Part shown: piece by piece, positions 1 through 64,000 of the stretch
Layout: every line of letters begins with the position of its first letter
Position numbering within the stretch: the stretch's first letter is position 1
Source of the DNA: Pseudomonas sp. FP1742
Lineage (GTDB): Bacteria > Pseudomonadota > Gammaproteobacteria > Pseudomonadales > Pseudomonadaceae
Assembly (NCBI RefSeq): GCF_030687145.1
Contig: NZ_CP117460.1
Location: 3,844,001-3,908,000, forward strand
Length of the DNA stretch: 64,000 nucleotides
Direction: 5' to 3'
Notes under the pieces: generated by a model
What the model saw: the letters and a program-made list of their open reading frames with translations, nothing else
Database searches by the model: none
What the model was told of the DNA's origin: nothing
Position numbers and translations under genes: made by a program

Positions 1-84
1 GCGGTCTTCAACGTTGTTGACCTGGTCATGCAGCGCCTGGTTGAGATCGCGCACGGTGGCAATGGAAAGATCGATGGTTTTCAT
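1..84 (-). CDS. mgsB: GXGXG-type glutamate synthase subunit (MgsB/GlxC), N-terminal fragment
   Basis: Only the first 28 codons are inside the window; the gene runs off the left edge. The ATG is at 84, and the N-terminus begins MKTIDLSIATVRDLNQALHD, as in GlxC-type proteins related to the GXGXG domain of glutamate synthase. It lies 11 bases after the stop of the class II glutamine amidotransferase gene on the same strand, so it is the third gene of a gmaS-mgsA-mgsB run. In the known N-methylglutamate synthase the three parts are an amidotransferase, a GXGXG subunit and an FMN subunit; the last should lie outside the window. The identification rests on a short N-terminus plus context. Confidence 0.7.
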   Translation of the reverse strand, partial: MKTIDLSIATVRDLNQALHDQVNNVEDR

Positions 85-95
85 GTGTGCGCCCC

Positions 96-1001
96 TTAAG
101 CTGACTCGCGTTCCCAGATGTACATAGTGGCCGGTGCCGGTTCCCAGACCCTCGCGTGTTCGATCCCCGGCAGGCTCGACAGCGCCTGGTATTCGGAAGC
201 CATAGCGACGTAGTCCTCCGTCTCGGCGAGGATCGCCGGCTTGCAGGCGATCGGATCGCGGATCACCGCAAAACCGTTACGGGTACCGATGGCGAAGGTG
301 AAGAAGCCGTCCAGATCCTCCAGCGAATGATCCAGCGCCTCCTTCAGCGAGTCGCCCTGTTGCAGGCGCCAGGTCAGGTAGCCGGCGGCGACTTCGGTGT
401 CGTTGTCGGTCTCGAAGTGAATGCCTTCGCGCTTAAGTTCCTGACGCAGGCGGAAGTGGTTGGACAGCGAGCCGTTGTGCACCAGGCACAGGTCGGCGCC
501 GGTGGAGAACGGGTGGCTGCCTTCCATGGTCACCGCGCTTTCGGTGGCCATCCGGGTGTGGCCGATGATGTGGCTGCCCTTCATGCCGGCCAGGCCAAAG
601 CGTTGGGAAATCTCCAGGGGCAAGCCCATGCCCTTGAGAATTTCGATGCTCTGGCCGGCGCTCATGATGCGTACGCCAGGTGCCAATTCGGCGAGGGCCA
701 GACGTACCGGCGCCTCTTCGGCATTGACCTTGAGCACGGCAGCGTTGGCGTTCTGGAACCAGTCCAGCGAGCAGCCGAGACGCCCTTCCAGCTCACCCAT
801 CAGGGTTTTCCAGTCAAAGCCTTCGGTGGTGGCCTGCAGGGTCAGCTTGACCCAGTCATCGGCCACTTCATCGCCGTAAATGGCGAAACCGGCACTGTCC
901 GGGCCACGATCGGTCATGGCTTGCAACATCGGTTCGAAGAGCTGGCCGAGCCGGGATTCCAGCTGCGGATTTTTCAGGTAAAGACCTACGATTCCACACA
1001 T
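96..1001 (-). CDS. mgsA: Class II glutamine amidotransferase subunit of N-methylglutamate synthase (GlxB-like)
   Basis: A 301-residue Ntn-type glutamine amidotransferase. The start at 1001 is chosen because it puts the catalytic cysteine at position 2 (MCGIVGLYLK), and an AGGAGA box sits about 8 bases upstream; a longer reading from 1064 would bury the nucleophile. Visible family motifs are RGPDSAGFA near residue 55, GHTRMATES and HPFSTGADLCLVHNGSLSN, which form the glutaminase site. GlxB/MgsA proteins work with separate GXGXG and FMN subunits rather than as one large glutamate synthase. It sits between gmaS and mgsB. In the N-methylglutamate pathway the complex transfers the methylamino group of gamma-glutamylmethylamide. 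Function in this strain is inferred from context. Confidence 0.82.
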   Translation of the reverse strand: MCGIVGLYLKNPQLESRLGQLFEPMLQAMTDRGPDSAGFAIYGDEVADDWVKLTLQATTEGFDWKTLMGELEGRLGCSLDWFQNANAAVLKVNAEEAPVRLALAELAPGVRIMSAGQSIEILKGMGLPLEISQRFGLAGMKGSHIIGHTRMATESAVTMEGSHPFSTGADLCLVHNGSLSNHFRLRQELKREGIHFETDNDTEVAAGYLTWRLQQGDSLKEALDHSLEDLDGFFTFAIGTRNGFAVIRDPIACKPAILAETEDYVAMASEYQALSSLPGIEHARVWEPAPATMYIWERESA

Positions 1002-1073
1002 ATCAAGTCTCCTTCGGAGGCAGTGAACACCCGACGCCATGCCGGGTGCCCGAATGGTTGTCAAAACACATAG

Positions 1074-2408
1074 TCAGAAAAATTCGGTGTAGCGCTGGAT
1101 TTCCCAGTCAGAGACGTGGCGGCTGTACTCCACCCATTCCATGCGTTTGAGCTTGATGAACTCGTCGACGATCTGCGGTCCCAGCACCTCGGCGAACAAC
1201 GGGTCGGCTTCCAGCGCGTCGCAAGCTTCCTTGAGCGATTGCGGCAGAGTCTTGATACCCCGTGCAGCGATCTGCTCCAGGCTCAAGCTGTAGAGGTTTT
1301 CATTACAGACCTGGTCGATTTCCAGCTGACGGTCGATACCATCCAAGCCGGCCGCAATGATCGCAGCGCTGACCAGATAGGGATTGCAACCGGCGTCCGG
1401 GAGGCGGAATTCGAGACGGCCGTAAGGCACCCGCACCATGGCTGAACGGTTGTTGGCACCGAAGGCTATAAAGGCCGGCGCCCAGGTCGCGCCGGACAAC
1501 GAGTTGCCCACCACCAGACGCTTGTAGGAGTTGACCGTCGGCGCGGCGAAGGCACATAGCGCCGGGCCGTGGGCCAGCAGACCGGCGGCGAAGTGATAAG
1601 CCATTTTCGACAGGCCCATGCCGCTCGGGTCGCTGGCGTCATGGAACAGGTTCTTGTTCTCGGCGCTGCTGATCGACAGGTGAAAGTGCATGCCGTTGCC
1701 GGCACGTTTCGGGTCTGGTTTGGGCATGAACGAGCAGATCATGTCCAGGTCATTGGCAATCTCGCCGGCGGCCATGCGGAAGAAGGTGAAGCGGTCCGCC
1801 GAGGTCATGGCGTCGCTGTAGGTGTAGTTGATTTCGAACTGGCCGTTGGCGTCCTCATGGTCGATTTGATAGACCTCGAAATCCACCGCCTGCAAAGCTT
1901 CCGTCAGGCGTTCAAGAAACACCCGGGAGCGCGACAGGCCTTTGTAGTCGTAGCAAGGCTTGTCCAGGTTGTCGCTGAGGTCGACCAGTTGCAGCTTGCC
2001 CTGCTCGTCGCGGCGCATCAGGTTGAACTCGGGCTCCAGACCAGTGTTGAGGGTCCAACCCTTTTCTTCCAGGCGTTGCACTTGTTGCTGCAGCACATAA
2101 CGGCTGTCATAGGGATGGGGCTTGCCGTCGACGTGGCCGATGCACACCACCCGCCCGTAACCCGGTTGCCAGGGCACTGCCGTCAGCGTCGACAGATCGC
2201 CACGGGCCATAAAGTCCGGGCCGTGAGGTTCCATGCCCATGCCGCTGATCGCGAACCCGGCAAACCCCGCTCCTTCCTCGGCAACAGCCTTGAGCCCACA
2301 GATGGGCACCGACTTGGTTTTGGCCGCCCCGTGTATATCCACAAACTGCGCAAGCACATACTTGATCCCGTGCTTGTCGATGATGCGCTGGGTTTCTGCT
2401 GGCAACAT
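1074..2408 (-). CDS. gmaS: Glutamine synthetase-family enzyme, probable gamma-glutamylmethylamide synthetase
   Basis: A 444-residue protein with the whole glutamine synthetase fold: N-terminal beta-grasp ([14 protein letters not shown]), the metal-binding GLEPEFNLM segment, and the ATP/glutamate site ([10 protein letters not shown], then [10 protein letters not shown] and [14 protein letters not shown]). It belongs to the short GlnT/type III-like group, not the nitrogen-regulated GlnA. Being first in an operon with mgsA and mgsB and divergent from N-methylglutamate dehydrogenase genes, it most likely condenses methylamine with glutamate using ATP to give gamma-glutamylmethylamide. Other glutamate-amine ligases (ethylamine, polyamines) share this fold, so substrate is inferred from neighbours. 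Two TTCC-N5-GGAA sites lie 59-91 bases upstream of the start. Confidence 0.85.
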
Positions 2409-2466
2409 TGCTCGTCACTCCTCGCGAAAGGCAAAACATTGTGGATGGGCCTTGACTGACTTTTTA

Positions 2467-2499
2467 TTCCTAAAAAGAAAGTTAGTTTCCCAACAGGAA
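2467..2499. promoter_or_regulatory. Operator pair 1 (gmaS-proximal), TTCC-N5-GGAA type
   Basis: Two 13-bp sites with centres exactly 20 bp apart: TTCCTAAAAAGAA at 2467-2479 and TTCCCAACAGGAA at 2487-2499. They lie just upstream of gmaS. Seen directly; binding by the adjacent XRE-cupin regulator is inferred from recurrence of the motif in its vicinity. Confidence 0.6.
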
Positions 2500-2562
2500 T
2501 GCAAGGCCCTTGCCAGATTCGCGAGTGAAGCGTTGATTCGCCGAGAAAAGCGCTTTTGTGCT

Positions 2563-2595
2563 GTATATATGGGAAAATTCTTTTCCCAGTGGGAA
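2563..2595. promoter_or_regulatory. Operator pair 2 (middle of divergent region)
   Basis: A strong palindrome TTCCCAGTGGGAA at 2583-2595 has a half-site, GTATATATGGGAA, at 2563-2575, again 20 bp centre to centre. It lies midway between gmaS and the regulator gene. Confidence 0.55.
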
Positions 2596-2636
2596 TACCG
2601 CCCAATGGATGCGAGCTGAGCGCCGCGATTTGCACT

Positions 2637-2669
2637 TTCTCAGTGCGAAACTAATATTACCGAACGGAA
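2637..2669. promoter_or_regulatory. Operator pair 3 (regulator-proximal)
   Basis: TTCTCAGTGCGAA at 2637-2649 and TTACCGAACGGAA at 2657-2669, with 20-bp centre spacing. The second ends 15 bases before the chosen regulator start, a position suited to autorepression. Confidence 0.58.
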
Positions 2670-2684
2670 AGTGTGCAGGATCTG

Positions 2685-3290
2685 ATGACTATGCCGACCG
2701 AAACCGCCCCGCGCCTCAAGCTTGAGCAATACCTGGGTTTGCAGATCAAGCGCCAACGCCAGGCGCAGGATCTGAAACTGTCCGATGTGGCCAAGATCGC
2801 CGATATCAGCCAGGGCATGCTGAGCAAGATCGAAAACGCCCAGGTGTCCACCAGCCTCGATACCCTGAGCCGTCTGTGCGACGTGCTGGGCCTGCCGTTG
2901 TCGAAATTGTTCAGCGAATACGACCAGCAAGATGGCAGCGCGTTGTTGGTCAAGGCTGATCAGGGGATGGAAGTGGTTCGGCGAGGGACCGAGAAAGGTC
3001 ACACCTACCATCTGCTCAATCACACCCGTGGGCCGAAGAAGAGTTTCGAGGCGTACATGGTGAGCATGGATGACGCGAGTGAAGAGTTTCCGACCTTCTC
3101 CCACCCGGGCACCGAATTCCTGCACTTGCTGGAAGGCGAACTGATTTATCGCCACGGCAATCAGCTGTACCGCATGGAAGCCGGCGACAGCCTGACCTTC
3201 GAAGGGGAAATTCCCCATGGCCCCGAGCAACTGGTGCAGGTGCCGATCCGTATGCTGTCGATCATGAATTACGGCAACGACAAAGAGTAA
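2685..3290 (+). CDS. XRE-family regulator with C-terminal cupin domain
   Basis: A 201-residue protein. Residues about 15-70 form a helix-turn-helix of the XRE/Cro type (IKRQRQAQDLKLSDVAKIA, then ISQGMLSKIENAQVSTS). Residues about 120-190 form a cupin (HPGTEFLHLLEGELIYRHG, EAGDSLTFEGEIPHGPEQL). Proteins of this architecture often sense a small metabolite through the cupin and control the adjacent catabolic operon. The start at 2685 follows an AGGA box at 2677-2680; GTG at 2673 and ATG at 2691 are alternatives. It stands between divergent gmaS and the purU operon, and the repeated TTCC-N5-GGAA pairs near it are its probable targets. The effector is unknown; an N-methylated glutamate intermediate or methylamine is a guess. 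Confidence 0.85.
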   Translation: MTMPTETAPRLKLEQYLGLQIKRQRQAQDLKLSDVAKIADISQGMLSKIENAQVSTSLDTLSRLCDVLGLPLSKLFSEYDQQDGSALLVKADQGMEVVRRGTEKGHTYHLLNHTRGPKKSFEAYMVSMDDASEEFPTFSHPGTEFLHLLEGELIYRHGNQLYRMEAGDSLTFEGEIPHGPEQLVQVPIRMLSIMNYGNDKE

Positions 3291-3323
3291 CGCCCCCCTC
3301 TCCCTCGCTTTTCAGATGCCTTG

Positions 3324-3353
3324 GGGTCGGCTCATGCCGACCTCACGCTTTTT
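3324..3353 (+). terminator. Possible terminator after the regulator gene
   Basis: A 7-bp perfect stem GGTCGGC-TCAT-GCCGACC at 3325-3342 is followed by CTTTTT a few bases later. It lies 35 bases past the regulator stop. The T run is offset from the stem, so strength is uncertain. Confidence 0.45.
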
Positions 3354-3414
3354 CCTGCCAGTTAAAAAACTTTCACAAAAGATCTGGACGCCACGCGGCC
3401 ATTCCCCTATAAAG

Positions 3415-3447
3415 CCACCAACAGGAATATATTATTCCCCACAAGAA
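3415..3447. promoter_or_regulatory. Operator pair 4 (upstream of purU)
   Basis: TTCCCCACAAGAA at 3435-3447 has a half-site CCACCAACAGGAA at 3415-3427, 20 bp centre to centre. It lies about 85 bases upstream of purU, suggesting the purU-folD-mgdABCD operon shares a regulator with gmaS. The remaining 3291-3531 interval shows no convincing gene. Confidence 0.5.
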
Positions 3448-3531
3448 AATGCGCTCATGAATGAGCCTGCTGTCCGCTGATGATTTTTTTCGCTATGCGA
3501 TGAGCTGCCGCCATCATCCCGAGGACGTGTC

Positions 3532-4398
3532 ATGCAACACGAAAAAAACCATTTCATTATCAAGATCACCTGTCCCGCGGTGGCTGGCATTGTCGCTGCC
3601 GTCACCACCTACCTGGCGGACAACGGTTGCTACATCGGGGAGATGGCGCAATTCGACGACGACTTCAGCGGCCGTTTTTTCATGCGCGCGGTGTTCCGTT
3701 TCAACGACGGCCACCAGGGCGATATTCAGCAGATCAAGGACGGTTTCGCCGACGTCGCCCAAGCGTTCGACATGACCTGGGAATTGCACGATACCCGTGA
3801 ACCGATGCGCGTACTGCTGATGGTCAGCAAGTTCGACCACTGCCTGACCGACCTGCTCTACCGCTACCACAAGGGCGAGATGGACATGACCATCACCGCC
3901 ATCGTCTCCAACCACCTCGACCTGCGGCCCATGGCCGAACGCGAGGGCATTCGCTTCATCTACCTGCCAGTCACCAAAGACACTAAGGTGCAACAAGAAG
4001 CCGAGTTGATGAAGATCGTCGACGACACTCGCACCGAACTGGTGGTGCTGGCGCGCTACATGCAAATCCTCTCCGACGATTTGTGCAAGCAACTCTCGGG
4101 CCGGGCGATCAACATCCACCATTCGTTCCTGCCCGGGTTCAAAGGCGCGAAGCCCTATCACCAGGCCTACCAGCGTGGTGTGAAACTGATCGGCGCCACG
4201 GCGCATTACGTCACCAGCGACCTCGACGAGGGGCCGATCATCGAGCAGGAAGTGCAGCGCGTCGATCACGTCTATCTGCCCGACGATTTGGTGGCTACCG
4301 GGCGTGACACCGAAACCGTGGCCCTGTCCAAGGCGGTCAAGTACCACCTGGAACACCGGGTTTTCCTCAACCAGGACAGAACGGTGATCTTCCGGTGA
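3532..4398 (+). CDS. purU: Formyltetrahydrofolate deformylase
   Basis: A 288-residue PurU hydrolysing 10-formyl-tetrahydrofolate to formate and tetrahydrofolate. An N-terminal ACT-like domain (residues 1-85, [18 protein letters not shown]) precedes a formyltransferase domain with the catalytic pattern [20 protein letters not shown] and, downstream, [15 protein letters not shown] (the Asn/His/Asp triad of this fold). The stop overlaps the GTG start of folD (GTGA at 4395-4398), so the two are translationally coupled. Lying at the head of the dehydrogenase operon, it most likely drains one-carbon units from N-methyl oxidation to formate and regenerates free tetrahydrofolate, rather than serving purine synthesis. 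A second housekeeping purU elsewhere is expected but not visible. Confidence 0.93.
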
Positions 4399-5300
4399 AC
4401 ACGCCCCGACTGATTGACGGCAAAGCCGCCGCAGCCCGCGTGCTGGCGCAGATCCGCGAGGACGTGGAACGCCTGCGCGAGCAAGACATTCACCCGGCAC
4501 TGGCCGTGATTCTGGTGGGTAGCGACCCGGCCAGCCAGGTCTACGTGCGCAACAAAATCCTGCGCGCCGAAGAGGTCGGTATCCGCTCCGTGGAGCACCG
4601 GTTGTCTACGGACACCAGCACCGAACAGCTACTCAATTTGATTGCCTGCCTGAATGCCGACCGTTCGATCAACGGCATTCTCCTGCAATTGCCACTACCG
4701 GCGCATATCGACGAACTACGTGCGCTGGAGGCCATCGACCCAGACAAGGACGTGGACGGCTTTCACAGTCAGAACGTCGGAGGTCTCAGCCAGGGTCGCA
4801 CCGTGCTTGCGCCTTGCACCCCCAGCGGCTGCCTGCATTTGCTTGAGCAAACCTGCGGCGACCTGCGCGGCAAGCACGCGGTGGTGATCGGCCGCTCGAA
4901 CATCGTCGGCAAACCCATGGCCGCGCTGCTGCTCAAGGCTGACTGCTCGGTGACTGTGCTGCATTCGCGCAGTCGCGATGCACAGACCCTATGCCGTCAG
5001 GCCGACATCGTCATTGCCGCCGTGGGTCGGCCGCGGCTGATCAATGCCGGCTGGCTCAAGCCCGGCGCGGTGGTGATCGACGTCGGTATCAACCGCATCG
5101 ACGACGATGGCCGTAGCCATCTGGTGGGCGATGTCGACTTCGACAGCGCCCTGCCCCACGTCGCGGCGATCACCCCGGTACCCGGTGGCGTCGGCCCGAT
5201 GACCATCGCCTTCCTGATGAAAAACACCGTGACCGCAGCCCTTGCGCAACACCAGGCCCTACGCAGCCAATCGGAGGCCCTATGCCATTCAATCTATTGA
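4395..5300 (+). CDS. folD: Methylenetetrahydrofolate dehydrogenase/cyclohydrolase
   Basis: A 301-residue bifunctional FolD that oxidises 5,10-methylene- to methenyl-tetrahydrofolate and hydrolyses it to 10-formyl-tetrahydrofolate. Visible motifs: the catalytic lysine in [11 protein letters not shown] (about residue 56), [16 protein letters not shown], the dinucleotide-binding [14 protein letters not shown] and the C-terminal [15 protein letters not shown]. The GTG start overlaps the purU stop, and the end overlaps the next gene by 19 bases, so the genes are tightly coupled. With PurU it makes the expected exit route for methylene-tetrahydrofolate formed by a sarcosine-oxidase-like dehydrogenase. 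It is probably a dedicated second copy; the housekeeping folD should be elsewhere. Confidence 0.93.
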
Positions 5301-6523
5301 AATACGGGCTGAGTTCGGAGTACCCGGTGGAAGTGGATTTGCCGCCACCGAAGGAACTCAAACCGAGCTATGACGTGGTGATCATCGGTGCCGGCGGCCA
5401 TGGCCTTGCCACCGCTTATTACCTGGCCAAGTACCACGGCATCACCAACATCGCGGTGCTGGAAAAGTCCTATCTGGGCGGCGGCAACACGGCCCGCAAC
5501 ACTGCAGTGATCCGCTCCAACTACCTGACCAGCGAGGGCGTACGCTTTTATGCCGAGTCGGTGCGAATGTTCCAGGGGCTGTCCAACGAGTTCGATTTCA
5601 ACATCATGTACTCCGAGCGCGGCCAACTGACCCTGGCCCACACCGATGCCACGGTGCGTTCGTTCCGTCAGCGCGCCGAGGTCAACAAGCACTTCGGCGG
5701 CCGCAGCGAGATGATCGACCGCCAGCAGATCCGCGAACTGGTGCCCAGTCTCAACCTCGATCCCGGCCACCTGCCGGTGCTCGCCGGGCTCTGGCACATC
5801 GACGGCGCCACCGCGCGCCACGACGCCGTGGCCTGGGGTTACGCCAAACAAGCGGCCAAGCGCGGGGTGGAAATCCATCAACTCACCGAAGTCCAGGACC
5901 TGATCATCGAGAACGGCGCGATCACCGCCGTCAAAACCAACCGCGGCACGATCAAATGTGGTTGCGCGGTGCAGGCGATTGCCGGGCACAGCTCGTTGCT
6001 GATGGCCAAGGCCGGGATCCGTTCGCCGATCCAGACCTTCCCGCTGCAAGCGATGGTCACGCAGCCGTTCAAGCCGTTTCTCGACCCGCTGGTGAGTTCC
6101 TCCGCCCTGCACTGCTACGTGCAGCAAACCAGTCGTGGCGAAGTGGTGTTCGGCGGCGGCTCCGATCCCTATCCATTGTTCAACACCCGGTCGACCCTGG
6201 ACCTCAAGGAAAGCTTGCTGGCCCACGCCATCGAGATGTTCCCGTTCCTGGCCAACGCCAAGCTGATGCGCCAATGGGCCGGCATTACTGACATGACCCC
6301 GGATTACAGCCCGATCATGGGCCTGTCGCCGGTGAAGAACTACTACCTCGACGCTGGCTGGGGCACCTGGGGCTTCAAAGCTACGCCGATCTGCGGCAAG
6401 ACCATGGCCGAGTTGGTCGCCAGCGGCGGCAAGGTGCCGGAGTTGATCAAGCCCTTTGGTCTCGAACGCTTTTCGACCTTCCAGCAAGTCAACGAAATGG
6501 GCGCCACGGCGGCCAGCCACTGA
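5282..6523 (+). CDS. mgdA: N-methylglutamate dehydrogenase subunit A (SoxB-like flavoprotein)
   Basis: A 413-residue FAD enzyme of the DAO family, homologous to the beta subunit of heterotetrameric sarcosine oxidase. The dinucleotide-binding motif is [19 protein letters not shown] at about residues 32-50, followed by [18 protein letters not shown]; the C-terminus has the FAD-site segment [21 protein letters not shown] box precedes the ATG at 5282, inside the end of folD. In sarcosine oxidase this subunit holds the substrate-oxidising flavin. Here the neighbours (gmaS and mgs genes, no betaine or dimethylglycine genes) point to N-methylglutamate as substrate. Sarcosine remains the main alternative. 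Confidence 0.8.
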
Positions 6524-6536
6524 CGGAGAGCAGACG

Positions 6537-6839
6537 ATGAAAATCATGAATTGCCCGCTCAACGGGCCGCGCAACATCAGCGAGTTCACCTATGGCGGTG
6601 AGTTCAAGCCAATGCCCGACCCAGTTAATTGCAGCGATGCCGAATGGGCCGACTACGTGTTCAACACCGACAACCTCGCCGGCGTGGTGCGCGAATGGTG
6701 GATGCATACACCGTCCAGCTACTGGTTTCTCGCGGAGCGTCACACCGTCACCGATGAGATCCTGCGCACCTTCGACCCTAAAGAATTGTTTACCGCCCGC
6801 GTCGACTTCAGCGCCGCTGCCAAGGAGATCGCAGGATGA
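6537..6839 (+). CDS. mgdB: N-methylglutamate dehydrogenase subunit B (SoxD-like, small)
   Basis: A 100-residue small subunit matching the delta subunit of sarcosine oxidase in size, place and the conserved NTDNLAGVVREWWMHTPSSY and DPKELF segments. Canonical SoxD starts with a zinc-binding CPxCG. Here the N-terminus reads MKIMNCPLNGPRNISEF, so the second cysteine of that pair is missing and zinc binding at this site is doubtful. The start at 6537 is preceded by GGAGAGC. The end overlaps the next gene by the ATGA at 6836-6839. The changed N-terminus may mark the N-methylglutamate branch of the family, but this is inference. Confidence 0.82.
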   Translation: MKIMNCPLNGPRNISEFTYGGEFKPMPDPVNCSDAEWADYVFNTDNLAGVVREWWMHTPSSYWFLAERHTVTDEILRTFDPKELFTARVDFSAAAKEIAG

Positions 6840-9733
6840 ATCGCCTACCCGCCCCCATGGGCTTGCTGATCGACCGTGATCAGCCGCTCGATTTCAGCTT
6901 CGACGGCCAGCGCTACCAAGGCTTGCAGGGCGACAGTATCGCCAGCGCCTTGCTGGCCAACGGGCGCTTCCTGATCTCCCGTTCGTTCAAATACCATCGC
7001 CCGCGTGGCCCGCTGACCATGGCTGGCCAGGACGCCAACAGCTTGGTGCAGTTGCCGGAAGAACCCAACGTGCTGGCCGATGCCCACACCTTGTCCGCCG
7101 GGTTGCAGGTGACGGCGCAGAACGTCAACGGCTCACTGGACAATGACCGCGACGCCTACCTGGGCAAGTTCTCCAAATTCATGCCCGTGGGCTTCTACTA
7201 CCGTTCGTTCTACAAACCCAAAGGCATGTGGAAAGTCTGGGAGCCGATCATTCGCAAGAAGGCCGGCCTCGGCGTGCTCGACCTGAAATTCCAGCCCGAG
7301 TACTACGACAAGGCCTACTTGTTTACCGACGTCGCGGTAATCGGCGCGGGTCCCGCCGGGCTCCATGCGGCGCTAATGGCAGCCAACGCAGGGGCCAAGG
7401 TGTTGCTCATCGAGCAACAACCGGTTCTCGGCGGTTCGCTAACCTATGCCCGCTTCGATATAGAAGGCGACAGGGCTGAAACCCTGCGCCGAAAATTGCT
7501 CGCGGCGGTAGAGCAACACGCCAATATCCAGATCCTGACCGAAGCCACTTGCAACGCCTGGTTCACCGACAACTACCTGCCGGTGATTCAGGGCAAACGC
7601 ATGTACAAGGTCCGCGCCCGTCAGTGCCTGGTGTGCAGTGGCTCCTTCGATCAGCCGGTGATCTTTCGCAACAACGACCTGCCGGGTGTGATGCTGACCA
7701 GCGCGGCGCAACGGCTGATGAAGCTGTACGCGGTCAAACCGGGTAACCGCGCCGTGGTGCTGACGGGCAACGATGACGGTTACTTCGCCGCGCTGGATCT
7801 GCACGACCAAGGCGTGGAGGTCGTCGCTGTGGTGGACCTGCGTCATGGTCCTTCGGACGAATCCCTGCTGCGCGCACTGGCGCAACGCAAGATCTACCGC
7901 CAGGGCAACAGCACCGTCTATGAAGCCCTGCATGAGAAAGGCATGCGCCATATCAACGGCGTCGACGTGCGCAAAATCACCGCACAAGGCCAGGTCGCCG
8001 AGAGCGGGCAACGCCTGGAGTGCGATTTACTGTGCATGTCCGCCGGCTACATGCCAGTCTATCAACTGCTGTGCCAGGCCGGCGGCAAACTGGCCTACGA
8101 CGATCAGCGTGCCGAGTTCACGCTCAGCGGCCTGCCAAAGAATCTGAATGTCGCCGGCTCGGTCAACGGTCGTCACCAGCTTGATAACGTGATTGCCGAT
8201 GGCGTGAATGCCGGTGCCGAAGCCGCCTTCGCGCTGGGCCTGACAGTGGGCACGCAACGCGAGCCATTGAACGGCGAGGCGCGGGTCAACTTTAATTGGC
8301 CAATCTTCCCGCACCCCAAAGGCAAGGACTTCGTCGACTTCGACGAGGATCTGCAAGTGGCCGACATCGTCAACGCCACCCGGATCGGCTATCGCGACGT
8401 ACAATTGGTCAAGCGCTACTCCACCGTCGGCATGGGACCGTCTCAGGGTCGCCACTCGGCGTTGCCGACGGCGCGGTTGGTGGCCTGGGCCACCCAACGC
8501 AATATCAGTGAAACCGGCGTGACCACGGCGCGACCGCCGTTTGTTGCGGAAAAGCTGGCGCATGTCGCCGGTCGCGCGTTCGACCCATACCGACAAACGC
8601 CGATGCACGCTCGTCACCTGCAAGCTGGCGCGAAGATGATGCCTGCGGGCATCTGGCAACGCCCGGCCTACTACGGCAACGCGAAGGATCGCGAGGCGTG
8701 CATGCAGGCCGAAGCCCTGCACGTGCGCAACAAGGTCGGCATCATCGATGTCTCGACCCTCGGTGGCCTGGATGTGCGCGGCCCGGACGCGGCCGAACTG
8801 CTCAATCGGATGTACACCTTTGCGTTCCTCAAGCAGCCGATCGGCCGCTCCCGTTATGCGCTGATGACCAATGAGCACGGCGTGGTAATCGACGACGGCG
8901 TCTGTGCGCGGTTTGCCGAAAACCATTTCTATGTCACTGCCACCACCAGCGGTGTCGACCGGATCTATCAGCAAATGCTTAAGTGGAACGCGCAATGGCG
9001 CCTGGACGTGGACGTCGCCAACGTCACCGCGGCTATCTGCGCGGTCAACGTCGCCGGCCCCGACTCGCGCAAGGTACTGGAACAGGTCTGCAGCGACCTG
9101 GACCTGAGTGCCGAAGCGTTCCCTTATCTGGGAGTGCGCCAGGGCACGGTGGCAGGCATCAAGGCTCGGTTGCTGCGGGTCGGTTTTGTCGGCGAACTGG
9201 GCTATGAAATCCACGTCCCGGCGCGCCACGGACTCAAGCTCTGGGACGCGCTGATGGAGGCCGGCAAGGTGCATGACATCCGCACGTTCGGCGTGGAAAC
9301 CCAACGCCTGCTACGTCTGGAAAAAGGCCATGTGATCATCAGTCAGGACACTGACGGCATGACCCACCCCGCGGAAATCGACATGGGCTGGGCGGTCAGT
9401 CGCACCAAACCATTCTTCGTCGGTCGCCGCTCGGTGGACATCCTCGAAGCCCAGCCGCTGAAACGCAAACTGGTCGGTTTCACCTTGCCCAAGGGCAGCC
9501 CACAACCACTGGAAGGCCATCTGGTGCTCAACGGCCCGGACATCAGCGGCAACGTCACCTCCTGCGAATATTCCGCCTCTCTGGGCAAGATCATCGGCCT
9601 GGCCTACGCCGGCATCGACCAGAGCACGCCTGGGCAACGGATTCCGATCCGCGTCGAAGGCGGCATCGTGGTCCAGGCCGAAGTGGTGAAATTGCCTTTC
9701 TTCGATCCCGATAATCAACGCCAGGAACTTTGA
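6836..9733 (+). CDS. mgdC: N-methylglutamate dehydrogenase subunit C (SoxA-like, large)
   Basis: A 965-residue large subunit like sarcosine oxidase alpha. Layout: a ferredoxin-like N-terminal domain (residues 1-100, PLDFSFDGQRYQGLQGDS, ALLANGRFLISRSFKYHRPRG), a pyridine-nucleotide/FAD-binding domain near 160-440 (VAVIGAGPAGLHAALMAANA), and a C-terminal aminomethyltransferase-like domain (about 570-960) that binds tetrahydrofolate and captures the methylene group (VDVSTLGGLDVRGPDA-type segment, GFVGELGYEIHVP). This domain links methyl oxidation to folate and explains purU and folD in the same operon. Three bases separate its stop from the next start. Substrate assignment rests on context. Confidence 0.82.
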   Translation: MNRLPAPMGLLIDRDQPLDFSFDGQRYQGLQGDSIASALLANGRFLISRSFKYHRPRGPLTMAGQDANSLVQLPEEPNVLADAHTLSAGLQVTAQNVNGSLDNDRDAYLGKFSKFMPVGFYYRSFYKPKGMWKVWEPIIRKKAGLGVLDLKFQPEYYDKAYLFTDVAVIGAGPAGLHAALMAANAGAKVLLIEQQPVLGGSLTYARFDIEGDRAETLRRKLLAAVEQHANIQILTEATCNAWFTDNYLPVIQGKRMYKVRARQCLVCSGSFDQPVIFRNNDLPGVMLTSAAQRLMKLYAVKPGNRAVVLTGNDDGYFAALDLHDQGVEVVAVVDLRHGPSDESLLRALAQRKIYRQGNSTVYEALHEKGMRHINGVDVRKITAQGQVAESGQRLECDLLCMSAGYMPVYQLLCQAGGKLAYDDQRAEFTLSGLPKNLNVAGSVNGRHQLDNVIADGVNAGAEAAFALGLTVGTQREPLNGEARVNFNWPIFPHPKGKDFVDFDEDLQVADIVNATRIGYRDVQLVKRYSTVGMGPSQGRHSALPTARLVAWATQRNISETGVTTARPPFVAEKLAHVAGRAFDPYRQTPMHARHLQAGAKMMPAGIWQRPAYYGNAKDREACMQAEALHVRNKVGIIDVSTLGGLDVRGPDAAELLNRMYTFAFLKQPIGRSRYALMTNEHGVVIDDGVCARFAENHFYVTATTSGVDRIYQQMLKWNAQWRLDVDVANVTAAICAVNVAGPDSRKVLEQVCSDLDLSAEAFPYLGVRQGTVAGIKARLLRVGFVGELGYEIHVPARHGLKLWDALMEAGKVHDIRTFGVETQRLLRLEKGHVIISQDTDGMTHPAEIDMGWAVSRTKPFFVGRRSVDILEAQPLKRKLVGFTLPKGSPQPLEGHLVLNGPDISGNVTSCEYSASLGKIIGLAYAGIDQSTPGQRIPIRVEGGIVVQAEVVKLPFFDPDNQRQEL

Positions 9734-9736
9734 GTC

Positions 9737-10333
9737 ATGACCAGTCTGAGAGAACAACCTAGCGTCAGTCAGCAAGCCCTGGCGCCTTCGCCGGAGTACT
9801 GCCTGGTGGACCTGACCGACCTGCCTCGGGTCGGCTTTCGCGGCGCACACAGTGCCGAGTACCTGCGCAACCGCGGCTTCGTCCTGCCGGATGCGCCCAA
9901 CCGTGCGGTGATTCAAGCCGATGGCAGTCAGGTAGCGCGGCTGTCGCAGACCGAATACCTGCTACTGGGCAGCCCCGAGGATCAGGGCCAACGAATGGCG
10001 GATGAAGAGGCCCGCTGGGAACTTGATCATCAAGCCAACTATCTGCTGCCTCGTCAGGATAGCCATGCCTGTTTTCAGCTGACGGGGGATCATCTGAGCG
10101 ACGTATTGGCCAAGCTCTGCGGGGTTGATCTGAGCCCGCAGGCGTTCGGCCCGGGAGCGGTGGCCCAGACGTCGGCGGCACGCATCAACGTGATCGTCAT
10201 CAATTCCGACACCGTGCAGCAGGCGAGCTTGCACATCCTCTGTGACCGGGCGTCGCAGGAGTATTTTCGGGGGGCGTTGGAGGATGCAATGCAGGAGTAT
10301 TCAGGTCTGGCTACGGCTGTGACAACGCGCTGA
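9737..10333 (+). CDS. mgdD: N-methylglutamate dehydrogenase subunit D (SoxG-like)
   Basis: A 198-residue gamma-subunit-like protein of sarcosine oxidase. It shares the aminomethyltransferase-related fold (VDLTDLPRVGFRGAHSAEYLRNRG near the N-terminus; NVIVINSDTVQQASLHILCDRASQEYFRGALEDAM at the C-terminus, described here only as the conserved tail). It is the last gene of the purU-folD-mgdABCD run, three bases after mgdC. SoxG-like sequences vary greatly, so position in the operon is the strongest evidence. Confidence 0.78.
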   Translation: MTSLREQPSVSQQALAPSPEYCLVDLTDLPRVGFRGAHSAEYLRNRGFVLPDAPNRAVIQADGSQVARLSQTEYLLLGSPEDQGQRMADEEARWELDHQANYLLPRQDSHACFQLTGDHLSDVLAKLCGVDLSPQAFGPGAVAQTSAARINVIVINSDTVQQASLHILCDRASQEYFRGALEDAMQEYSGLATAVTTR

Positions 10334-10351
10334 CTCTGCCGCCCTACTGGT

Positions 10352-10390
10352 CATGCATGCTGAGACGAAATTCCGTTCTAAGCATGCATG
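10352..10390. repeat. 10-bp inverted repeat after mgdD
   Basis: CATGCATGCT at 10352-10361 is exactly inverted as AGCATGCATG at 10381-10390, with a 19-base loop, 19 bases after mgdD. There is no T run, so this is not a standard terminator; it may be a transcript-end stem or a protein site. The rest of 10391-10650 is AT-rich for this genome and no gene was supported there. Confidence 0.4.
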
Positions 10391-10659
10391 GGCAGATGCC
10401 GACAGTGATGACAATGCCGCTTGTACACGCGGCACCGGCGATTAACAACGCCCCAATAATTTAGCTTTTCAGTGTAGCGAATTCGCTTCTGTGAACGCAC
10501 GATCAATGAGCAACGTAGTACTGACGCTTCAGCCAGGATTTCGATGTACGTTTTAACGTAAAAAAAAGCGTGGCTGATGATGGTTTTCAGCAGAACTCGC
10601 GGGAGCGAAAAAAGAGGCGGAAGCCTCACTTTTCAACGCTGAACGTAAATTCATGCACA

Positions 10660-10690
10660 AAAAAACGCCACTCATTGAGTGGCGTTTTTT
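10660..10690 (-). terminator. Terminator of the tRNA-Gly gene
   Basis: AACGCCACTCA-T-TGAGTGGCGTT hairpin bounded by A6 and T6 runs, so it can act in both directions. It lies just downstream of the leftward tRNA gene and is the natural end of that transcript. Confidence 0.85.
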
Positions 10691-10698
10691 GTGAATCT

Positions 10699-10774
<76 letters not shown>

Positions 10775-10789
10775 GTCTTGGTGAGGCGC

Positions 10790-10817
10790 ATTCTATAGAA
10801 TCCAGATGCCCCGTCAA
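10790..10817 (-). promoter_or_regulatory. Sigma-70 promoter of tRNA-Gly
   Basis: On the minus strand TTGACG (10817-10812), a 16-bp spacer and TAGAAT (10795-10790) lie about 16 bases before the mature tRNA 5' end. Confidence 0.6.
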
Positions 10818-10837
10818 CCCCTTGATTCAAAAAAGTT

Positions 10838-11398
10838 TTATTTCTTTTCCACATCCGTCTTCAGATGCGGCCAAGCGGCCCGCAAGTACTGGACCATGGA
10901 CCACAAGGTCAGGCCAGCGGACACCATCAACAAAGCGTAGCCCATCAGGACCCAGAAGCTGAAGTCCGACGGATTGGCCAGCAGGATCACCAGCGCCAGC
11001 ATTTGCGCGGCGGTTTTCCATTTGCCCAGGTTCGACACCGCCACATGGGCACGGGCGCCAAGTTCGGCCATCCACTCGCGCAGTGCCGAGACGACGATCT
11101 CGCGACCGATGATGACGGCGGCCGGCAGCGTGAGCCACAGGTTGCCGTGTTCTTGCACCAGCAGCACCAGCGCAACGGCGACCATCAATTTGTCTGCAAC
11201 AGGATCGAGGAAAGCCCCGAACGGTGTGCTTTGTTCCAGACGTCGGGCCAGATACCCGTCCAGCCAGTCGGTCGCAGCGGCAAAGGCAAAAACCGAAGCC
11301 GACGCCAGATAGCTCCAGTGGTAAGGCAAGTAAAACAGCAAAATGAAGATCGGGATGAGCAGGACGCGTAGAACGGTAATCAGATTAGGGATATTCAT
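10838..11398 (-). CDS. pgsA: CDP-diacylglycerol-glycerol-3-phosphate 3-phosphatidyltransferase
   Basis: A 186-residue integral membrane enzyme making phosphatidylglycerophosphate, the committed step to phosphatidylglycerol and cardiolipin. The CDP-alcohol phosphotransferase signature D-G-x2-A-R-x8-G-x3-D-x3-D is visible as [20 protein letters not shown] followed by LDPVADK at residues about 42-70. At least four hydrophobic segments follow. The ATG at 11398 ([11 protein letters not shown]) is the family start; a GTG two codons upstream is possible. It follows uvrC by 33 bases on the same strand, the usual Pseudomonas order. Confidence 0.95.
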
Positions 11399-11431
11399 CG
11401 GCACAACTGGCTACGAGGTGAGTTGGGCATT

Positions 11432-13255
11432 CTACTCGCTGTGCAGATTTGCATAAATCAACTCTGCGAGCTTTTTACTGATCCCGGGTGCTTTGGCGAT
11501 CTCTTCGATGCTGGCACGAGACAGCTCCTGCAATCCACCAAAATGTTTCAATAAATCCCGTCGACGTGTCGGCCCAACGCCCGCAACCCCTTCAAGCGTG
11601 GAGGTGCGGCGGGTTTTACCGCGACGTGCACGGTGCCCGGTAATGGCAAAACGGTGAGCTTCGTCGCGGATCTGCTGGATCAGATGCAGCGCGGGGGAAT
11701 CGCCGCGCAAGGTGAATTCATGGGCCGCGTCGTTGAGGTACAGGGTTTCGAACCCGGCCTTGCGCGTCGCCCCTTTGGCAACGCCGAGCAGAATCAGGTC
11801 GGGCACGGCCAGTTCATTGAGCACGTCACGGGCCATGGACAGCTGACCTTTACCGCCGTCGACCAGGAGGATGTCCGGCAGTTTGCCCTCCCCGTCCTTC
11901 AGCTTGCTGAAGCGTCGGGTCAAGGCCTGATGCATCGCGGCATAGTCATCGCCTGGCGTGACGCCTTCGATGTTGTAGCGGCGGTAGTCGGACTTGATCG
12001 GGCCTTCCGGGCCGAATACCACGCACGACGCCACGGTAGCCTCGCCGCTGGAATGACTGATGTCGTAGCACTCCAGACGTTGCGGCGGCTCGTCCAGGCT
12101 CAGCACTTCGGCCAGGGCATCGAAACGTGCCGCGACGTGTTGCCGGTTCGCCAGACGTGCGCCCAGCGCCTGCTCGGCATTGGTGACCGCCAATTGCTGC
12201 CAGCGCGCTCGGGTGCCCCGTACACGATGACTGATGGTCAGTTCACGACCGCGCAGCTCTTCAATGGCTGCAATCAGGGTCGGAAAGTCTTCGTGAACCA
12301 CGTTGACGATCAGCTCGCTCGGCAAGTCGCGCTCGGGACTGCTGATGAAGTACTGGCCGAGAAACGCAGCCATGACTTCGGAAACATCTTCTTCAATACC
12401 CACCTGCGGGAAGAAGTTCTTGCTCCCCAACACCCGACCTCCGCGCACGCTGATCAAGTGCACGCAGGCGCCACCCGGATTGACGAACGCCGCGATCACA
12501 TCGACATCGCCCGTCCCGCCTTCCATGCTCTGCTGGTCCTGGACCCGGCGCAGCAACGAAATCTGGTCGCGCAACTCGGCGGCGCGCTCGAATTCGAGGT
12601 TGACCGCCGCCTCCTCCATGGCCGCGGACAATTCGTCCGCCAGTGCGTTGCTACGCCCCTCAAGAAACATCACCGAGTGACGTACATCTTCGGCATATAC
12701 CTCGGGCTCCACCAGGCCGACACACGGCGCCTTGCAGCGTTTGATCTGGTATTGCAGGCAAGGTCGCGTGCGGTTCTTGTAATAGCTGTCTTCGCACTGA
12801 CGAACAAAAAAAGCCTTTTGCAGCAGGCTCAGGCTTTCGCGGATCGCTCCTGCGCTGGGGTAAGGGCCGAAATACTTGCCCTTGGCCTTTTTCGCTCCGC
12901 GATGGATGCTCAAGCGCGGGAACTGGCCATCCGAGAGAAAGACATAAGGGTAGGATTTATCGTCGCGCAGCAGGATGTTGTACGGCGGGCGCCATTCCTT
13001 GATCAGCGTCTGCTCGAGCAGCAAGGCTTCGGTTTCGTTGGCCGTGATGGTGGTTTCGACCTGGGCGATACGCCCTACCAGCGCGGCGGTTTTGGGGGCA
13101 AGACCGGTTTTGCGGAAATAACTCGCCAAACGCTTCTTGAGATTCTTGGCTTTGCCGACATAAAGCAGACGGGCATCGCTGTCGAACATGCGATAGACAC
13201 CCGGCCGCCCACTGACCGTCGACAGAAAAGCGCTTGGATCGAAGGTTTCAGTCAT
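11432..13255 (-). CDS. uvrC: Excinuclease ABC subunit C
   Basis: A 607-residue nucleotide-excision repair nuclease that cuts both sides of a lesion recognised by UvrAB. Domains in order: GIY-YIG nuclease (about 16-95, PGVYRMF and [13 protein letters not shown]), UVR motif (about 205-240), the endonuclease V-like C-terminal nuclease ([28 protein letters not shown], with [18 protein letters not shown]) and tandem helix-hairpin-helix DNA-binding motifs at the C-terminus ([20 protein letters not shown]). It starts two bases after the gacA stop, so gacA-uvrC-pgsA is one transcription unit, as in other pseudomonads. Confidence 0.98.
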
Positions 13256-13257
13256 TT

Positions 13258-13899
13258 TCAGAGGCTGGCATCAACCATGCCGTGACGAACCGCCAACAGC
13301 GTCAACTCGACATCGCTGCTGATCGAAAGCTTTTCGAAAATACGGTAACGGTAGGTATTCACTGTTTTTGGCGACAGGCACAGCTTGTCGGAGATGATCT
13401 GTACCTTCTGACAGCCAACAATCATCAATGCAATCTGGATTTCCCGCTCCGACAAGGCGTCGAACGGCGAATCATTGGTTGGCTGGAACGACTTGATCGC
13501 CAGTTGCTGGGCAATCTGCGGGCTGATGTAACGTTGCCCGGCAAACACCAGGCGAATGGCCTGGACCATTTCCGGCAGTCCGGCGCCCTTGGTCAGATAA
13601 CCCGCGGCACCTGCCTGTAACAGCCGGGTAGGAAACGGATCTTCTTCGCACACGGTAACCGCGACGACTTTGATGTCGGGATGACTGCGCAATAGTTTAC
13701 GCGTGGCTTCAAGACCGCCGATCCCGGGCATCTTGACGTCCATCAGCACCACATCGGGTTTCAACTCACGCGCCTTGAGCAGGGATTCCTCTCCCGACTC
13801 GGCCTGGCCGACTACTTGCAGGCCATCGATGTCAGCCAGCATTCGTGTAATGCCTGTACGAACGAGATCATGGTCATCGACTACTAGCCCCCTAATCAA
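13258..13899 (-). CDS. gacA: Response regulator GacA (TTG start)
   Basis: A 213-residue NarL/FixJ-family regulator of the GacS/GacA system controlling secondary metabolism through the Rsm small RNAs. The receiver has VVDDHDLVR at the N-terminus and the phospho-acceptor aspartate in [14 protein letters not shown] (about residue 54); the C-terminal LuxR-type HTH has [12 protein letters not shown] and [17 protein letters not shown]. There is no ATG at the conserved start. The sequence [10 protein letters not shown] is preceded by TTG at 13899-13897 with a GAGGTG box upstream; I recall the same TTG start from P. fluorescens gacA. An upstream ATG would add 19 unconserved residues. Confidence 0.95.
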
Positions 13900-14027
13900 G
13901 CAGACACCTCGCGATTTGGTCTTATTTGGGTTGCTGGACACCTTAGCAAAAAGCAACTGGCAGACCTAGCGGCAAGCAGCATATAAAAAGTGTCAATTCT
14001 TCTTGCGAGGCTTGCCGCCAGTGTGTT

Positions 14028-14471
14028 TCAGCGATGCAGTCCATTGATATCACGCTGCATTCTCAGGAAACACTGGTCCTTGCCGACCACCTTCAGGCCC
14101 TTTCTCTCGTAAAGTATTTTTGCCGGATTATTTTCAAATACGGTCAGACGCAATGCCGGGCGCCGTTCCTTGCAGGCCATGGCGAATACCTGATCGATCA
14201 CCCAGGAACCGGCGCCCTGCCCCTGGTACGCTTCAAGCACGTGCAATTCACGGATATACAAGGCTCTGGCGTCACGGCTCAGACTGACATACCCCATCAG
14301 GGTGTCATCACGCACGACCAGCCAGTTTTCGCGCCCCTCCCAGGCGACATCGAAAGCCTCGTCCAGCCACAACAACTCATGTTGAATGTAGTAGCGAAGC
14401 ATATTTCGACAAGTCAGGTTACGAGCGAAATCCAGATCCCGAGACGCCGCCGGACGCAATTCGAAACCCAT
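14028..14471 (-). CDS. GNAT-family N-acetyltransferase
   Basis: A 147-residue single-domain acetyltransferase. The acetyl-CoA binding motif A is visible as YIRELHVLEAYQGQGAGSWVI (Q-x2-G-x-G form, about residues 90-110), followed by LRLTVFENNPAKILYERKGLKVVG, a typical motif B. The start abuts the stop of the upstream C-N hydrolase gene with no gap, so they are probably co-transcribed and coupled. The acceptor is unknown. Confidence 0.85.
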   Translation of the reverse strand: MGFELRPAASRDLDFARNLTCRNMLRYYIQHELLWLDEAFDVAWEGRENWLVVRDDTLMGYVSLSRDARALYIRELHVLEAYQGQGAGSWVIDQVFAMACKERRPALRLTVFENNPAKILYERKGLKVVGKDQCFLRMQRDINGLHR

Positions 14472-15230
14472 TCAAGCCTCCGAGACAGCCACGATTTGCC
14501 CCTTCCAGCCGTCAGCATTGCGACGAGCAACGATCATAAGGTTCCCCGTACCCGGCGCGGCCGCGATCAACGAGCCGTTGGCCGCCCAGATCGCACTGCG
14601 CCCTGCCGACTCCCAGCCACCCGTCGCGCCGCCATGGTTGGCCATCAGCACCGCCATCGAGTGGGTTTGGGCATAACCTTGCAACAGTGCGGTATCTGGA
14701 GCGTAGCCATTTTCTGTGATCAGCACGCCCGCGGCATACAGATCAGAGCCCTGCCGTGCCGCGGCGGCTGCGTGACTGGCATGGGAAAAATCGGCGCACA
14801 CCGCCAGCGCGACGGTGTCGGTGCCAATTTTCAGCGCCGACCCGCCCGTTCCCGGGGCAAACGCCACTTCCTCGCCCGGGTGCAGGTGCTGCTTACTGTA
14901 AATACCGAGCGAACCATCGGCACCCAACACCAGAGCCCCGATCAATACCGGCGAATCGTCCGACAGACGAATCGGCATCCCGACGACACTGGTGACGCCG
15001 ACTTTCCGTGCAAAATCGCGTAATGGTTGCAACACCCTGGCATCTGGCGCGATGGCCAGTTCCGCTGCCAGGCCGCGTTCGTACCCTGTCAGCGACAGTT
15101 CCGGAAACACCAGCAACTGCACCCCATGCTCCGAGGCAATCTGCATGAAGCGCAGGTGCCGGGCAATATTGGCAGCCAGATCACCGGCGATGGAGATCGA
15201 TTGAGCGGCGGCGATAGTCAGTGTCGTCAT
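14472..15230 (-). CDS. Carbon-nitrogen hydrolase (nitrilase superfamily)
   Basis: A 252-residue amidase/nitrilase-like enzyme. The catalytic Glu-Lys-Cys triad is visible: E44 in VFPELSLTGYE, K113 in IYSKQHLHPGEE, and C145 in LAVCADFSHA. The ATG at 15230 (MTTLTIAAAQS) is the family start; an upstream extension to 15377 is not conserved in character. Proteins of this type hydrolyse amides or omega-amidated acids; the substrate cannot be told. It is directly joined to a GNAT gene. Confidence 0.85.
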   Translation of the reverse strand: MTTLTIAAAQSISIAGDLAANIARHLRFMQIASEHGVQLLVFPELSLTGYERGLAAELAIAPDARVLQPLRDFARKVGVTSVVGMPIRLSDDSPVLIGALVLGADGSLGIYSKQHLHPGEEVAFAPGTGGSALKIGTDTVALAVCADFSHASHAAAAARQGSDLYAAGVLITENGYAPDTALLQGYAQTHSMAVLMANHGGATGGWESAGRSAIWAANGSLIAAAPGTGNLMIVARRNADGWKGQIVAVSEA

Positions 15231-15389
15231 GCTTCGTCCTTGTGACGTTGTGGTTTGGCGCAACGCAAAGTGTGTCACACCTCCCGACGTACTCAAGTAA
15301 TAGACCCCCTTGTGATGCTCGATAGCATTTTCCGATTGAATCCGCGTACCGGCCTCTAGTAAGCTCGGCGCATCCATCGGAGACAGATC

Positions 15390-15518
15390 ATGTTCAACAC
15401 CCCCTCACAGCTTCGTACCGCCAGCGCCCTGCGCTCGGTTGCGGCTGCACGGGTGAATGAGGTTTGTCCTTCGGTCAGCTTTTATTTTGGGTATTGGTTT
15501 AGCCATTGGCGCGCCTGA
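15390..15518 (+). CDS. Aromatic-codon leader peptide of the DAHP synthase gene
   Basis: A 42-codon ORF starting at 15390 with a GGAGA box 7 bases upstream. Codons 31-40 read Phe-Tyr-Phe-Gly-Tyr-Trp-Phe-Ser-His-Trp, so seven of ten codons are for aromatic amino acids, right before the stop at 15516-15518. GGGTAT (15489-15494) can pair with ATACCC (15518-15523) as a pause hairpin over these codons, and a strong terminator follows at 15566-15604. This is the classic design of ribosome-mediated attenuation. It lies upstream of a DAHP synthase, the first enzyme of aromatic synthesis. Seen directly; regulation is inferred. Confidence 0.82.
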   Translation: MFNTPSQLRTASALRSVAAARVNEVCPSVSFYFGYWFSHWRA

Positions 15519-15565
15519 TACCCATACGGCGCCCACTTTAAACGGGTCGCCACCAGAGAATTCTC

Positions 15566-15604
15566 AACCCCCGGTCGGCCTCCCGACCGGGGGTTTTGTT
15601 TTTT
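15566..15604 (+). terminator. Attenuator terminator
   Basis: A perfect 13-bp stem AACCCCCGGTCGG / CCGACCGGGGGTT (15566-15578, 15583-15595) with a 4-base loop, followed by TTGTTTTTTC. It sits 47 bases after the leader stop and 250 bases before the DAHP synthase start, so it would end transcription before the gene unless an upstream alternative fold forms. Confidence 0.9.
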
Positions 15605-15654
15605 CAGCCCTGAACATTTTTAGCGTCACACCTGACAACTCGAGGATTTACGAC

Positions 15655-15807
15655 ATGAATTACGCCACTTATTACCGTTACGACAGTTTTACCGCCTGGC
15701 GATTTACCAGCCTCCGCTCGGGACAGCCTGCCGCCTCCGATCGGTCACCCACAGGTGGCAAGCCAACACACACAGCCAATCCGGCCAATTGTCGAACACC
15801 CCAGTAG
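15655..15807 (+). CDS. Second aromatic-rich small ORF before DAHP synthase
   Basis: A 50-codon ORF with ATG at 15655 and a CGAGG box upstream. Its first 17 residues hold Tyr at 3, 6, 7 and 9, Phe at 12 and 17 and Trp at 15; the rest is low-complexity and unlike a folded protein. It lies between the attenuator and the DAHP synthase start at 15855. It may be a second leader peptide for translational or transcriptional control, or a chance ORF. No clear second terminator hairpin was found. Confidence 0.5.
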   Translation: MNYATYYRYDSFTAWRFTSLRSGQPAASDRSPTGGKPTHTANPANCRTPQ

Positions 15808-15854
15808 GGCCGAGCGCGCGGGACGAACCCGCCGCCAGCCCAGGAAGCCCGAAT

Positions 15855-16943
15855 ATGAACTCGTCCGTCTCTGCTCTGCCGCTGTCCACCTTGAGCCCTG
15901 CCAATGAAGCGCTGACCTTGCGTCTCCCCAGCTCATTGCAACTCAAACAGCAACTGCCTCTCAGCAACGCCCTGACCCAGCAAGTCGCCGCCCACCGTCA
16001 ATCGGTCCGCGCGATCCTCAACGGTGAAGACTCCCGCTTGTTGGTAATCGTCGGTCCCTGCTCGATTCACGATCCCCGTTCAGCCCTCGAATACGCCACC
16101 CACCTGGCCCGCCTGTCGGCGCAAGTCAGCGATGAGATGCTGCTGGTGATGCGCGCCTACGTCGAAAAACCCCGCACCACGGTCGGCTGGAAAGGCCTGG
16201 CCTACGACCCGCATCTGGATGGTAGCGATGACATGGCAGGCGGCTTGACCCTGTCTCGCGAATTGATGCGCGAAATACTCCAGTTGGGCCTGCCCATTGC
16301 CACCGAGCTGTTGCAGCCGATGGCCGCCGGTTACTTTGACGATCTGCTGAGCTGGGTCGCGATTGGCGCCCGTACCACCGAATCGCAGATCCATCGGGAA
16401 ATGGCCAGCGGCCTGAGCATGCCGGTAGGGTTCAAGAACGGCACCGATGGCGGTGTGGCTGTCGCCAGCGACGCCATGCGCTCGGCCGCCCATCCCCATC
16501 GCCATTTCGGTATCGACAGCCAGGGGCATCCTGCGATCATTCAGACACCGGGCAACCCCGATACCCACCTGGTATTGCGTGGCGGCCATCGTGGCCCGAA
16601 CTACGACCGCGACAGTATCGCCAAGGTGCACAGCGATTTGACCAGACTCAAGATCCCGGCGCGGATCATGGTCGACTGCAGCCACGCCAACAGCGGTAAA
16701 GACCCGTTGCGTCAGCCCGCCGTGTTCAACGACGTACTTGAACAGCGCCTGCACGGCGATCACTCACTGATCGGCATGATGATCGAAAGCCATCTGTTCG
16801 AAGGCTGCCAACCACTGAGCCCCTCGCTGCGTTACGGAGTGTCGGTAACGGACGGCTGCCTTGGCTGGACCGGGACCGAGCAACTGTTGCTGCAAGCAGC
16901 CGAGCGTCTTGGTGCGCAGCGCCGTACCCAACAACCAAAGTGA
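15855..16943 (+). CDS. aroF: 3-deoxy-7-phosphoheptulonate (DAHP) synthase, class I
   Basis: A 362-residue AroAI-type enzyme joining phosphoenolpyruvate and erythrose 4-phosphate at the head of the shikimate pathway. Motifs: VIVGPCSIHDPRSALEYA (about 68-85), RAYVEKPRTTVGWKGLA, GARTTESQIHREMASGLSMP, GFKNGTDGG, VLRGGHRGPNYD and VDCSHANSGKDP, covering the substrate- and metal-binding residues. The ATG at 15855 follows AGGAAG; an upstream ATG at 15789 lies inside the leader region. The aromatic leader in front implies repression by charged Phe, Tyr and Trp tRNAs as well as feedback inhibition; which amino acid inhibits this isozyme cannot be told. Confidence 0.93.
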   Translation: MNSSVSALPLSTLSPANEALTLRLPSSLQLKQQLPLSNALTQQVAAHRQSVRAILNGEDSRLLVIVGPCSIHDPRSALEYATHLARLSAQVSDEMLLVMRAYVEKPRTTVGWKGLAYDPHLDGSDDMAGGLTLSRELMREILQLGLPIATELLQPMAAGYFDDLLSWVAIGARTTESQIHREMASGLSMPVGFKNGTDGGVAVASDAMRSAAHPHRHFGIDSQGHPAIIQTPGNPDTHLVLRGGHRGPNYDRDSIAKVHSDLTRLKIPARIMVDCSHANSGKDPLRQPAVFNDVLEQRLHGDHSLIGMMIESHLFEGCQPLSPSLRYGVSVTDGCLGWTGTEQLLLQAAERLGAQRRTQQPK

Positions 16944-16950
16944 TCAGTGC

Positions 16951-16986
16951 CCGCCTTCCAGTTATCAATCGAAAACTGGAAGGCGG
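16951..16986 (+). terminator. Strong stem-loop after aroF, without T run
   Basis: CCGCCTTCCAGTT at 16951-16963 pairs perfectly with AACTGGAAGGCGG at 16974-16986 (13 bp, 10-base loop), 8 bases past the aroF stop. There is no T run, so it may be an RNA-stabilising end or a Rho-assisted terminator. The interval 16987-17287 shows no other feature beyond a somewhat AT-rich stretch at 17140-17220. Confidence 0.5.
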
Positions 16987-17287
16987 CTGCGTTGAATCGG
17001 CTTATGAATACGGCGCGGATCCGCGATTGCCATTGCCGGGCAATCGCGTCGGTTGGCACGGAAAAATGACGTGCCAGAGGTAGGTCATAGAGAGAAAGAA
17101 CTCCATCATCGTTAAAAAGATGTCTGGATATTCCGACCAAGACCTCATGTTCATTCGAACTTTCGTACCATTTCTATTCCTTTTTCATCAGGTTACAGCG
17201 GTTTTTTCATACATCGCCGAGCGGCTGACGTGCTTTAGAGTGCCCCCTCAAGCACACCCCCGACCTACTGCGAAAAAGGAAATGCAC

Positions 17288-18169
17288 ATGCTACGGAATG
17301 CAACCACTCACTATCCGATCCTGCTGGTACACGGGCTCTTCGGCTTCGATCGCATTGGCAAACTGGAGCTGTTCCATGACGTCAAACAGGCCCTGAGATA
17401 CGCCGGCGCGAGGGTTTTCATCCCGCACCTGTCGGCTACCCACAGCAATGAAGCCCGCGGCGAACAATTGTTGACGCAGATCGAACGGGTACTGCAAGGC
17501 ACCGGTGCAAGCAAAGTCAACCTGATCGGTCACAGCCAGGGCGCACTGGCTGCACGCTATGCAGGGGCGCTGGCGCCAGAGGTGGTCGCTTCAGTGACAT
17601 CGGTCAGCGGGCCGAACCATGGCTCGGAACTGGCCGATTTCCTGCGCAAGGCGCTGACGCCCGGGCGCCTGCCGGAACAGGTCGCCGGGGCGGTTGCCAC
17701 TCTGTTCGCCGACTTCCTTTCATTGCTCAGTGGCCATCGGCACCTGCCGCAGAACGCCATCGCCGCGCTCAATGCGCTGACCACCGAAGGTGTCGGCGCA
17801 TTCAACGACAAATACCCCCAAGGGTTGCCGAACACATGGGGCGGCAAGGGTCGCGAACGGGTGAATGGCGTGCGCTACTATTCCTGGAGCGGCACCCTGC
17901 AGGGAAACATCCTCGACGAGGGACTCTATGCACTCAATCCGCTGCATGGATTTCTTCGGGCTTTCTCCCACTACTTCACCACCGAAGCCGAACAGAATGA
18001 CGGCATGGTCGGCCGATTCAGCTCCCATCTGGGCAAAGTGATCCGCTCGGACTACCCGCTGGATCATCTGGACAGCCTCAGCCAGACCACGGGTCAGGTC
18101 CGCAAGGGTATCGACCCGATCACCCTGTATGTACAGCATGCCGAACGCTTGAGAAATGCCGGCCTTTAG
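17288..18169 (+). CDS. Triacylglycerol lipase, family I.1, P. fragi type
   Basis: A 293-residue alpha/beta hydrolase closely resembling the P. fragi lipase. The oxyanion region is YPILLVHGLFGFDRIG near residue 10, the nucleophile is Ser83 in GHSQGALAARYAG, the catalytic Asp is in EQNDGMVGRFSSHLG, and the catalytic His in DYPLDHLD. The start at 17288 is chosen because an AAAGG box lies at proper distance; ATG at 17282 is too close to it. No signal peptide is visible, unlike P. aeruginosa LipA, and no foldase gene is adjacent. So either secretion uses another route or the enzyme is retained in the cell. Confidence 0.88.
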   Translation: MLRNATTHYPILLVHGLFGFDRIGKLELFHDVKQALRYAGARVFIPHLSATHSNEARGEQLLTQIERVLQGTGASKVNLIGHSQGALAARYAGALAPEVVASVTSVSGPNHGSELADFLRKALTPGRLPEQVAGAVATLFADFLSLLSGHRHLPQNAIAALNALTTEGVGAFNDKYPQGLPNTWGGKGRERVNGVRYYSWSGTLQGNILDEGLYALNPLHGFLRAFSHYFTTEAEQNDGMVGRFSSHLGKVIRSDYPLDHLDSLSQTTGQVRKGIDPITLYVQHAERLRNAGL

Positions 18170-18264
18170 GCAACGCCTTAAGCTGGACGGAACTTTGAGA
18201 AGAAATAGCCCACTGAATCCGGTAGGCTCCGCATTTTACTGAACATTGAATGGAGTATTTTCCC

Positions 18265-18546
18265 ATGGCCAAAGCCACTGCCCGTCACATCCTGGTATCC
18301 AGCGAAGCCAAGTGCAACGAACTCAAGGCCCAGATCGAAGGCGGCGCCGATTTCGCCGAAGTCGCCAAAGCCAACTCCACCTGCCCATCGAGCCGCCAGG
18401 GCGGTGACCTGGGTTCGTTCGGTCCTGGCCAGATGGTCAAGGAATTCGACACCGTGGTCTTCAGCGCACCGATCAACGTGGTGCAAGGCCCGGTCAAGAC
18501 CCAGTTCGGCTACCACCTGCTGGAAGTGACCAGCCGTCAGGACTGA
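18265..18546 (+). CDS. ppiC: Parvulin-type peptidyl-prolyl isomerase (PpiC-like)
   Basis: A 93-residue free-standing parvulin, the size of E. coli PpiC. Conserved segments are ARHILVSSEAKCNELK, FAEVAKANSTCPSSRQGG, GDLGSFGPGQMVKEFD and VVQGPVKTQFGYHLLEV. There is no signal peptide, so it is cytoplasmic. ATG at 18265 follows GGAG. A close paralogue is at 34406-34681. Confidence 0.93.
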   Translation: MAKATARHILVSSEAKCNELKAQIEGGADFAEVAKANSTCPSSRQGGDLGSFGPGQMVKEFDTVVFSAPINVVQGPVKTQFGYHLLEVTSRQD

Positions 18547-18565
18547 TCAACCCCTGAGTTTTCTG

Positions 18566-18602
18566 CACAACGGCCCGCCTTTTTGGTGGGCCGTTGTGTT
18601 TT
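18566..18602 (+). terminator. Terminator after ppiC
   Basis: CACAACGGCCCGCC / GGTGGGCCGTTGTG, a 14-bp stem with one G-T pair and a TTTTT loop, followed by TTTTCGTT, 20 bases past the stop. Confidence 0.9.
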
Positions 18603-18682
18603 CGTTACGTGATACGGCTGGCGAGGGACGCGCCGCTAGCGTACAAATTGTGCTTATCGATCACCCGGCTCTAAGGCTGACA

Positions 18683-20551
18683 ATGCGACTGGTTTTCCCC
18701 ACTTTGTTGTTCACTGCCGTGGCCCTGTTGTTGGGCGCCGCCGGTGTGAACGCTGCACCGCAACATGCGTTGACCGTGTACGGTGAACCGGCGAAGTATC
18801 CCGCCGGCTTCAGCCATTTCGCCTACACCAACCTGCAAGCGCCCAAGGGCGGCACGATGCGTCGCTCGGCGCTGGAAATCGGTCATTTCGACCATATCCT
18901 GCCGTACATCGACAAGGGTATTGGCGTCACGCAGATCGACGGGCTGATCTACTCGCCCCTGGCCGTGCGCTCGCTGGATGAGCCCTATACCGTGTACGGG
19001 CTGGTGGCGCAGCAGATGGAACGTTCCGACGACGGACTGTCCCTGCGCTTCTACCTGAACCCGAAGGCCCGTTTCGCCGACGGCAAGCCGATCACCGCCG
19101 AAGACGTGCGCTACACCTTCGACCTGCTGATGACCCAGGGCAGCCTGCGCTATCGCACGCAATTCGCCGACGTCAAAGGCCTGGAAGTGGAGTCACCGCT
19201 AACCATTCGCTTCGATTTCAAGAGCAACGAAAACCGCACCCTGCCCCTCGACATCGCCACCTTGCCGGTGCTTCCCGAACACTGGTGGAAGACCCGCGAC
19301 TTCGCCAATGGTGGCGGTTACGAACCGCCGCTGGGCAGCGGGCCGTATCGCGTGAGCAAGGTCGACTCCGGGCGCAGCATCACCTTCGAGCGTAACGCCG
19401 ACTGGTGGGGCAAGGATTTACCGGTCAGCCGCGGCCTGTACAACTTCGATCACTTCAGCATCGAGTACTTCGGCGACACCGACGTCGCCCGCCAGGTCCT
19501 GCGTGGCGGTGCCTATGACTACAACCGCGAATTTTCCGCCACCGCCTACTCCATCGGCTATGAGAGCCCCGCCCTGAGGGACGGTCGCTTGCAAAAGGCC
19601 CACCTGGCAAGACAGGCACCGCAACCGTCCCAGGGCTTTGTGTTCAACCTGCAAAACCCGATGTTCCAGGATCGCCGGGTGCGCCAGGCCCTGGCCATGC
19701 TCTGGGATTTCGAGTGGAGCAATCGGCAGATGATGCGCGACCTGTACATTCGCCAGCAGAGCTTTTTTTCCAACACCGACCTCGCCGCCCGACAACTGCC
19801 CGACGCAGGTGAACGGGCGATTCTCGAACCGCTGCGCGGGCAGATCCCCGACGAAGTCTTCACCCAGGTCTTCGAGGCACCGAAAACCGACGGTAGCGGT
19901 CTGATACGCGACAAACAGTTGCAAGCCCTGGACCTGCTCGAACAGGCCGGCTGGAAACCCGATGGCGATCGACTGATCAACGCCGAAGGCCAACCGCTGA
20001 GCTTCACCTTCCTGGTCAGCCAGAACGGCATGGACCGATTGTTGCTGCCTTACAAGCGCACCCTGAAACAAATCGGCATCGACCTGAACATCCGTCGTAT
20101 CGACGCCTCCCAGTACGTGAACCGCCTGATGTCCCGGGACTACGACATGATTGTCACCGGTTACCCGGTCACTACCTCGCCAGGCAATGAGTTGTACAAC
20201 TACTTCGGCTCGGCGGCGGCCAATGATCCTGGCTCCAACAACTACATGGTGCTGAAGAACCCGGCGGTCGATACGCTGATCAACGGTCTGGTCCGCGCCA
20301 CTACCCAGGCCGACATGCTGCGCTACGCCCATGCCCTGGACCGCGTTCTGCAATGGAACTTCTATTGGATTCCCAACTATTACCCGCCAGGCAGCTCGAC
20401 CGTGTGGTGGAACCGCTTCGGTATTCCTTCTGTACAAGCAAGCAATGACGAAGCCATCGAGAGTTGGTGGGAAGTCAGCCCAACCCCTCTGACCAACGAA
20501 CAGATGACCGCCGAACTCATCAAGCGCGGCAAACCCGGAGGGCCACACTGA
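18683..20551 (+). CDS. Peptide ABC transporter substrate-binding protein (YejA/NppA-like)
   Basis: A 622-residue periplasmic binding protein of the dipeptide/oligopeptide type. The start at 18683 gives a clear signal peptide ([10 protein letters not shown], hydrophobic core, cleavage near VNA-APQ). Internal family segments include [21 protein letters not shown] and [15 protein letters not shown]. It heads a four-gene operon with two permeases and a double ATPase; the stop overlaps the next start by one base (TGATG). Related Yej/Npp systems import short peptides and Trojan-horse peptide-nucleotide antibiotics (microcin C, pacidamycins); whether this one does is inferred only from family. Confidence 0.9.
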
Positions 20552-21612
20552 TGTGGGCTTACGTACTGCGGCGCCTGCTGCTGATCATCCCGACGCTGGT
20601 GATCATTCTTCTGGTCAATTTCATCATCGTCCAGGCCGCGCCCGGTGGCCCGGTGGAACAGGCCATCGCACACCTGCAAGGCATCGGTGGCGCCAGTGTC
20701 GGCGGCGGGTCCAGCGAGACCATGCACGGCAGCTCACGGGCCAGCCGTGGGCTCGACCCACAGTTGATTAAAGAAATCGAAAAGCAATATGGCTTCGACA
20801 AGCCGGCCCCGGAACGCCTGTGGCTGATGCTCAAGAGCTACGCCCACCTCGACTTTGGCAAGAGCTTTTTCCGCGGCGCCACGGTCACTGACCTGATCCT
20901 GGAAAAAATGCCGGTGACCATTTCCCTCGGGCTCTGGGCAACGCTGATCACTTATCTGGTGTCGATCCCTTTGGGCATCCGTAAAGCCGTACACCATGGC
21001 AGCCATTTCGATATCTGGAGCAGCACCGCGATCATCATCGGTTACGCCATGCCGGCGTTCCTGTTCGCGATGTTCCTGATCGTGGTCTTCGCCGGCGGCA
21101 CCTCATTGAACTGGTTTCCGGTGCGCGGCCTGGTCTCGGACAACTTCGAGTCGCTATCGACAGTGGGTAAAATCGCCGATTACTTCTGGCACCTGGTGCT
21201 GCCGGTCACGGCGCTGGTGGTCGGCGGTTTCGCAACCCTGACCATCCTCACCAAAAACTCGTTCCTCAATGAAATTACGCGTCAGTACGTGGTCACCGCC
21301 CGGGCCAAGGGCTTGAGCGAACGCCAGGTGCTTTACGGCCATGTGTTTCGCAACGCCATGTTGCTGGTGGTCTCGGGAATTCCCCAGGCCTTTATCAGTG
21401 TTTTCTTCGCCGGCTCGCTGCTGATCGAAGTGATTTTCTCCCTCGATGGCCTGGGTCGCATGAGTTACGAAGCGGCGGTATCGCGGGACTATCCGGTGGT
21501 ATTCGGTTCGCTGTTCATCTTCACCTTGTTCGGCCTGCTGATAAAAATCATCGGTGACCTGTGCTACACCCTGGTCGACCCGCGTATCGACTTCGCCGCG
21601 AGGAACGCCTGA
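20551..21612 (+). CDS. yejB: Peptide ABC transporter permease (YejB-like)
   Basis: A 353-residue permease with six predicted membrane segments. The N-terminus [16 protein letters not shown] is typical of the DppB/YejB family, and the EAA loop is visible around [20 protein letters not shown]. The start overlaps the upstream stop by one base and the end overlaps the next start by one base, so translation is coupled along the operon. Confidence 0.92.
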
Positions 21613-22634
21613 TGTTCAAACTCTCGCCGCTGGGCCGTCGCCGTTTCGAACGCTTCAAGAAAAACCGCCGGGGCTGGTGGTCGTTGTGGTTGTTTATCGG
21701 CCTGTTCCTGCTGACCCTGGGCGGCGAACTGATCGCCAATGACCAACCGCTGGTGCTCAGTTATCAGGGTTCGCTGTACTTCCCGGCGTTCAAACGCCAC
21801 ACCGAGCAAGAGTTCGGCGGCCAGTTGCCGTTTCAGGCCGATTTCCGCAGCGATTACGTGCAGAAGCTGATTCACAAGGGCAACGGCTGGATGCTGTTTG
21901 CGCCGATCCCGTTCAGCGACGACACGCCCAATTACGATCTCAACCAACCAGCGCCGAGCCCGCCATCGAAGGTCAACTGGCTGGGCACCGACGATCAGGC
22001 CCGGGACGTGCTGGCGCGAGTGATTTTCGGGGCGCGGGTGTCGATCCTGTTTGCGCTGATGCTGACGTTTATAAGCGCCTTGATCGGTATCGCCGCCGGT
22101 GCACTGCAGGGCTATTACGGCGGCTGGGTCGACCTGCTCGGTCAGCGCCTGCAGGAAGTCTGGTCGGGGTTGCCGGTGCTGTACCTGCTGATCATTCTGT
22201 CGGGCTTCGTCGAGCCGAATTTCTGGTGGCTGCTGGGGATCATGGCGCTGTTTTCCTGGCTGGCCCTGGTGGACGTGGTGCGCGCCGAGTTCCTGCGCGG
22301 ACGCAACCTGGAATACGTCAAAGCCGCCCGGGCGCTGGGCCTGACCGACCGTAAAGTGATCGTGCGGCACATTCTGCCCAATGCGATGAACGCCACCCTG
22401 AGTTATCTGCCGTTCATCCTGACCGGGGCGATTTCCACCCTCACGGCGCTGGATTTCCTCGGTTTCGGCATGCCGGCCGGCAGTGCGTCACTGGGCGAAT
22501 TGATTGGCCAAGGCAAGCAGAACCTGCAAGCGCCGTGGCTGGGGCTGACGGCGTTTTTCACCCTGGCGCTGATTCTTTCTTTGCTGGTGTTCATTGGCGA
22601 GGCGTTGCGTGATGCCTTTGACCCTCGTTCTTGA
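21612..22634 (+). CDS. yejE: Peptide ABC transporter permease (YejE-like)
   Basis: A 340-residue permease. The N-terminus (LGRRRFERFKKNRRGWWSLW) is basic and precedes the first membrane helix; a large periplasmic loop follows, then the DppC-type membrane domain with the EAA motif around EYVKAARALGLTDRKVI. The ATG at 21612 shares a base with the upstream stop. Confidence 0.92.
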   Translation: MFKLSPLGRRRFERFKKNRRGWWSLWLFIGLFLLTLGGELIANDQPLVLSYQGSLYFPAFKRHTEQEFGGQLPFQADFRSDYVQKLIHKGNGWMLFAPIPFSDDTPNYDLNQPAPSPPSKVNWLGTDDQARDVLARVIFGARVSILFALMLTFISALIGIAAGALQGYYGGWVDLLGQRLQEVWSGLPVLYLLIILSGFVEPNFWWLLGIMALFSWLALVDVVRAEFLRGRNLEYVKAARALGLTDRKVIVRHILPNAMNATLSYLPFILTGAISTLTALDFLGFGMPAGSASLGELIGQGKQNLQAPWLGLTAFFTLALILSLLVFIGEALRDAFDPRS

Positions 22635-22648
22635 AGCGGACTGGTGAA

Positions 22649-24229
22649 ATGACTGACAACCTGATCGAAATCCGTGACCTCAACGTGGCCTTCAGTGGCC
22701 AGACCGTGGTGCGCAACCTATCTCTGGACATTCGCCCCGGCGAATGCCTGGCACTGGTCGGCGAATCGGGTTGCGGCAAGTCGGTGACTGCCCACTCGAT
22801 CCTGCAACTGCTGCCCGAAAGCGGTACACAAACCACCGGCAGCATTCGCTATCGCGGCCAGGAATTGATCGGCGCCGATGCCAAGGTTTTGCGCGAACTG
22901 CGTGGCAACCGGATCGCGATAATCTTCCAGGAGCCGATGACCTCCCTCAATCCGCTGCACAGCATCGAAAAGCAGATCGGCGAAACCCTGCTGCTGCACA
23001 GAGGATTGGGCGGCAAAGCGGCGCAAGCGCGGATTCTCGAACTACTGCAACTGGTGGGCATCCAGAAACCCGAAGAGCGGCTCAAGGCCTACCCGCACCA
23101 ACTGTCCGGTGGCCAGCGGCAACGGGTGATGATCGCCATGGCCCTGGCCTGCGAACCGGAATTGCTGATCGCCGACGAGCCGACCACCGCGCTGGATGTG
23201 ACGGTGCAGCGCAAGATCCTGCGGCTGCTCAAATCCCTGCAACAGCAGCTTGGCATGTCGCTGCTGCTGATCAGCCACGACCTCAATCTGGTGCGCAGCA
23301 TGGCCCAGCGCGTGTGCGTGATGCACGCCGGGGAAATCGTCGAGCAGGCACCTTGCGAAACGCTGTTCACCGAGCCGAAACACCCTTACAGCTGCATGCT
23401 GCTGAACGCCGAGCCGGAAGGTGAAGCCCTGCCCCGGGACGAGCGTGAAAACGTGCTGGAAGTGGAGAATCTGCAAGTGCAGTTCACCCTCGGTGGCGGG
23501 CTGTTCCAGCGTAAGACTTACCTGCGCGCAGTGGACGGCATCAGCCTGAACGTTCAGCGCGGCAAGACCCTGGGCATCGTCGGTGAGTCCGGTTCGGGCA
23601 AGTCAACGCTCGGTCAGGCAATCCTGCGCCTGCTTGATTCCGAAGGCAGCATTCGCTTTCAGGGGCAGGCACTGGATGGCCTGACGCAAAAACAGCTGCG
23701 GCCATGGCGCAAGAAGATGCAGGTGGTGTTCCAGGACCCGTTCGGCAGCCTCAGCCCGCGAATGTCCGTGGCGCAGATCATCAGTGAAGGCCTTGAGGTC
23801 CATAGCCAGTCCACCCCTGACGAATGCGAGTCCCAGGTAATCCGGGTGTTGGAAGAAGTCGGCCTCGACCCGCAAAGCCGTCATCGCTACCCGCACGAGT
23901 TCTCCGGCGGGCAGCGCCAACGCATTGCCATTGCCCGCGCGCTAGTGCTGAAGCCGGCGTTGATCCTGCTCGACGAACCGACCTCGGCGCTCGATCGCAC
24001 GGTGCAAAAACAAGTGGTCGCCCTGCTCCGCCAGCTTCAGGAGAAATATGGCCTGACCTACCTGTTCATCAGCCACGACCTGGCGGTGGTGCGTGCCCTG
24101 GCCCACGACATGATCGTGATCAAGGACGGCAAAGTGGTGGAAAGCGGCGCCAGCCACACGGTGTTCGAATCACCGCAGCACCCGTACACCAAAGAGCTGT
24201 TGGCGGCGGCGCATCCGGGGTTGGCATAA
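22649..24229 (+). CDS. yejF: Peptide ABC transporter, fused double ATP-binding protein (YejF-like)
   Basis: A 526-residue protein with two complete ABC domains. The first has Walker A GESGCGKS near residue 40, signature [15 protein letters not shown] and Walker [13 protein letters not shown]; the second has GESGSGKS near 318, signature [15 protein letters not shown] and [12 protein letters not shown]. Both end with the oligopeptide-family extension ([22 protein letters not shown]). It starts 14 bases after the permease stop and closes the operon. Confidence 0.94.
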
Positions 24230-24260
24230 TCTCGTTTACGCCGATGAACCGCGTCGCGGC

Positions 24261-24338
24261 CATCGCGGACGAGCCCGCTCCCACACTGGAATGCATTAAC
24301 ACCACAATTCAAATGTGGGAGCGGGCTTGCTCGCGAAG
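24261..24338. repeat. REPIN (inverted REP pair)
   Basis: Two inverted REP sequences, GAGCCCGCTCCCACA on the left and TGTGGGAGCGGGCTTGCTCGCG on the right, with about 30 bases between. It fills the gap between yejF and the sigma-54 activator gene. Confidence 0.88.
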
Positions 24339-24377
24339 AGGCCCGCACAAACACCACACATCTTGGACATAAAGCCC

Positions 24378-25784
24378 ATGAACACCACCGAAAGCCTCAA
24401 GGACTACCAGCGCGTTCGCACCCTGGCGATCCGCTCGCTGTTCGAGATCATCGAGCAATCGAGCGAAGGCACGGTGATTGTCGACCGCGATGCGAACATT
24501 GTCTGGATGAACGAGCGCTATGCCCGGCGATTCGGCCTGGAGTCGGCCGCAGGTGCGATCGGCAGGGCCTGTGAAAGCGTGATCCCCGGCAGCCTGTTGC
24601 GTGAGGTGGTGCGCACCGGACGGCCGATCCTGCTGGACATGCAAGACACCCCCAAAGAACCGCTGGTGGTGATGCGCCTGCCGATTCACGACGATGCCGG
24701 CGCGGTGATCGGCGCCATCGGTTTTGCCCTGTTCGACGAATTGCGCAGCCTGTCGCCAATGCTCAAGCGCTACCTGAGCATGCAGGAAGAACTGGCGTCC
24801 ACCCGCTCGCTGCTGCGGGCGCGACAGACCAAGTACAACTTCGCGCACTTCATCGGCACCAGCGCCGCCAGCCTCGAAGTCAAACGCCGCGCCCGACGCA
24901 GCGCCAGCGCCGAGTCGCCGGTGTTGTTGCTCGGTGAAACCGGCACCGGCAAGGAACTGCTGGCCCAGGCGATCCACGGCGCATCGCCCCGGGCGCATAA
25001 GGCCTTCGTCAGCATCAACAGCGCAGCGATTCCCGAGTCGCTGCTGGAAGCCGAATTCTTCGGCACCGCGCCCGGCGCATTCACCGGCGCCGATCGCAAG
25101 GGTCGCGCCGGCAAGTTGCAAATTGCCCAGGGCGGCACGCTGTTTCTCGACGAAATCGGCGACATGCCGCTGCCGCTGCAAAGCAAGTTGCTACGGGTGT
25201 TGCAGGAGAAGGAGTTCGAACCGGTGGGCTCCAACGAAGTGATTCAGAGTGATGTGCGCGTGATCGCCGCCACTTCCACCGATCTGGTGGCGGCGATCAA
25301 ACGCGGCGAGTTTCGCGCCGACTTGTATTACCGCCTGAACGTGCTGCCGATTCAGGTCCCACCCCTGCGTGATCGCCTCGACGATCTGCCGGCCCTCAGT
25401 GAAGCGATCCTTGAGGAGCTGCGCAGCCAGCACGAATTGAACCCCGAAGCCCTGGAATTGTTGGGGCAACACGCCTGGCCGGGGAACATTCGTGAACTGC
25501 GCAACGTGCTGGAACGGGCGGCGTTGCTCAGTGATGACTTGATGCTGAACGCGGCGGATATCCGCGCGGCGATTGGCAGCTTTAGCCCGGTGGAGCGTGC
25601 GGCGCCTGTGTCCCTTGAGCCGATTGGCCATGAAACCTTCAGTGAGGCTCGCGAACGGTTTGATCGGCAGTTGATTGAATCGACCCTCGCGCAATGCGGT
25701 GGGAAGGTGATCGAAGCGGCGGCGCGGTTGGGGCTGGGGCGGTCGACGTTGTACAAGAAGATGGTGGCGTTGGGGATGACTTAG
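24378..25784 (+). CDS. hbcR: Sigma-54-dependent activator of the 3-hydroxybutyrate genes (HbcR-like)
   Basis: A 468-residue enhancer-binding protein. An N-terminal PAS-like sensor (about 15-130, LFEIIEQSSEGTVIVDRDANI) precedes the AAA+ domain with Walker A GETGTGKE at about 186, the sigma-54 contact loop GAFTGA at about 233, and Walker B GGTLFLDEIGDMPL; a Fis-type HTH ends the protein (EAAARLGLGRSTLYKKM). Directly downstream are a permease, 3-hydroxybutyrate dehydrogenase and acetoacetyl-CoA synthetase, the same set as the P. aeruginosa PA2005 (HbcR) locus. A -24/-12 promoter and three repeated sites lie before the permease. The ligand is not known from sequence. Confidence 0.87.
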   Translation: MNTTESLKDYQRVRTLAIRSLFEIIEQSSEGTVIVDRDANIVWMNERYARRFGLESAAGAIGRACESVIPGSLLREVVRTGRPILLDMQDTPKEPLVVMRLPIHDDAGAVIGAIGFALFDELRSLSPMLKRYLSMQEELASTRSLLRARQTKYNFAHFIGTSAASLEVKRRARRSASAESPVLLLGETGTGKELLAQAIHGASPRAHKAFVSINSAAIPESLLEAEFFGTAPGAFTGADRKGRAGKLQIAQGGTLFLDEIGDMPLPLQSKLLRVLQEKEFEPVGSNEVIQSDVRVIAATSTDLVAAIKRGEFRADLYYRLNVLPIQVPPLRDRLDDLPALSEAILEELRSQHELNPEALELLGQHAWPGNIRELRNVLERAALLSDDLMLNAADIRAAIGSFSPVERAAPVSLEPIGHETFSEARERFDRQLIESTLAQCGGKVIEAAARLGLGRSTLYKKMVALGMT

Positions 25785-25799
25785 TCTCAATAAAGAGAC
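25784..25799. promoter_or_regulatory. Putative activator site A
   Basis: GTCTCAATAAAGAGAC, a perfect 5-bp inverted repeat with a 6-bp centre, overlapping the end of the activator stop codon region. It matches sites B and C at 12 or more of 16 positions. Confidence 0.6.
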
Positions 25800-25803
25800 A
25801 TAA

Positions 25804-25819
25804 ATCTCTATTGTTAGAC
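25804..25819. promoter_or_regulatory. Putative activator site B
   Basis: On the minus strand GTCTAACAATAGAGAT; 20 bp centre to centre from site A, so on the same face of the helix. Confidence 0.6.
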
Positions 25820-25843
25820 ATGGCCTCTTGAGCGCTGCGCGCT

Positions 25844-25927
25844 CTTCGCGAGCAAGCCCGCTCCCACAGTTTGACCAGGTCCCTCATAGGAATGCGGTCG
25901 AATGTGGGAGCGGGCTTGCTCGCGAAA
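25844..25927. repeat. REPIN between activator sites
   Basis: Inverted REP pair, TTCGCGAGCAAGCCCGCTCC on the left and GGAGCGGGCTTGCTCGCGAA on the right. It separates sites A and B from site C in the permease upstream region. Confidence 0.9.
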
Positions 25928-25948
25928 GAGCCAGACCGGCAAACAGAA

Positions 25949-25964
25949 GTCTCAAAATAGAGAT
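25949..25964. promoter_or_regulatory. Putative activator site C
   Basis: GTCTCAAAATAGAGAT, about 78 bp upstream of the -24/-12 promoter, a typical distance for an enhancer-binding protein. Confidence 0.6.
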
Positions 25965-26025
25965 AATGACTTCAAACTCAACGCACAAAACAAATAATTT
26001 CTTTATATTTCAATGTGTTAACCGA

Positions 26026-26042
26026 TTGGCACGAAACTCGCT
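26026..26042 (+). promoter_or_regulatory. Sigma-54 (-24/-12) promoter
   Basis: TTGGCACGAAACTCGCT: TGGCAC at 26027-26032 and the GC of the -12 element at 40-41, with GG-to-GC spacing right for RpoN. The -12 reads TCGC in place of TTGC, one mismatch. It is about 57 bases upstream of the permease start. Confidence 0.8.
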
Positions 26043-26098
26043 ATAGCCTCCTGACAAAGCTTCACCCTACAAAAATAACAATTCTGGAGAGACACACC

Positions 26099-27490
26099 AT
26101 GAGTGTGATCATTGCCTTGGCAGCCCTCGCGCTGCTGATGGTGGCTGCTTACCGTGGCTACAGCGTTATCCTCTTTGCCCCGATCGCCGCCCTCGGCGCC
26201 GTCCTGTTCACCGACCCTTCCGCCGTCGCCCCAGTCTTCACCGGGGTGTTCATGGAAAAAATGGTCGGCTTCGTCAAACTGTATTTCCCGGTGTTCCTGC
26301 TCGGTGCGGTGTTCGGCAAGCTGATCGAGCTGTCGGGCTTTTCCCGCTCCATCGTTGCGGCGGCGATTCGCTTGCTCGGCACCCGTCAGGCAATGCTGGT
26401 GATCGTGCTGGTCTGCGCCCTGCTCACGTACGGCGGCGTGTCGCTGTTTGTGGTGGTGTTTGCGGTGTACCCGTTTGCCGCCGAGATGTTCCGCCAGAGC
26501 AATATCCCCAAGCGCCTGATCCCGGCGACCATCGCCCTCGGCGCATTCTCGTTCACCATGGACGCCCTGCCCGGCACGCCGCAGATCCAGAACATCATCC
26601 CCAGCACCTTCTTCAACACTACTGCCTGGGCGGCGCCGTGGCTGGGTGTGATCGGCACGATTTTCGTGTTCTGTGCCGGCATGCTGTTTCTGCAGCGCCA
26701 GCGCAACAAGGCCCAGCGCACGGGTGAGGGTTACGGTTCAGAGCTGCGCAACGAGCCGGAAACCGCACCGGACATCCAACTGCCCAACCCGTGGATCGCG
26801 CTGTCGCCGCTGTTGCTGGTGGGCCTGATGAACCTGCTGTTCACCCGCTGGATTCCTGTGTGGTACGGCAAGACCCACAGCCTTTCGCTGCCGGGCATGG
26901 CCGCTCCGGTGACCACCGACATCGCCAAGCTGACGGCGATCTGGGCGGTCCAGGCTGCCTTGCTGGTGGGCATCATCATGGTGCTGGTGTTCGGCTTTAA
27001 GGCGATTCGTGGCAAGTTGGCCGAAGGCAGTAGAAGTGCGGTCAGCGGCGCGCTGCTGGCGGCGATGAACACGGCATCGGAATACGGTTTTGGGGCGGTG
27101 ATCGCCTCGTTGCCAGGCTTTCTGGTGCTGGCCGACTGGCTCAAGAGCATTCCCAACCCGTTGGTCAACGAAGCGATTACCGTGACCCTGCTGGCCGGTA
27201 TCACTGGCTCGGCGTCGGGCGGCATGAGCATCGCCTTGGCGGCCATGTCCGAGAGTTTCATCAGTGCCGCTCACGCCGCCAATATTCCGCTGGAAGTGCT
27301 GCACCGGGTCGCCGCGATGGCCAGTGGCGGCATGGACACCCTACCGCACAACGGCGCGGTGATTACCTTGCTGGCGGTCACCGGTTTGACCCACCGCGAG
27401 GCCTACAAAGACATTTTCTGTATTACGCTGATCAAGACACTCGCTGTTTTTGTGGTGATCGGTACTTTCTACGCCACTGGCATTGTGTGA
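26099..27490 (+). CDS. GntP-family permease, probable 3-hydroxybutyrate transporter
   Basis: A 463-residue transporter with about 12 hydrophobic segments, starting MSVIIALAALALLMVAAYRG after a GGAGA box. GntP-family traits include the FSFTMDALPGTPQIQN and ASGGMDTLPHNGAV segments. Members take up gluconate and other short carboxylates. The operon with bdhA and an acetoacetyl-CoA synthetase makes 3-hydroxybutyrate the most likely substrate. bdhA starts 7 bases downstream. Confidence 0.85.
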   Translation: MSVIIALAALALLMVAAYRGYSVILFAPIAALGAVLFTDPSAVAPVFTGVFMEKMVGFVKLYFPVFLLGAVFGKLIELSGFSRSIVAAAIRLLGTRQAMLVIVLVCALLTYGGVSLFVVVFAVYPFAAEMFRQSNIPKRLIPATIALGAFSFTMDALPGTPQIQNIIPSTFFNTTAWAAPWLGVIGTIFVFCAGMLFLQRQRNKAQRTGEGYGSELRNEPETAPDIQLPNPWIALSPLLLVGLMNLLFTRWIPVWYGKTHSLSLPGMAAPVTTDIAKLTAIWAVQAALLVGIIMVLVFGFKAIRGKLAEGSRSAVSGALLAAMNTASEYGFGAVIASLPGFLVLADWLKSIPNPLVNEAITVTLLAGITGSASGGMSIALAAMSESFISAAHAANIPLEVLHRVAAMASGGMDTLPHNGAVITLLAVTGLTHREAYKDIFCITLIKTLAVFVVIGTFYATGIV

Positions 27491-27497
27491 GGTATTC

Positions 27498-28271
27498 ATG
27501 ACGACTCTTTCGGGCAAGACCGCACTGGTCACCGGTTCCACCAGCGGCATCGGTCTGGGGATCGCCCTGAGCCTGGCCAAGGCCGGCGCCAACCTGATCC
27601 TCAACGGTTTCGGCGATGCGTCCTCAGTGATTGCGGAGGTCGAACAATTCGGCGGCAAGGTCGGCCATCACCCCGCCGACGTCAGCGACCCGGTGCAGAT
27701 CGCCGACATGATCGAGTACGCCGAGCGTGAGTTCGGCGGCGTGGATATCCTGGTCAACAACGCCGGCATCCAGCACGTGGCGTCGGTGGAAGATTTTCCG
27801 GTGGAACGCTGGGACTCGATCATTGCGATCAACCTGTCATCGGTGTTTCACAGCACCCGCTTGAGCCTGCCAGGCATGCGTACCAAGGGCTGGGGCCGGA
27901 TCATCAACATCGCGTCGGTACACGGCCAGGTCGGTTCGGTGGGCAAGGCGGCGTACGTCGCGGCCAAGCATGGCGTGATCGGCCTGACCAAAGTGGTCGG
28001 CCTGGAAACCGCCACTACCAACGTCACCTGCAACGCCATTTGCCCGGGCTGGGTGCTGACGCCGCTGGTGCAGAAGCAGATCGATGATCGCGCCGCGACC
28101 GGGATCGACCCGCAGCAGGCGCAACACGACTTGCTGGCCGAGAAACAGCCGTCCCTGGAATTCGTGACGCCGCCGCAGCTGGGTGAGTTGGTACTGTTTT
28201 TATGCAGCGAAGCGGGTAGCCAGGTGCGTGGCGCTGCGTGGAATATAGATGGTGGGTGGCTGGCGCAGTAG
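27498..28271 (+). CDS. bdhA: 3-hydroxybutyrate dehydrogenase
   Basis: A 257-residue short-chain dehydrogenase oxidising (R)-3-hydroxybutyrate to acetoacetate with NAD. The cofactor motif TGSTSGIG is at residues 12-19, NNAG at about 87-90, the catalytic Ser in INIASVHGQVGS and the Tyr-Lys pair in AAYVAAKHG. Features typical of BdhA are the CNAICPGWVLTPLVQKQI segment and the C-terminal WNIDGGWLAQ. It follows the permease by 7 bases with a GAGGT box. Confidence 0.94.
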   Translation: MTTLSGKTALVTGSTSGIGLGIALSLAKAGANLILNGFGDASSVIAEVEQFGGKVGHHPADVSDPVQIADMIEYAEREFGGVDILVNNAGIQHVASVEDFPVERWDSIIAINLSSVFHSTRLSLPGMRTKGWGRIINIASVHGQVGSVGKAAYVAAKHGVIGLTKVVGLETATTNVTCNAICPGWVLTPLVQKQIDDRAATGIDPQQAQHDLLAEKQPSLEFVTPPQLGELVLFLCSEAGSQVRGAAWNIDGGWLAQ

Positions 28272-28285
28272 CTTGCCGCCATACC

Positions 28286-28449
28286 CTGTGGCGAGAGGGC
28301 TTTTTTGGAGAGGGAGGCTTGTCTGTGGCGAGGGGGCTTGCCCCCCAGATAGACGCCGCACCCTCGCTGATGCACAGTGAGTCGAGCGGGCGACTGCTTC
28401 GCAGCCGAACGGGGGCAAGCCCCCTCGCCACAAAAGCGCTCTTGCCACA
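28286..28449. repeat. Second-family REP cluster
   Basis: Several copies of a different REP core, TGGCGAGGGGGCTTGCCCC (about 28324-28343) and its inverse GGGGCAAGCCCCCTCGCCACAA (about 28412-28433, given in part), with degenerate copies either side. It lies between bdhA and the synthetase. Confidence 0.85.
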
Positions 28450-28490
28450 AAAAGCCTGTGTGTTATGCATAAATAAGAAGAGGCCAAGCC

Positions 28491-30446
28491 ATGTCCGACA
28501 TCCTCTGGCAACCCGGCACCGAGCGCATCGGCAAGAGCCGCATGGAGGCCTTCCGGCGTTTCGTCAATCAGCGACACACCCTTGAAATCGCCGACTACCC
28601 TGCCTTGCACCAATGGAGCATCGATCAGCGGGAAGCCTTCTGGCAGGCCATCGTCGATTTCTTCGACATCCGTTTTCACGATCAGCCGGACGCGGTGCTG
28701 ATCGAAGGTGCGCAAATGCCCAGCGCCCAGTGGTTTCCCGGCGCCACCCTGAACTTCGCCGAACACCTGCTGCGCCGTCGTGACGATGCCGTGGCAGTGG
28801 TCGCCATCGGCGAAAACGGCCAGCGGGAACAGCTGACCTGGGCCGAACTGGCAAGCCAGGTCGCCGGTTTTCAAAACGGCCTGAAAGCCGCCGGTGTCGG
28901 CCTGGGCGATCGCGTGGCGGCGTGCATGCCGAACACCTGGCAAACCCTGGTGGCCATGCTCGCCACCACCAGCCTGGGTGCGATCTGGTCCTGTTCTTCA
29001 CCCGATTTCGGCACTCATGGAGTGATCGATCGCTTCGGCCAGATCGAGCCGAAAGTGCTGATCACTTGCGCCGGTTACCGCTACGCCGGCAAAGAGATCG
29101 ACCAGACCACCAAGGTCAATGAAATCCTCGGACAACTGCCATCCTTGCAGCAATTGATCGTTGTGCCTTACGCACGTCCTCAGGCGCGTATCGAGGATTT
29201 CCGCTGCCAGGCCAACGTGACGCTGTGGGACGATTTTTACGAGCCGGGCGGCGAGCCGCAATTCGTTCCCGTGCCCTTCGCCCATCCGCTGTACATCCTC
29301 TACTCCAGCGGCACCACCGGCGTGCCGAAGTGCATTGTGCACGGCACCGGCGGCGTGCTGCTGCAACACGTCAAGGAACATGGCCTGCACACCGACCTCG
29401 GTGCCGGTGACCGTTTGTTCTACTACACCACCTGCGGCTGGATGATGTGGAATTGGCTGGTCTCGGCGTTGGCCGTCGGCAGCGCCGTGGTGCTGTATGA
29501 CGGCTCGCCGTTTCATCCAGGGCCGGAGCGCTTGATCGACCTGATCGACGACGAACGCCTCAATGTCTTCGGCACCAGCCCGAAATTCCTCACCGCGCTG
29601 GAAAGCAATGGCTTGAAGCCGTGCGACAGTCATGACCTCGGCAGCCTGAAAACCATCCTGTCCACCGGCTCGGCGCTGTCGCCACAAAGCTTCGATTACG
29701 TCTACCGCGCGTTCAAGTCCGACCTGTGCCTGTCTTCGATGTCCGGTGGTACTGATATCGTTTCGTGCTTTGTGATTGGCAACCCGGTCCTGCCGGTGCG
29801 CCGTGGTGAGATGCAATGCAAGAGCCTGGGCATGGCGGTCGAAGTGTGGAACGACGATGGCAAGCCCGTGATCGGTGAAAAAGGCGAACTGGTGTGCACC
29901 CGGCATTTTCCGGCCATGCCCATCGGCTTGTGGAACGACCCGCAACAGGAAAAGCTGCGCGCTTCGTATTTCAGCCTGTTCCCCGGCGTCTGGGCCCAGG
30001 GCGATTACGCCGAACAACTGCCCCATGGCGGCATGCTGATCCACGGCCGCTCCGACGCGGTGCTCAACCCCGGCGGCGTACGCATCGGCACGGCGGAAAT
30101 CTACCGTCAGGTGGAGAAAGTCCCGCAGGTGCTGGACAGCGTGGCCATCGGTCAGCAATGGCAGGATGACGTACGGGTGGTGCTGTTCGTGAAATTGCGC
30201 GACGGTGTCGAACTGGACGAAACCCTGCAACAACAGATTCGCCAGGTCATTCGTGCCAACACCACGCCGCGACATGTGCCGGCAAAGATTGTTGCGGTGA
30301 CGGATATCCCACGGACCATCAGCGGCAAGGTGGTCGAGCTGGCGGTGAGGAATGTGGTGCATGACCAGAAAGTGAAGAACACCGATGCACTGGCCAACCC
30401 CGAAGCGCTGGAGCAATTTCGAAACCGCCCCGAACTGAACGACTGA
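28491..30446 (+). CDS. Acetoacetyl-CoA synthetase
   Basis: A 651-residue acyl-adenylate-forming enzyme converting acetoacetate, ATP and CoA to acetoacetyl-CoA. The AMP-binding signature YSSGTTGVPK is at about residue 270; DRLFYYTTCGWMMWNWLVSA, characteristic of AacS, follows; the C-terminal hinge region has GRSDAVLNPGGVRIGTAEIY and the catalytic lysine in PRTISGKVVEL. It completes the route 3-hydroxybutyrate to acetoacetate to acetoacetyl-CoA. A REP cluster separates it from bdhA, so it may have its own promoter. Confidence 0.93.
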   Translation: MSDILWQPGTERIGKSRMEAFRRFVNQRHTLEIADYPALHQWSIDQREAFWQAIVDFFDIRFHDQPDAVLIEGAQMPSAQWFPGATLNFAEHLLRRRDDAVAVVAIGENGQREQLTWAELASQVAGFQNGLKAAGVGLGDRVAACMPNTWQTLVAMLATTSLGAIWSCSSPDFGTHGVIDRFGQIEPKVLITCAGYRYAGKEIDQTTKVNEILGQLPSLQQLIVVPYARPQARIEDFRCQANVTLWDDFYEPGGEPQFVPVPFAHPLYILYSSGTTGVPKCIVHGTGGVLLQHVKEHGLHTDLGAGDRLFYYTTCGWMMWNWLVSALAVGSAVVLYDGSPFHPGPERLIDLIDDERLNVFGTSPKFLTALESNGLKPCDSHDLGSLKTILSTGSALSPQSFDYVYRAFKSDLCLSSMSGGTDIVSCFVIGNPVLPVRRGEMQCKSLGMAVEVWNDDGKPVIGEKGELVCTRHFPAMPIGLWNDPQQEKLRASYFSLFPGVWAQGDYAEQLPHGGMLIHGRSDAVLNPGGVRIGTAEIYRQVEKVPQVLDSVAIGQQWQDDVRVVLFVKLRDGVELDETLQQQIRQVIRANTTPRHVPAKIVAVTDIPRTISGKVVELAVRNVVHDQKVKNTDALANPEALEQFRNRPELND

Positions 30447-30460
30447 CGCCGTAGATCTAT

Positions 30461-30550
30461 TGTGGGAGCGGGCTTGCTCGCGAAAGCGGCCTATCAGACA
30501 ACATCAATGTTGAATGTGAAATCGCCTTCGCGAGCAAGCCCGCTCCCACA
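30461..30550. repeat. REPIN
   Basis: Inverted REP pair between the convergent synthetase gene and the PilT/PilU-like gene: TGTGGGAGCGGGCTTGCTCG at 30461 and its inverse ending at 30550. Confidence 0.92.
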
Positions 30551-30572
30551 TTTTTGATCAGCGTCGGTCCCT

Positions 30573-31682
30573 TCAGTCCACTAATCCCCATTCCCCCGGC
30601 AGTGAATGGGGACCGGGCGTAGCCTCGGCGTGCAGTTTCAGGCGCAAGCGCAAGTTGTTCACCGAATCGGCATGTTTCAACGCCTCTGCCTCATCAATGG
30701 CGCCCTCGGCAAGCAATTCGAACAGCGCACCATCAAACGTCTGCATTCCCGCCTCTGAAGACTTCTCCATGATGCTCTTGAGTTCGCCAAACTCATTGCG
30801 GCGAATCAAGTCACCAATGGTCGGCGTTCCCAGCATCACCTCCACCGCCGCCCGGCGCTGCCCATCGCGGGTACGCACCAAACGCTGGGAAACAAACGCC
30901 TTGAGGTTATTGCCCAGGTCATTGAGCAATTGCGCCCTGCGTTCCTCGGGAAAGAAGTTGATAATCCGGTCCAGCGCCTGATTGGCGTTGTGCGCATGTA
31001 ACGTGGAAATCACCAAATGACCGGTATCGGCAAACGCCAGCGCATGCTCCATGGTTTCGCGGTCGCGGATTTCACCGATCAACACCACGTCCGGTGCCTG
31101 GCGCAGGGTGTTTTTCAACGCGGCATGAAAACTGCGGGTATCGACACCGACCTCGCGCTGATTGACGATCGACTTTTTGTGCCGATGGATAAACTCGACG
31201 GGGTCTTCGATGGTGATGATATGGCCGCTACTATGGCGGTTGCGGTAGTCGATCAATGCCGCCAGCGAGGTCGACTTGCCGGAGCCGGTCGACCCGACGA
31301 ACAGTATCAACCCCTGTTTGAGCATCACCGTTTCGAGCAGCACCGGCGGCAGCTTGAGGTCTTCGAAGCGCGGGATGTCGAGTTTGATGTTGCGCGCCAC
31401 GATGGACACATCGTTGCGCTGCTTGAAGATATTGAGTCGAAAGCGCCCGACCCCGGCCAGGGAAAGCGCCAGGTTCATTTCCAGGTCCCGATCGAACTCC
31501 AGGCGTTGTTCGGCGTCCATGATGGACGCGGCAATGGCCGCCACTTCTCCCGGTTTGAATGGTTGCTCGGCCAGGGCTTTGAGCACACCGTCAAATTTCG
31601 CGCTGGGTGGCGCGCCCGTGGACAGGTAAAGATCGGAGCCATTGCGGCTGGCCAGAATCTGCAACAGTGCATCGATTTCCAT
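30573..31682 (-). CDS. PilT/PilU-family type IV pilus ATPase
   Basis: A 369-residue hexameric-type secretion ATPase. Walker A GSTGSGKS at about 130, Asp box region ITIEDPVEFIH, Walker B VVLIGEIRDRETM and His box LVISTLHAHNANQALDRII are intact. Retraction ATPases of this group pull pili back for twitching. The ATG at 31682 (MEIDALLQIL) matches the family start. No pilus genes are adjacent; it is divergent from a hybrid kinase with a 118-base gap. It may be PilU or an additional PilT-like copy. Confidence 0.85.
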   Translation of the reverse strand: MEIDALLQILASRNGSDLYLSTGAPPSAKFDGVLKALAEQPFKPGEVAAIAASIMDAEQRLEFDRDLEMNLALSLAGVGRFRLNIFKQRNDVSIVARNIKLDIPRFEDLKLPPVLLETVMLKQGLILFVGSTGSGKSTSLAALIDYRNRHSSGHIITIEDPVEFIHRHKKSIVNQREVGVDTRSFHAALKNTLRQAPDVVLIGEIRDRETMEHALAFADTGHLVISTLHAHNANQALDRIINFFPEERRAQLLNDLGNNLKAFVSQRLVRTRDGQRRAAVEVMLGTPTIGDLIRRNEFGELKSIMEKSSEAGMQTFDGALFELLAEGAIDEAEALKHADSVNNLRLRLKLHAEATPGPHSLPGEWGLVD

Positions 31683-31800
31683 GGCAAAAAGCACCCGCGA
31701 AGCATTCAATGAAAAAAATGACCCCATGCGGGTCATCCAGCGTCTACCGCCTTGCAAGGATAGTAGACGCCGCCACACAGACTATGCGCAGGACATGTAG

Positions 31801-34338
31801 ATGAACGCACCACCAACCGCCAGCGATGCCCAGGCCTTGATTGCTCGACTGGACTGGACAAACAGTCCGCTGGGCGCCGCCGAAAACTGGCCACAGAGCC
31901 TGCGCACCGCCGTGGACATCGTGATCCACTCGCCGATGCCCATGCTGTTGCTGTGGGGGACGCAACTCACGCAGATCTACAACGACGGCTTCGCCTTCCT
32001 CGCCGGCAGCAAACACCCTCACGCTTTCGGACAACCGACGCACCTGATCTGGCCAGAACTGAAAGATTTTACCGACCCGATTTACAGCGCCGTCCTACAG
32101 GGACAGGTACGGACCTACAGCGAACAGCGCTTCACCTTGCAGCGCGACGGTCGGGATTCTGACTTCTGGCTGGATTTGACCTACAGCCCCATTCGCAATG
32201 AAAGCGCCGAGGTCGCCGGGATTCTGGTCACGGCCATCGAAACCAACGAACGCCGCCGCATCGCTCTGGAGCTCGAACAACGCTCCGCCGCCAGCCTCAA
32301 GGCCCAGCAAGAAACCGAGCAGCGTCTGCAACTGGCACTCGCCGCCACCGATGCCGTCGGCACCTGGGACTGGGACATTGGCGAAGACCGCTTTATCGCC
32401 GATGCGCACTTCGCGCAATTGCATGGCATAGATCCAGCCATGGCCAGCCAGTTGCCGATCAGCGAATACCTCCACGGCGTGCACCCGGAAGACCGGGCCA
32501 TGATTGCCCGCAGCATCAAGCACTGCATTACCCATGGCAGCGAGTACGCCGAGGAATATCGCTTGCTGCAAGCCGACGGCCAATTGCGCTGGGTGTTTGC
32601 CCGGGGTCGTTGCTACAAGGATCACCATGGCCGGCCGATCCGTTTCCTCGGCGCCGCGCTGGACCTGACCGAACGCAAAAACATCGAACAGGCCCTGCGC
32701 CAAAGCCAGACCGAGCTGCAACTGATCATCAACGCCATGCCGATCCTGATCAGTTACGTGGACCGCGAAGAGCGCTTTCGCCTGAACAATGCCGCCTACC
32801 TTGAATGGTATGGCCTGACGCCCCAGGAGCTTTACGGCCGCACCATTCGCGAAGTGCTGGGTGATGAAGCCTATGCCCTGCGCGCCGAACACATCGCCGA
32901 GGCGCTGAAAGGCAAGACCTGTTGTTTCAGCATCAGCGCCGACCACCGCGACGGCAGCACCCGCCAGGCCCTGATGAACTACCTGCCACGCCACGGTGCG
33001 GACGGCGCGGTGAATGGTTTCTACATCTTCGTGATCGACGAGACCGAGCGCAAACAGACCGAAGAAGCCCTGCGCAACCTCAACGAAACCCTTGAAGAAC
33101 GCGTGAGCGCCCGCACCCGGCAACTGGCCGAAGCCAACCAGCGACTGCAGAACGAGATGTTCGAGCGCGAGCGCGCCGAAGATGCCTTGCGGCATGCGCA
33201 GAAAATGGAAGCAGTCGGTCAGCTCACCGGCGGCATCGCCCATGACTTCAACAACATGCTCACCGGGATCATCGGCAGCCTCGATTTGATGCAGCGCTAC
33301 ATCGCCGACGGGCGCGCAGCCGAGATCGGTCGTTTCACCGAAGCGGCGGTGTCCTCAGCCCATCGCGCCGCCGCCCTGACCCACCGGTTGCTGGCATTCT
33401 CCCGGCGTCAGTCACTGGATCGCAAGCCACTGGACGCCAACCAGCTGGTGCATTCCCTGGAAGACTTGCTCAGCCGGACCAAGGGCGATCACATCGAACT
33501 CAAACTGAAGCTGGCCGATGAGGTCTGGCCGGTCAGTACCGATGTCAGCCAACTGGAAAACGCCTTGCTCAACCTCGTGATCAACGCCCGGGATGCGATG
33601 CCCGATGGCGGCGAGTTGTTGATCGAGACCGCCAATGTTCACCTCGACGGCAGCGACGTCACCCCGCTGGAGCCGGTCAGGGCCGGGGACTACCTGATGA
33701 TTGCCGTCAGCGACAACGGCGCCGGCATGACCCCATCGGTACTGGCCAAGGCCTTCGATCCGTTCTTCACCACCAAACCCATCGGCCAGGGCACCGGCCT
33801 TGGGTTGTCGATGATCTATGGTTTCGCCCAGCAGTCGGGCGGGCACGTCAGCCTGCATAGCCTGCCGGGCCAGGGCACCAGCGTTCGCCTGTATTTGCCA
33901 CGGTTGCACGTCGCCCTGCCGGAACACGCTCAGCTGCCGGTCACCGGCGAAGCACCGCCAGCGGTTGCCGGTGAAACCGTGGTGTTGGTGGAAGACGATC
34001 CGGCGGTGCGCATGCTGGTACTCGACCTGCTCAAAGAGTTGGGTTACCACGCCCATGAAGCCGAAGATGCGCAGAGCGCCCTGCCCTTGCTGGAGTCCGA
34101 CCTGCGGGTCGATCTGCTGGTAACCGATGTCGGGCTGCCGGGCATGAACGGTCGGCAACTGGCGGAAATCGCACGTCAGCACCGCCCGGAACTCAAAGTG
34201 CTGTTTATTACCGGTTATGCCGAGAAAGCCGCCGAACGCCAGGGTTTCCTGGAGGAAGGCATGGACATGGTGGCCAAACCCTTTTCCATGGACCTGCTGG
34301 CCAACAAGATTCGCACGATGATCGGCCAAGCCGGCTGA
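31801..34338 (+). CDS. PAS-containing hybrid histidine kinase
   Basis: An 845-residue sensor kinase without membrane segments. Three PAS domains occupy about 20-155, 165-295 and 305-415; a coiled coil (LNETLEERVSARTRQLAEAN) leads into HisKA with phospho-acceptor His481 in GGIAHDFNN. The ATPase domain has NLVINARDAMPDGG and GTGLGLSMIYG. A C-terminal receiver has its phospho-acceptor Asp776 in LLVTDVGLPGMNG. The HDFNN type of H-box places it with orphan hybrid kinases common in pseudomonads. Signal and partner are unknown. Confidence 0.9.
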   Translation: MNAPPTASDAQALIARLDWTNSPLGAAENWPQSLRTAVDIVIHSPMPMLLLWGTQLTQIYNDGFAFLAGSKHPHAFGQPTHLIWPELKDFTDPIYSAVLQGQVRTYSEQRFTLQRDGRDSDFWLDLTYSPIRNESAEVAGILVTAIETNERRRIALELEQRSAASLKAQQETEQRLQLALAATDAVGTWDWDIGEDRFIADAHFAQLHGIDPAMASQLPISEYLHGVHPEDRAMIARSIKHCITHGSEYAEEYRLLQADGQLRWVFARGRCYKDHHGRPIRFLGAALDLTERKNIEQALRQSQTELQLIINAMPILISYVDREERFRLNNAAYLEWYGLTPQELYGRTIREVLGDEAYALRAEHIAEALKGKTCCFSISADHRDGSTRQALMNYLPRHGADGAVNGFYIFVIDETERKQTEEALRNLNETLEERVSARTRQLAEANQRLQNEMFERERAEDALRHAQKMEAVGQLTGGIAHDFNNMLTGIIGSLDLMQRYIADGRAAEIGRFTEAAVSSAHRAAALTHRLLAFSRRQSLDRKPLDANQLVHSLEDLLSRTKGDHIELKLKLADEVWPVSTDVSQLENALLNLVINARDAMPDGGELLIETANVHLDGSDVTPLEPVRAGDYLMIAVSDNGAGMTPSVLAKAFDPFFTTKPIGQGTGLGLSMIYGFAQQSGGHVSLHSLPGQGTSVRLYLPRLHVALPEHAQLPVTGEAPPAVAGETVVLVEDDPAVRMLVLDLLKELGYHAHEAEDAQSALPLLESDLRVDLLVTDVGLPGMNGRQLAEIARQHRPELKVLFITGYAEKAAERQGFLEEGMDMVAKPFSMDLLANKIRTMIGQAG

Positions 34339-34405
34339 GTTGAGGCATAATCGCGCGCCCCACGCTGGCACCAACATAGCCACCACCGTTGCAAGGTACG
34401 CCCCA

Positions 34406-34681
34406 ATGAAAGCCCAAGCCCGCCATATACTGGTGAAAACCTCGGAAGAAGCCGAGCAGCTCAAACAACGCATCGCCAAGGGCGAAGCCTTCGATGTGCT
34501 GGCCAAGAAATACTCCACCTGCCCGTCCGGCAAACGCGGTGGCGATCTTGGCGAAGTGCGGCCCGGGCAAATGGTCGGGGCGATCGATGCGGTGATCTTT
34601 AAAAAACCGCTGCGGGTGGTACATGGGCCGATCAAGAGCAAGTTCGGGTATCACCTGGTGCAGGTGTTTTACCGGGATTGA
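34406..34681 (+). CDS. Parvulin-type peptidyl-prolyl isomerase, second copy
   Basis: A 91-residue cytoplasmic parvulin (MKAQARHILVKTSEEAEQLK, KKYSTCPSGKRGGDLGEVRPG, GPIKSKFGYHLVQVF). It has the same layout as the protein at 18265-18546, showing two PpiC paralogues in this stretch. It follows the hybrid kinase by 67 bases. Confidence 0.92.
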   Translation: MKAQARHILVKTSEEAEQLKQRIAKGEAFDVLAKKYSTCPSGKRGGDLGEVRPGQMVGAIDAVIFKKPLRVVHGPIKSKFGYHLVQVFYRD

Positions 34682-34700
34682 TCGGTTGGCTTCAGGGCCC

Positions 34701-34794
34701 CTTCGCGAGCAAGCCCGCTCCCACATTAGATCTTCAGTGAACACATAATGGGTGAACACCACCGATCAAATGTGGGAGCGGGCTTGCTCGCGAA
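34701..34794. repeat. REPIN
   Basis: Inverted REP pair between the parvulin and kdgK 3' ends; the left arm starts CTTCGCGAGCAAGCCCGCTC, the right arm ends GGGCTTGCTCGCGAA. Confidence 0.92.
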
Positions 34795-34824
34795 CCGATT
34801 GCGCAGCAAGCGGCCATCCTCCGC

Positions 34825-35757
34825 TTACCTTGGAATCAACGCCCCGGGAACTTGAATCACCCGACTCGCCAACCGATGCCCGGCCTCGGCAGCCTCGACC
34901 GGGCTACCGCCCTTGAGGCGGCAAGCCAGATACGCCGCACTGAACGAATCCCCCGCCGCCGTGGTGTCCACCACCCGCTCAACCACCTGCGCCGGCACTT
35001 CGAACGACTCACCGCCACAACGAATCAGACACGCCTCGGCACCGCGCTTGAGCACCACTTCGGGGGTGCCCATCTGTTCGTAGGCGGCAAACACTGCCGC
35101 GCAATCAGAAAAGTGGAACAACGCCTGCTCGTCATCAACCGTCAGCAACGCCAGGTCGACATAAGGCAGCACACGGCGATAAGCCGCCCGCGCGTCCTCG
35201 ACCGAGGCCCACAGACGTGGTCGATAATTGTTGTCGAACACGATCCGCGCATCCCGGTGCCGGGCTTCGATCAAGGTCTCCAGGAGTTTTTCCCGGCCCT
35301 GCTCACCGAGCACCGCCAGGGTAATGCCGCTGAAATACAACACGTCGTAATCCGGCAGTGCCGCCAGGATTGGCGCGGCCGCCGGAGTGGTGAAGCAATC
35401 GCGCACAGCCGCTTCGTTGCGCCAGTAGAGAAAACGTCGCTCGCCAGCCGCGTCGGTCTGGATGCAGTACAGGCCGGGCAAGCGACCGGGCAAACGCTGG
35501 ACCATGCCCAGGCCGATGTGTTCGCTGGCCCAGCTCTGGCACATCGCGTCGCTGAAACTGTCATCGCCCAGGGCGGTGACGTAATCCACCGAGCCGCCAT
35601 CGCCCAACTCACGGGCCAGGTAGACCGCAGTGTTCAAGGTATCGCCGCCGAAGCTTTGTTGCAGCGAGCCGTCGGCGCGCTGCTGCAGTTCGATCATGCA
35701 CTCGCCGATCAGGGCGATGCGCGGGATGTGGGGGCCCAGGGTGTTGATGCTGCTCAT
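34825..35757 (-). CDS. kdgK: PfkB-family kinase, probable 2-keto-3-deoxygluconate kinase
   Basis: A 310-residue ribokinase-fold sugar kinase. The N-terminal part has IALIGECMIELQQ and FGGDTLNTAVYLAREL; the C-terminal PfkB signature VDTTAAGDSFSAAYLACRL carries the catalytic base Asp270. The E-C-M-I-E-L start and the GRLPGLYCIQTDAAGERRF segment fit KdgK. It would phosphorylate 2-keto-3-deoxygluconate to KDPG, an Entner-Doudoroff intermediate. The ATG at 35757 is the family start. It is the last gene of a leftward cluster with a PLP-dependent deaminase, IclR regulator, RidA and ABC importer. Confidence 0.88.
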   Translation of the reverse strand: MSSINTLGPHIPRIALIGECMIELQQRADGSLQQSFGGDTLNTAVYLARELGDGGSVDYVTALGDDSFSDAMCQSWASEHIGLGMVQRLPGRLPGLYCIQTDAAGERRFLYWRNEAAVRDCFTTPAAAPILAALPDYDVLYFSGITLAVLGEQGREKLLETLIEARHRDARIVFDNNYRPRLWASVEDARAAYRRVLPYVDLALLTVDDEQALFHFSDCAAVFAAYEQMGTPEVVLKRGAEACLIRCGGESFEVPAQVVERVVDTTAAGDSFSAAYLACRLKGGSPVEAAEAGHRLASRVIQVPGALIPR

Positions 35758-35800
35758 CGTTGTGGGGTCTCTGGTGTTTCGGTGGTGTCTGGGCGGACGT

Positions 35801-35878
35801 CTTCGCGAGCAAGCCCGCTCCCACAGGGGTCTTGTGAACACTGAAGATCCAATGTGGGAGCGGGCTTGCTCGCGAAGG
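35801..35878. repeat. REPIN
   Basis: Inverted REP pair filling the gap between the deaminase and kdgK, which are otherwise in the same direction. Confidence 0.92.
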
Positions 35879-35898
35879 ACGCGCCTCGGTTCTAAACC

Positions 35899-37116
35899 TT
35901 AAAAACAGGTTTCCATGGTTTCGATGACATTCAGTTGCTCATCCACCAGACACCCGACGCGCCACTTGTCGAACGTCAAACACGGGTGCGAAGTCCCGAA
36001 CGAAATGATATCCCCCACCCGCAATTCAACCCCCGGCGCCACCGTCATGAAGGCATGCTGGTCCATCACCGCCGTCACCTTGCAGGCACTCACATCATCG
36101 CCGATCGCCGGTATCACACCGGCCTTGTAACGCAGCAACGGCACCGGCAAGCCGGCGTCGTAAGCCACGTCGCGCTTGCCCAGGGCGATTACCGCGAAGC
36201 CCGGTTCCGGCAACGACTGCACATGCGCCCAGACCTCCAGCGCCGGGCGCAAACCTTCGTGCAGGTCGCTGCGACGGTCGAGCACGCAGCATTGCGCTTC
36301 TTTGTAGATGCCATGGTCATGGGCCACGTAACTGCCGGGGCGCAGCACGCTGAGGAATCGGCCGCCGGCATTCTGCGCCTCAAACGACTCGGCGATCAGG
36401 TCGTACCAGGCCGAACCCGACGCGGTGATGATCGGCTTGGCAATCGCGAACGCACCACTGTCCTGTAACTGCACCGCCAGACGCACCAGGGAGGCGGCGA
36501 ACTCGCGGATGCCGCTCACCGCATGATCACCGTGAATCACTCCTTCGTAGCCCTCGATGCCGGTCAGCGCCAACGCCGGTTGAGCCGCGATCGCCTTGGC
36601 CAGCGCCAGCACTTCGGCTTCGGTGCGGCAACCGCAACGACCGCCGATCACGCCGTACTCGATCATCACGTTCAGGCGCACGCCCCGCGAGGCGAAATAC
36701 GCGCCGAGGTCGGCGACGTTATCCGGGTGATCGACCATGCAATAGAACTCGAAGGTCGGGTCTGCCAGCAGATCGGCGATCAGCGCCATGTTCGGCGTGC
36801 CGACCAACTGGTTGGCCATCAGCACCCGCCGCACACCATGGGCGTAAGCCGCGCGAGTTTGCGTGGCACTGGCCAGGGTGATGCCCCAGGCACCGGCGTC
36901 CAGTTGCCGACGAAACAGCGCCGGGGTCATGCTGGTTTTACCGTGGGGTGCCAGTTCCGCGCCGCTGTGGCTGACAAAGTCCTGCATCCAGCGAATGTTG
37001 TGTTCCAGCGCGTCGCGGTGCAGCACCAGCGCCGGCAGGCTGACGTCTCGCACCAGGTTGGCGCCGGTTTGCGCATCGCCCTTTTCCACGGCGGCGGTAT
37101 TGATGGCAGTAGACAT
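35899..37116 (-). CDS. PLP-dependent D-amino acid deaminase family (DSD1-like), probable D-glucosaminate dehydratase
   Basis: A 404-residue fold-type III PLP enzyme of the D-serine dehydratase/D-threonine aldolase family. The PLP lysine is K60 in LAPHGKTSMTP, and the zinc-site His-x-Cys is at 376-378 in FGTSHPCLTFD. The pterminal half is an alanine-racemase-like barrel (EYGVIGGRCGC, GIEGYEGVIHGDHAV). Family members act on D-serine, D-threonine and related beta-hydroxy D-amino acids. A KdgK-type kinase next door suggests the substrate is D-glucosaminate, whose dehydration and deamination gives 2-keto-3-deoxygluconate; this activity is known in P. fluorescens. The substrate is inferred; D-serine or D-threonine remain possible. 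Confidence 0.82.
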   Translation of the reverse strand: MSTAINTAAVEKGDAQTGANLVRDVSLPALVLHRDALEHNIRWMQDFVSHSGAELAPHGKTSMTPALFRRQLDAGAWGITLASATQTRAAYAHGVRRVLMANQLVGTPNMALIADLLADPTFEFYCMVDHPDNVADLGAYFASRGVRLNVMIEYGVIGGRCGCRTEAEVLALAKAIAAQPALALTGIEGYEGVIHGDHAVSGIREFAASLVRLAVQLQDSGAFAIAKPIITASGSAWYDLIAESFEAQNAGGRFLSVLRPGSYVAHDHGIYKEAQCCVLDRRSDLHEGLRPALEVWAHVQSLPEPGFAVIALGKRDVAYDAGLPVPLLRYKAGVIPAIGDDVSACKVTAVMDQHAFMTVAPGVELRVGDIISFGTSHPCLTFDKWRVGCLVDEQLNVIETMETCF

Positions 37117-37155
37117 GGTCGATCTCCTCACACACGCGGCCGCAGGCAGCCGCTG

Positions 37156-37920
37156 TTATTCGTTGATACGCCGGGCGAGGCTGTTGGCGCTGTCGATCAG
37201 CACCCGGCGATAGTCGTTGTAATTGTTCTTCGCATCGGCCCGTGGGGCGACGATGCACAGGGTTGCGATGGCGACGCCGTTCGGGTCTTTGACCGGGGCG
37301 GCGAAGCAATGGGTAAAGGTGTCGGCGACGCTGTCGAAGGAAAAGAATCCGTCGATGGCGGCCTGACGGATTTCCTCAAGAAACTGCTCCAGTGGCAGGC
37401 GTTCGCCGTCGGGCAGAATGAAGTCGTCGGGGTCGATCAAATCGACGATCTCCTGATCGCTCAGGTGCGCCAGCAGCAGACGCCCGGAAGCGGTCCACGG
37501 AATCGGCGCGTTCTCGCCGATGTCCGAAGAAATGCGAAAATGCCGCTCCCCCTCTTTCATCAACGCCACGGTGTATTTGCGCCCGTTGAGCAGGCACATC
37601 TGCGCGGTTTCGCGGGTCTGGCTGACGATCTCCTGCAAGGCATGATCGGCCTCGCGGGTCAGGTCGAAATGGCGCAAATGCGCCTGCCCGAGGAAGTACA
37701 GTTGACGGCCCAGGTAAACGTGACCGTCCTTGCCCACGGACTCGAGGATGCGCCGCTCCAACAAGGACGCGACCAGTTCGTAGACCGTGGATTTCGGGCT
37801 GCCAATGCCGCTGGCGATTTCGTTCGGGCGCAGGGGCTGGCCGATTTCCTTGAGGAAGTCGAGGATGTCGAACGCCCGGTCCAGACCGCGAGCCCGGCGT
37901 TTGATGGTGTCTTCGGTCAT
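37156..37920 (-). CDS. IclR-family transcriptional regulator
   Basis: A 254-residue regulator with an N-terminal winged HTH (about 10-75, LDRAFDILDFLKEIGQPL, SPKSTVYELVASLLERRIL) and a C-terminal effector-binding domain (ETAQMCLLNGRKYTVALM, AASGRLLLAHL-type segment PWTASGRLLLAHLS). The ATG at 37920 is used; TTG at 37938 is weaker. It precedes the deaminase gene by 39 bases. A TTCCG/CGGAA element upstream of the transporter gene is a candidate target. Confidence 0.9.
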   Translation of the reverse strand: MTEDTIKRRARGLDRAFDILDFLKEIGQPLRPNEIASGIGSPKSTVYELVASLLERRILESVGKDGHVYLGRQLYFLGQAHLRHFDLTREADHALQEIVSQTRETAQMCLLNGRKYTVALMKEGERHFRISSDIGENAPIPWTASGRLLLAHLSDQEIVDLIDPDDFILPDGERLPLEQFLEEIRQAAIDGFFSFDSVADTFTHCFAAPVKDPNGVAIATLCIVAPRADAKNNYNDYRRVLIDSANSLARRINE

Positions 37921-37981
37921 TTCAGTGGTCCCATTCAAAGTGCCGGGAGTTTACCCAGAGTGCGGTGGCGACCGTTAGGCC

Positions 37982-38080
37982 GCCTTCGCGGGCAAGCCCG
38001 CTCCCACAGACTCCATGTGCTGCCACAGATTGCAGGCACACCATCAATCCCTGTGGGAGCGTGGCTTGCCCGCGATGGCG
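37982..38080. repeat. REPIN, divergent copies
   Basis: Inverted pair, CTTCGCGGGCAAGCCCGCTC and GGGAGCGTGGCTTGCCCGCG, differing slightly from the main core. It lies between ridA and the IclR gene. Confidence 0.85.
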
Positions 38081-38082
38081 GT

Positions 38083-38472
38083 TCAGGCCTTCTTCTTGTA
38101 GGCAATGCAGTCAATCTCGACCTTGCAATCGACCATCATGCTCGCCTGCACGCAAGCCCGGGCCGGGGCGTGTTCGCTTTTGAAGTACTCGGAAAACACC
38201 TTGTTGAAACTCCAGAAATCCCGTGGATCTTCCAGCCACACGCCCGTGCGCACCACGTCTTCGAGCCCGTAACCGGCCTCTTCCAGAATCGCGATCAGGT
38301 TTTTCATGGTCTGGTGAGTCTGCTCGACAATCCCACCCACGATGATTTCACCATCCACCGCCGGCACTTGGCCGGACACGTGCAGCCAGCCATCGGCTTC
38401 GACGGCGCGGGCAAAAGGACGGGGCTGGCCGCCACCGGCGGTGCTGCCGGTGCCGTAACGAGTAATGCTCAT
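38083..38472 (-). CDS. RidA/YjgF-family protein
   Basis: A 129-residue RidA-like protein (RPFARAVEADGWLHVSGQV, GGIVEQTHQTMKNLIAIL, RTGVWLEDPRDFWSFNKVF). RidA proteins hydrolyse reactive enamine/imine intermediates released by PLP dehydratases, which fits the deaminase two genes downstream. The classical catalytic arginine motif near the C-terminus reads EHAPARACVQASMMVDCKVEID, so it looks active. It is 30 bases from the ABC ATPase gene. Confidence 0.88.
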   Translation of the reverse strand: MSITRYGTGSTAGGGQPRPFARAVEADGWLHVSGQVPAVDGEIIVGGIVEQTHQTMKNLIAILEEAGYGLEDVVRTGVWLEDPRDFWSFNKVFSEYFKSEHAPARACVQASMMVDCKVEIDCIAYKKKA

Positions 38473-38502
38473 GGATGTTTCTCCTGATTAAAAAATGAAG
38501 GC

Positions 38503-39294
38503 TTAAAAGCGGGTGCTCTTGAGAAATTCCGCCAGTCGCGGCGACTGCGGGCGCTCGAACAGTTCCTTGGGCGGCCCCTGCTCTTCGATCCGCCCCTGAT
38601 TCATGAACACGATCTTGTCCGAGACCTCAAAGGCAAAGCGCATTTCGTGGGTCACCAGCAACATGGTCATGCCATCCTCGGCCAGGCCCTTGATCACGCT
38701 CAACACTTCGCCCACCAGCTCCGGGTCGAGGGCCGAGGTGACTTCGTCGAACAGCATCAAACTCGGGTTCATCGCAATCGCCCGGGCAATCGCCACGCGC
38801 TGTTGCTGACCGCCGGACAACTGACCGGGGTAATGATCGCGGCGCTCCAGCAGGCCAACCCGCTCCAGCCATTTTTCCGCCAGCGCTACCGCCTCGTCCT
38901 TGTGCAACTTTTTTACCTTGAGCAAACCGAGGGTGACGTTCTGCAACGCAGTGAGGTGCGGGAACAGATTGAATTGCTGGAAGGCCATGCCGGTCATGGC
39001 GCGATGGCGGGCGATGACTTTTTCCGGGTGGCGCACGCGCTTGCCGTTGATCTCGTCATAGCCGATGGATTCACCGTCGAGCAGAATCTGCCCGCCCTGG
39101 AACTCTTCGAGCATGTTCACGCAGCGCAGCAGCGTGGTCTTGCCCGAGCCGCTGGAGCCGATCAGCGTGACCACGTTGCCGCGCTGCATGGTCAGGTCGA
39201 CACCCTTGAGCACTTCGAGCGGGCCGTATTGTTTGTGCAGGCCGCGAATCTCCAGCAGCGCCTGGTTCTGGGTCGAAACTTGAGCTTGTGTCAT
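38503..39294 (-). CDS. Amino acid-type ABC transporter ATP-binding protein
   Basis: A 263-residue polar-amino-acid-type ATPase. Walker [10 protein letters not shown]-loop [11 protein letters not shown], signature [15 protein letters not shown] and Walker [16 protein letters not shown] are intact. The start overlaps the stop of the upstream permease (ATGA). Confidence 0.94.
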
Positions 39295-39953
39295 GGCAAG
39301 GCCACCCGCTTTTCAATGTGCCGGCCGAGTAATTCGATGGCGTAGTTGATGACGAAAAACAGCAATCCGGCGAACAGGTAAAACTCCAGGGTCATGAAGG
39401 TCCGGGCGATGATCTGTTGAGTGCTGAGCAGCAGCTCGGCAACGCCGATCACCGACAACAAGGTCGACGCCTTGACGATTTCAGTGGATGAGTTGACCCA
39501 GGTCGGCAAGATCTGCCGCAACGCCTGGGGCAACAACACATAACCCAGCGCCTGGTAAAACGTCAGGCCGATGGCCTTGCTCGCTTCCATCTGACCGCTG
39601 GGCAGCGCTTGCAACGCACCGCGCACGATCTCGGCGACATGGGAACCGCAGAACAGCGTCAGCCCCAACGTACCGGCCTGAAATGCACTGATCTGCCAGC
39701 CCAATGCCGGCGCCATATAGAAACAGGCCAGCACCAGCACGAACACCGGCGTGCCGCGAATGACGTCGACGTAAAACCGGAACGGCGCGCGCATCCAGAA
39801 CGTGCCGTAGGTGAGCACCAGACCGGCGACGATGCCGACCAGCGTGCCCAGCAAAATCGCCAGGGCCGAACACTGCACACTGGTCAGAAAACCCTGCCAC
39901 AGGACGTCCCGGGCCACCCATAACTCATGCAACCAACTGGGGGATTCGTACAT
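39291..39953 (-). CDS. Amino acid-type ABC transporter permease
   Basis: A 220-residue HisM/GlnP-type permease with the family motif [15 protein letters not shown] and the EAA loop around [14 protein letters not shown]. It pairs with a second permease 9 bases upstream, forming a heterodimeric channel. Confidence 0.93.
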
Positions 39954-39962
39954 GGGGGCCTC

Positions 39963-40625
39963 CTATCGGCGAATCGCCAGACGCTGCTCGAGGTAACGCA
40001 GCATCATGGCAATGAGGTAACAGGCCGCAACATAGAGCGCTGTGGTCACCAGCCAGGTTTCAATCACCCGGTAGCTCTCGACATTGATCTTGCGCGCGTA
40101 ATAGGTCAGCTCCGGCACGGCAATCGCCGCCGCCAGCGAGGTGTCCTTGAACAGCGAAATGAAGTTGTTCGACAGCGCCGGCAGCACATTGCGCAGCATC
40201 ACCGGCACGGTGATGTACGCCTTGACCTGCCACTCGCCCAAGCCGATGGCCAACCCGGCTTCACGTAGCCCCTTGGGAATGCTCAACAGCCCGCCACGAA
40301 ACACTTCGGTCAGGTACGCCCCGGCATACAGCGACAGGGTGATGATGAACGAGGGGATCTTGTCCAGGCGAATGCCCAGGCTCGGCAAGGCGAAGTAGAT
40401 CAACAGAATCAACACCAGAATCGGCGTATTACGGATCACCGTCACATACACCGACGCCAGCACCCGCAATGCGCGATGCTTCGACAGCAAAGCAAATGCC
40501 ATCAGCAGGCCGATCACGCAGCCGATGGCGATCGACACCAGCGCCAGCTCAAGGCCCAGGCCGAGCCCCGCCAGCAAGGTGTCGAAGTCGCGCCACACGG
40601 CGGCAAAATTCAACTGATAGTTCAT
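39963..40625 (-). CDS. Amino acid-type ABC transporter permease
   Basis: A 220-residue permease, sister of the previous one (VIRNTPILVLILLIYFALP, LREAGLAIGLGEWQVKAYI). It follows the binding protein gene by 52 bases. Confidence 0.93.
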   Translation of the reverse strand: MNYQLNFAAVWRDFDTLLAGLGLGLELALVSIAIGCVIGLLMAFALLSKHRALRVLASVYVTVIRNTPILVLILLIYFALPSLGIRLDKIPSFIITLSLYAGAYLTEVFRGGLLSIPKGLREAGLAIGLGEWQVKAYITVPVMLRNVLPALSNNFISLFKDTSLAAAIAVPELTYYARKINVESYRVIETWLVTTALYVAACYLIAMMLRYLEQRLAIRR

Positions 40626-40677
40626 GGTCAGCAGTACCTTGAGCGGGGCGATTTATCACCGCCCCGCTCTCACGGGA

Positions 40678-41526
40678 TCATTTGAATTCGACTGGGAAAC
40701 CGATTGCAGGTGTAGGCAGGTCCACACCGAACCACTGCTTGAACGACGCCGCGTAAGTCGGGAACTCAACGCCGGTCATGCCTTCATGCAGCACGGTGTT
40801 GACGAAGTTCAGCCAGTCCTGATCGCCGCGTTTGACCGCACAGGCGTAGGTCTGCGGGCTCCAGGCGTAGGTCGGGCTGCGATAACGGCCAGGGTTCTGC
40901 ACCATCAGGTATTTCACCGACGACTGATCGGTGGCCGCCGCGTCGGCCCGGCCGGAGTTCACTGCCTGATACATCAGATCCACGCTGTCGTACTGATCGA
41001 CCTTGGCCTTGGGCAGCGCCTGATGCACCAGCTCTTCGGCGTACACGTTCTGCAGCACCGCCACGGTCACGCCGTCGCCGGCAGCTTTCAGATCGTCGAT
41101 TTCCTTGTACTTGCTGTTGGCCGGCAGCAACAAGCCGACACCTTCGCGGTAGTACGGCAGGGTGAACGCCACCTGTTGGGCGCGGCTGGCAGTCACAGTG
41201 ATGAACTGGCAACTCATGTCGACCTTGTCGGTCAGCAGATTCGGAATCCGCGCATCGGACGACTGCACCACGAATTCGACCTTGCTCGGGTCGTTGAACA
41301 ACCCTTTGGCCACCATCCGCGCGATATCGATATCAAATCCCTGCAACTTGCCGTCCGCTCCCTGGAAGTGCCACGGGGCATTGGTACTGCCCGTGCCCAC
41401 GATCAATTTCCCACGGGCCAGCACGCTGTCGAGCTTGCTGTCTGCCGCTTGAGCGACACCCACGGCAGCGGCCGAAGCCGCGAACAGGAAAACACACGCT
41501 TTAAACAAGGAAGGTCGGCGATGCAT
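40678..41526 (-). CDS. Amino acid-type ABC transporter substrate-binding protein
   Basis: A 282-residue periplasmic binding protein of family 3. The ATG at 41526 has GGAG 8 bases upstream and gives a signal peptide (MHRRPSLFKACVF, cleaved near AQA-ADS). Core segments: GKLIVGTGSTNAPWHF, GFDIDIARMVAKGLF, and GVTVAVLQNVYAEELVHQ. It is the first gene of the leftward cluster. With the kinase and deaminase downstream, a sugar amino acid such as D-glucosaminate is a plausible ligand; this is inference. Confidence 0.92.
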   Translation of the reverse strand: MHRRPSLFKACVFLFAASAAAVGVAQAADSKLDSVLARGKLIVGTGSTNAPWHFQGADGKLQGFDIDIARMVAKGLFNDPSKVEFVVQSSDARIPNLLTDKVDMSCQFITVTASRAQQVAFTLPYYREGVGLLLPANSKYKEIDDLKAAGDGVTVAVLQNVYAEELVHQALPKAKVDQYDSVDLMYQAVNSGRADAAATDQSSVKYLMVQNPGRYRSPTYAWSPQTYACAVKRGDQDWLNFVNTVLHEGMTGVEFPTYAASFKQWFGVDLPTPAIGFPVEFK

Positions 41527-41551
41527 GGCAAGCACTCCAGGGTGATGTTTA

Positions 41552-41587
41552 TTCCGCTATACCGGAACTTGGTATGTAACAACGGAA
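41552..41587. promoter_or_regulatory. Candidate operator upstream of the ABC transporter cluster
   Basis: TTCCGCTATACCGGAA, a 5-bp inverted repeat at 41552-41567, with a further CGGAA at 41583-41587, 20 bp after the second half-site. It begins 26 bases upstream of the binding-protein start. It may be bound by the cluster's IclR regulator. Nothing else is clear in 41588-41868. Confidence 0.4.
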
Positions 41588-41868
41588 TAGACAGCAGAAA
41601 GTGTGCCACAGGTTATGGGCGGAATCTCGGGGGAATTGAAAAGTGTTTTGAATCAGTTGGATGCGCGTTAGCGCGAGGAAGGCGTTACGAAACGCACAAA
41701 TGAGAGAACGCTACCGAGGGACACAACGCTCGAGTACTTGCACCACATCTGAAGCCGTAGCGATTCAAAATGAAGCAGAGCCCCACCTGTAATTTCTGAC
41801 AGTAGACCCACCTGCCCACCTCCTTTAACGTCAACAGGCCTTCGATTGTCTTTGAAAAGGAGATTTCA

Positions 41869-42321
41869 ATGAGCTCGATGACCATCCACCCGACCATGGC
41901 TGCGGCCTACCGCAAGGCGCTCAAGACCTGGCGCCCGGTGATCCTGTATTTCGGCAGCCAACACTGTCCTGCCTGCAAAACGGCCGAGCCGATTTTTCGT
42001 CAGGTTGCAGAGCCATATCGGCATCACGCACAAATCTACATGCTCAACACCGGCGAATCGCCCAGGCATCCGGATGTCACCGGCATACCCACTGTGCTGT
42101 TTTACAAGGAAGGAAAGTTGCTGAAGAAGCTCAAAGGGATTGGCACTCGAGAATCCCTGGAAGAAAATTTCAAAAAGCACATCGGCAAGCTAAGGCCCAA
42201 ACAACAGATTGCCCGCAAACCCCGCCACGACTTGCCGTGGTTGCAGAAAACCTTCAGCACTTTATGCACTGCGCCTCGGGCACGGGAGCTGTTGAATGTG
42301 CGTTTCATGAGTAATGTTTAA
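41869..42321 (+). CDS. Thioredoxin-family protein
   Basis: A 150-residue protein with a thioredoxin fold and the active site CPAC in FGSQHCPACKTAEPIF (about residue 35), then the cis-proline region in VTGIPTVLFYKEGK. The last 45 residues are a basic extension beyond the usual 105-residue thioredoxin (KHIGKLRPKQQIARKPRHD). A strong AAGGAG box lies 9 bases before the ATG. No signal peptide is evident, so it is cytoplasmic. Partner unknown. Confidence 0.88.
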   Translation: MSSMTIHPTMAAAYRKALKTWRPVILYFGSQHCPACKTAEPIFRQVAEPYRHHAQIYMLNTGESPRHPDVTGIPTVLFYKEGKLLKKLKGIGTRESLEENFKKHIGKLRPKQQIARKPRHDLPWLQKTFSTLCTAPRARELLNVRFMSNV

Positions 42322-42339
42322 GTCGTCTGGGCGATCGCC

Positions 42340-42488
42340 TTCGCGAGCAAGCCCGCTCCCACAGCTGACCGAGTTGTCCGGATAGACACGGTCTAAATGT
42401 GGGAGCGGGCTTGCTCGCGAAGATGGCGGCACAATCAATATCGATGGCGCCTGACACACCGCTTTCGCGAGCAGCCCGCCCCCACAGG
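42340..42488. repeat. Triple REP cluster
   Basis: Three REP copies, two forming a REPIN (42340-42366 and 42397-42423) and a third at 42462-42488 in the orientation of the first. It lies between the thioredoxin and phospholipase D-like genes' 3' ends. Confidence 0.9.
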
Positions 42489-42508
42489 TTCCGTTCCTCG
42501 CCAGCGGC

Positions 42509-44155
42509 TCATCGGCCGGCGAAGCGCACCCGCGACAGCATGCGCAGATCGCCCTGGAGGTAATAGTCATCAGTCCAGCTGTCATCCGGAGCCAACGGCC
42601 GCACCTGCTTGAGTTGCAGTTTCTTTGCGAAGTAGCGGAACCGGTAGTGTTCGTAGAAGCGCAGCAGTTCCAGCCCGTAACGATCGGCCAGGTCGGTGTC
42701 GCCACGGATGATCAGGTAGTTCTCGTCATTGCCGTTGCTGGCCGCGTCACTGAGATTGTGGCTGCCGCTGATGATGGTCGGTGAATCGCTGGTGAAGTCG
42801 ACGACGATGGCTTTGGTGTGCACCAGCAGGTTGCCCTTCTGGCCTTTCATGTTTTCCTTGAGCCAACCCTCCAGGCCGGTGTTGAGCAGCGCGGTGGCGG
42901 CAAATTCGGCGGTGCGGTCGGCGTGGAAACCGGTGATGCTGCTGACCGTATTTTGCAGGCCGTAACGCAAGATGTCGTCGTGAGGCTGGCCGAGCAGCGC
43001 GTTGAGTATTACGTCCGGCAAGGTGAATGCGGTAACAAACAGCAGGTCTTTTTTGGCGGCGTTGATGATCTCGACGAACTCATGCAAGTCGCCCTCGCCC
43101 GAGCGCGGTGAAAAGCCGGCGAACAGTGGCTGGTCAGGCTGCATCGGATTGTGTTTCGTGAGCCAGTCCCGCGTGGCGCCGACGTCCGCCGGTGTGGCCC
43201 AGACCTGCTCGAAGGTTTGCAGGTAACTGGCGCCGATCCGGGCGTCGTCCAGCACATGCACGACGTTGGCCTGACGGTAAACGCCATTGGCGGTGAAGTT
43301 GGTGCTGCCGCAGAGTACCGCTTCGGGCTGATGCTGCCCCGCCGCATCGAGCCGGCTCAGGACCATGAACTTGTTGTGAAAGATGTTGTGGGTGACCCGC
43401 CCGCGCTTGTTCGCCGCCGGGATTTTTTCCAGGCTGGCTTCGTTCAGCGCCGTGGTGTCTTCGCCGGGCTCGCCGTGGTACAGGACCCGAACCTTTACGC
43501 CGCGCTCGAAGGCGGCGTTCACCGCATCGACGATCACTTGCAACTGATATTCATAGATCGCGATGTCCAGCGCCCACTCGCCGTCCCTGGCACGTTCAAT
43601 GAACCCCAGCAAGCGGCTGAGCAGACCGTTTTCCAGCCATTGCCGCGGCGCGTCCGGCCATTCTTCGATGGGCATTTTCTTGTTGACGCTGAGCAGCGCA
43701 TCGAGGTCGGCGAACTTGCGCTGAAACGCCTGACTGGCAGCCACTGCCCGATTGAAAATCACGTTCTGGCCCGTGGGCAGGCCATTGTCCGTGGTGACCG
43801 TCACTTCCAGAAATTCACCCAGTTGCGGCGCATCGGCGGTGCCGTAGGCCAGGTGAACCCGATAATGGATCGTCACACCCGGATTGACCGCGTAATCGGC
43901 CCAGCGAAATTTCTGCAACGGCGCGGCATCGCTGGGGGTGGCGTGAAACTGGGGGAACGTATGCTCCTTGCCGGGAAAGGTCAGGCTGTTGAACAGAAAC
44001 AGCCAGGGTTTGCTGCCTTGCTGTTTTTCGATGGAGAACCCCAGCAGGCCTTTGCGGCGGGGTTCGGCCAGGTCGATGGCCAGCAGCACACCGTTGGTGC
44101 CGGCGTAGGCTTTGACGCGGAAATCGTCCTGATCGTTGCGGGCTAGAACACGCAT
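42509..44155 (-). CDS. Phospholipase D-like domain protein with one degenerate HKD motif
   Basis: A 548-residue protein with two phospholipase D-type halves. The second HKD is complete: H446-T-K448 then D453, with GSHN at 464-467. The first has H260-N-K262 and GSTN at 283-286, but the aspartate position is Ser. Residues 1-170 form a beta-rich N-terminal region of unknown type. An AGGAG box precedes the ATG at 44155. No signal peptide is visible. Activity as nuclease or lipase cannot be decided, and the neighbours give no pathway. Confidence 0.82.
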   Translation of the reverse strand: MRVLARNDQDDFRVKAYAGTNGVLLAIDLAEPRRKGLLGFSIEKQQGSKPWLFLFNSLTFPGKEHTFPQFHATPSDAAPLQKFRWADYAVNPGVTIHYRVHLAYGTADAPQLGEFLEVTVTTDNGLPTGQNVIFNRAVAASQAFQRKFADLDALLSVNKKMPIEEWPDAPRQWLENGLLSRLLGFIERARDGEWALDIAIYEYQLQVIVDAVNAAFERGVKVRVLYHGEPGEDTTALNEASLEKIPAANKRGRVTHNIFHNKFMVLSRLDAAGQHQPEAVLCGSTNFTANGVYRQANVVHVLDDARIGASYLQTFEQVWATPADVGATRDWLTKHNPMQPDQPLFAGFSPRSGEGDLHEFVEIINAAKKDLLFVTAFTLPDVILNALLGQPHDDILRYGLQNTVSSITGFHADRTAEFAATALLNTGLEGWLKENMKGQKGNLLVHTKAIVVDFTSDSPTIISGSHNLSDAASNGNDENYLIIRGDTDLADRYGLELLRFYEHYRFRYFAKKLQLKQVRPLAPDDSWTDDYYLQGDLRMLSRVRFAGR

Positions 44156-44231
44156 GGGTCACTCCTGTGATGGGTTTGCTTACAGAGCATAGGGCAGCGA
44201 TGCGATGGGGCCAGCACTGCCAGCACACAAC

Positions 44232-45904
44232 TCAACCTGAAATCAGCTCATCGATATGTCGATAATCAACCTGTAACTGCGCTGCCAACACCTTTGCCCG
44301 CCCGAGCCGAATCGGCCCGCGCTCGATGTCGATCAACAACCCCGGACAATCCAGCGCCGGCAACGCCGACCATTCCTTCAACCGTCCATCCGTCACCAGC
44401 AACAGCCGCTGCTGTTCTGCAGGGAAACGCTTTTGCCGTACCGCCAACCAGCGCCCCGCTTCACTCAACGCCGCCAGCATCGGCGTTCCGCCACCGGCTC
44501 CGAGCCCCTCGAGCCAGTCGCGCAAGCCCGCAGAGGCTTTCAAGCCTTGCACCTGCCACTTCGGCAGGTGACCGCTGGCGGTCAACAACGCCAGGCGTGC
44601 ACGCTGGCGATAGGCATCGTCGAACAGTTGCGCCAGCAAGCCCTTGGCATCGCTCAACGCCTGATGGCGCCGGGTCGAGGCCGAGGCATCGACGATCACC
44701 AGCCACAGCTCGTGGGGGGTGCGGGTACGCAGATGGAACAATAGGTCATCGCGTTGACGCGGCTGACCATTGAGCAAGGTACCGGGCCAGTTGACCGAAC
44801 CGCTACGGGCGGCGTGGCGCTTGCCCTGTTTGCCGTGATCCAGCCGTCCTGCGCGGGGTCTGGCATTCGCCCCCGCGTCTGATCGAGGGCGAATGCCTAG
44901 GGCTTTTTTGGCCAGCTCGGCACTTCACGTCGAGCGCCGACCGGCAGCGCCTGGGCAGGCATTTCGCCCCACTGGCCCTGACCTTCGTTCGGGTTGGGGG
45001 TTGGCGCGGGGGATTGCTGTGGCGCTTGGGAGTGTTGCGGCGCAGAGGTCGAATGCTCGCGACGACGATGACGCAAGGCAAATTCGGCGACCGCGTCGAT
45101 ATCTTCTTCGCCAATGGCGTTCGCACCGCGCCAGGCCGCATGTGCCCGCGCCGCACGCAGCCAGACCAGGTCGGCCCGCAAGCCGTCGACGCCGGCAGCA
45201 AAGCAGCGCTCGGTGATCTGCGCCAGTGCGGCATCGTCGAGCGGGATACTCGCCAGGGCCGCACGCGCCTTCTGGCAACGCTCGCGCAGGGCGTGTTGCT
45301 GACTTTCCCACTCGGCGCAGAAGCCTTGCGGATCGCTGTCGAAATCCAGTCGACGACGGATGATCTGGCCGCGCTCGGCGGGTGCGGTATGGCCACTGAG
45401 GGCGACGTTCAGGCCAAAGCGGTCGAGCAGTTGCGGACGCAGTTCGCCCTCTTCCGGGTTCATGGTGCCGATCAGCACAAACTTCGCCGAATGCCGATGG
45501 GAAATCCCGTCGCGCTCGATCAGGTTGGTGCCGCTGGCGGCCACGTCGAGCAGCAGATCCACGAGGTGATCGGGCAGCAAGTTCACTTCATCGACGTAGA
45601 GCACGCCGCCGTCGGCCTTGGCCAATACACCCGGAGAAAACTGTGCGCGCCCTTCGCTCAAGGCCGCGTCGAGATCGAGGGTGCCGACCAGCCGTTCTTC
45701 GGTGGCGCCCAGGGGCAAGGTGACGAATTGACCACTGGCCAGCAGGTCCGCCAGGCCTCGGGCCAGGGTCGACTTGGCCATGCCGCGCGGGCCTTCGATC
45801 AGCACGCCACCGATTTTCGGGTCGATGGCGGTCAGGTACAGCGCGAGCTTCAAGTCATCGGCGCCGACCACGGCGGAGAGTGGGAAATGGGGGATGTCGG
45901 TCAT
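44232..45904 (-). CDS. chlD: Cobaltochelatase ChlD-type subunit made by -1 frameshift (full-length reading)
   Basis: Reading from ATG 45904 in the ChlI frame to the slip site at 44909-44903, shifting back one base, then to the stop at 44234-44232 gives a 557-residue ChlD-like protein: an AAA+ domain (about 1-270), a charged linker, and a von Willebrand A domain with MIDAS motif DASAS and GTPM. The vWA half has no ATG or GTG of its own: its frame opens only after a TGA at 44927-44925, and the first TTG (44777) has no ribosome-binding site and truncates conserved sequence. In cobalamin producers lacking separate small-subunit genes, ChlD frameshifting is described in the literature (Antonov 2020, from memory). 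With CobN it would insert cobalt. Confidence 0.82.
44862..44909 (-). other. Programmed -1 ribosomal frameshift signal
   Basis: On the minus strand: slippery heptamer A_AAA_AAG at 44909-44903, in register with zero-frame codons CCA AAA AAG CCC TAG; a 5-base spacer; then a perfect 11-bp stem GGCATTCGCCC (44897-44887) / GGGCGAATGCC (44872-44862). The zero-frame stop TAG lies 6 bases past the heptamer. All parts of a classical bacterial -1 signal are present. Confidence 0.85.
44897..45904 (-). CDS. chlI: Cobaltochelatase ChlI-type AAA+ subunit (zero-frame product)
   Basis: A 335-residue MoxR/ChlI-like AAA+ ATPase produced when no frameshift occurs. Walker A is GPRGMAKSTLARG near residue 40, Walker B GVLYVDEVNLLPDHLVDLL near 105, and sensor 1 LIGTMNPEEGELRPQLLDRFG near 155. 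A low-complexity Pro/Gln/Ser linker precedes the end REVPSWPKKP. The ATG at 45904 (MTDIPHF) is used; TTG two codons upstream is possible. Product assembles with the ChlD form and CobN to insert cobalt into hydrogenobyrinic acid diamide. It is 161 bases downstream of cobN on the same strand, with a REPIN between. Confidence 0.9.
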   Translation of the reverse strand: MTDIPHFPLSAVVGADDLKLALYLTAIDPKIGGVLIEGPRGMAKSTLARGLADLLASGQFVTLPLGATEERLVGTLDLDAALSEGRAQFSPGVLAKADGGVLYVDEVNLLPDHLVDLLLDVAASGTNLIERDGISHRHSAKFVLIGTMNPEEGELRPQLLDRFGLNVALSGHTAPAERGQIIRRRLDFDSDPQGFCAEWESQQHALRERCQKARAALASIPLDDAALAQITERCFAAGVDGLRADLVWLRAARAHAAWRGANAIGEEDIDAVAEFALRHRRREHSTSAPQHSQAPQQSPAPTPNPNEGQGQWGEMPAQALPVGARREVPSWPKKP

Positions 45905-45962
45905 GTTCAAATCTCAGTCATGGTCGGTGATTCTTCAGCAAATATCACAGGCACCTTCATCC

Positions 45963-46054
45963 CTGTGGGAGCGGGCTTGCTCGCGAAGAGGGAGTGTCAG
46001 TCAAGATTTATGTCGCCTGACACACGGCTTTCGCGAGCAAGCCCGCTCCCACAG
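45963..46054. repeat. REPIN
   Basis: Inverted REP pair between cobN and chlI, CTGTGGGAGCGGGCTTGCTC at the left and its inverse at the right. Confidence 0.92.
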
Positions 46055-46065
46055 GTTTAAGCGCA

Positions 46066-49000
46066 CTAGCTGTCTTCTTCGATGTCCAGCAACAAATTCT
46101 CCAGCGCCTCGCGATACTCACCCGGCTCCTGCCACATTCCCCGCTGCTGTGCTTCGAGCAGGCGTTCGGTCATGTCGCGCAAAGCGTGGGGATTGTGTTC
46201 GCGGACAAACTCCCGGGTCGCCGGATCGAGCAGATAGGCATCCGCCAGCAACGCATACTGGTGATCGTCGATCAACTGCGTGGTGGCGTCGAACGCAAAC
46301 AGGTTATCGACCGTCGCCGCCAGTTCGAACGCGCCTTTATAGCCGTGACGCTTGACCCCGTCGATCCATTTCGGATTGGCCGCCCGGGAACGGATCACCC
46401 GGTTCAGCTCTTCCTTCAAGGTGCGGATCTTCGGCAAATCCGGCTGACTGTGGTCGCCGTGGTAACTCGCTGCGGCTGCGCCGCTGAGGCTCTCGACGGC
46501 CGCCAGCATGCCGCCCTGGAACTGGTAATAGTCGTTGGAATCGAGCAAGTCATGCTCGCGGTTGTCCTGGTTTTGCAGCACTGCCTGCACCTGGCTCAGA
46601 CGCTGGGCGAATTGTTCACGGGCGGCGCTGCCTTCATCGGAGCCGCCGTAAGCGTAGCCGCCCCAGTTCAGGTAAACCTCGGCCAGGTCTTCGCGGCTCT
46701 GCCACAAACGACCGTCGATGGCGCCCTGCACGCCGGCACCGTAAGTACCCGGCTTGGCCCCGAAGATCCGCCAGCCGGCCTGCCGCCGGGCCGCGTCTTC
46801 ATCGAGACCGGACTCCAGCAGCGCTTCTCGCTCGGAGCGAACCTTGGCGGCCAGCGGGTTGAGATCGTCCGGCTCATCCAGCGCGGCGACCGCTTGCACG
46901 GCGGCGTCGAACAGCCGGATCAGGTTGGCAAAGGCATCGCGGAAGAATCCGGAGACGCGCAAGGTCACGTCCACCCGCGGCCGGTCCAGCAGGCTCAACG
47001 GCAGAATCTCGAAGTCGTCGACCCGCTGACTGCCCGTCGCCCACACCGGCCGCACGCCCATCAGCGCCATCGCCTGGGCAATGTCGTCGCCACCGGTGCG
47101 CATGGTCGCGGTGCCCCACACCGACAGGCCAAGCTGACGCAAGTGATCGCCGTGATCCTGCAAGTGCCGCTCAAGAATCAGGTTGGCGGATTGAAAGCCG
47201 ATGCGCCACGCCGTGGTGGTCGGCAGGTTGCGCACGTCCACGGAATAGAAATTGCGCCCGGTGGGCAACACGTCCAGCCGTCCGCGACTGGGTGCGCCGC
47301 TCGGCCCGGCCGGGACGAATCGACCGCTGAGGGCGTCCAGCAGGCCGCGCATTTCCGCCGGGCCGCAGGCGTCCAGGCGCGGAGCGACGACCTCGCGCAA
47401 ACTGTCGATGATCGCGCTCACGTCGGACCAGCCAGCCTTTTGTGGGAGCGGGCCTTTGTGGCGAGGGGGCTCGCCCCCGTTGGACTGCGCAGCAGTCCCA
47501 TTTTTTGGGGCCGCTTCGCGACCCAACGGGGGCAAGCCCCCTCGCCACAAGGGTTCGCTCCCACAGGGTTCAGGCTCGGCTTGAGGATGGTTCAGTTGCT
47601 CGACATCGGTATTCAAGGCTTGCTCGATCAACTGCGCGGCGAACAGTTCCAGACGCTCACGGGTATCCCCCGCCGTGCGCCACAGCTCATCACTGACCGC
47701 CTGCAAGGCATCCGGCCGAGGACCGTTCCAAGGATCAGCCAACACGCAATCCAGTGGATCGAAGCCCAATTCGAACGCCTTGGCCAGCGCCCGCAGCACA
47801 CTCGATTGCGCCCCACGCCCGTCACCACGGGGAATGCGCAGCAAGGCCAACAGGGTGTCGATGCGCAATCGCCCGACTGGCGACTCGCCAAACACATGCA
47901 GGCCATCGCGGATCTGCGACTCCTTCAAGTCGCACAGGTACGTATCCAGACGCGGCAACCAGATCGCCGCGTCGGCATCGCTGTCGAGCTTCTCGTCCAG
48001 TTGCAGTTCTCGGTCGATGTGCGTATCGCGCACCAGTTGCAGAATGTCGCGCTGCAGTTCCCGGGCGCGGCGCGGATCGAGCAACTGCGCTTCGTAATAT
48101 TCATCGGCCAACAACTCCAGGTTGCGCAATGGGCCATAGGTTTCGGCGCGGGTCAGCGGTGGCATCAGGTGATCGATGATCACCGCTTGCGTACGGCGCT
48201 TGGCCTGGGCGCCCTCGCCCGGGTCGTTGACGATGAACGGATAGATGTTCGGCAGCGGTCCGAGCAATGCATCCGGCCAGCAGTTTTCCGACAGCCCGAC
48301 ACCCTTGCCCGGCAGCCATTCGAGGTTGCCGTGCTTGCCGACGTGGATCACGCCGTGGGCGCCGTAGGTGTTGCGCAACCAGAAGTAGAACGCCAGATAA
48401 CCGTGGGGCGGCACCAGGTCCGGGTCGTGATAGACCGCGCTCGGGTCAACCTGATAACCCCGGGCCGGTTGAATGCCGACGAAGGTCAGGCCGAAGCGCA
48501 ACCCGGCAATCATCATTCGCCCGCCACGGAACATCGGATCGTTTTCAGGCGAGCCCCAACGTTGCAGCACCGCCTCGCGATTGGCTTCGGGCAGCGCGTT
48601 GAACATCAAAAAGTAATCGTCCAGCGCCAGGCTTTGGTGACACGGGCGTTGATCGAGAGTGTCCAGGTCATTGCTGACGCCACCGAGCAGTTGCTGGATC
48701 AGCGCGGTGCCACTGTCCGGCAACTCGGCCGGTAGCGGATAACCTTCGGCGTACAGGGCACGGAGGATATTCAGCGCGGCGGCCGGGGTGTCGAGACCGA
48801 CGCCATTGCCGATGCGCCCATCACGGGTCGGGTAGTTGGCGAGGATCAGGGCGATGCGTTTTTCGCCGTTGGGCACTCGCGCCAGATCAATCCAGCGCCG
48901 CGCCAGCTCAGCGACAAAATCCATGCGCTCGGGTTGCGGTCGATAACAAACCACATCGGACTGACTGCGCTCGCTGCGCCAGGCCAGGTCCTTGAAACTG

Positions 49001-49989
49001 ATCGGTCGGCTGATGATTCGCCCGTCCAGTTCCGGCAGAGCGATATGCATCGCCAGATCGCGAGGACCGAGGCCCTGCTCGCTTGCCAGCCAACCGGGTT
49101 CGTTGTCCTGGGCACAGATGGCCTGGATCACCGGGATGTTGCGACGAAACGGCCGCAGGTGCGGCGCTTCGGGGCTGGACTGGGCGAAACCGGTGGTGTT
49201 GAGAATCACCCCCGCCTCGACTTCATCCAGCAAGTCCTCGACCACCATCAGGCAGCCGGATTCTTTCAGACTGGCCACAGCAATCGGCAACGGGTTGAGC
49301 CCCGCCGCCTGCAAACGCTGGCAGAAAACATCGATGAAACCGGTGTTCGCCGCCTGCAAGTGCGAGCGGTAAAACAACACCGCCGCCACCGGTTGACCGG
49401 TTTGCCAATCGGCTTGCCAATCCTGAAGGTGCGCGGGGCTTTTTTGCGGGTGGTAGATCGCGGTGCGCGGCAGGGTTTGTGGCTCGGCCCAGGCGTAATC
49501 GCGACCCAGCCAGCGATTGGCCAGACAGCGGAAAAAATCCAGGGCATTGCCCATGCCGCCCTGGCGCAAAAACTGCCAGAGCCGGTCGCGGTCTTCGGGA
49601 AGCACCGTACTCAAGTCGCTGAGTTCCGGGTCCGGGCGATCATCGCCCGGTACCAGAATCAGCTGTACACCGCGCTGGGACAATTCCACCAGACGCTCGA
49701 TGCCATAACGCCAATAGGCGATGCCGCCGTGCAGCGAGATCAGAATCACCTTGGCGTGACGCAGCACCTCGTCGACATACAGATCGACCGAGGCGTGATT
49801 CTGCACCTGCATCGGGTTGGCCAGGCGCAGGCTCGGGTAATCGTCGGGCAACTGCTGCGCCGCTTCGGCGAGCAACGCCAGGCTGGAATCGCCGCTGCAC
49901 AGGATCACCAGCTCGGCGGGGGTTTGTCCAAGGTCGGCAATGTTGTCATCCGACACGAATCCGCCGGGCTGGGTCCTGAGCAGGTGCAT
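46066..49989 (-). CDS. cobN: Cobaltochelatase large subunit, with in-frame REP insertion
   Basis: A 1307-residue CobN, the tetrapyrrole-binding subunit of aerobic cobaltochelatase. Recognisable segments include HVGKHGNLEWLPGKGVGLS, FGESPVGRLRIDTL and the C-terminal MLAAVESLSGAAAASYHGDHS. It is about 50 residues longer than other pseudomonad CobN proteins as I remember them. Residues about 809-850 (47565-47441) are encoded by a REP-type palindrome and have REP-like composition (EPLWRGGLPPLGREAAPKNG), so the extra length is explained. The frame stays open across it. It follows cobW by 3 bases and is under the riboswitch at 51170-51355. Confidence 0.95.
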   Translation of the reverse strand: MHLLRTQPGGFVSDDNIADLGQTPAELVILCSGDSSLALLAEAAQQLPDDYPSLRLANPMQVQNHASVDLYVDEVLRHAKVILISLHGGIAYWRYGIERLVELSQRGVQLILVPGDDRPDPELSDLSTVLPEDRDRLWQFLRQGGMGNALDFFRCLANRWLGRDYAWAEPQTLPRTAIYHPQKSPAHLQDWQADWQTGQPVAAVLFYRSHLQAANTGFIDVFCQRLQAAGLNPLPIAVASLKESGCLMVVEDLLDEVEAGVILNTTGFAQSSPEAPHLRPFRRNIPVIQAICAQDNEPGWLASEQGLGPRDLAMHIALPELDGRIISRPISFKDLAWRSERSQSDVVCYRPQPERMDFVAELARRWIDLARVPNGEKRIALILANYPTRDGRIGNGVGLDTPAAALNILRALYAEGYPLPAELPDSGTALIQQLLGGVSNDLDTLDQRPCHQSLALDDYFLMFNALPEANREAVLQRWGSPENDPMFRGGRMMIAGLRFGLTFVGIQPARGYQVDPSAVYHDPDLVPPHGYLAFYFWLRNTYGAHGVIHVGKHGNLEWLPGKGVGLSENCWPDALLGPLPNIYPFIVNDPGEGAQAKRRTQAVIIDHLMPPLTRAETYGPLRNLELLADEYYEAQLLDPRRARELQRDILQLVRDTHIDRELQLDEKLDSDADAAIWLPRLDTYLCDLKESQIRDGLHVFGESPVGRLRIDTLLALLRIPRGDGRGAQSSVLRALAKAFELGFDPLDCVLADPWNGPRPDALQAVSDELWRTAGDTRERLELFAAQLIEQALNTDVEQLNHPQAEPEPCGSEPLWRGGLPPLGREAAPKNGTAAQSNGGEPPRHKGPLPQKAGWSDVSAIIDSLREVVAPRLDACGPAEMRGLLDALSGRFVPAGPSGAPSRGRLDVLPTGRNFYSVDVRNLPTTTAWRIGFQSANLILERHLQDHGDHLRQLGLSVWGTATMRTGGDDIAQAMALMGVRPVWATGSQRVDDFEILPLSLLDRPRVDVTLRVSGFFRDAFANLIRLFDAAVQAVAALDEPDDLNPLAAKVRSEREALLESGLDEDAARRQAGWRIFGAKPGTYGAGVQGAIDGRLWQSREDLAEVYLNWGGYAYGGSDEGSAAREQFAQRLSQVQAVLQNQDNREHDLLDSNDYYQFQGGMLAAVESLSGAAAASYHGDHSQPDLPKIRTLKEELNRVIRSRAANPKWIDGVKRHGYKGAFELAATVDNLFAFDATTQLIDDHQYALLADAYLLDPATREFVREHNPHALRDMTERLLEAQQRGMWQEPGEYREALENLLLDIEEDS
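47441..47565. repeat. REP element inside cobN
   Basis: Nested inverted repeat: outer arms TGTGGGAGCG (47441-47450) and CGCTCCCACA (47556-47565), inner arms of the second REP family, TTGTGGCGAGGGGGC and its inverse. It is translated in frame as part of CobN. Confidence 0.9.
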
Positions 49990-49992
49990 GGT

Positions 49993-51054
49993 TTAAACGC
50001 TGAGCGCAGCGCGCAATTGCGCTTCGAGCGCAGCGGCGTCCAGATCCTGACCGATCAACACCAGACGGGTGTTGCGCGCCTCTTCGGCGCCCCACTGGCG
50101 GTCGAAGTGTTTGTCGAACCGCGTGCCCACGCCCTGAATCAACAGGCGCATCGGTTTGTTCGGCACCGCCGCAAAACCTTTGACCCGCAGGATGCCGTGC
50201 TGAACCACCAATTGAGTCAGCGCATCCATCAGCAGGCTTTCGTCGGCTTGTGGCAGCTCAATGGAGATGGAATCGAATGCATCGTGGTCATGATCGTCTT
50301 CACCTTCATGGTGATGATCGTGATGACTGTGGCGGCTGTCGATGTGTTCTTCGGAACCGGCGCCGAGGCCAATCAGCACGTCCAGTGGCAGGCGACCGCT
50401 GCTGGCCTCGATGACTTTTACCGCCGGCGGCAGCTCTTCGGCGACTTCCAGGCGCACGCGGGCCAGGTCCGTGGCGCTGATCAGGTCAGCCTTGTTGAGG
50501 ATTACCAGGTCGGCGCTGGCCAGTTGGTCGGCGAACAGCTCGTGCAGCGGCGATTCGTGGTCCAGGTTCGGGTCGAGTTTGCGCTGGGCGTCCACTTGAT
50601 CCGGGAACGCGGCGAAAGTGCCGGCGGCCACGGCCGGGCTGTCGACCACGGTGATCACCGCGTCAACGGTGCAGGCACTGCGGATTTCCGGCCACTGGAA
50701 GGCTTGAACCAAAGGCTTTGGCAGGGCCAGGCCCGAGGTTTCGATGAGAATGTGGTCGAGGTCGCCGCGACGCGCGACGAGTTCGCGCATCACCGGGAAG
50801 AACTCTTCCTGAACGGTGCAGCACAGGCAGCCGTTGGCCAGTTCATAGACACGACCGCTGGCCTCTTCTTCGGTGCAGCCGATGGAGCACTGCTTGAGGA
50901 TCTCGCCATCGATGCCCAGCTCGCCGAACTCGTTGACGATCACCGCGATGCGACGGCCCTGGGCGTTGTCGAGCATGTGCCGCAGCAAGGTGGTTTTGCC
51001 CGAGCCGAGGAAGCCGGTAACGATGGTGACGGGGAGTTTGGCCAGTGTTTTCAT
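49993..51054 (-). CDS. cobW: CobW-type GTPase metallochaperone
   Basis: A 353-residue COG0523 GTPase. Walker A is GFLGSGKT near residue 15, the metal-binding CxCC is GCLCCTV near 76, the GTP-specificity segment is LNKADL, and a histidine-rich stretch (HSHHDHHHEGEDDHDHD) lies near 225. Start at 51054 (MKTLAKLPVTIV). Linked to cobN by a 3-base gap and preceded by a cobalamin riboswitch, it should supply cobalt to the CobN chelatase rather than handle zinc. Confidence 0.94.
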   Translation of the reverse strand: MKTLAKLPVTIVTGFLGSGKTTLLRHMLDNAQGRRIAVIVNEFGELGIDGEILKQCSIGCTEEEASGRVYELANGCLCCTVQEEFFPVMRELVARRGDLDHILIETSGLALPKPLVQAFQWPEIRSACTVDAVITVVDSPAVAAGTFAAFPDQVDAQRKLDPNLDHESPLHELFADQLASADLVILNKADLISATDLARVRLEVAEELPPAVKVIEASSGRLPLDVLIGLGAGSEEHIDSRHSHHDHHHEGEDDHDHDAFDSISIELPQADESLLMDALTQLVVQHGILRVKGFAAVPNKPMRLLIQGVGTRFDKHFDRQWGAEEARNTRLVLIGQDLDAAALEAQLRAALSV

Positions 51055-51169
51055 CGGATGCCCTTTGGCAAGGTGGCGGGCATACGGGACGACGACCGGC
51101 AACGCGGGGGCGCGTGCCTGAAGAGTTCGCCACCGGATCACCCCGCCCGGTTGAAAGTGAGAATCTGTG

Positions 51170-51355
51170 TCGAGGCAGGTCTCCTGGCTGACGGTGTGCC
51201 AATCGTTGGACTGGCGTTTGCTGCGCCTTCCCGCGAGCCTGATGGATCAGGGTTTGCAGTGGCGTGGCAGCGAACATCACCGTTCACAGTTGCGGGGGCA
51301 GCCGCGGCATCGACCGCGTTCCCTTCTTAGCTTCGGCAAACGCCGAAGAACCTCG
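51170..51355 (-). ncRNA. Cobalamin riboswitch of cobW-cobN
   Basis: On the minus strand, in order: AAGAAGGGAACGCGG, the B12-box core CTGCCCCCGCAACTGTGA, the CCACTG element, GCGGGAAGGCGC, and GCCAGGAGACCTGCC at the 3' end. These are the conserved elements of the cobalamin family. It ends about 115 bases before the cobW start. High cobalamin should reduce expression. Confidence 0.93.
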
Positions 51356-51426
51356 AAAGCGCAAGGCTACGCATCGTGTGGGGGCGGGTCAATGTCCACC
51401 TGAGTTCTCTGGCGCCTGAGACGACG

Positions 51427-51495
51427 CCTTCGTGAGCAAGCCCGCTCCCACATTTGAAATGCGTTCCCCTGTGGGAGCGGGCTTGCTCGCGAAAG
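51427..51495. repeat. REPIN between the two riboswitches
   Basis: Inverted REP pair (CTTCGTGAGCAAGCCCGCTC at left; GGGAGCGGGCTTGCTCGCG at right), in the divergent promoter region of cobW and cbtB. Confidence 0.9.
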
Positions 51496-51573
51496 GAGCG
51501 ACTCGGTATCCAAGTGAGAACCCTTGCCAATTGACGCCCAACCCTCGCCCATGCTCTCCTACACGCCTTGTTA

Positions 51574-51775
51574 CGGGTGCCTTTCACAGGGTGAAACGGG
51601 AAACCGGTGAATCATGTGCTTTACTCTAAAGCCATGTCAGTCCGGTGCTGCCCCCGCAACGGTAAGCGAGTGAAGCGTCAGATCCACTGTGCCGGTCATC
51701 CGGCATGGGAAGGTGATGCTTGCAGGTTTCGGCACAAGCCCTGCCCCTCGCGAGCCCGGAGACCGGCCCGCAACA
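51574..51775 (+). ncRNA. Cobalamin riboswitch of cbtBA
   Basis: Conserved parts in order: GGGTGCCTTTCACAGGGTGA, AACGGGAAACCGGTG, the B12-box core GCTGCCCCCGCAACGGTAAG, GATCCACTGTGCCGG, CATGGGAAGGTG, and CGAGCCCGGAGACCGGCC. It ends about 130 bases before the cbtB start. Confidence 0.93.
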
Positions 51776-51906
51776 GCAAGTGAGTTTTACCTTCACTGAA
51801 TAACAAACCCGCGGTGGGCGGGCGCTGTTCGAAATTTCTGCGTGCCCCGGCGTGCGGAGGTTCTCATGCGCTCTATTCACCCGCTGACAGACCAGAGGGA
51901 AGCGCC

Positions 51907-52098
51907 ATGTCGATCATCAGCACTACCGGCCACGCCACAGCCAGCACCACCACAACCCTGACTCAACGCCTGACCGCCGCCGTGTGTGCGTCGATCCTTG
52001 GCGCCAGCCTTGTGTATTTCGCCGGTTTCTCGCACATCGCAGCGGTACACAACGCCGCGCACGACACCCGTCACAGCTCCGCGTTTCCGTGCCATTGA
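51907..52098 (+). CDS. cbtB: Cobalt transporter subunit CbtB
   Basis: A 63-residue membrane protein with one transmembrane helix (about 22-42) and a histidine-bearing tail (HIAAVHNAAHDTRHSS and a final Cys-His), the CbtB hallmark thought to bind cobalt. It follows a cobalamin riboswitch and has an AGAGGGA box. Confidence 0.93.
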   Translation: MSIISTTGHATASTTTTLTQRLTAAVCASILGASLVYFAGFSHIAAVHNAAHDTRHSSAFPCH

Positions 52099-52109
52099 GA
52101 CCTGTTGAC

Positions 52110-52814
52110 ATGATCAAGCGTATTGCGCAAACCGCAGGTTTCACCGGGCTGCTGGCCGCGCTGCTATTGACCCTGCTGCAAAGCTTCTGGGTCGCCCCGC
52201 TGATTCTGCAGGCCGAGACCTACGAAAAATCCGAGCCGGCCGTTGTTGAAGTTCACGAACACGCCGCAGGTGCTGCGGCTCATACCCACGATGCCGAAGC
52301 CTGGGAGCCGGAAGACGGCTGGCAGCGCGTGCTGTCCACTACCGGCGGCAACCTGGTGGTGGCTGTCGGTTTCGCCCTGATGCTTGCGGGTCTCTACACT
52401 CTGCGCGCACCGACCAGAACCTCTCAGGGCCTGCTCTGGGGCCTGGCCGGTTATGCGACGTTCGTACTGGCTCCGACTCTCGGCCTGCCGCCTGAGCTGC
52501 CGGGCACTGCCGCGGCTGATCTGGCGCAACGGCAAATCTGGTGGATAGGCACTGCCGCGTCCACGGCCGTCGGCATCGCGTTGATCGTGTTCAGCCGTCA
52601 CTGGCTGATGAAAGCGCTCGGCGTGGCGATCCTGGCCGTGCCGCATGTGATTGGCGCACCACAACCGCAAGTCCATTCGATGCTGGCTCCGGAAGCTCTG
52701 GAAACGCAATTCAAGATCGCTTCGCAGCTGACCAACGTGGCGTTCTGGCTGGCCCTGGGCCTGATCAGCGCCTGGTTGTTCCGCCGCAAAAGCGATGGAC
52801 ATTACAGCGCATGA
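52110..52814 (+). CDS. cbtA: Cobalt transporter subunit CbtA
   Basis: A 234-residue membrane protein with about five hydrophobic segments and a periplasmic His/Glu-rich loop near residues 40-70 (VEVHEHAAGAAAHTHDAE). CbtA with CbtB forms a predicted cobalt importer regulated by B12. It starts 11 bases after cbtB; its stop overlaps the next start (ATGA). Confidence 0.93.
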   Translation: MIKRIAQTAGFTGLLAALLLTLLQSFWVAPLILQAETYEKSEPAVVEVHEHAAGAAAHTHDAEAWEPEDGWQRVLSTTGGNLVVAVGFALMLAGLYTLRAPTRTSQGLLWGLAGYATFVLAPTLGLPPELPGTAAADLAQRQIWWIGTAASTAVGIALIVFSRHWLMKALGVAILAVPHVIGAPQPQVHSMLAPEALETQFKIASQLTNVAFWLALGLISAWLFRRKSDGHYSA

Positions 52815-53224
52815 CTGAAAACGGCACAGCGCCGACCCTGGTGGTCGGCCTGGGCTGCCAGCGCGGCTGCCCCGTCAGCACGCTGCGGGCGCTGCTCGAT
52901 CAGGCGTTACAGGCCCATCAAATCGAGCTTCGTGAGATCAAGGCCCTGGCCAGCATCGACCTGAAGCGCGAAGAGCCTGCCCTGATCGAACTGGCCGAAC
53001 AGCTGGCATTGCCGTTGATGTATTTCAGCAGCGAACAATTGGCCGGTTATGAACCGCAACTCAGCCACCACTCGGACATCGCGTTCGAGCGCACCGGCTG
53101 TTACGGCATAGCGGAAAGTGCCGCGCTGGCACTGGCCGAACAATTGGCCCAGGCACCGGCAAAGTTGCTGATTCCACGACAAAAATACGCCCAGGCCACC
53201 CTGGCATTGGCCAGCGCCGCGTAA
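52811..53224 (+). CDS. cobE: Cobalamin biosynthesis protein CobE (CbiG C-terminal-like)
   Basis: A 137-residue protein matching CobE and the C-terminal domain of CbiG: VVGLGCQRGCPVSTLRALLD near the N-terminus, ASIDLKREEPALIELAEQ, and GCYGIAESAALAL. CobE binds precorrin intermediates and is needed for aerobic cobalamin synthesis. The start overlaps the cbtA stop by four bases; cobM follows 82 bases later. Confidence 0.88.
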   Translation: MTENGTAPTLVVGLGCQRGCPVSTLRALLDQALQAHQIELREIKALASIDLKREEPALIELAEQLALPLMYFSSEQLAGYEPQLSHHSDIAFERTGCYGIAESAALALAEQLAQAPAKLLIPRQKYAQATLALASAA

Positions 53225-53306
53225 AATCCCCGATAATCCCCACCTTCGATCATGAGCATTCTTCATCTGAAGTGTGCCCAGGCCCTTTTTCTGACAGGAA
53301 ACGACG

Positions 53307-54053
53307 ATGACCGTCTATTTCATTGGCGCCGGCCCCGGCGACCCGGAACTGATCACCGTCAAAGGCCAGCGGCTGATTCGTAGCTGCCCGGTCATCATCT
53401 ATGCCGGCTCCCTGGTCCCCGCCGCCGTGCTGGAAGGCCACCGGGCCGAACAGGTGGTCAACAGCGCCGAACTGCACCTGGAACAGATCGTCGAGCTGAT
53501 CAAGACCGCCCATGCCAATGGCCAGGACGTGGCCCGGGTGCACTCCGGCGATCCAAGCCTGTATGGCGCGATTGGCGAGCAGATTCGCTACCTGCGTGAG
53601 CTCGACATTCCTTTCGAAATCATCCCCGGTGTCACCGCCACTGCCGCCTGCGCGGCCCTGTTGGGTGCTGAACTGACCCTGCCGGACGTGTCACAGAGCG
53701 TGATTCTGACCCGCTACGCCGACAAGACCGCGATGCCCGCCGGTGAAGAGCTGGGCAGCCTGGCGCAACACGGGGCGACCATGGCGATCCACTTGGGGGT
53801 CAATCATTTGGAGAAGATCCTTGCCGAATTGCTGCCGCATTACGGCGCCGATTGCCCGATCGCGGTGATTCACCGGGCGACCTGGCCGGATCAGGATTGG
53901 GTGGTGGGGACGCTTGCGGACATTGCGCAGAAGGTTCAAGCCAAGGGCTTTCGCCGCACGGCGCTGATTTTGGTGGGTCGGGTGCTGGGCAGCGATCACT
54001 TCAGCGAGTCGTCGCTGTATCGCGCGGGGCATGCGCATTTGTATCGCCCATAG
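53307..54053 (+). CDS. cobM: Precorrin-4 C11-methyltransferase
   Basis: A 248-residue SAM-dependent tetrapyrrole methylase. Motifs: YFIGAGPGDPELITVKGQ at the N-terminus, VIIYAGSLVP, VHSGDPSLYGAIGEQ, PGVTATAACAALLG. These fit CobM/CbiF, which methylates C11 of precorrin-4. It lies in the riboswitch-controlled cbtBA-cobE run. Confidence 0.96.
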   Translation: MTVYFIGAGPGDPELITVKGQRLIRSCPVIIYAGSLVPAAVLEGHRAEQVVNSAELHLEQIVELIKTAHANGQDVARVHSGDPSLYGAIGEQIRYLRELDIPFEIIPGVTATAACAALLGAELTLPDVSQSVILTRYADKTAMPAGEELGSLAQHGATMAIHLGVNHLEKILAELLPHYGADCPIAVIHRATWPDQDWVVGTLADIAQKVQAKGFRRTALILVGRVLGSDHFSESSLYRAGHAHLYRP

Positions 54054-54057
54054 GGCC

Positions 54058-54154
54058 CCTTCGCGAGCAAGCCCGCTCCCACAGGGGATTGTCGCTGGAC
54101 ACAAAATCTGTTTCAGCCGCAGATCCAATGTGGGAGCGGGCTTGCTCGCGAAGG
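54058..54154. repeat. REPIN
   Basis: Inverted REP pair directly after cobM, CCTTCGCGAGCAAGCCCGCT and GGGAGCGGGCTTGCTCGCGA. Confidence 0.92.
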
Positions 54155-54174
54155 CGTCAGTGAATTTCACCCAT

Positions 54175-54204
54175 AAAAAACGGCACTCACGGGTGCCGTT
54201 TTTT
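54175..54204. terminator. Bidirectional terminator between cobM and nfuA
   Basis: A6-CGGCAC-TCACGG-GTGCCG-T6. It serves the leftward nfuA gene and can end rightward cobM transcripts. Confidence 0.88.
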
Positions 54205-54223
54205 CGTTTCTGCAGCGAACACC

Positions 54224-54865
<642 letters not shown>

Positions 54866-54900
54866 CTAGTATTTTTGTCGGGAAAGCGCAACAGATCCAA

Positions 54901-54990
54901 TGTGGGAGCGGGCTTGCTCGCGAAGGCGGCGGCACAGTCAATATTGATATTGCCTGATACACCGCTTTCGCGAGCAAGCCCGCTCCCACA
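54901..54990. repeat. REPIN
   Basis: Inverted REP pair between nfuA and cti, TGTGGGAGCGGGCTTGCTCG at 54901 and its inverse ending at 54990. Confidence 0.93.
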
Positions 54991-55006
54991 CTGGATTGCA
55001 GGCATT

Positions 55007-57292
55007 TTAGAGATTCTCGTAGCGATTCATGTCCAGCACGCCCTCTTCCACCGGGTCGGTGTCGTGAATGTAGCGGCTCAGGTCATGGAAATACTGCCAG
55101 AACTGCGGATGACTGCGGCGAATGCCCCAGCGTTCGACGATTTTCTCGAAGCTGGCAGCGTCCTTGGCGCTTTCCATTTCGTTGACGAACGCAGGCACTT
55201 GCCCGGCCGGGATGTTGAACATGAAGTTCGGGTAACTGCTGAGCACACCCGGATAAATGGTCAACGTGTCCAGCCCCGGCTGATAGCGCAGCGACTCCCC
55301 GAGCAGGAACGCCACGTTGCTGTGGGCCCGGTTGCGCAGCAGGCTGTAGACCTCGCGCGTGCCGCTTGGGGTCTCGATGCGCAACATCGTGGCTTCCGGC
55401 AATTGATCGATGACCTTCAAACCGGCGGCCGGGCGCGAAGTCAGGCGGCTCAGGGCCTGCTCGGCGTTCTGCAGCGCCGGATCGATGTTCGGCCGCGAGC
55501 AGTAAGCGCCGTCGCAGCGGTTGATCGGATCGGGCCTGGCGTTGAGTTCGCCGTAACGGGACAGCAACTGCAAGGCGAAATCGCGTTTCGGGTCGTTTTC
55601 ATCCAGCGTCAGGGCTGTCGGTTTGTCATTGTCGATGTATTCGTAGTCCAGCCACATCTTGAACTTGCCGCTGTTCTGGTACCAATCGTCAAGGTAGCCG
55701 TCCCGTGAGCTGGCCGGCATCAGGCGCAGGAAGTTCTGCTCGGCGCCGTTGCGGATCAGGTCGAAGTACAGCCGGGTCTGGGCCTGATGGGACACGTTGC
55801 CGAACACATCGAAGTTGACCGCCAACTGGTAATACGTGCGTTCCAGCAACGGGTAATCGAACAGCCAAATGGTTTGCGGAACATCACCGATCAGGCCTTT
55901 GTTCACCGAGGCGCTGTCGAAATGCCGGAAAATACTCAGCAGCGCATTGTCATTGCCGGCCCATAGGGTCGACCAGCTCGGCGCCGGCAAGTCAGCATAG
56001 CTGTCCCGGCGCAGGGCTTCGTATTCGTTGCGTTTGTTGCGGTAGTCGTGCCACAGGCTCAGGACACTGCCGACGTCATCGTTCTGCCCCGGCATCGCCA
56101 GCAACGGCGTGGCCTGGCCGCGATATTTCGGGTCGGTGATGTAAAGGTCATGCTCCGGGGCCTGGAACAGTGCCCAGAAATTGTCGCGAATCACGTCGGT
56201 GGCGATCTGGCCCCGGCAGACCGGGCCGCGAATAAAGGTACGCACGAAGTATTCGGCGTTATCGAGCATGAACTGGTAACGCGCCTGGGCCGGGATCGCT
56301 TCGAACGTGGCAAACGGATTGGCCCGCCGCTCCGGCCCGTAGCCCGGTAACGCGTTGACCTGCCAGTTACCGTTGTAAAACAGGCTCTTGATCCGCGCCA
56401 TCTTCGCCGCGCTCAGCGGGTAGGTGATGTGGGTCTTGTGCACGATCACGCCTTGCACCGGCCACAGACGGTAATAGACCTGAGTGCCTGGATCGTCATT
56501 CGGACGGCGCGTATTGATCAAATCGATGGGCTGGCCCGTCGGCGTGCGCGAACGTACCCACTGAAAGAAATGCCCCGGCTCGCCGTCCTTGAAATAGATA
56601 TGGGCCAAGAACCAGTGCTCGAACAGCCAGCGCCCGACCAGGCTCTCCCGGGCACCCGGCGCATTGAGCAGGTTTTCCCACTGCACCACTTGCAAGGCTT
56701 CCCTGGCGCTGGGCACCAGGCCCTGCTGGTCGATCGGCGCGCCGGAGGCCAGCCAGCGTTGCAGCGTCTGGTATTGCTGATCGGTCAGGCCGGTGACCGC
56801 CAGCGGCATGCCCTCTTTCGGATGAGAGCTGGCGTAATCGCTGAACTCCGCCGGCATGGCGCACTGGTTTTCCCGGTTCAGGCCCAGGACGATCTCTTCC
56901 GGCAATTTGGCGTTGGGTTGTAACGGCGTTCTATGGCCTAGTTCAAGCATCCGCGCCATCAGCGCCGCCTGACTGCCTTGGGCGTCGAGCACCGAATAGA
57001 AGCCCTTTTGCTGCCAGGCACGCTTGCCGAAGGCGTCATAAAACAACCGGGTCGGCGCGGCTGCCTTGCTGCGTTCGCCGTCATAGACTGGCGCCTTCGT
57101 TGCGCCTCGGGCCGCCCCTTCGCCGCTGCCCAGGTTGAGCTGACAGGCGGAGTCGTAGCAGGCATGGCAGGCCACGCACTTTTCGGTGAAGATCGGTTGA
57201 ATGTCGCGAACGTAGGAGATGTCCGGACCTTGCGCAGCGGCGCCCCCACTTAAAAACAGTATCAATAGGCTGGTGACGACGCGATACGACAT
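55007..57292 (-). CDS. cti: Fatty acid cis/trans isomerase
   Basis: A 761-residue periplasmic haem protein that isomerises cis-unsaturated membrane fatty acids to trans under solvent or heat stress. The ATG at 57292 gives a signal peptide (MSYRVVTSLLILFL, cleaved near AAA-QGP). The cytochrome c motif C39-V-A-C42-H43 lies in FTEKCVACHACYD. The length is close to the P. putida enzyme. An ATG six codons upstream lacks a ribosome-binding site. Confidence 0.95.
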   Translation of the reverse strand: MSYRVVTSLLILFLSGGAAAQGPDISYVRDIQPIFTEKCVACHACYDSACQLNLGSGEGAARGATKAPVYDGERSKAAAPTRLFYDAFGKRAWQQKGFYSVLDAQGSQAALMARMLELGHRTPLQPNAKLPEEIVLGLNRENQCAMPAEFSDYASSHPKEGMPLAVTGLTDQQYQTLQRWLASGAPIDQQGLVPSAREALQVVQWENLLNAPGARESLVGRWLFEHWFLAHIYFKDGEPGHFFQWVRSRTPTGQPIDLINTRRPNDDPGTQVYYRLWPVQGVIVHKTHITYPLSAAKMARIKSLFYNGNWQVNALPGYGPERRANPFATFEAIPAQARYQFMLDNAEYFVRTFIRGPVCRGQIATDVIRDNFWALFQAPEHDLYITDPKYRGQATPLLAMPGQNDDVGSVLSLWHDYRNKRNEYEALRRDSYADLPAPSWSTLWAGNDNALLSIFRHFDSASVNKGLIGDVPQTIWLFDYPLLERTYYQLAVNFDVFGNVSHQAQTRLYFDLIRNGAEQNFLRLMPASSRDGYLDDWYQNSGKFKMWLDYEYIDNDKPTALTLDENDPKRDFALQLLSRYGELNARPDPINRCDGAYCSRPNIDPALQNAEQALSRLTSRPAAGLKVIDQLPEATMLRIETPSGTREVYSLLRNRAHSNVAFLLGESLRYQPGLDTLTIYPGVLSSYPNFMFNIPAGQVPAFVNEMESAKDAASFEKIVERWGIRRSHPQFWQYFHDLSRYIHDTDPVEEGVLDMNRYENL

Positions 57293-57447
57293 ATCCCTGG
57301 TCCTGATCATGAGAAAACGCCGCGATTCTACCGGTCTGGCCTGCGCACCAACATGAACGATATTCATGCAAAACCGGCATATGCTCCAAAAGCACACAGG
57401 TTTGTTATTATCCCGGCCCTTCGTCATGGCCTTACCGAGTAGTCCAA

Positions 57448-61158
<3,711 letters not shown>

Positions 61159-61166
61159 CCCTGCCC

Positions 61167-61193
61167 TGTTGGCCACAATTTCCGTGGCCAACA
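61167..61193 (+). terminator. Stem-loop after metH
   Basis: A perfect 10-bp stem TGTTGGCCAC-AATTTCC-GTGGCCAACA, 8 bases after the metH stop. There is no T run, so a weak or Rho-assisted terminator is likely. Confidence 0.5.
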
Positions 61194-61201
61194 AAGACTC
61201 T

Positions 61202-61292
61202 CTGTGGGAGCGGGCTTGCTCGCGAAAGCGGACTGACAGTCAACGTTGATATCGACTGTTATGACCTCTTCGCGAGCAAGGCCGCTCCCACA
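61202..61292. repeat. REPIN
   Basis: Inverted REP pair after metH; the right arm has one change (GCAAGGCCGCTCC) from the core. Confidence 0.9.
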
Positions 61293-61355
61293 TTTGATTT
61301 GTGCATACCGTAGATTGTCTATGCTTGCCTTATACACATTCGTGACGGGGGATTT

Positions 61356-61586
61356 ATGGACGATCCAGTCGACAACAATAATCACAACAAACCACCGACC
61401 TTCTGGCAGATGCTGCACAGCGTCATGGCGGCGGCTTTTGGGGTGCAGAGCGGGAAAAACCGGGCTCGGGATTTCACCCACGGCAAGCCCAGTCATTTCG
61501 TGATTCTGGGGATTCTGTTCACGGCGGTGTTCGCGTTGACGCTATTTGGCATCGTCAAACTGGTGTTGCACCTGGCCGGGATCTGA
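61356..61586 (+). CDS. DUF2970 small membrane protein
   Basis: A 76-residue protein with a polar N-terminal half (FWQMLHSVMAAAFGVQSGKN) and one transmembrane helix at about 48-72 (FVILGILFTAVFALTLFGIV). This pattern matches DUF2970, an uncharacterised proteobacterial family. It is a single gene between metH and a convergent binding-protein gene. Confidence 0.88.
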   Translation: MDDPVDNNNHNKPPTFWQMLHSVMAAAFGVQSGKNRARDFTHGKPSHFVILGILFTAVFALTLFGIVKLVLHLAGI

Positions 61587-61592
61587 ACCGGC

Positions 61593-62678
61593 TCAGTGCA
61601 TCAGGGTTTGCAAGTTGAACGGGTAGCGATACGACGTCGGTCGCCCTTTGGCCGAGAGCTTTTTAAAATCCACGCTGTAATCCTGAGTAGCACTCTTGGC
61701 CAACAGTCGCCGGGCTTGCGCGTGGTCAATCAATTGCAACAACGGAATCTGCCGGTCGCGCCCGCCGTACTGGCTGACATCCACCCCCTGGTCGTAGTCA
61801 TGCAACTGCACAAGAGCCCAACCGCCCAGAGTGAAGTGCCCGCCCAACAACACGCTGAGCCGCCCCTCCAACAACGCCTGCAACGCGGCCGGTGAATTGT
61901 TGATGGCGCTGAACAGCACATCCTTGCCGGGTTGACCTCCCGTTTCGGCGCACGCCTGCATGGCGCCGAAAGCCATTTCATCGTTGGCCGACCAGACCAG
62001 CGATGTTTGCGGGTAACGCTTGAACAATAACCTGGCCTGCTCATAAGCGCGTTCGCGGGTCCAGCCGCCATACACCAACTGGCGCAACCGCACTTCAGGG
62101 TGTTCGGCCAATGCCCGCATCATGCCCTGCTCACGCTGTTGCGCGGCGGGCGTGATTTTCAGGCCGGAAAAGGCCAACAGATCGATGACCTCACCAGGCG
62201 CGACCGGGCCATGCAGGCGAATCAGTTCCTTGAGCATCAGGTAGCCGCCCTCCTCATTGTTGGGCACCAGGCTACCCAGCCAGTCGGGATACTTGCCAGG
62301 CTGGGCGCCGAGCAGGCGCATCTGGTCGGCGGTCAGGCCGTTGTTGACCAAAAACAGCTTCACGCCGCTGCCTTGAGCCAGGCGCAGGATTTCGGGGGCG
62401 ACATACAGTTCGTTGGAGAACACCAGATAGTCCGGCCGACTCGGCCCTTGCAGCGCTTCGCGGGCCTGCTCGAGTGTGGTCTCGGCGTTTCGCTCGGCAT
62501 ATTGGATATGCAAATCCATGCCCAGGTCCTTGGCCGCGGCCTGCATGAACTGCGAGTAACTGACCCAGAATGTCTCTTGAGAGGTCCCGGGATTGAGAAA
62601 CAATACGGACGCCGCCTGGGCACACGGTCCCAGGACCGCGCCAAGCGCCAGCACTACACCGCAGAAGAACTTCAACAT
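61593..62678 (-). CDS. Periplasmic sugar-type substrate-binding protein
   Basis: A 361-residue protein with a signal peptide (MLKFFCGVVLALGAV, cleaved near AQA-ASV) and a type I periplasmic-binding fold (PDYLVFSNELYVAPEILRLA, LVWSANDEMAFGAMQACAETG, DVLFSAINNSPAALQALLEG). No ABC permease or ATPase lies beside it. It may serve a distant transporter or a sensor. Ligand unknown. Confidence 0.83.
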   Translation of the reverse strand: MLKFFCGVVLALGAVLGPCAQAASVLFLNPGTSQETFWVSYSQFMQAAAKDLGMDLHIQYAERNAETTLEQAREALQGPSRPDYLVFSNELYVAPEILRLAQGSGVKLFLVNNGLTADQMRLLGAQPGKYPDWLGSLVPNNEEGGYLMLKELIRLHGPVAPGEVIDLLAFSGLKITPAAQQREQGMMRALAEHPEVRLRQLVYGGWTRERAYEQARLLFKRYPQTSLVWSANDEMAFGAMQACAETGGQPGKDVLFSAINNSPAALQALLEGRLSVLLGGHFTLGGWALVQLHDYDQGVDVSQYGGRDRQIPLLQLIDHAQARRLLAKSATQDYSVDFKKLSAKGRPTSYRYPFNLQTLMH

Positions 62679-62759
62679 TGATCGCCCGAGCCCCCGAAAA
62701 TCCGCGGCGCATTATAGCCAGCGAAGTCCCTTGAAACGGCGCTTATTCCGGCTTTTAGT

Positions 62760-62773
62760 CCGACAATTGTCGG
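62760..62773. promoter_or_regulatory. Perfect palindrome CCGACAATTGTCGG
   Basis: A 14-bp perfect palindrome in the interval between the binding-protein start (62678) and the small membrane gene end. It lies 82 bases upstream of the binding-protein start, a possible operator. No regulator is adjacent. Confidence 0.35.
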
Positions 62774-62795
62774 CGCCGGGCCCGGACGGGGTCGT

Positions 62796-62909
62796 TTATT
62801 GATGGCTGACCCAGAATACCGCCGTACCCACGACCAGGATGATCAGGAACAAAATCGCCCAGGCATCGACCGTGCTATCGCTTTTCCTTGCTTTGGTTGG
62901 GTTGCTCAT
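62796..62909 (-). CDS. Small single-helix membrane protein
   Basis: A 37-residue ORF with an AGAGGCG box 7 bases before the ATG at 62909. A charged N-terminus (SNPTKARKSDST) precedes one hydrophobic helix (residues 16-34, WAILFLIILVVGTAVFW). It is divergent from cysI. Recognised by coding structure only; function unknown. Confidence 0.7.
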   Translation of the reverse strand: MSNPTKARKSDSTVDAWAILFLIILVVGTAVFWVSHQ

Positions 62910-63200
62910 TGCATCGCCTCTTGTCGGTTTTATCGGTGATTGCATAAAGACACGAGCACAGTTAAGACGATGATTGCCCGCACCACAAATGTGGGTTTTA
63001 TAACCATGAATTTCATTAGTCGTTTTGGTTCTTTGCATATACTCAAACATCACTTTTGCGCATAACTGCAAACTGGTATCTTGCGTCGGCTCCGTTGGGA
63101 GTGCGCGGCCGTGCGCGCAGAATTGCCGAGGCAGTATCGGACGAAGGCTTGCGATCACGCAGCTGTATCCGACCAGCCCAAGCCTGAGAACAGGACTTAT

Positions 63201-64000
63201 ATGTACGTATACGACGAGTACGATCAGCGGATCATCGAGGACCGCGTCAAGCAGTTCCGTGATCAGACCCGACGCTATCTGGCAGGCGAGCTGAGCGAAG
63301 AAGAATTCCGCCCCCTGCGCCTGCAAAATGGCCTTTATATCCAGCGTTTTGCCCCGATGCTGCGGGTGGCGGTGCCTTATGGCCAACTCACTTCGCGCCA
63401 GACGCGAATGATGGCCAAGATTGCCCGCGACTATGACAAGGGCTACGCCCACATCAGTACCCGGCAGAACGTGCAGTTCAACTGGCCGGCCGTGGAAGAC
63501 ATCCCGGACATCCTGGCGGAACTGGCGACCGTGCAGATGCACGCGATCCAGACCAGCGGCAACTGCCTGCGCAACGTCACCACCGACCAGTTCGCCGGTG
63601 TCGCCGCCGACGAATTGATCGACCCGCGGCCATGGTGCGAAATCGTCCGTCAGTGGACCACGTTCCACCCGGAATTCGCCTACCTGCCGCGTAAATTCAA
63701 AATTGCCATCAACGGTTCGACGTCCGACCGTGCGGCCATCGAAGTCCATGACATCGGCCTCGAGCCAGTGCACAACGCCGCAGGCGAACTGGGCTTCCGT
63801 GTGCTGGTCGGTGGCGGCCTGGGCCGTACTCCAGTGGTGGGCGCGTTCATCAACGAATTCCTGCCGTGGCAGGACCTGTTGAGCTACCTCGACGCCATTC
63901 TGCGGGTCTACAACCGCTACGGCCGTCGTGACAACAAGTACAAGGCGCGGATCAAGATTCTGGTCAAGGCCCTGACACCTGAAGTGTTCGCACAAAAAGT
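63201..64000 (+). CDS. cysI: Sulfite reductase hemoprotein, N-terminal part
   Basis: The first 266 codons of a nitrite/sulfite reductase-family enzyme; the gene runs off the right edge. The N-terminus (MYVYDEYDQRIIEDRVKQFR) and the segments GYAHISTRQNVQFNW, TSGNCLRNVTTDQFAG and FKIAINGS are typical of Pseudomonas CysI, which reduces sulfite to sulfide with sirohaem. The cluster-binding cysteines lie in the missing half. A 291-base interval (62910-63200) upstream shows no other gene. Confidence 0.9.
   Translation, partial: MYVYDEYDQRIIEDRVKQFRDQTRRYLAGELSEEEFRPLRLQNGLYIQRFAPMLRVAVPYGQLTSRQTRMMAKIARDYDKGYAHISTRQNVQFNWPAVEDIPDILAELATVQMHAIQTSGNCLRNVTTDQFAGVAADELIDPRPWCEIVRQWTTFHPEFAYLPRKFKIAINGSTSDRAAIEVHDIGLEPVHNAAGELGFRVLVGGGLGRTPVVGAFINEFLPWQDLLSYLDAILRVYNRYGRRDNKYKARIKILVKALTPEVFAQK

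Follow-up and report, generated by a model that had tools for sequence, protein, structure and literature searches.

Chelatase genes of the frameshifted chlD type (fs-chlD) form a described family, reportedly the subject of a study that the 2022 paper discussed below cites as Antonov 2020. In such genes, a single fs-chlD yields both the small and the medium subunit of cobalt chelatase, with P. aeruginosa as the example of stage 8 (Kuznetsov 2022; PMC9227772). The available sections of Antonov 2013 (PMC3711429) list Pseudomonas in the frameshifted chelatase cluster, report that three cassettes shifted in E. coli, with efficiencies of 63, 40 and 10% for cassettes with 11, 9 and 7 A, respectively, and state that genes of this kind were annotated as two genes. 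In the portion of Atkins 2016 (PMC5009743) at hand, A_AAA_AAR is described as being under purifying selection, and regulation and divalent cations are raised as a possibility; archaeal cases are restated in the accessible part of PMC8211752. The original prediction for the locus analyzed here held that programmed chlD frameshifting is known elsewhere, which agrees with this literature, the family including Pseudomonas in the available text of PMC3711429 and PMC9227772.

We analyzed a 64,000-nt stretch of Pseudomonas sp. FP1742 DNA, hereafter the window, whose relevant features are listed in Table 1. The locus is very probably an fs-chlD gene of the aerobic cobaltochelatase, expressed by programmed -1 ribosomal frameshifting, as its sequence organization suggests. 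The proposal that one mRNA gives rise to both ChlI and ChlD through such a frameshift gains support from the register of the slip site, the downstream stem, conservation, codon-position bias, the fact that the vWA frame has no usable start, the neighbouring cobN and the absence of any other detected small-subunit gene.

Table 1. Features of the fs-chlD locus and its upstream neighbours in the window
Feature	Position	Strand	Remarks
cobW, upstream of cobN	49993..51141	-	TIGR02475, 536 bits (cut-off 332.1)
cobN, large cobaltochelatase subunit, 5' of chlI	46066..49989	-	TIGR02257, 1731.7 bits (cut-off 822.05)
ChlI-type AAA+ frame, 335 aa, ATG 45904 to TAG	44897..45904	-	Proposed small subunit (zero-frame product)
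TGA closing the -1 frame 5' of the slip site	44925..44927	-	Read 44927-44925
Slip heptamer A_AAA_AAG, zero-frame register	44903..44909	-	Read 44909-44903
-1 frame, linker and vWA domain, 223 aa and stop	44232..44903	-	Proposed medium-subunit part
Spacer CCCTA, 5 nt	44898..44902	-	Read 44902-44898
TAG, zero-frame stop	44897..44899	-	Read 44899-44897
Stem-loop	44862..44897	-	Arms 44897-44884 and 44875-44862, 8-nt loop

Anatomy of the locus and predicted mechanism

In the locus, a ChlI-type AAA+ frame precedes the vWA part of ChlD, which lies in the -1 frame, and an A-rich slip heptamer stands in register where ChlI ends. The ChlI frame terminates in the codons CCA AAA AAG CCC TAG, which bears out the exact zero-frame register predicted for A_AAA_AAG ahead of the stop; the gap between heptamer and stop had been put at six bases and is in fact three (CCC). 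The five-base spacer after the heptamer and the opening of the -1 frame directly behind an in-frame TGA were both found as described, and translation reproduced the anticipated product sizes of 335 residues for ChlI and 557 for ChlD, the latter a ChlD-type slip product of 334 + 223 residues ending at 44232. Pfam assigns AAA_5, AAA_lid_2 and Mg_chelatase to the zero frame and VWA_2 to the -1 frame, the vWA domain extending from about 44702. The two frames also match the two ends of the NCBIfam model TIGR02442 (putative cobaltochelatase subunit), the zero frame at model positions 88-338 (414 bits) and the -1 frame at 458-640 (64 bits), each taken alone scoring below the curated full-length cut-off; we count this match in favour of the fs-chlD reading.

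Ribosomes that keep their frame on this mRNA would terminate at the TAG and release the 335-residue AAA+ small subunit, and a fraction of them would slip back by one base on A_AAA_AAG, assisted by the stem-loop five bases downstream, and continue in the -1 frame to yield a 557-residue medium subunit (AAA+, linker and vWA). Both subunits would then work with CobN, encoded just upstream, and the frameshift would set the ChlI:ChlD subunit ratio, as the original prediction proposed. Anatomy, register, conservation, the constraint on the -1 frame and the absence of other detected ChlI or CobS were obtained here; slippage in Pseudomonas sp. FP1742, its frequency and the assembly of the subunits we infer. 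That the slip ratio is itself regulated, the strong stem, with its purine-rich and pyrimidine-rich arms, sensing a metal ion or a corrinoid so as to tune ChlI:ChlD, appears quite improbable.

AAAAAAG occurs 10 times in the window, counting both strands. A scan of frames of at least 150 codons for in-register X_XXY_YYZ heptamers lying no more than 15 nt from the stop and followed by a -1 extension of 60 codons or more returned two in the window, the chlI site with an extension of 223 codons and a CCCGGGC with one of 64. Suitably spaced perfect stems of 11 bp or more were found for 148 of 127,840 window positions, corresponding to 16 places on both strands.

Conservation of the slip site, the -1 frame and the stem

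The comparative analysis covered 172 loci, L008 being the window's own gene, in batches of 110, 30, 15 and 17. The vWA part lies at -1 in 148 of them (99, 28, 6 and 15 per batch, respectively), a class assigned by the frame of the vWA match and from which broken copies are hence excluded by construction. All 148 have an in-register heptamer rich in A where ChlI ends, a count that takes in A-rich variants and was checked for the 127 loci of the first two batches. These 127 loci reduce to 119 distinct 80-base stretches, and four pairs of loci (L020/L042, L023/L043, L051/L168 and L107/L185) are likely duplicate records, to judge from their coordinates or the length of the contig. The remaining 24 loci consist of 13 in-frame fusions, six loci without a vWA match, and L157, L165, L167, L172 and L180. 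In the batch of 110, L083, L099 and L100, all without a vWA match, are cut by contig ends, and L103, also without a match, has the heptamer and little sequence beyond it; L151 and L153, in the batch of 30, are likewise cut by contig ends. In the batch of 15, no vWA match was obtained for L157, ChlI is interrupted in L165, where the slip site is present, and L167 is a chance occurrence of the pattern without ChlI; L172 and L180 are the exceptions of the batch of 17. A stop codon directly follows the heptamer in L057, L174 and L183 and lies 21 nt after it in L173.

At the genome level, ChlI was detected at E <= 1e-60 in 280 of the 298 congeneric genomes sampled. An extended slip-site pattern was present in 251 of these 280, a figure that records presence anywhere in the genome, and in none of the 18 genomes without ChlI; its reversed control matched in 15 of the 298. 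A looser pattern, matching 262 of the 298 genomes, was discarded as useless because its reversed control matched about as often. Among the 29 ChlI genomes lacking the extended pattern, 18 were read, and 16 of them (15 from the batch of 17, plus L146) have an in-register heptamer and a vWA part in the -1 frame; a further one of the 29, G284 (L153), is truncated where its contig ends. The other two of the 18, G052 (L172) and G216 (L180), have five A and a vWA frame that a -1 slip cannot reach, possibly through a sequencing fault or damage to the gene. Together with G162 and G366, these isolated frame breaks are what could be cited for regarding the window's locus, too, as the result of a sequencing error or as a chlD gene that has decayed and split. 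The probability of such an artefact is vanishingly small, given that the same frame relation and heptamer recur in 148 loci from many assemblies, including other orders, and that the -1 frame is constrained at the codon level.

This constraint was measured between the slip site and the vWA domain in 46 loci of equal length differing by at most 25%, where substitutions at -1-frame codon positions 1, 2 and 3 number 119, 80 and 668, respectively. No stop interrupts the -1 frame between slip site and vWA in any of the 127 loci. Nearly all of this stretch lies 5' of TTG 44777, and the codon-position bias therefore favours translation through the junction. It bears directly on the possibility that chlI and the vWA protein are two separate genes, the second being started internally by coupled re-initiation, for example at TTG 44777 or TTG 44741. 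The former codon is indeed present, and a start-type codon occupies that place, four codons before the aligned vWA piece, in 68 of the 127 loci. However, neither ATG nor GTG occurs in the window's -1 frame ahead of the vWA domain, the two TTG codons are the only candidates, and neither is preceded, by eye, by a Shine-Dalgarno-like sequence, in line with the earlier claim that the vWA frame lacks a credible start; a vWA frame with a start and ribosome site of its own is thus not what the window holds. Seven of the 127 loci have no ATG, GTG or TTG at all from the upstream -1 stop to the vWA piece, and ATG occurs at any single place in at most 12 of the 127. The slip site, 5' of TTG 44777, is where constraint on the -1 frame sets in, and an internal start would leave the heptamer unexplained. 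Because ATG and GTG are absent, no start is conserved and constraint runs from the slip site, we reject internal initiation as very improbable, and the pattern that would have spoken against programmed frameshifting, loss of the heptamer next to an intact vWA frame with its own ATG, is absent from the loci read.

Polymerase slippage is known for A runs longer than six. Were RNA polymerase to slip on the A run, transcripts of differing length would arise and the fusion would be made by normal translation, and some relatives do have longer runs, such as the ten A of L159. The six A of the window are short for this, however, and most loci keep a heptamer of six A and G instead of a longer run; runs above seven are those named for polymerase slippage in the available text of PMC3711429. 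An in-register A_AAA_AAG followed by a stem 5 nt away is moreover a slip site of the ribosomal type, making transcriptional slippage an extremely improbable source of the fusion and leaving programmed -1 ribosomal frameshifting as the preferred reading.

The downstream stem was predicted as a perfect 11-bp helix. Those 11 pairs are present, but the full stem is longer, with 14 bp in the fold (the 11 perfect pairs, one G-U and two more), plus two outer pairs. Its energy of -29.3 kcal/mol compares with -16.59 (sd 2.53) for shuffled sequences (z -5.02), none of 200 shuffles equalling it, and the predicted stem would provide the downstream stimulatory structure of fs-chlD genes. In the window's wider group, represented by 42 of the 119 distinct sequences hand-picked by clade and geometry, 98.1% of 588 cells are paired, whereas sliding the partners leaves 52.6% at most. 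Double-sided changes amount to 14 cells (shuffle mean 4.5, 0 of 500 shuffles as high), spread over three pairs, a number equalled in 57 of 500 shuffles; one stem position is UA in 20 of the 42 sequences, UG in 10 and CG in 12. A second hand-picked set of 32 of the 119 sequences, drawn from other groups, chosen by the same features and comprising 31 Pseudomonas-type loci and L096 (labelled Pantoea), with L082 labelled Paucimonas, shares an 8-bp lower stem that is 97.3% paired and varies little, its pair count being equalled in 161 of 500 shuffles. Since the pair counts are matched this often by shuffles in both sets, support from covariation comes mainly from one pair. The stem is thus well kept, the evidence for covariation is moderate, and the slip site is conserved more than the stem, which agrees with the statement, in the accessible part of Atkins 2016 (PMC5009743), that conservation of the structure's sequence is not strong. 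Conservation of heptamer and stem in Pseudomonas had been named as a check on the prediction, and both the heptamer count and the two pairing values speak for it.

Chelatase neighbourhood and in-frame fused relatives

Both cobN and cobW are transcribed in the same direction as the chlI frame. A search of the one-contig genome detected no ChlI-type gene besides this one, the next match having 30% identity (E 3.6e-6), and no CobS was detected there either (best match E 8.1e-6); as a control, the CobS search returned matches in two of 14 genomes, those of Bacillus subtilis and Caulobacter vibrioides, with one of the two exceeding the cut-off. The genome thus combines cobN with no separately detected small-subunit gene. 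The interval between cobN and chlI (45960-46055 of the window) holds an inverted pair of TGTGGGAGCGGGCTTGCTCGCGA-like sequence, which we take to resemble the REP elements common in Pseudomonas. In the congeneric locus L124 (G176:C1:2217545-2222287), CobN and ChlI occupy one open frame of 1582 codons followed by the slip site; this gene could encode a CobN-ChlI-ChlD chain, and initiation may still occur at a GTG in the place of the old ChlI start.

Outside the genus, ChlI and the vWA part are fused in a single frame in 13 loci, seven from the batch of 110 and six from that of 15 (L105, L106, L108, L109, L112, L114, L115, L158 and L160-L164, with a further frame break in L161). No second ChlI-type gene was found in the 13 genomes, where other matches have E values of 8.4e-9 or worse, except in G338, where the match is a second piece of the same gene. 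CobS went undetected, with weak matches only (3.6e-9 or worse), in nine of the 13 (G299, G300, G301, G303, G582, G503, G366, G328 and G338), although completeness is not given for genomes reached via loci and some absences may be gaps. A CobS-like match of full length is present in the other four (G298, G302, G304 and G361), exceeding the curated cut-off in G361 only. CobN, present also in the nine genomes with no CobS detected, was matched in every one of the 20 genomes searched, and 18 of these exceed the cut-off; the two below it are G304, a fused genome, and G335. In Caballeronia/Paraburkholderia (L110, L111, L113 and L116), a frameshift gene (A_AAA_AAA) adjoins cobN, and all four genomes also have a full-length CobS-like gene scoring below the cut-off.

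Simple word searches for motifs found Walker A in 13, Walker B in 11, L.DRF in 11 and D.S.S in 12 of the 13 fused loci; among 133 frameshift loci, Walker A was found in 130 and each of the other three in all. For the inverse signal, a slip to an early stop that would give ChlI, the 13 fused linkers contain no heptamer common to them at a common place. With nine of 13 fused genomes showing neither a second ChlI nor CobS, the supply of a small subunit is not the whole explanation of the frameshift. In these relatives the fused protein may serve alone. Under the improbable reading of a regulated slip ratio, they would be in keeping with a ratio that can be tuned but is not essential.

Comparison with known systems

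What was found here belongs to a system already published, and published for this genus; the species adds one more member, and in that sense the finding was already known. The analysis verifies a clean recoding site within a metabolic gene, with about 300 congeneric genomes supplying new data on its conservation, and the fused relatives in which no small-subunit gene was detected raise the question of whether a separate small subunit is needed at all.

As far as the available text of PMC3711429 and PMC9227772 goes, the locus resembles the described fs-chlD genes in being one gene with an AAA+ frame followed by vWA at -1, in its A-rich slip site, in its downstream structure and in having CobN in the genome, and nothing of substance differs. 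The cassettes with measured efficiencies have longer A runs than the six A found here, judging by the sections of PMC3711429 at hand. Also close is the magnesium chelatase gene of P. protegens, whose stem CTAGGCAT..CGCCC...GGGCG.ATGCC stands, in the part of PMC5009743 available, at the same place after A_AAA_AAR, with few bases differing from the window's in stem and loop. A further parallel is E. coli dnaX, covered in part by the accessible text of PMC3711429: it too combines A_AAA_AAG with a downstream hairpin and encodes two subunits of one machine in one gene. In dnaX, however, the shift leads to the shorter product and an upstream Shine-Dalgarno-like sequence acts as stimulator, whereas at the chlI site no such sequence is evident by eye and the chlD shift would lead to the longer product.
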